In this document: one piece after another, positions 1 through 22,035 of the stretch | How positions within the stretch are numbered: the first letter of the stretch is position 1 | Layout: each line of letters opens with the position of its first letter | NCBI GenBank assembly: GCA_015486775.1 | Contig: WFRA01000097.1 | Span: 1-22,035 of the forward strand | Length of the DNA: 22,035 nt | Origin: Kiritimatiellales bacterium | GTDB taxonomy: Bacteria; Verrucomicrobiota; Kiritimatiellia; Kiritimatiellales; Pontiellaceae | Direction of reading: 5' to 3' | Translations under genes and position numbers: made by a program | Notes under the pieces: model-generated | The model's input: only the letters and a program-made list of their open reading frames with translations | Databases searched by the model: none | Told to the model about the DNA's origin: nothing

Positions 1-537
1 AAAGAAGATGGAACCCGATTTTTTGGCCAAATGGTTCAAGGTTCCCCCGTTCACATTCACGGTCATAGAAGAGTGGTCGTTCCCGAGGAAAAACTCCTTC
101 CCGTTTATGTTCCAGCTTCCGCCTTCGAGATTGAAGGTGTTGTCGCTGCCGCTGTTGCGGCCCAGCAGCGTTTCCCCGTCCGCATCGAGCGTTCCGGCCG
201 TCTGGTTGACGGTTGCGGATCCGGCCCGTCCCGAGAAGGCGATATCCCGGACATGCAGGTTGCCCGAAATGTTCAGCACGGAAGACGCGCCGTCGGGGGC
301 CAGCGCAAGATTTCCAATCCCGGTGGTTGGCCGCGAAGCCGGCGTCAGGTTTACGGTTCCCCGGACAATTTCGGCATTGGCGTTGCTGTCCCATACGGGG
401 TGGGCGGAATGCCCGTCAACCGACCATCCCCGCCCCAGCCAGTCGCCGCTCCCATCGTCCCATTTGTAATCGGTCGCAAACGCGAAACCCGCCAGAAATC
501 CCGAGGCAATGACCGGGAACAGAATTCGTTTTTTCAC
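1..537 (-). CDS. Secreted beta-helix repeat protein, paralogue 1 (C-terminus outside the window)
   Basis: Partial gene: 179 codons are visible and the frame is open to the window edge. The start is a GTG at 537-535, supported by a GGAGAGGA ribosome site 7 bases upstream; I see no suitable ATG. Residues 1-21 form a signal peptide (MKKR, hydrophobic stretch, Ala-Phe-Ala). The mature part begins like the two genes upstream of it in the same transcriptional direction: a GDWLGRGW motif, a PVWDSNANAE segment, NLTPASRPT, then short Gly/Asn/Thr-rich repeats of the type VNQTAGTLD and FNLEGGSWN. This pattern resembles the autotransporter-type or PEP-CTERM-associated beta-strand repeats of secreted parallel beta-helix proteins. 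The role is unknown; a surface or matrix protein is likely. Whether it ends in a PEP-CTERM tail cannot be seen here. Confidence 0.85.
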   Translation of the reverse strand, partial: MKKRILFPVIASGFLAGFAFATDYKWDDGSGDWLGRGWSVDGHSAHPVWDSNANAEIVRGTVNLTPASRPTTGIGNLALAPDGASSVLNISGNLHVRDIAFSGRAGSATVNQTAGTLDADGETLLGRNSGSDNTFNLEGGSWNINGKEFFLGNDHSSMTVNVNGGTLNHLAKKSGSIFF

Positions 538-587
538 AATATCGTCCTCTCCGTTTTTTTGTCTTCACTTGTTTTGACCTGCCAAAG

Positions 588-617
588 AACCCGGCCCATG
601 ACAACATGAGCCGGGCT
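588..617 (-). terminator. Hairpin terminator after the PEP-CTERM beta-helix gene
   Basis: Two arms, 588-600 and 605-617, enclose a 4-base loop (601-604). The stem is about 13 bp with two mismatches and is very GC-rich (CCCGG core). Read on the minus strand it lies about 40 bases after the stop of the 656-2086 gene and is followed by TTCTTT, a weak T-rich tail. It would separate paralogues 2 and 1. Confidence 0.5.
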
Positions 618-655
618 CCGGGACTTTCTGGGCTGAATGGATTCCAATCAGCTGG

Positions 656-2086
656 CTAGATCCTGAATTTTCGCCGAATCCAGAGCATGGCAACGCCAAG
701 GAAGGCAACCATGCCCAATGTAGCCGGCTCCGGAATGACCGTAAGCTGCAGCGCCTCGCCGCCATTCTTGGAGACGATGCCCAGGTCGAAGTCGGTTGCG
801 CTGTCGTTTACGAAGGCCAGATCGTTGGTGTCGATGCCATTGGCGCTGGCCGTCCATATCAGGTCGTAGGTATCGCCAACCTGTCCGTCGAATCCGGCCA
901 AGGTGTCGATCGACAGCGTCATGTTGGTCAGCACCACCCCGTCGTCGCCCACATTGATCAGCGTGGAGCCATTCTCGTCCAGATTGATCTGCAGAGTGCC
1001 GTCCTGTCCCAACAGCCACCCTGTATCGATGGAGTCCGCGCCGGAGCCGTCCACCACGAAGGCGCTGCCCGCATGCTTGATCTGGATGTAGCCGGTGGCG
1101 TCGATCGAACCGCCGGAAATGGTGAAGACGCCCGTCCCGCCGACATTGTTCGCGAGCACCAGTACCGGCAACTCGAAGCGCCCGCCCGTCTGGTTGACCT
1201 CCCCAGTGCCGTCCTGACCCACGATGAAGTAGGTTGCGTTGTAGTCGAGCAAGCCACCACTGAGGTTGACGACCCCCCTCGCCCCGCTCGCGTAGCCGAG
1301 CCGGATGCCGGAGCTTGCACCGGCGTCAATCTCGTTGGTGCCGCCCGAGATGTTCATGGTTCCAACCGCGTTGTCCCAGCGCCCCAGATAAAGGCGGCTG
1401 GAGCCGTCGAACTTGAAGTAGCCCCCCGTCTGGGTCAGGGTTCCCTGGGCGGAGTTGGCGTGTCCGATCGACATTTCGTCGAGCGAAACCTCCACCGATC
1501 CGCTATTCAGGTTGAGGTTTCCCTCGACATTGTCGTAGCCACCGAGATAAAGGATCGAACTGGATCCAGAATAGGTGCTGGTCAAGTGGCCACCGTTCAC
1601 GTTTACGGCCATGTTGGCGCTGTTGTAGGCACCAAGGTAGAACTTTCTTCCGGTTGTGTTCCAGGTGCCGCCATTCAGGTTGTAGGTGTTGGCCGCCGAA
1701 CCATCGGAGCCCAGATACATCCACCCGTCCATGTTCACGGTGCCGGCCGTCTGGTTGATGGTGGCGGTGCCGCCGGCACCCGAGAACTCGAAATTCTGCC
1801 CGTGCAGGTCGCCGGTGATGTTCAGCGTGGCCGACCCACTGGAGGGGGCCATCACCACATTGTGGATCTTGTCGGTTGGACGCGACGAGGGGGTGAGGTT
1901 CATGGTACCGCCGGAAATATTCGCGTTGGCGGCGCTGTCCCATACCGGCGTCACAGCCACCCCGTTCGTCGTCCAGCCGGTGTCCAGCCAATCGCCGGTT
2001 CCGGTCGTCCAGTCGTAATCGGCTGCGGATGCAACCCCCGCCGTGGCCGCCATGGCCAAGAGCGCCCATCTTGTTTTCCTTTTCAT
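656..2086 (-). CDS. PEP-CTERM beta-helix repeat protein, paralogue 2
   Basis: 476 residues. The start at 2086 is chosen because AGGAGAACAGAAG lies just upstream and a clean signal peptide follows (MKRKTRW, hydrophobic segment, VASAA, cut near residue 21). An in-frame upstream start would add 23 residues with no such features. Residues 25-450 are Gly/Asn/Thr-rich short repeats (INQTAGTV, MNISGGTN, VNLSGGLLD, VNQTGGRF) with LG or IGH turns, as in right-handed beta-helices. The C-terminus (about 450-476) is a textbook PEP-CTERM signal: IPEPATLG, a hydrophobic helix, then the basic IRRKFRI tail. By established knowledge of that family, such proteins are recognised by an exosortase, cleaved and exported to the envelope or matrix. 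The middle and C-terminal halves are very similar to paralogue 3 even at DNA level. The molecular function is unknown. Confidence 0.92.
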   Translation of the reverse strand: MKRKTRWALLAMAATAGVASAADYDWTTGTGDWLDTGWTTNGVAVTPVWDSAANANISGGTMNLTPSSRPTDKIHNVVMAPSSGSATLNITGDLHGQNFEFSGAGGTATINQTAGTVNMDGWMYLGSDGSAANTYNLNGGTWNTTGRKFYLGAYNSANMAVNVNGGHLTSTYSGSSSILYLGGYDNVEGNLNLNSGSVEVSLDEMSIGHANSAQGTLTQTGGYFKFDGSSRLYLGRWDNAVGTMNISGGTNEIDAGASSGIRLGYASGARGVVNLSGGLLDYNATYFIVGQDGTGEVNQTGGRFELPVLVLANNVGGTGVFTISGGSIDATGYIQIKHAGSAFVVDGSGADSIDTGWLLGQDGTLQINLDENGSTLINVGDDGVVLTNMTLSIDTLAGFDGQVGDTYDLIWTASANGIDTNDLAFVNDSATDFDLGIVSKNGGEALQLTVIPEPATLGMVAFLGVAMLWIRRKFRI

Positions 2087-2134
2087 CTTCTGTTCTCCTT
2101 TTCTCGATTTGCAGCATCCATTATTCCGAGTGGT

Positions 2135-2168
2135 GCAGACGGCGGGACACTGCACATTCGCCGTCCGC
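2135..2168 (-). terminator. Possible hairpin terminator or leader hairpin between paralogues 3 and 2
   Basis: Arms 2135-2144 (GCAGACGGCG) and 2159-2168 (CGCCGTCCGC) pair at 9 of 10 positions around a 14-base loop. The hairpin lies 18 bases after the stop of the 2186-4330 gene and about 50 bases before the start of the 656-2086 gene. There is no T-run, so it may be a factor-assisted terminator, a processing site or a leader structure. Confidence 0.35.
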
Positions 2169-2185
2169 GCTCCCTAGGTCGAATC

Positions 2186-4330
2186 CTATTCCTCGATGAT
2201 CAGGCGAACAAACCGCTCATCCGTCATAGTGGGAACCCGGTTGGTCACCGCATCGAAGTCGGCGTTGATGGTGCCGACACCCTCGACGGTGTAGCCTCCG
2301 TTGGTCCAACCGTGGTAGATCAGGTCGTCGGTGAGCTCTAGGTAGTAGGTCAGGCCGCTATCCAGCGCGGAACGCTTGGGATAGACATACTCAAGCCAGT
2401 TGGTTCCCCCGCTGTCCACTATCCCGCAGGAACTCGCGATTCCGCGGTTGGCCGCGTTGGTTGGATCGCCCCCGAACGCGTATTCGCACAGATTGTCCAC
2501 GCCGTCGCCATCCGGATCCGCGCCGGCCAGGGCATCGTCCCCGGTCAGGCCGTAGTCGATCGACCACCTTTCGGAGGGGGTCCGTCCGGCAACCAGTGCC
2601 TGTAGCTCCTGACCGCCATTCTTTTCGACAATGCGGCACTCGAATCCGGTTCCGCTTTTGTCCACGAATACCAAGTCGTTTGTGTTGAAGCCATTGGTGC
2701 TGGCCGTCCATATCAGGTCATAGGCCATACCGATCTCGGTGCTAAACCCGGCAAGTGTATCGACTTCGAGGGTCATGTTGGTCAGCACCACCCCGTCGTC
2801 GCCCGCCTCGATCGGCGTGGCACCGCCCGCATCCAGATTAAAGCGCAAGGTACCGCCCTGTCCCAACACCCAGCCGGTCTCGATGGAGTCCGCGCCGGAG
2901 CCGTCCACCACGAAGGTGCTACCCGCATGCTTGATGTCGATGTAGCTGGAGGCATCGAACGAACCGCCGGAGATGGTGTAGGAGCCCGTCCCGTCAGAGT
3001 TGTTCGCAAGTACCAGCGTCGGTAGCTCGAAGCGCCCGCCCGTCTGGTTGACGACCCCGGTGCCGCTCTGGCCCACGATGAAATAGGTTGCCTTGTAGTC
3101 GAGCAGGCCGCCGCTGAGGTTGACGACCCCCTTCGTCCCGCTCGTGTAGCCCAGCCGGATGCCGGAACTCTTGGCGGAGTCGATCTCGTTGGTGCCGCCG
3201 GAAATGTTGATGGTGCCCACCGCCTGGTCCCAGTGGCCGACATAGAGGGTGTCGGAACCGTAGAACTTGAAGTGGCCGCCGGTCTGGTTCAGCGTCCCCC
3301 GGCCGCTGCTGGCATGGCCGATCCCGGTTTCGGTATCCACCGAAATATCCATGGTTCCGCCGTCGAGATTGACGGTTCCGGTGCCCCAGTGGCCAATGTA
3401 GACCCGGTGGCTTGTGTGGACCTTGAAGGTTCCGTCCGTCTGGTGGACGATGCCGGTGGAGCCGCCGCCTTCGCCGATGCGGAGGTCGTTTAGCGTGTAG
3501 TCGACCAGACCGCCATATTGGTTCAGGATGCCCGTAGTGCCGCTGGTGTGGCCCAGTTCGACATTGGGTTCCGTGGCGGACAGAATCTTGTTGGTTCCCC
3601 CCGACACATTCAGGGTTCCGACGCAGTCGTCCCAGTGCCCCAGGATAAATTCGCCGGTACCGCTGAATTCGAAGAGGCCGCCGGTCTGGTTGAAGGTGCC
3701 GATGGCGGAAGCGGCGTGGCCGACATCCATGCGGGCAACGGAAACATCCACGGTTCCATCGGCCAGGTTGAGGGTTCCCGTCGTGCTATTGTACGACCCT
3801 ACGTAGAAGTAGGAATCGCCGCTTCCAGAATAGGAGTGCGTCAGGGTTCCACCGTCTACGTTCACCTCCATTGCATTGTTGCCGTTGTAGCCAAGGTAGA
3901 AGGCTCTTCCCCTGCTGTTCCAAGTGCCGCCGTCAAGGTTGTAGGTGTTGGCAGCGAAACTGTCGGAACCCAAGTACATCCATCCGTCCATGTCGACGGT
4001 GCCATCTGTCTGGTTGATGGTGGCGGTACCGCTGCTGTCTGAGAATTTTAAATCCTGCCCGTGCAGGTCGCCGCTAATGTTCAGTATGGCCGACCCGCCG
4101 GAGGGGGTCATCACCACATTGTGGATCTTGTTGGTCGGCCGTGAAGTCGACGTCAGGTTGACCGTGCCGCTGTAAATTTCCGCATCGGCTGTGTCGTCCC
4201 AAACCGGGTTCGGGTCGTTCCACCCCGCGTCCAGCCAGTCCCCTGTCGCTCCGCTGGACCAGGTATAGGCGGAGGCGATCCCCGCCACGAATGCGGCGAT
4301 GGCTACTAATAACATGGTTGGTCTGCTCAT
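2186..4330 (-). CDS. Secreted beta-helix repeat protein, paralogue 3, with calcium-repeat tail
   Basis: 714 residues. The ATG at 4330 has AGGAG 5-6 bases upstream and opens a signal peptide (MSRPTMLL, hydrophobic stretch, GIASA, cut near residue 21). Residues 22-580 match paralogue 2: GDWLDAGW, SRPTNKIHNVV, DGWMYLGSD, then NQTGG and NISGG repeats. About 133 residues are present twice in tandem (roughly 186-317 and 318-450), where paralogue 2 has one copy. Homology stops at about residue 580, exactly where paralogue 2 enters its PEP-CTERM tail. Here the tail is instead a thrombospondin-type-3-like calcium motif (DPDGDGVDN, 605-613) and a beta-rich terminal domain (about 640-714). It therefore has no sorting anchor and may be freely secreted or held differently. 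First gene of the minus-strand cluster, divergent from the AraC-type regulator. The function is unknown; a structural or adhesive role is a guess. Confidence 0.9.
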   Translation of the reverse strand: MSRPTMLLVAIAAFVAGIASAYTWSSGATGDWLDAGWNDPNPVWDDTADAEIYSGTVNLTSTSRPTNKIHNVVMTPSGGSAILNISGDLHGQDLKFSDSSGTATINQTDGTVDMDGWMYLGSDSFAANTYNLDGGTWNSRGRAFYLGYNGNNAMEVNVDGGTLTHSYSGSGDSYFYVGSYNSTTGTLNLADGTVDVSVARMDVGHAASAIGTFNQTGGLFEFSGTGEFILGHWDDCVGTLNVSGGTNKILSATEPNVELGHTSGTTGILNQYGGLVDYTLNDLRIGEGGGSTGIVHQTDGTFKVHTSHRVYIGHWGTGTVNLDGGTMDISVDTETGIGHASSGRGTLNQTGGHFKFYGSDTLYVGHWDQAVGTINISGGTNEIDSAKSSGIRLGYTSGTKGVVNLSGGLLDYKATYFIVGQSGTGVVNQTGGRFELPTLVLANNSDGTGSYTISGGSFDASSYIDIKHAGSTFVVDGSGADSIETGWVLGQGGTLRFNLDAGGATPIEAGDDGVVLTNMTLEVDTLAGFSTEIGMAYDLIWTASTNGFNTNDLVFVDKSGTGFECRIVEKNGGQELQALVAGRTPSERWSIDYGLTGDDALAGADPDGDGVDNLCEYAFGGDPTNAANRGIASSCGIVDSGGTNWLEYVYPKRSALDSGLTYYLELTDDLIYHGWTNGGYTVEGVGTINADFDAVTNRVPTMTDERFVRLIIEE

Positions 4331-4420
4331 AGTTTTCTCCTTTATGGTTTGAATTCCTTCTCCCCCTCTTTGTACCGCACAAGCTCTACCCAGCAGAGGG
4401 GTCTAGGCAAATAAATTGCC

Positions 4421-4450
4421 TTGTAATCCCCGGCATAAAAATTGTATATT
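4421..4450 (+). promoter_or_regulatory. Candidate sigma-70 promoter of the AraC-type gene
   Basis: TTGTAA (4421-4426) and TATATT (4445-4450) are separated by 18 bases, in an AT-rich stretch of the 160-bp divergent intergenic region. The predicted transcript would start about 35 bases before the ATG at 4491. This is read by eye only; a second -35-like TTGCCT at 4416 is possible. Confidence 0.3.
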
Positions 4451-4490
4451 TGGGACTCAAAACACAGCATCGGTTACAGGAATTTTGACC

Positions 4491-5369
4491 ATGGTGGGAA
4501 AACCGGAACCCTTCAGCTTCGCGGACAGGCAAATCGACTGCCGGCTCCACACGGAACCCATCCGAGCGGTTCGCCATATCTATACCTGCAAGCACGGGTC
4601 GCTCTTCGACATGCACTACGCCTTGGAACTGGGTTTTGTTCTAAAAGGACAAGTGCGGAGATATCACAAAGAAGGTCAAAGCGACATTGAACGTGGCGGA
4701 ATATGGCTGTGTGAAATGTGGGAACCCCACGGATACGAGATCATTGGGGTGCCGTGCGAGGTACTTGTGATAATGGTATCTCCGGAAATATTGGCCAAAC
4801 TTCAGTTTGAGGAAAATCCAGCCATCAACTGGATGCTCCCGTTTAGCTTGGAAAAACAATACTTCTTCAATCTATCCAAAGGCGTGCAGGCCAGTCTCGA
4901 GGACTGCGCCAAAAGACTAGGAAAGGTGATCGACTCTCCTCCCAGCCCAACAAGACTCTGCCGAATCAGGCTACTGTTGCTGGAAATTCTCTTGGTGCTC
5001 CATGAAAACCTGCTCCAGGCCGACGCGATTGCCCAGCCCACTCCGAACTCGTTCCAAAAAATAAACCGCGCAATAAGACTGACCTTCGGTAGCAAAAAAC
5101 TCGTCACCACGGAAGATGCGGCCCATGCCTGCGGCATGAATCGCAAAGCCTTCAGCAAACTCTTCCGGGATATGATGAACATGCGCTACAGCGAATTTAA
5201 TCTTCGCCATCGAATCAGCAATGTTGCAAAACAGCTAATCGGCACCGATTCGCCGATCAAGACCATCGCCTTCGAATGGGGTTTCACCGATGCCAGCCAC
5301 ATGCACAAATGCTTCCTAAAACACTACGGTTGTTCACCTAAAGAATACCGCCGGCAAAGGAACCCGTAG
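4491..5369 (+). CDS. AraC-family transcriptional regulator
   Basis: 292 residues, the usual size for this family. I place the start at 4491 because AGGA lies 8-9 bases upstream; an in-frame ATG 75 bases earlier has no ribosome site. The N-terminal half (about 20-110) is a beta-rich sensor-like segment (ELGFVLKGQVRRY, WEPHGYEI) typical of the cupin-like ligand-binding part. The C-terminal 100 residues are a double helix-turn-helix: helix pair one at about 205-226 (TTEDAAHACGMNRKAFSKLF) and pair two at about 255-278 (IKTIAFEWGFTDASHMHKCF), followed by the family signature HYGCSPKEYRRQR. In this family the ligand is often a sugar, but nothing here shows which. It is divergent from the beta-helix genes, so it may control them, itself, or the glycosidase operon downstream. 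It is a single gene with no plus-strand partner. Confidence 0.93.
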   Translation: MVGKPEPFSFADRQIDCRLHTEPIRAVRHIYTCKHGSLFDMHYALELGFVLKGQVRRYHKEGQSDIERGGIWLCEMWEPHGYEIIGVPCEVLVIMVSPEILAKLQFEENPAINWMLPFSLEKQYFFNLSKGVQASLEDCAKRLGKVIDSPPSPTRLCRIRLLLLEILLVLHENLLQADAIAQPTPNSFQKINRAIRLTFGSKKLVTTEDAAHACGMNRKAFSKLFRDMMNMRYSEFNLRHRISNVAKQLIGTDSPIKTIAFEWGFTDASHMHKCFLKHYGCSPKEYRRQRNP

Positions 5370-5417
5370 AGCTACTATACCTCCAGCGGTTGAAAACTAA
5401 GGCGGCTACGCAGCAGT

Positions 5418-5560
5418 GAATTAAGAATGAAGATTTAAGAATTAAGAATGGTCGGTCTGCGACAGCCTCTATCGGAAAAAAGGCCAACGCCGCTTGAGTT
5501 CCACCATTCTTCATTCTGCATTCTTAACTCTTCATTGACTTGATGTTGCGATAGAGGTTG
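5418..5560. repeat. Imperfect inverted repeat built of AATTAAGAATG words
   Basis: The arm 5418-5451 (GAATTAAGAATGAAG and on to GAATGG) is matched in inverse by 5504-5536 (CCATTCTTCATTCTG and on to TTCATT). Interleaved with this, CCTCTATCG at 5466-5474 is matched by CGATAGAGG near 5549-5557. Together they would fold into a long branched hairpin. The low-complexity words look like a dispersed intergenic repeat rather than a coding remnant. Confidence 0.65.
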
Positions 5561-5624
5561 TTTGTTTAGGAACGCAAAATAAGGGTGAGAAGTGAGAACG
5601 GAAGGAACTAATATTTTCTTCTCA

Positions 5625-5690
5625 ACAGATTTCACAGATTGATGGGATTTTTTCTTTAATCTGTGTCCATCTGTGCAATCTGTGGATGCA
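5625..5690. repeat. CAGATT/AATCTG word-type inverted repeat
   Basis: CACAGATT (5633-5640) faces AATCTGTG (5659-5666). Two further copies, ATCTGTG and AATCTGTG, follow directly up to about 5685, and an extra ACAGATT precedes at 5626-5632. The direct-plus-inverted arrangement resembles short dispersed repeats known from many environmental bacterial genomes. No coding potential is seen. Confidence 0.55.
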
Positions 5691-5922
5691 AAGACATAAT
5701 TCGAGCAGAGTATACCTGGGTTGAGGGTTGGCAAAGTCGGCAACGGTGTGAAAAGTTCAGCATAAATCGTTCTCCATAAGAGATCGTATTTGAACCATGG
5801 CGGTACCCCAGCAAGTCCCGTGTTCCAGACAGGCCTGAAGCCATATGAAAAACTGGGCGCGCTCCGTTTCGTCACCCTGCTGACGCTGGCGACAAGCGGG
5901 TTGAAGGTGTGCCCTGCCTTCT

Positions 5923-5965
5923 GGGCTCCGAAGGAGGCTTTCTTTATTCGAGCCCCCTTTTTTTT
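5923..5965 (+). terminator. Orphan intrinsic-terminator-like hairpin, plus strand
   Basis: GGGCTC (5923-5928) pairs with GAGCCC (5950-5955) around a 21-base loop, and eight T bases follow at 5958-5965. GAAGG and CCTTC just upstream could form a second stem. On the plus strand the nearest upstream gene (AraC-type) ends 550 bases earlier, so it ends either a very long 3' leader or an unannotated small RNA. It could also be chance inside a repeat. Confidence 0.35.
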
Positions 5966-6068
5966 AACCTTCTGGTCTGGTGTCCCCTCGGTTGCTTCGA
6001 TCCCACGCTCCAGCAGTGCCTTACTTTTCAAATTCGATCATGTTTACACCGGATTTTTTGCACCAGAT

Positions 6069-6106
6069 CGCAAAGCCCGCAAAGAGAAGGAATTCCTTGC
6101 TTCGCG
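6069..6106. repeat. GCAAAG word repeat with a perfect 12-bp palindrome
   Basis: CGCAAAGCCCGCAAAGAG is followed by the perfect palindrome AAGGAATTCCTT (6087-6098) and then GCTTCGCG. It belongs to the same class of word-like intergenic repeats as the other elements here. No function can be assigned. Confidence 0.45.
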
Positions 6107-6127
6107 ACCTTCTGTTTAAATTTGCTT

Positions 6128-6140
6128 CCGGCTTCGCCGG
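6128..6140 (-). terminator. Small hairpin just after the TonB-like gene
   Basis: CCGGC (6128-6132) and GCCGG (6136-6140) form a 5-bp stem with a 3-base loop, 9 bases past the stop of the 6150-8039 gene. On the minus strand it is followed by AAGCAAATTT, a weak T-rich end. It may end the EEP-GH20-TonB-like operon. Confidence 0.3.
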
Positions 6141-6149
6141 GTTAGGAAT

Positions 6150-8039
6150 CTAGTACCTCCACGATTTCGGTTGGGTTGGATAGGTGCGGGTGCAGGTTTT
6201 GTCCATGCATTTGCCCACGGGAAGTTTCTTCAGGTTTTCAAGATTCTCAAACAGCCATTTATTCGGGCTGGCATACTGGATGATTTTCCCGCGCTCATCG
6301 GTAACGGTGATCAGGTAGGTGCTGTACTTTTCCCCGAGCCGTTGCGAATAGAGGATGCTGTTGCAGAGAAGGATGGGCTTCCCTGAAAACTCGAAGGATC
6401 GCCCGGGTTCCTTGGCCGGCGTGAAGGTGGCCTTTTGGCGATCGAGCAAAATATAGTTATTGCTGTTGCTACGGAGCTCGGAACCAATGGCAAAAAACTC
6501 GACCGTCAATTCATGGTTGTATTCTCCGGCCGAGATTTGCTTGAGTCTGGCACTAAAGGTATAGTCGTAGAGTCGCACCTCGGCGGTACCACTATATCTG
6601 CCGGGTGGAACCATCCGCATCGAACTCTTTTTTGAAAAATCGATATTGAACTTTGGAGGCCGGGCCAGTTCGATATATTCTTGATCCGCCTTGGAAAACC
6701 GAGCGAGCGGAATCTTGCGCGTCTTTCCGCGTGCTGTCTTCAAGACGGCCTGACCACCGATCACAACCGCGAATTTGGCTTCCATGGTTTTCCCGTCCTT
6801 TAGAGTCCAACTCCGCACTCCATCCTCGTCTGGACTTTCAGGTGCATTTGGCTTGGTTTCGGCTGGTTCCGGAGGAGCAACAATTTTGCTCGATGCGTCG
6901 AAATCGCAAAACACCGGGCCGCCTTCAAGGCTGAGCTCCCCGGGAGCAAGATACTTCAAAATCCTATCCACAAGATCGCGCGATGGCTCTGCGGTTTTAA
7001 AAATGGGAAGGAGGGGATTGCCCTGCGGGCCTCTCTCGTATTCCTCGCCTTTGACCTCAACAAGAAGCATGGCCCCAAACGATACCCCGGCCCAGTCCAG
7101 GAAAAGATATTCCATATCAAGCGGCTTCCCCGGTTCAAGCGTGATCCAATCGCCCACGGTGCTTTTTCCTGCGCCTAGGAAGTACTTTTGCGAGTCTGCC
7201 GATGTGGACTGCCATCTTGGTGCCAAGTTGAAGCTACTGGTAGGGTCGTACATGGCATTGAGCACAACTTTCCCGTCCACACGAACAACCAGAACGGAAT
7301 CGCCCGCACCCCAAAAACGGAAGGTGATCCCGTTGGTGTAGGCTACGGGGCAAACCAGCTTCCCCCTGTAGACAACCACCCAAGAGTAGTCGAAAGCTTC
7401 ATGGCTGCCTTTAAATGCGTCAAGTTCTCCAAATGCCTTCAGCGCCATGACCGACTCCATGACGGGAAACATGCATGTTGTGGCATAGAGCTTTATTGGG
7501 GAATGGTAATAGCGGGATAAATCCGAAGCCTTCCACCCATTGGAAACAAAATCGTGCAATGTCTCCATGAACTTGTAGTCATCCATAAGGTAGTTGCGGC
7601 TTCCATCCCGGTTTCTCAAAAAATGGTAGAAGGTACCTACAAAGTCGTTTCCAATGGACATCCCATCGCCAAAAAGGGTCGTTTCGCCAAGGTCGGGCAT
7701 AATATCGAAGCCATCGATACCACCGCCAAGCCCTTCGCCCATACCGGACATTTCCGGAAGCTGGATATCGGGCATGTTCGCCTTCTGCACCTTGGTGACG
7801 ATGCGCGTGGTTGGCTTGGGTTTGGAGCTCTTTTTGATCTTTACCTTGGGCTTCTTGAGCTTCATCTTCGGACGCTCCACCGCCTTGGGCGGGGCGAACT
7901 CCACCTCTTTTTGCTTCACTACCGTGAAGACCACCAGCGACCCCGCCAGCAGGAAGAGGCCGACATGGATCACAATGCTCAGCAGCACCGCACTCGGCGT
8001 TCCCTTGGTCGGTTTCTGTTTTTTTAATCGCCGTTTCAT
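6150..8039 (-). CDS. TonB-like single-pass membrane protein with SHD1 domain
   Basis: 629 residues. The ATG at 8039 follows an AAGAGAAGAG ribosome site, 11 bases after the GH20 stop. A basic N-terminus (MKRRLKKQK) leads into one membrane helix (about 17-41), then a Pro/Lys-rich stretch (48-76, with KLKKPKVKIKK and KPKP) and a Gly-rich linker (97-130). That is the plan of a TonB-type energy-transducer N-terminus, but no TonB C-terminal domain is seen. Residues 215-330 are beta-rich with repeated VVYRGK and VVRVDGKV strands and recall a PA14- or carbohydrate-binding-like module (weak). Residues about 408-456 (SWTLKDGKTMEAKF to IPLARFSKADQEYIE) fit the SHD1 domain common in Planctomycetes and Verrucomicrobia. 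Residues 465-590 are beta-rich and unassigned. It is last in an operon with the EEP and GH20 genes. A structural or scaffold role in the envelope is inferred. Confidence 0.85.
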   Translation of the reverse strand: MKRRLKKQKPTKGTPSAVLLSIVIHVGLFLLAGSLVVFTVVKQKEVEFAPPKAVERPKMKLKKPKVKIKKSSKPKPTTRIVTKVQKANMPDIQLPEMSGMGEGLGGGIDGFDIMPDLGETTLFGDGMSIGNDFVGTFYHFLRNRDGSRNYLMDDYKFMETLHDFVSNGWKASDLSRYYHSPIKLYATTCMFPVMESVMALKAFGELDAFKGSHEAFDYSWVVVYRGKLVCPVAYTNGITFRFWGAGDSVLVVRVDGKVVLNAMYDPTSSFNLAPRWQSTSADSQKYFLGAGKSTVGDWITLEPGKPLDMEYLFLDWAGVSFGAMLLVEVKGEEYERGPQGNPLLPIFKTAEPSRDLVDRILKYLAPGELSLEGGPVFCDFDASSKIVAPPEPAETKPNAPESPDEDGVRSWTLKDGKTMEAKFAVVIGGQAVLKTARGKTRKIPLARFSKADQEYIELARPPKFNIDFSKKSSMRMVPPGRYSGTAEVRLYDYTFSARLKQISAGEYNHELTVEFFAIGSELRSNSNNYILLDRQKATFTPAKEPGRSFEFSGKPILLCNSILYSQRLGEKYSTYLITVTDERGKIIQYASPNKWLFENLENLKKLPVGKCMDKTCTRTYPTQPKSWRY

Positions 8040-8050
8040 CTACTCTTCTC

Positions 8051-9607
8051 TTAGGGTTTCTTCCCCGCCATAACTGTCTGGGAAAACGGGAACGCCGCAG
8101 CATTAAACCGCGCCTTAAACTGCTCCAACGAAGTTTTGCATGGGGAGTCCCATGTGCGTTCTGCAACAATCGCCAGGGGCAGGTCAACAAACGGGGTGAA
8201 CCAAGCATCATCCTCTACATCGATCGATTTGCCGTCGCACCACAAACATACCTCGTAGCCTTTAATATTCGGATGGGTCTGCGGTTGCCACTGCTCATAG
8301 ACTTTCCGTGGGTGGAAATAGACTTTTTCACGGCCAGGAACAATATAGAGGTAGGCGGTGCCCTTCATAATGTCCCCCGTAGTCATGATCTTATAGCCAT
8401 CAGCCAGAATTTCCGGTCGCCGGAAGGATCCCTTCCGGGAAACCCACGCATCGATCACAATATCCTTTGCCGGCTGAATGCTTGTTTTGTTTTGCCTGTC
8501 GCTATCTTTGCAGAAACGCCACCAGTTCCAAACCATGGTTGTTTTCCCGTACGACTTCACCTGCTCGTTCACTTCGTTCACAAAGTCCACAAAAACATCG
8601 CCCGGATATTCGTACCCCATCTCCTTCGCGGCCTTGACCAACTCCTTGCAGGCATATTTATCGTTATCGTACTGGTATTCATCCCCCCCAATGTGGAAAT
8701 ACGGCCCGTCGAAAAGCGGAATCCACTCGTCCAGCAAAGCCTTGATCCAAGACCTCACCTCCCGGCGGGAAATATCCAGCGTCCCGCCCTTGTTGTCCTG
8801 CGGATCCCCCGTTCCATATTTCCCCCCCATCGAAGGGCATTTAAAACCAAGATAGGGATTGTAGTCCGTAATGGCTTCTGCGTGGGCGGGGAGGTCTATT
8901 TCGGGAATCACCATAACGTGGTATTTCGCCGCATAGTCCTGGATTCTCCGAATGTCCTCCTTGCTGTACGATTGTTCTGCCGCCAATCCGGGAAACAAGT
9001 CGCTTTTTAGCCGGAATCCGTTCCACTCCGTAAAGTGCAGGTGGATAAAATTCATCTTCTGCCAAGCCAGCTTGCGGATCAGGGTTTCGATGTATTCCAC
9101 CTCGAAATATCTACGCCCCAGATCAATCATGAATCCCCGCTCGGCATACTGGGGAAAATCGCGGACTTGTCCGTTCGGTATCTCCTTGTCCTGCATGAAC
9201 AGCTGCAACAGCGACTGCATGGCATAAAAGGCACCCTTGGCGGAATTGGCTTTCACCTGCACTTGCCCGGCGATATCCATTTGGTAGCCTTCCTCGCCCA
9301 GAGCATCATCGTGTGCATCAAGGGAAAATACCAAATCCCCGTCCCGGGGCTCTCCTTCAAGAACCGCCAGCTCCATCCCGGAAAGCAGTTTCAACTCCTT
9401 TTTGAAAACCACCAGATCCCGCTCCAACACCTTATAGCTGGCGGCATCGGCCACAATTCGAGAGGTCGATGTTAATAACTTGAAGCTGCCTTCGCGAGCC
9501 TGCACCTCCCGGAATTGAGGAACCACATTGTATTGCCCGCGGGAAACCAAGGGCAGGAATAGATAGAAGATCGTTGCGAACAATACATGCTTCATTATGA
9601 ACCTCAT
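8051..9607 (-). CDS. GH20 beta-N-acetylhexosaminidase, secreted
   Basis: 518 residues from the ATG at 9607, chosen for GGGAG 6 bases upstream and a plausible signal peptide (RFIMKH, then LFATIFYLFLPLVS, cut near Gly-Gln). A GTG 15 bases earlier, overlapping the previous stop, and an ATG 12 bases later are alternatives. Residues 25-150 form the alpha/beta N-terminal domain usual in GH20; the TIM barrel runs from about 155. The family motif HIGGDE is at 305-310: Asp309 positions the N-acetyl group and Glu310 is the acid/base in substrate-assisted catalysis. HLHFTEWNGFRL stands where many relatives have HWHLTDD, so this is a divergent subfamily. Expected action is removal of terminal GlcNAc or GalNAc from glycans outside the cytoplasm. 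It sits 11 bases from both neighbours in the operon. Confidence 0.93.
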   Translation of the reverse strand: MRFIMKHVLFATIFYLFLPLVSRGQYNVVPQFREVQAREGSFKLLTSTSRIVADAASYKVLERDLVVFKKELKLLSGMELAVLEGEPRDGDLVFSLDAHDDALGEEGYQMDIAGQVQVKANSAKGAFYAMQSLLQLFMQDKEIPNGQVRDFPQYAERGFMIDLGRRYFEVEYIETLIRKLAWQKMNFIHLHFTEWNGFRLKSDLFPGLAAEQSYSKEDIRRIQDYAAKYHVMVIPEIDLPAHAEAITDYNPYLGFKCPSMGGKYGTGDPQDNKGGTLDISRREVRSWIKALLDEWIPLFDGPYFHIGGDEYQYDNDKYACKELVKAAKEMGYEYPGDVFVDFVNEVNEQVKSYGKTTMVWNWWRFCKDSDRQNKTSIQPAKDIVIDAWVSRKGSFRRPEILADGYKIMTTGDIMKGTAYLYIVPGREKVYFHPRKVYEQWQPQTHPNIKGYEVCLWCDGKSIDVEDDAWFTPFVDLPLAIVAERTWDSPCKTSLEQFKARFNAAAFPFSQTVMAGKKP

Positions 9608-9618
9608 GGCTCTCTCCC

Positions 9619-11466
9619 TCACTTTATTTCCGAGACTTCAAATTCAATCAAAACCGCTGCATGGTCGCTTGGGAAAGCACGCTTTTCATGCGGGATTGAG
9701 TTGTCTTCATATTCACCTTCCTCGGGGATCACCGTCGCGGCAACGGGGACAAGCGCAAAACCACTCGCCGGATTTTTTACATAGAGTCTGTCGATTCGGT
9801 TTCGCGGCCGATTTTCGTACATCGGGCTCCAGGTGTTGCCGGGAACTTTTACAGGATCAGGGTACACCGCGCGGAAACAGTCAGAGAACCCTGCTTTCTC
9901 CATTTCCAAGCTTGAAGGAAGGGGGAGCGCCCGTCTGGACAACGGCATTGCCGCTTCGGTTTCCTCGGTCCAGTCCAGATGGGACGGGCAATTCCAGTCT
10001 CCGCCGACCAGTACAGGATACTTCGCGCTTAAATGCCCCTGTTCTTTTAGGTACCCGAGAATATCCTTGGTTTGAGCCTGCCGGGTTGCCTCGCGTTTCA
10101 ATAAATCTTCATCTGAAATGTCAGGGTTTTCCTTTAGACCCCAATCGACGGTATGTCGGTAGTCGATCCAAGTCGAGTAGGCAACCACCTCGCGTCCTTC
10201 GCCCAGATCAAGCCGGGCACCGAGACCATAGTGGCTATGGTAGAAATAATCCTGAAGGATCGGGAAATGCGTCAGCACACACAAATGATGCTTCTTCTTG
10301 CCTCCCTGGTAATAGTTCCATCCTAGCTCCCCAGCCAACCAAGCACCGGCATGGGGGCGACCACCATCTATGTCGTAGGCTTCCTGCAGAAGGCAGATAT
10401 CGGCTTTGGTTTTTCGAATCAACGCAAGGATCTTCTCCGGACCACCCTCGACATCGTTTCCGGCATGCAAGAGATTCCAACCAAGAACCTTAACTCTTTC
10501 CGGCTTCTCTGTCCCGCGCAAAGAGCCGACTTGATCTTGATCATCCACCTTCCCGCATATCGGTTCCCCTGCCTGTTGGACACCAGAGGAATCACGATCG
10601 GAACTCAGCGTGAATGTGGCAAAAACCGGGTAGTGATCGGAACTCTTCGACTCTCCTCGCTTATAGTTGCTGCAAGAATCAATGTTTCTATAAAAGAAAT
10701 AATCAATGCGGTGTGTCCCTGGATCAGCACCCAAAATAGTATTATATAACTTGGTCTCTGCATATTTCCCGGTAGCGGATGCATAGGCATCCTTGAATCC
10801 CGCTTTTATGAATTTATTATATTTATCAGGGTGTTTCCCTCCATCAAAATTTAGATCGCCTCCCCAGACAATAGCATCCTCGGCCGGCACGGTTGCCTTC
10901 AGGTATTGCACGATTGCGTCCAGATCCGAATCGTTCAATCCATCGTAGATATGCCATGGATGGGTATTCCCAACCCAGAGGGGCTTGCCGTTCACCGACA
11001 GCTTCAACAGGGCAATCTGCCGGATCATGTCATGCCTTGGCTCCGGAAAATGCTTAACATACGGTCCGCCAATTTTTGGAAGGCGTGTAATGATTAACTG
11101 TGATTTTCCCCTGCGATAGTCCGTTGTTCCATCGCGAACCACCTCCTCATAAACAGTGTACTCATCCGGCAACATACTCCTAATAAAAGCAGTGGGATTT
11201 GCCCGTGCCCCTGTAAACTTAAAATCGGGGTGGTTGTTCACGTATGGGAACTCCTGCACGAAGGCAACATCCACCCCCTCCTCTTTGATACAGGAGACCA
11301 ACTGATCTAGCGCGGAGTTTTCACCAAGGTTTGTCTTTTCGGCATTTACTCCATAATGAACATTATATGTCATCACCTTGACCGTATTGCTGTTTGCCAA
11401 CGCCTTAGCGTTAAAACAGATGCCAATCAGTGCGGAAACGAAACTTGCTGCGATTTTAAATTTCAT
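9619..11466 (-). CDS. Secreted protein with two tandem EEP phosphodiesterase domains
   Basis: 615 residues. The start at 11466 has GAGGT 7 bases upstream and gives a signal peptide (MKFKIAASFVSALIGICFNAK, cut near ALA-N25); an upstream in-frame start would add 21 unsuitable residues. It contains two endonuclease/exonuclease/phosphatase domains. Domain 1 (about 27-288) has MTYNVHYG (Asn35), VQEF (Glu72), NTHPW (His169), GGDLNF (Asp204, Asn206), HRIDYFF (Asp255) and SSDHYPV (Asp277, His278). Domain 2 (about 325-612) has LGWNLLH (Asn331), LLQEAY (Glu362), GGDWNC (Asp490, Asn492), NRIDRLY (Asp559) and PSDHAAV (Asp601, His602). The His of the THL/THP motif appears replaced in domain 2 (YSTWIDY). 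The family uses Mg2+ to cut phosphodiesters or phosphomonoesters; substrates range from DNA to sphingomyelin and inositol phosphates and cannot be told here. First gene of the operon with GH20. Confidence 0.9.
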   Translation of the reverse strand: MKFKIAASFVSALIGICFNAKALANSNTVKVMTYNVHYGVNAEKTNLGENSALDQLVSCIKEEGVDVAFVQEFPYVNNHPDFKFTGARANPTAFIRSMLPDEYTVYEEVVRDGTTDYRRGKSQLIITRLPKIGGPYVKHFPEPRHDMIRQIALLKLSVNGKPLWVGNTHPWHIYDGLNDSDLDAIVQYLKATVPAEDAIVWGGDLNFDGGKHPDKYNKFIKAGFKDAYASATGKYAETKLYNTILGADPGTHRIDYFFYRNIDSCSNYKRGESKSSDHYPVFATFTLSSDRDSSGVQQAGEPICGKVDDQDQVGSLRGTEKPERVKVLGWNLLHAGNDVEGGPEKILALIRKTKADICLLQEAYDIDGGRPHAGAWLAGELGWNYYQGGKKKHHLCVLTHFPILQDYFYHSHYGLGARLDLGEGREVVAYSTWIDYRHTVDWGLKENPDISDEDLLKREATRQAQTKDILGYLKEQGHLSAKYPVLVGGDWNCPSHLDWTEETEAAMPLSRRALPLPSSLEMEKAGFSDCFRAVYPDPVKVPGNTWSPMYENRPRNRIDRLYVKNPASGFALVPVAATVIPEEGEYEDNSIPHEKRAFPSDHAAVLIEFEVSEIK

Positions 11467-11481
11467 GGTCAACCTCTGGGT

Positions 11482-11487
11482 ATTATA
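11482..11487 (-). promoter_or_regulatory. Candidate -10 box of the EEP-GH20-TonB-like operon
   Basis: A perfect TATAAT on the minus strand lies 15 bases upstream of the EEP start codon. No good -35 hexamer is found 16-18 bases further out (CAATAC at 17). If used, the leader would be only about 10 bases and would begin near the GAGG ribosome site. The adjacent inverted repeat at 11516-11583 would then lie directly upstream of the promoter. Confidence 0.3.
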
Positions 11488-11515
11488 CGGAGTTAACTTA
11501 ATTCGTATTGAGTGA

Positions 11516-11583
11516 ACCACGAAATACACGAATCACACGAAAATAGAATACCTGCATTTGATTGCTTTCGTGTATTTGGTGTA
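11516..11583. repeat. CACGAA word-type inverted repeat
   Basis: The arm 11516-11532 (ACCACGAAATACACGAA) is matched in inverse by 11567-11583 (TTCGTGTATTTGGTGTA) at 14 of 17 positions, with a 34-base loop. It is the same style as the other word-like intergenic repeats in this window. It sits directly upstream of the EEP operon. Confidence 0.6.
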
Positions 11584-11649
11584 TTGAATCGAGCCGATGG
11601 CTCTATTTGCTTCGCAAATTATTTATCGCTCCGCTTTCAGCGTGGTTAT

Positions 11650-11699
11650 AATTACCGCTTCGCTGCCGCCGCTCCGCGTCAGCCTCACATTCGTGTCTA
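11650..11699 (-). repeat. 50-bp dispersed repeat, copy 1
   Basis: Read on the minus strand, this 50-base stretch matches 13350-13399 on the plus strand with 5 mismatches by hand alignment. It contains GACGCGGAGC and AGCGAAGCGG. The two copies face each other across the PEP-CTERM propeller gene. Confidence 0.75.
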
Positions 11700-11763
11700 T
11701 TCAGATTAATTTGATTTAATCGTCGATTTAGTCTTTGGATCAGGAAGACCAGATGGCGGGGTG

Positions 11764-11796
11764 AAAAATAAAATGCCACAGATGGAACTGTGGCAT
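11764..11796 (-). terminator. Intrinsic terminator of the PEP-CTERM propeller gene
   Basis: A perfect 9-bp stem, ATGCCACAG (11773-11781) and CTGTGGCAT (11788-11796), has a 6-base loop. On the minus strand it is followed by TTTTATTTTTC. It lies 28 bases after the stop at 11825, so it is a good rho-independent terminator for that gene. Confidence 0.88.
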
Positions 11797-11824
11797 TCAA
11801 CTTTACGGATCTCCCTCAAGAAGA

Positions 11825-12988
11825 CTAGAGCATCAGCTTTCTGCGGATCCAGAGTATGCCTCCGCCCATCGTGGCAATCAGGCCAAGTGTTGCCGGCTCG
11901 GGAATGACGTCGTAGACTTGCAGGGTGTTGCTGCTTCCGCCGATGGCAAGCTGTTTGCCGTCGGGGGAAATAGCCATGGAGCTTCGATATATGTTGAAGC
12001 CCAGATCGGCGATCACAACGCTTGAATCCGCAAGATAGGTTCCATTGGTGGATACGGCGTTGGCCACATCGATGCGGAACATGTCCTCGACGCTGTTGGT
12101 GCCTTTGAGTGCGAACCAGAGGGAACCGTCATCCTGGTTGATGGCAATCGCATCGTCAAGATAGCTGTAGGATGCCGGATCGATTCCGTCGATATAGACG
12201 CGCTCCGCAGTGCCACTGCCATCCAGGCGGGTGACATAGACCCGGTCGGTTCCATCGCCCAGATCGTCCGAATTGATAACATTGTCGCGGGCGATGTAGA
12301 GCTTGCCGTCGACATTGCTGGAGTCGATCCGCAGACCACCGCTCTGCCTCGGATATTCAGTCCAGAGAACGTCGTAGTCGTTGGCGGTGGAGGTGCTGGT
12401 GGACTTCACGGCCAGAATGGCATTGGTCGGCCCGTCGTAGTAGGAGTCGTAGGCCAGCACATCGCTGCCCGCCGTGTAGCCACCGCCAAAACCGGTAGGA
12501 ACCATGACGACGGAACGACCGTCGTTGTCGGAGCCGCTGCCATAGTGCCCGAGCATCCAGCTCGAAGTAGGCGTTCCGCTCGGATCCGTGATTTTATATA
12601 CCCCGCCGCCGCTATCGGCGTTGATCATATAGGCCGTCCCTGAGGAGTCCACCGCAACATCGTGCGGGCTGTCGACGTCTGCGTCCGTTCCGCTGGGGGC
12701 GGAACCCAGCGCCAGTCGGCTGCTCACGGTTCCGGCGGTTAGATCGAACGAATAGAGTCCCCGCCGACTGTTCCAGCCCGTTTTGTTTGCCACGTAGACC
12801 CGGTCGTAGGTTCCGCCGGTCTGCTGGGTCGGATCGAACGCGAGCCCCCCGACATAGTTGGTTCCACCTCCGCCCCATCCGGTGGAAATCGTCTGCTGCA
12901 ACCCCGACACATAGACTCCGTCGTAGGTTGCGGCCGAAGCTGCCGCGACCAAGGACATCGCAGCCATTGCTGTAATCACTCTTTTCAT
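11825..12988 (-). CDS. PEP-CTERM beta-propeller protein
   Basis: 387 residues. The start at 12988 has AGGAGAAC 8 bases upstream and gives a signal peptide (MKRVITAMAAMSLVAAASA, cut near residue 19). The mature protein is Gly/Ser/Asp-rich and beta-stranded, with repeated blades such as SPHDVAVDSSGTAYMI (107-122), DGKLYIARDNV, DGSLWFALKG and SMAISPDGKQLAIGG (337-351). These recall NHL or SMP-30-like six-bladed propellers, but no catalytic set is recognisable. Residues 361-387 are a PEP-CTERM tail: VIPEPATLG, a hydrophobic helix, then IRRKLML, almost the same as in the 656-2086 gene, so both are probably processed by the same exosortase. It is monocistronic, with a strong terminator, and isolated between repeat-rich regions. 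The function is unknown. Confidence 0.9.
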   Translation of the reverse strand: MKRVITAMAAMSLVAAASAATYDGVYVSGLQQTISTGWGGGGTNYVGGLAFDPTQQTGGTYDRVYVANKTGWNSRRGLYSFDLTAGTVSSRLALGSAPSGTDADVDSPHDVAVDSSGTAYMINADSGGGVYKITDPSGTPTSSWMLGHYGSGSDNDGRSVVMVPTGFGGGYTAGSDVLAYDSYYDGPTNAILAVKSTSTSTANDYDVLWTEYPRQSGGLRIDSSNVDGKLYIARDNVINSDDLGDGTDRVYVTRLDGSGTAERVYIDGIDPASYSYLDDAIAINQDDGSLWFALKGTNSVEDMFRIDVANAVSTNGTYLADSSVVIADLGFNIYRSSMAISPDGKQLAIGGSSNTLQVYDVIPEPATLGLIATMGGGILWIRRKLML

Positions 12989-13225
12989 TGCCGTTCTCCT
13001 TTGTTCTTCTTCCGGGTGGCGCAGGCACCCGCCTGCTGGAAACCATCCAGAATTCAGGGTCAACGTAGCACGCTCCTATATGGCCGTCATTGCATATAAG
13101 CGTCTATTAGGTTTGGTTTTGCGACATCTAACTGAGGGGGCACTCCTCCCGAAACAGGCTGCGCCGCAAAAATCCGGATCGCCCTTCTTTACACCAAGGG
13201 GAATTATAGCAAAATTAATCTGGAT

Positions 13226-13350
13226 AGAGCATTTCACGGATGAAGTGTTGTAGACGCGACGCCCTCGTCGCGTTCTTTGTTTCTGGGCAAGCGACGAGGA
13301 TGTCGCTTCTACGAAAAGGTTAGTGCGGCATCACAACCGTGAACTGCTCT
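13226..13350. repeat. 125-bp nested palindromic element (MITE- or REP-like)
   Basis: Outer arms AGAGCATTTCACGG (13226-13239) and CCGTGAACTGCTCT (13337-13350) are inverse copies with one mismatch. Inner arms 13250-13274 and 13289-13312 are inverse copies of a GTAGA(C/A)GCGAC sequence. Each inner arm itself contains a palindrome-like GCGAC...CGTCGC core. The left half is shorter than the right by about 13 bases. There is no coding capacity. Confidence 0.7.
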
Positions 13351-13399
13351 AGACACGAATGAGAGGCGGACGCGGAGCTGCGGTAGCGAAGCGGCAATT
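13350..13399 (+). repeat. 50-bp dispersed repeat, copy 2
   Basis: This is the inverted partner of 11650-11699, with 45 of 50 positions identical by hand alignment. It begins at the last base of the 125-bp palindromic element, so the two may form one composite unit. Confidence 0.75.
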
Positions 13400-13418
13400 G
13401 TTTCACCCAGAGTCACGA

Positions 13419-13462
13419 AGCCACAGAGAATCATAGTAGCCAGAACCACCTTCTTTGTGGCT
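13419..13462. repeat. AGCCACAGAG word-type inverted repeat
   Basis: AGCCACAGAG (13419-13428) faces CTTTGTGGCT (13453-13462), 9 of 10 matching, with CACCCAGAGTCACG before it and CTGCGTCTTGAG after it. It is another word-like intergenic repeat of the type seen around 5640 and 11520. Confidence 0.5.
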
Positions 13463-13526
13463 CTGCGTCTTGAGCGAACGAAGAGAGCGGGCATGAGTAC
13501 GATACGGGTCAAGTTAATCCGATACC

Positions 13527-13631
13527 GGGGTATGCAGTTGAGTCTCGTGTCCCCTATATATTGTGCTTGCCTCACAACTTCCATGAGCCAATTGCTACAT
13601 CTTGTCGTAACGAGACTCAACTGCATACCCC
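13527..13631. repeat. Long hairpin with perfect 22-bp arms
   Basis: The arm 13527-13548 (starts GGGGTATGCAG, ends GAGTCTCGT) is perfectly complementary to 13610-13631 around a 61-base loop. A looser match (ATCCGATA against ATCCGATAT) continues outward after a small break. There is no gene inside. It could be a transposon-derived miniature element or a structured RNA. Confidence 0.75.
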
Positions 13632-13702
13632 AGATCCGATATTGTTTATCGCTATGCTTTCGGGTGGTTCTTCACTGCAATTTTTAGGATTACCGGTTCC
13701 TC

Positions 13703-16700
13703 TCATTGGGCGGGGTCGTAGTTGAGCTTTACCTTGTAGTAGCCAACAGGTTGTCCGGAAATATCCACAGGAACGGTTGTCATGGAGCCGGTTCCTTCGA
13801 TATCATTCGAAATTCGGTTCCATGTTTGATGTTCCAAATTGGTGGTTTCTTCGATGAAGTAGACCCGTCCCTCTTTGGAGTGCCATTGGATATTGATCTC
13901 CTCGGTTCCCGATGGGGCAAGCGATTCTTTGAGCAGGGAGGCCGGATCTTTGGGATCGGTTCCCGCCTTGAATTCATCTGCATCGCTCACCCCGTCATTG
14001 TCGTAATCCGTGGTGCTTCCGGCGGTGATCATGTCGCCGAAGGTATCGATTTCCCAGTCGTCGCCCATGCCGTCCTGATCGGTGTCGGCATAGAGCGAGG
14101 CAATGGCCGTGAAGTTTTCCGGGTCGGAAATCGTTTTCCAGGTGGCCCAGATCCAGTCGGCGGAGCGGGCGGTGGAGGAGATGCGCAGTTCATCCAGTTT
14201 CCCATCGATCGTTACATGTTCGTTGTCGTCCTTGTACAAACCGAGACGCAACCAGGAATCGATATAGTCGATATCCCCGCTTTGTGCAGTTGAAGAGGCC
14301 ACCTGCTGGCCATTTTCATAAAGCCGCATGGTCGATCCGTCGTAGGTTCCCGCAATATAAACCCACTGGCTCGATTCCGGCAGCCCACCTTCCAGATAGG
14401 TGAGTCCATTGCCTCCTCCGGCGATGCCGAACATCCAGTGGTCGTCTTGGGTAACGGTTCCCAAGATCCAGCCGTGTTCATCGCTTCCGTTGTCCTGGAA
14501 AAACCCCGCGATTCCGCCCCAGTTGTGTATTTGGTTTAGATTCACCCAGCCCTCCGCAGCAATGCCCGATGTGGGAAGGTCGATGGATTCGGCGGATGTT
14601 TTGTCGCCGCCCGCCTGTCCGGCATCAAGGTATTCTGTCGAGGAAGTCACTTCCTGCCCGCCCAACAGAATGCCACTGGTTGCGGTGGCATTCATCGGAG
14701 TGGCTTTTCGATGGGCGGACGAAGAATCTTTCCGGTCCCCGGAAGTTTCGTCTAAGTGCCAGACCGCATAAAAGTCGCTATTCCACGTGAGGGCGGGATC
14801 GGCAGGGGCATTGGTTTCGGTGCTGTTTCCCCAGAGCATCCGAATAAATTGATTGGTGTCGTTTCCCAAGGTTGGAACCTTGACCCAGACATAGGAGGTT
14901 CCGCCGGGGTTCCAGCTCTCGATTTCGTGTGCGAGCAGGGTATCCCGCACGGGATTGGCAAACCGCAGATCCGAACCGTCCGCCGCGCAGTGGCTGTAGG
15001 AAAATCCGCCCTGTCCCTCGGCCAGGGTCACAAGCACCGGAAAGTTCGCGAGGGTTTCGCTCCGGGCGTAGCCGGGAAAGGTGATTTTTGCTTGGTAGGC
15101 ATAGCGGGACGGATCGAGCGCGTCGTTATCGACGAGGGTCAATCCGACCGAATCAGAGCCTCCATTCATGAAGTTTTTGGCAACAAGCGTCACCCAGATG
15201 GACTCATCAGGTTCGTTGGGGTCGAGGTCGTTTATGGGGAAAACCTCAATCTGCGCAGTTTGCTCTCCTTCCTTCAGCGTAACGGTTCCCGGGAGATTTC
15301 CATAATCGACCCCCTCCGTTGCCGTTCCGGAAAGGGTGTATTGAACGTCAAGTTCCGCGCCCTCGGTGCCGGCGGGACGGGAAACGGTCAAGATAGCGGG
15401 AACGGGATGGGCCTCCGAAAGTTCTGTGGGGGATGCCGAGAGGGTCAGCGCCCCAGTGATGAAAGCTTCGGCGGTATCGGCAAGCACCCATGCAGAAGTT
15501 GTGCTGTTGCTCACCGCATAACGGTAATAATAGACCCGATCTGCCTGCAATCCAGAAACCGACTGCGCCAACGAACCACTTGGCTGCGACCCCAAGTCCA
15601 CAACATGATCCCATCCGTCGGTGGTAAATCCGGGATCGCTTTCGCCCCAATATAGACGAATGGAATGGCTACCCAATGTTTCCGAAGAGACTTTTCCCCG
15701 AAGCGTTGCGCTGGAAGTCGAAATTCCTGTTGCCCCCCCCTCGTTCGATATTTTTGTATCCGATTCGAGGAAAGCAAATAGGCTTCCCTCGTCGGTACCC
15801 ACAAAGAGCATTCCATCAGAAACAGCGAGTCCGGCGGCGCGTCCATCCACACCATGCTCCCAAAGTTTGGAACCATCGGTGGCGGAATAGGCCACCACTT
15901 TTTTATTTCCACCTGCAATCAGGGCATCGCCCGCCTTGATCAAGGCGTTCGGGGTGTCGCAATCGATCGTCCAAAGGGTGGAAGATCCGTTGCTGCCCTT
16001 GGCGATGAGCTGGGTATCGGTCAGCACATAAAGCACGGAACCGTCGGCCAGGATGTTGTTGGCCTTGGGATAGGTGGCCAAGAGTGTTGCGTTGGTGGAC
16101 CAGCGCTTTACACCCATGTCGCCCCGGTTGTCGTAGTTGCAGATGAGTTCGCCATCCACGTTCACCAGCGCATAGGATCCGGCATCCGCCCGCGCGCCAA
16201 AGGTTCCTTCGTCGTGGCCGTCGGTTCGGCGGAAGATGCGCGGCGTGAGGCGACCCTGCATCAGGTAGATCAGATCGTCGGTCAGCATGATGGCACCCAT
16301 GGGGGTGGTTCCGCCGTTTACCTTATAAACTTCACTCCCGGTGTCCGCATCGAGGGCGCAAAGATAGGTCGAATTCCAACTGGTCAACGAAGAGGCGAAA
16401 TAAACCTTTCCATCCATAATAGATACCCCCGTACGAACCGGCCATTCCGGAATCATGCTTCCATTGTTTCCTATCAACCTGAAATCGGATGGAGGAATCG
16501 GTGCATACTTCCAATCAAGTGTTCCATTGGCGCTGTCCACACAATAAACAGAGCCGTCGTCCGAGCCAAAATAGACGGTGCCATTTGTGTATGCAGGCGG
16601 GAAGCGGACGGGGCCATCGGTCACAAAGACCCACTCCTGCTCCCCGGTTTTTCGGTTGAGTGCATAGGCCGACTCGGTGATGGCCGAGCCCAGGAAAACC

Positions 16701-16990
16701 TGGTCGCCGACAACGGTGACGAACGGGGCGTCATCAAAATTTCGCAATGCGTCCAACGGGTCGTCGTCGCGATATGAGTCCCACGGGGCAGGGCCGGCCC
16801 AAGCGGTGCGCTGCGGAGCGGGGGTAGTGCGCTGCCAAACCAGTGCCAAACGGGAATAGTCCAGCGAATCCCCCGATACGCCGCTACGGCGGTTGTCGTG
16901 CATGTAGGTTGGCCAGTCCTCTGCCACTGCAGAAAAAACCGAAAAAACGATCACGCCCATAACTATTTTTTTTATCGAAAAAGTTTTCAT
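13703..16990 (-). CDS. Giant secreted PQQ-propeller / Calx-beta / DUF2341 / LamG protein
   Basis: 1095 residues. The start at 16990 is one base after the upstream stop, and its AAGGAG site lies in that gene's last codons. Signal peptide 1-23. Residues 24-410 form a PQQ-type (BamB-like) propeller: DWPTYMHDNRRSG, VYFGSDDGSVYCVD, YLCALDADTGSE, VVAYSATDGSKLWEH. Residues 411-513 are fibronectin-III-like. Residues 515-625 are a Calx-beta domain (GTATEGVDYGNLPGTVT, then DNDAL). Residues 629-725 resemble DUF2341 (PVLVTLAEGQ, DGSDLRF, FIRMLWGN). Residues 738-950 are a LamG/concanavalin-like fold (AVWHLDETSGD, YIAGTYDGSTMRLYENGQ, GKLDELRIS). Residues 968-1015 are calcium-type repeats (DTDQDGMGDDWE, DYDNDGVSDADE), and 1017-1095 a terminal beta domain. 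No catalytic motif is seen; binding to surface carbohydrate or scaffolding is inferred. It is translationally coupled to the methyltransferase-propeller gene. Confidence 0.93.
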   Translation of the reverse strand: MKTFSIKKIVMGVIVFSVFSAVAEDWPTYMHDNRRSGVSGDSLDYSRLALVWQRTTPAPQRTAWAGPAPWDSYRDDDPLDALRNFDDAPFVTVVGDQVFLGSAITESAYALNRKTGEQEWVFVTDGPVRFPPAYTNGTVYFGSDDGSVYCVDSANGTLDWKYAPIPPSDFRLIGNNGSMIPEWPVRTGVSIMDGKVYFASSLTSWNSTYLCALDADTGSEVYKVNGGTTPMGAIMLTDDLIYLMQGRLTPRIFRRTDGHDEGTFGARADAGSYALVNVDGELICNYDNRGDMGVKRWSTNATLLATYPKANNILADGSVLYVLTDTQLIAKGSNGSSTLWTIDCDTPNALIKAGDALIAGGNKKVVAYSATDGSKLWEHGVDGRAAGLAVSDGMLFVGTDEGSLFAFLESDTKISNEGGATGISTSSATLRGKVSSETLGSHSIRLYWGESDPGFTTDGWDHVVDLGSQPSGSLAQSVSGLQADRVYYYRYAVSNSTTSAWVLADTAEAFITGALTLSASPTELSEAHPVPAILTVSRPAGTEGAELDVQYTLSGTATEGVDYGNLPGTVTLKEGEQTAQIEVFPINDLDPNEPDESIWVTLVAKNFMNGGSDSVGLTLVDNDALDPSRYAYQAKITFPGYARSETLANFPVLVTLAEGQGGFSYSHCAADGSDLRFANPVRDTLLAHEIESWNPGGTSYVWVKVPTLGNDTNQFIRMLWGNSTETNAPADPALTWNSDFYAVWHLDETSGDRKDSSSAHRKATPMNATATSGILLGGQEVTSSTEYLDAGQAGGDKTSAESIDLPTSGIAAEGWVNLNQIHNWGGIAGFFQDNGSDEHGWILGTVTQDDHWMFGIAGGGNGLTYLEGGLPESSQWVYIAGTYDGSTMRLYENGQQVASSTAQSGDIDYIDSWLRLGLYKDDNEHVTIDGKLDELRISSTARSADWIWATWKTISDPENFTAIASLYADTDQDGMGDDWEIDTFGDMITAGSTTDYDNDGVSDADEFKAGTDPKDPASLLKESLAPSGTEEINIQWHSKEGRVYFIEETTNLEHQTWNRISNDIEGTGSMTTVPVDISGQPVGYYKVKLNYDPAQ

Positions 16991-16991
16991 G

Positions 16992-19817
16992 CTACTCCTT
17001 ACCTGAGAATCCCAAAGATGTGTTGATCCAACCGTTGCAACTGCATCCGCCGCCACCTTCCGGCATCAGGAACATTCCGCCTGCCGCCGAAAAATTGAGC
17101 CAGCAACTCGGTCGCAAATAGTCCCATTCGGTCAGCACGCCGGTGCTCAAATCTTGAATGGCCATTTTCCGGTCGGTACCCCGGTAGATGAGCGCATGGG
17201 TCGATGCCGCATAGGTGGGACAGCCCGAACGCAGGTTCCCCATGTTTGAATTCAGTACCGTTCCGTCCGAGAGTTGGAAAAGTTTAGGAATGAGAAAAAC
17301 CTTGTCGCCGATCACGACCGGCCGCTGGAGGTGGCCGCTGTGGTTATCGGAGAACCAGGCTTGCCCTGTGACCTGCCAGTCAGTACTTCCGTTGCTTGCA
17401 TCGTACACATACAGGTTGTAGTCCGTTTTTGAGGTTGAAAGCACCACCTTGTCGTCGGCTGGCGCATACATCATAGAGACCACGGCAATTCCTGGAACGG
17501 GGGATACAGGTTGATCCCAAAGAACGCTGCCTGTATCCGAGTCGAGCGCCACCAGATAGAGATTTGTCCAGAGCTCTGGCCCATAGCGCCCTCCGCCAAG
17601 CGCAACGTTGTCCGCATTCCGGCTTTCGAGGAAGTAGACCCGGTTGCTACCCATGCAGAGGGTGGTTTCGATAATCACCCCGTTGGTATATCCCCACGCG
17701 GGGTCGCCCGTATCGGCATCCAGTGCGAAGAGCGACTTGCTGCAAACCTTGTCGGCCAAAGAGCCATCCTTGTTATCGTACCAGTAGGCCGGCCCCATGA
17801 ACTCGAGATAATGCGCCCGCTCTGGAACCACGCTTCCAATCAGCAGATCTTTGTATCGGAAGAGTGCGCCCCACTCCTGGCCGCTTTCCGGAATCGCGTA
17901 GCGGCGGAGCAGGTCGCCGTTCCTTCCGTCCAGTTTCCAGCACTCGTTCTTGATCGCCAGATAGACGCCCTCGTCGTCCGCGCACATGTTGCTGGTGTCG
18001 CGCGGAATATTCACGCGCCGCAACGCGGGGATTTCGAGCGACCAGAGCATTGCGCCGTTGTAGGAATCCATGGCCATGACACGGTTGTATCCCTGGTGGT
18101 AGAGCCGCCCGTTGGCCGACACGGGCGAGGGCATGCGGGGGTTGCGGTCGATCCCCGAGTCGGAACCGGGGCGCCCCAGCCACTGGAGCTGCAGATCGGT
18201 TGTTGCCGTTGCGCCGCTCATGCCGTCGCCGGCGCAGGCGTTGTTGGCCGGCGATCCATACTCGTGTGTCCACCAACCCACATAGTCCAATGCGCCTCGT
18301 TCATAATCGCCCCAGATTCCGTTCGGGTCGTTCGATGCAACAACCGACATCCCGCCATTGGAAAACCAATCCTGGATCGTCGAAGAGCTGATTCCCGAGT
18401 TCGCCCCCATGAAAATATGTCCGCCTTGCGGACGCACGATACGCAACGCCTCCGCCGCCAAACCCGCCAGCGTTCCGTCGGAGATTGCACGACCGCAGAC
18501 GACCAGGTTAAAGAAATCCTTGGTGTAGGGTAGGGCGGTGAGGTCGGCCTCGTGGCGCACCTTCACCCGCGTGCCGTACAATCCGCAGTCGAGTAGCTTT
18601 TGCCGGACCGACGCGACGGTGGCCGCATTGTCGTCCACGCCGATTACAGTCAGGTGGCTCTGCCTTGCCAACTCGAAGAGCAGGCGGCCGTCGCCGATGC
18701 CGTAGACCAGAACATAGCCCTTGTCGATTCCCGTGGCCTCCAAAATGTGCTGCGCGGACTCGGAATAATTCGTTGTCAAACTATCGGACACCCATGGCGA
18801 CACCGCCCCGGAGGCGTCCATCGGGGAAAAGTTGATCGCGTTGTCGAACCAATAGATCGGGGAAAAGACCTCGCTCCCCCCATCGGAGCAGCCAATGCGA
18901 TACCAGTATTTGGTGCGCCACTGCAACTTGGACAAAACCACACCGTGTTCTGTTGCGACCGTTGGAATGGTTGCCCGCTTCCCGAGCGACTTTGTGGTTC
19001 CATATTCAACAATCGCGTCCGTGGCCGCGGCGCTCTCCCACTTTACTGCGGCGGAGTGGGAATCCAAAAATTGGACGCGCGGAACCTCGGTAGAGATATC
19101 AGCCTCACCGAGGGTCTGCACACTACCTAGTTCGGCGATTTCCTCTGCGGACAAACTACGGTTAAAAATAGCCACCCGCGCCACATCAATGGCGTTGTCC
19201 TCGCCGTTGTTGTCGGCAAACAGCAGGATGTTCCCGCCCCTCGCGGCCGGATAGAGCGCGAAGCGCCCGTCCAGGGATTGTTTGGTTCCGGTTAGGATGC
19301 GGTTGCCGTCCACATAGATGTCGGCATGGTTGGTTTCGGATGTCCCCAGGCTCATGGAGACGACCACCCGGTACCAGATGTCTGGGTGCGCCGTCCAGTC
19401 GGAGTAGCCGATGGCACCCACCCCCACCTTGCCGCCGTTGCGGATGAATATGTCCGCATCGTTGGCCGTGGGCGACTGCGAAACTTGGAAGAGTGCGTGC
19501 CAAACCGCCAGCGATGGAATCCGCACATCCATCAGGATGGTGTAGTCGTTCACCCAGTCGCTGCTCCCGCCGTTGGGCGCCATGTTGTGCGTGCAGTCAA
19601 AGTAGCTCTCGGGGCAGATTTCGATGGCACCGTCCTCCGGCAAAGGGCCTGGAACCACCTGTTGTGTGCCGATTAGTTCCAGATCCACTCCCGTTTCGGC
19701 GTGGAGCAGATCGTTCGTGTTGTCGAACTCCCAGGCACCCGCCAATCCGCTGGGATAGGCCAATCCCGCAAAAGCGGAACCCGCCGCCAGCAACATGGTA
19801 AAAATCAGTTTTTCCAT
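16992..19817 (-). CDS. Secreted LamG / fibronectin-like / SAM-methyltransferase / PQQ-propeller protein
   Basis: 941 residues. The start at 19817 follows AGGAGAATAAG and opens a signal peptide (MEKLIFTMLLAAGSAFA, cut near 17). Residues 25-225 are LamG-like (AGAWEFDNTNDLLH, VARVAIFNRSLSAEEIAEL). Residues 245-325 are fibronectin-III or phosphatase-N-like (AIVEYGTTKSLG, WRTKYWYRIG). Residues 355-475 are a class I methyltransferase fold: motif I VLVYGIGDGR (369-378), acidic end of strand 2 IGVDDN (392-397), ALPYTKDFFNLVV, and EALRIVRPQGG. Then comes GWWTHEYGSPANNACAGD (514-531) and a PQQ-type propeller (about 545-941) ending in cysteine motifs C866, RPSCW (C905) and GGGCSCN (C925, C927). From memory, this order and these Cys motifs match a large uncharacterised planctomycete secreted family. 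A methyltransferase outside the cytoplasm would lack a known SAM supply, so the fold may be non-catalytic. A TTGACA hexamer (19890-19885, minus) could be its -35. Confidence 0.93.
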   Translation of the reverse strand: MEKLIFTMLLAAGSAFAGLAYPSGLAGAWEFDNTNDLLHAETGVDLELIGTQQVVPGPLPEDGAIEICPESYFDCTHNMAPNGGSSDWVNDYTILMDVRIPSLAVWHALFQVSQSPTANDADIFIRNGGKVGVGAIGYSDWTAHPDIWYRVVVSMSLGTSETNHADIYVDGNRILTGTKQSLDGRFALYPAARGGNILLFADNNGEDNAIDVARVAIFNRSLSAEEIAELGSVQTLGEADISTEVPRVQFLDSHSAAVKWESAAATDAIVEYGTTKSLGKRATIPTVATEHGVVLSKLQWRTKYWYRIGCSDGGSEVFSPIYWFDNAINFSPMDASGAVSPWVSDSLTTNYSESAQHILEATGIDKGYVLVYGIGDGRLLFELARQSHLTVIGVDDNAATVASVRQKLLDCGLYGTRVKVRHEADLTALPYTKDFFNLVVCGRAISDGTLAGLAAEALRIVRPQGGHIFMGANSGISSSTIQDWFSNGGMSVVASNDPNGIWGDYERGALDYVGWWTHEYGSPANNACAGDGMSGATATTDLQLQWLGRPGSDSGIDRNPRMPSPVSANGRLYHQGYNRVMAMDSYNGAMLWSLEIPALRRVNIPRDTSNMCADDEGVYLAIKNECWKLDGRNGDLLRRYAIPESGQEWGALFRYKDLLIGSVVPERAHYLEFMGPAYWYDNKDGSLADKVCSKSLFALDADTGDPAWGYTNGVIIETTLCMGSNRVYFLESRNADNVALGGGRYGPELWTNLYLVALDSDTGSVLWDQPVSPVPGIAVVSMMYAPADDKVVLSTSKTDYNLYVYDASNGSTDWQVTGQAWFSDNHSGHLQRPVVIGDKVFLIPKLFQLSDGTVLNSNMGNLRSGCPTYAASTHALIYRGTDRKMAIQDLSTGVLTEWDYLRPSCWLNFSAAGGMFLMPEGGGGCSCNGWINTSLGFSGKE

Positions 19818-19909
19818 CTTATTCTCCTGTCTTTGGTTTATTCGCTTCCTCACACCGGGGCGACTGTGCTTTTCTATCCGCGCATGTCAAGTTGCAAGCA
19901 CTCAAGTCA

Positions 19910-20818
19910 ATGTCTTCAACCGCCCTCATTCTAATTGCCCTATCTGCCTTTATGCACGCAGGCTGGAATCTGCTGTGCAAGAAAAAGCATCCAACGACCG
20001 GTTTTTTTCTGATGGCCAGCCTTGCGGGAACCGTGGTTTTGGTTCCTGCCCTAATCCCATCCTTTGATCTTCTCCAGAAAATTCCATTGCTTGTTTGGAG
20101 TCTCCTTGCCGTTACAGGATTTTTCCTTGCGCTAAATTATGCCGCCATTGGCAGCGCCTACCGCTCGGGCGATATCTCGGTGGCCTACCCGCTGGCTCGT
20201 TCCGTCCCGCTTCTGCTGGTTCCAATGGTTGGATTCCTCCTAGGGCGGGGGAATCAAATCTCCACCCAATGCGTCGCGGGAATGCTACTGGTTGCCGGCG
20301 GCTGTTTTTTTATTCCCCTCCACCATTTCCGCGATTTCCATTTCCGTAGTTTCATGAATCTCACCTGTGCGTTTGCGCTACTTGCCGCCGTCGGGACAAC
20401 GGGCTATTCCATGGTCGACGACGAAGCCCTCCGCCTTCTTCGATCCCGGTTTTCCGCCCACGCCGGCACGCTTGAAACCACCCTTCTCTACGCCCTCCTC
20501 GAAAATATCGCCGCCACGCTTTGGCTCGTTCTTTTTGTATTTTTCCAGTCCCCGGAAAGGCTGGGGTTTCGTGCCACCTTCAAAAACCAGTGGCGCTCCG
20601 CCTTTTTCGCCGGAACAATTATTTCGCTCACCTACCTTGTTGTCTTGGTCGCGATGGCCTTTGCCAAAGACATCAGCTACATCGTCGGTTTCCGCCAGCT
20701 GAGCATCCCGATCGGTGCCCTAGCCGGCATACTTGTCCTGAAGGAAAAACTCCATCCTCCCAAACTCGTCGGCGTTATTATCCTTTTCGTGGGTCTGTTG
20801 CTCATTGCCCGCGGATAG
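19910..20818 (+). CDS. EamA/DMT-superfamily transporter
   Basis: 302 residues from the ATG at 19910. A TTG 18 bases earlier is in frame, but neither start has a clear ribosome site; I prefer the ATG because relatives start close before the HAxWNLL motif, here HAGWNLLCKK. About ten hydrophobic helices are visible, in two halves as in EamA proteins, with ISVAYPLARSVPLL in the first half and FRQLSIPIGALAGILVLKEKL in the second; both are family-typical. These inner-membrane proteins export or exchange small metabolites such as amino acids or nucleotide sugars; the substrate cannot be told. It diverges from the methyltransferase-propeller gene (92 bases apart) and converges on the GH20 gene, whose stop lies one base beyond its own. 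Confidence 0.88.
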   Translation: MSSTALILIALSAFMHAGWNLLCKKKHPTTGFFLMASLAGTVVLVPALIPSFDLLQKIPLLVWSLLAVTGFFLALNYAAIGSAYRSGDISVAYPLARSVPLLLVPMVGFLLGRGNQISTQCVAGMLLVAGGCFFIPLHHFRDFHFRSFMNLTCAFALLAAVGTTGYSMVDDEALRLLRSRFSAHAGTLETTLLYALLENIAATLWLVLFVFFQSPERLGFRATFKNQWRSAFFAGTIISLTYLVVLVAMAFAKDISYIVGFRQLSIPIGALAGILVLKEKLHPPKLVGVIILFVGLLLIARG

Positions 20819-20819
20819 T

Positions 20820-22035
20820 TCATTTCTTGTCCACATCCCGATAGTTGACCCCGGCCGCGTCGAAACGCCGCTGCTGCGTCTCCACGCGCCGGACAAAACC
20901 GGAATACTCCTTTTCCCTGTTTGCCGGAGACCAGCCCACTTCGCTCAACGCCAGCGCGCGGGGAAACTCCATATATTCCACCTCCTCCAGGTTGTGGATG
21001 AACTCCGTCCAGATCTGCCCCTGCACCCCCAGTATGTGCCCCTTTCCCTCACCCTTCAGCTCGGGAATCCACGGATCGGCGCGATACACCTTTTCCAGGG
21101 GCAGGAAATTGCCGATGGCCTCGGGCTCCCCGGCCCGGTTCCGGCTCTGGTAGTAGTCGAAGTAGAAATAGGGGTTGGCGGCATTCACCAGGTCATGCCC
21201 CTCGCGAACCATCTCCCCGGGAATTTCCCGGAATCCATCCGCCGGGCGACCGTGCCACCACATGACCACGGTGCTCCTTGGAAAATCGCCGTTCACGATC
21301 CCCTCCCAGTCCCAGACCACCATCCGGCGGTGGCGCGAAACCAGGAAGTCGTCGATCTGGTGCATGAACCAGCCCTGCATCTGTCCCATGTCCCGGAGGT
21401 TCCGCTGTTTGAGCAGCTCGTGCATCCGGGGGTTCGCCTCCCACTCCTCCGTATTCACCTCGTCGCCGCCCACATGGATAAACTCCGACGGGAAAAGCTC
21501 CAACACCTCCGAGAGCACATCCTTGCAAAAGGCGACCGTCGAATCCTCCACATTCAGCACGCATCCCCAGTCCTTCCCCGGCTCCACCCCGGGCGCGTTG
21601 GTGCAGCCCAGTCCGGGATAGGCGGCGATGGCCGCCTGCATGTGGCCGGGCATGTCGATTTCCGGAACCACCCGGATGTGCCGGGCCGCCGCGTACGCCA
21701 CCACCTCCCGGATATCCGCCTGCGTGTAGAACCCGTCGTGCGGCCTGTTGTCGTAGGTCCGGGGCTTCCGCTTCTTCCCCCGGCTCTTTTCCAGCAGCGC
21801 CTTCTCGCGAAACGCCCCCACCTCGGTCAGCTTCGGGTATTTTTTGATTTCGATGCGCCACTCCTGGTCATCCGTCAGGTGCCAGTGGAACGTGTTGAGC
21901 TTAAGGGTCGACATAATGTCGACAAAGCGCATCACATCCTCCTTCGGCATGAAGTGGCGGCTGGCATCGAGCATCAGGCCGCGCCATCCAAACCTTGGAA
22001 AATCACGAATTTCAACCTTTGGAATAGTCCACTCT
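20820..22035 (-). CDS. GH20 beta-N-acetylhexosaminidase (N-terminus outside the window)
   Basis: 404 codons are visible before the stop, reading in from the right edge at 22034. The visible part starts with EWTIPKVEIRDFPRFGWRGL and enters the TIM barrel at once (GWRGLMLDASRHF, residues 16-28), so the missing part is the signal peptide and N-terminal alpha/beta domain. HWHLTDDQEWR (50-60) and the catalytic motif HVGGDEVN (187-194; Asp191, Glu192) are intact, as are WWHGR and GVQGQIWTEF, which line the sugar pocket in the family. It is a canonical exo-beta-N-acetylhexosaminidase, closer to the family norm than the GH20 at 8051-9607. Expected role: release of GlcNAc or GalNAc from chitin-like oligomers or host/algal glycans in the periplasm or outside the cell. 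Confidence 0.95.
   Translation of the reverse strand, partial: EWTIPKVEIRDFPRFGWRGLMLDASRHFMPKEDVMRFVDIMSTLKLNTFHWHLTDDQEWRIEIKKYPKLTEVGAFREKALLEKSRGKKRKPRTYDNRPHDGFYTQADIREVVAYAAARHIRVVPEIDMPGHMQAAIAAYPGLGCTNAPGVEPGKDWGCVLNVEDSTVAFCKDVLSEVLELFPSEFIHVGGDEVNTEEWEANPRMHELLKQRNLRDMGQMQGWFMHQIDDFLVSRHRRMVVWDWEGIVNGDFPRSTVVMWWHGRPADGFREIPGEMVREGHDLVNAANPYFYFDYYQSRNRAGEPEAIGNFLPLEKVYRADPWIPELKGEGKGHILGVQGQIWTEFIHNLEEVEYMEFPRALALSEVGWSPANREKEYSGFVRRVETQQRRFDAAGVNYRDVDKK

Follow-up and report, generated by a model that had tools for sequence, protein, structure and literature searches.

A split propeller-methyltransferase-propeller gene pair in a Kiritimatiellales bacterium: probable subunits of one extracytoplasmic assembly

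Two adjacent genes of a Kiritimatiellales bacterium, A and B, probably encode two subunits of a single extracytoplasmic assembly, which would be the split version of a protein widespread in the PVC group as a single chain. The single chain has three modules: a first propeller (P1), a methyltransferase-like domain (MT) and a second propeller (P2). A carries P1, and B carries MT and P2. Judged by the standards of genome-context analysis (fusion, permutation, conserved adjacency and tree congruence), the sequence case for their being subunits is strong. Such propeller proteins are spread through Planctomycetota, Verrucomicrobiota and Kiritimatiellales records under the labels BamB-like, PQQ-binding-like or hypothetical. 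Recognizing one three-module unit that occurs fused, permuted or split, with a recurrent partner, turns this vague annotation into a testable system, and the split pair opens the interface of the fused protein to ordinary pull-down and co-folding.

The pair lies in a 22,035-nucleotide stretch (contig WFRA01000097.1 of assembly GCA_015486775.1), called the window below; the source genome is 2.5 Mb and 72% complete. The original prediction, of two genes one base apart, was confirmed: both are long ORFs, and both are on the minus strand. Their features are as follows.

16992..19817, minus: gene B, upstream gene of the pair, predicted secreted MT-P2 subunit, 941 aa (ORF; Pfam; AlphaFold2 pLDDT 86.1, pTM 0.80)
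19134..19553, minus: LamG-like region of B, below the Pfam cut-off (PF13385, 23.9 bits vs 27.6)
18846..19067, minus: PAPN, purple-acid-phosphatase N-terminal/Fn3-like domain of B (PF16656, Pur_ac_phosph_N, 30.1 bits vs cut-off 30)
18324..18776, minus: MT, methyltransferase-like Rossmann fold of B, with V at the motif-I acidic position (PF13649, 38.7 bits; own HMM; motif table)
16995..18278, minus: P2, second propeller of B, from the WTHxY..N motif to the SCW..GCSC end (PF13360; own HMM; propeller fold matches)
17037..17222, minus: span of the four invariant P2 cysteine codons, 17220-17222, 17103-17105, 17043-17045 and 17037-17039 (alignment; last two codons read directly)
16991..17000, minus: junction, AAGGAG plus the TAG stop of B plus one base, before the ATG of A (read directly)
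13703..16990, minus: gene A, predicted secreted P1 subunit, 1095 aa (ORF; Pfam)
15761..16924, minus: P1, first propeller of A, starting DWPTYMHDNRRSG (PF13360, 66.4 bits; own HMM, 586 bits, A being a seed)
15167..15448, minus: Calx-beta domain of A (PF03160, 31 bits vs cut-off 27)
14726..14980, minus: DUF2341 of A (PF10102, 39.4 bits)
14150..14608, minus: LamG (Laminin_G_3) of A (PF13385, 77.2 bits)
13943..14008, minus: TSP3-like calcium-type repeat of A, below cut-off (PF18884, 22.1 bits vs 25)

The junction reads AAGGAG-TAG-C-ATG, a single C separating the stop of B from the start of A, and this arrangement makes translational coupling of the two genes likely. Upstream of B, the ORF at 19892-20818 (plus) runs the opposite way, and the next long minus-strand ORF that we took as a gene (11825-13063) begins 640 bases past A, so that the transcription unit looks like two genes, B then A. 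Promoter-like sites in the window did not exceed those in shuffled sequence (2 vs a mean of 3.2), terminator-like sites numbered 14 (mean 7.7 in shuffles), and an Rfam scan of the window found no family. Hydrophobic, signal-like stretches were seen by eye at both N-termini, in agreement with the predicted signal peptides. On the two-subunit reading the genes would share a single message with coupled translation, and each product would be exported on its own.

Above the Pfam cut-offs, A has PQQ_2, Calx-beta, DUF2341 and LamG, and B has PQQ_2, Methyltransf_25/_11 (PF13649/PF08241) and, by 0.1 bit, Pur_ac_phosph_N; E-values reach 1.9e-21, which is not chance. We also built small HMMs of our own for P1, MT, P2 and PAPN, in which A seeds P1 and B seeds MT and P2; B scores 254 bits with MT and 807 bits with P2, being itself a seed of both. 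The motif EDWPTYMHDNRRSG is present in A, and WWTHEYGSPANN, LRPSCW and GGGCSC in B; of the two closing motifs named in the original prediction, GC-C is there, and RPGCW is replaced by LRPSCW. The added modules had been foreseen for both proteins. LamG and Calx-beta do occur in A, with Calx-beta and the calcium-type repeat confined to A, and the latter repeat and the LamG of B fall short of their cut-offs; PAPN of B and DUF2341 of A had not been listed. The N-terminal region of B varies among relatives, and PAPN also occurs in most split relatives and, by our HMM, in 32 of 120 proteins from the P1 search described next. The LamG, DUF2341, Calx-beta and TSP3 parts may be lineage-specific additions for surface or glycan binding.

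Are the predicted single chains real? A search with residues 1-420 of A found 248 proteins, and of the 120 listed (the window's own A, P0027, among them) 78 are P1-MT-P2, 32 P1-PAPN-MT-P2, nine P1 only and one P1-P2. Thus 110 of the 120 listed combine an A-type propeller with MT and P2 in one chain, as foreseen, and the original prediction, which was to fall if single-chain homologues lacked such a propeller, stands on this point. The search admitted only proteins of 0.55-1.75 times the query length, which excludes P1-only proteins of about 450 aa, so the proportion of fused chains in this list does not measure that in nature. The window's own genome also encodes a single chain (G000:C381:4580-7780), which scores 65 bits with MT, 213 with P2 and 508 with P1 (its P1 being a seed of that HMM), and matches A at 110.4 bits (E 3.2e-32) and B at 159.5 bits (E 3.3e-47). 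Source names of the single chains include 'PQQ-binding-like beta-propeller repeat protein' and 'outer membrane protein assembly factor BamB'. Their modules are homologous to the three of A and B, including the P1-type propeller and an MT-P2 part with the four P2 cysteines; the difference is that they are one chain with P1 first, whereas the window pair is two genes, one base apart, with MT-P2 first. A fused chain was modelled as one body (pTM 0.89). In the split form P1, a PQQ/BamB-type propeller with no sign of PQQ binding, would pack against the MT-like domain and P2.

The split form is not peculiar to the window. Scanning the contigs of named genomes with a B-family alignment gave 44 loci, which by record title come from Planctomycetota and its genera, Verrucomicrobiota and its groups, Lentisphaerota and Kiritimatiellales, with one titled just 'Bacterium'. 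Adjacency was no part of this search, and it was on the two genes never co-occurring elsewhere that the original prediction was to be abandoned; the next same-strand core gene after MT-P2 proved to be P1-only in 43 of the 44, and a fused P1-MT-P2 gene in the remaining one (L063). The P1-only gene is cut by the locus end in L072, L079 and L090, and in a further pair of L090 P1 comes ahead of MT-P2. Split pairs usually place MT-P2 before P1, the opposite of the arrangement common in single chains. Since the search patterns were drawn from the split clade, the sample leans to the split form and gives no estimate of its frequency. Among 387 genomes of the phylum, strong matches comprised split pairs in G000 (the window's genome), G317, G356 and G347, and fused chains in G183, G384, G095, G303, G251, G333, G194, G196 and G061. 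Within the genus the occurrence is sporadic: among 28 genomes, MT/P2 matches exceed 60 bits in G000, G017 (which carries the split locus L040) and G021, and those of G004 and G015 are weak.

Clustering of the ORFs around split pairs revealed a recurrent third gene, T3 (for example L087:5455-6630 and, in the window's own genome, G000:C226:1366-2463). It is present in 33 of the 44 split loci, in 31 of them directly behind P1; some of the 11 loci without it end soon after P1. Fourteen aligned members share an invariant Cys followed by [KQ][VL]PVFR[YF]ALERW, then C[SA]C-x-V-K-x-x-N-P-G-x-D and a hydrophobic C-terminus, with three cysteines invariant throughout; distant members differ, that of L042 reading CDTPVYRYALQNW. 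Neither a Pfam match (three members scanned), an NCBIfam match (two members) nor a solved relative (best E 0.96) was found. A T3 profile search matched 2617 proteins among 7997 scored candidates; where names are visible in the 120 listed, they read 'hypothetical' or 'uncharacterized'. Of 387 genomes drawn, 28 were core-positive, and T3 is present in 27 of these as against 17 of the 359 others (Fisher p 7e-29, uncorrected for relatedness). Here 'core-positive' denotes a match of at least 35 bits to the MT/P2 part, a cut-off set after seeing the table, which dropped 46 of 74 matching genomes because their match was N-terminal or PAPN-only or scored lower; the core and T3 draws were taken to be the same 387 genomes (same count, same handles), and the T3 HMM was built from three loci later counted in the T3 tally.

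Transporter genes form a further part of this neighbourhood. Near split pairs, ThiF/MoeB-, ModA-, ModB- and ModC-like genes were found in 13 of 44 loci, an FtsX-like permease in 12 and a LolD-like ATPase in 10; these labels (as also SBP below) are best BLAST matches to a few representatives, and ModC and LolD are confusable. Genes of these kinds also flank two fused chains, in the order T3, FtsX, LolD, P1-MT-P2, SBP, SBP, ModB, ModC (L042) and T3, FtsX, LolD, SBP, ModB, ModC, SBP, P1-MT-P2 (L046 with L144). In L134 a fused chain and a split pair flank SBP, ModB, ModC, ThiF and T3; in L138 the split pair sits between FtsX/LolD/SBP/ModB/ModC and T3; in L068 T3/FtsX/LolD/SBP/ModB/ModC genes lie beside a split pair; and in G095:C9 (L176, L050) the set precedes a P1-containing ORF and three permuted genes. 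Rhodopirellula/Rubripirellula-type loci with T3 have T3 alone, with no exporter or importer genes, and the fused chains C381 (L012), L135, L136 and L141 are without such neighbours in the loci fetched. The neighbour genes match the ModABC and LolCDE/MacB families of ABC systems, the SBP of L068 being the only one among the rows listed to pass an equivalog cut-off (modA). Propeller proteins are not known to be part of ModABC or LolCDE/MacB systems.

The presence of partners that move small ligands, and of conserved cysteines in both P2 and T3, suggests an extracytoplasmic role in handling a metal, oxyanion or sulfur ligand. The A/B body would be the outside component of a system that also comprises T3 (membrane-anchored, with its conserved cysteines), an ABC exporter resembling LolCDE/MacB and an ABC importer resembling ModABC, and such a system would most likely capture or present a metal, oxyanion or sulfur ligand. 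That the A/B body itself handles metal, oxyanion or thiol is a weak and tentative proposal. It is equally speculative that PVC bacteria have an undescribed extracytoplasmic system for the maturation or loading, outside the cell, of a metal or sulfur cofactor. Its body would combine two propellers, a degenerate methyltransferase fold and an invariant four-Cys site, be made as a single chain, a circular permutant or a split operon, and be serviced by T3, the LolCDE/MacB-like exporter, the ModABC-like importer and often a ThiF/MoeB-like enzyme. The accessory genes of nitrous oxide reductase do comparable maturation and loading for copper. A literature search found no paper describing a split or fused P1-MT-P2 and T3 system, a negative result of little weight.

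For the window's own pair the main rival is that it forms a surface scaffold for glycan binding or adhesion, used in polysaccharide utilization and unrelated to the T3 and ABC transporter genes. Beside the window pair lie neither T3 nor the transporter genes of the set; in its genome ModC, SBP, T3, FtsX and LolD stand together on contig C226, apart from the pair. A has LamG, DUF2341 and Calx-beta, two ORFs near the pair (8051-9622 and 20820-21974, both minus) look by eye like GH20 hexosaminidases, with HIGGDE and HVGGDE motifs, and the contig of the own-genome fused homologue has an ORF that by eye resembles an SGNH hydrolase. Against this, most P1 genes of the other split loci, judged by length (most frames are 429-547 aa), are without added modules, and the P1/MT/P2 core and its association with T3 persist. 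We regard a glycan-binding role as possible, though not probable.

The split, fused and permuted forms also bear on whether A and B belong together at all. P1 and P2 trees were built separately with FastTree from 166 units having both propellers (45 split and 121 fused, or 44 and 120 distinct, since S_L060 is identical to S_L104 and F_P0047 to F_P0048); L073, which has the same length and ORFs as L040, was left out, and units with short P1 or P2 spans were dropped by a length filter. Distances in P1 and P2 correlate at r = 0.90 for split and 0.89 for fused units, with none of 1000 label permutations as high in either, a congruence that is also expected from shared vertical descent. Each tree groups 43 split units into a single clade (support 0.94 and 0.96) and gathers 32 fused chains, identical in the two trees, into another (0.95 and 0.95). 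L108 and L070, also split, diverge next to these clades or beneath them, with one weak node (0.67) in the P2 tree, and in both trees the last common ancestor of all split units has those 32 fused chains among its descendants as well. When either tree is rooted at its midpoint, parsimony places the fused form at the base and needs two changes, which could be, for example, one split and a later re-fusion.

A third form came to light as ORFs with MT first and P1 last, of which there are 17 of at least 950 aa. In a comparison of 15 of these (omitting the mis-cut ORFs L048 and L054; all 17 give the same direction), hhalign placed the first propeller with P2 (E 2.4e-44, vs 6.7e-19 to P1) and the C-terminal one with P1 (8.6e-59, vs 7.7e-12 to P2). 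By these alignments the MT-P2-P1 chains are circular permutants of the three-module unit. Permuted genes or P2-P1 relatives lie near a split pair in L061, L062, L091, L093 and L094. In L091, L093 and L094 (Rhodopirellula sp. SM50, strain TBK1r and Stieleria sedimenti) permuted-type genes are found on one or both sides of the split pairs, so that a stretch of about 22 kb contains the unit in two forms. It is also of note that L063:9512-17387 has three consecutive genes, MT-P2, P1-MT-P2 and P1. This arrangement suggests a tandem duplication with the central P1 joined to MT-P2, and a plausible intermediate between the split, fused and permuted forms; L063 looks like a snapshot of circular permutation via tandem duplication. 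The MT-P2-then-P1 order, the permuted single chain and the T3/transporter association are all new beyond the original prediction.

Propellers of the PQQ type occur widely, and each of the two proteins has certain or possible adhesion-type modules. Might A and B be separate co-expressed surface proteins that share a PQQ-type repeat and form no stable complex, the fusions being mere shuffling of propeller domains? This is unlikely: P1 and P2 remain distinct families in the fused, split and permuted forms, P1 follows MT-P2 in all 44 loci (in one, within the fused gene), and the two trees are congruent. The two-subunit reading put forward in the original prediction is thus supported by adjacency, single-chain homologues and tree congruence, the complex itself being inferred from these.

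All four P2 cysteines are conserved in every aligned unit, split (45/45) or fused (121/121), 166 in total, and the P1 residues W120, R129, P132, D144, D145 and R186 are conserved in essentially all 166. The cysteines, at the end of P2, may be a metal site or two essential disulfides; the AlphaFold2 model has the cysteine loop at pLDDT <50, with no site geometry seen.

That B is an active secreted methyltransferase, with A as its partner, is very unlikely and was down-weighted on the motif table, which covers sequences above 30 bits (38 split, 132 fused). The class I SAM methyltransferase fold is clearly recognized in B by Pfam (PF13649 and PF08241 above cut-off) and by fold search (3dlc, TM to target 0.64), and the acid (D or E) at the end of strand 2 is mostly kept (93% of split, 84% of fused). 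Canonical motif I, however, has an acidic residue and GxGxG. In B it reads VYGIGDG, with V at the acidic position and the Gly pattern intact; across relatives that pattern is eroded, the middle Gly being kept in only 34% of split and 46% of fused sequences, and at the acidic position 89% of split sequences have V and about 95% of fused ones have V, I or L. In seven split genes our HMM did not detect MT at 15 bits. The domain probably does not methylate outside the cytoplasm because SAM is not expected there. We read the fold as retained for structure or ligand binding, and the MT-like Rossmann domain may be a structural or ligand-binding module of the assembly.

Known propeller proteins were also considered. 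BamB (YfgL) has the PQQ-type propeller fold in common with A and B, and Pfam PQQ_2 is described by BamB's name; BamB is not known to have an MT domain or a second propeller. Membership was ruled out on the NCBIfam cut-off (TIGR03300: A 50.3 and B 29 bits, vs 285.2). Tetrathionate hydrolase of Acidithiobacillus was the top Foldseek match of both models (B and the fused chain), at 13-18% identity in the listed alignments. It is described (PMC10859504) as a homodimer of one cofactor-free 8-bladed propeller with a cysteine-independent mechanism, whereas P2 has four invariant Cys. When its catalytic Asp325 was sought, the best matched stretches were short and at the level of the repeat; for these two reasons tetrathionate hydrolase was rejected as a functional model. 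A PQQ-dependent dehydrogenase in two chains is scarcely credible: there are PQQ_2 Pfam matches, and PQQ dehydrogenases are among the fold matches, but B scores 23.6 bits vs the NCBIfam PQQ-ADH cut-off of 480.05 (TIGR03075), on which membership was rejected, and the strongest P1 fold matches are Rv3035, tetrathionate hydrolase (which needs no PQQ; PMC10859504), YxaL and BamB, in a list that spans the P1 part only, so that absences from it are uninformative on MT and P2.

Clostridial neurotoxin structures in the Foldseek list of B (TM to target ≤0.36) were taken as generic jelly-roll matches to its LamG-like region. Elsewhere in the window, the minus-strand ORFs at 656-2155 and 2186-4330 are, by eye, rich in NVNGG/TINQT-like repeat stretches, and those at 656-2155 and 11825-13063 have PEP-CTERM-like tails (IPEPATLG..WIRRK).
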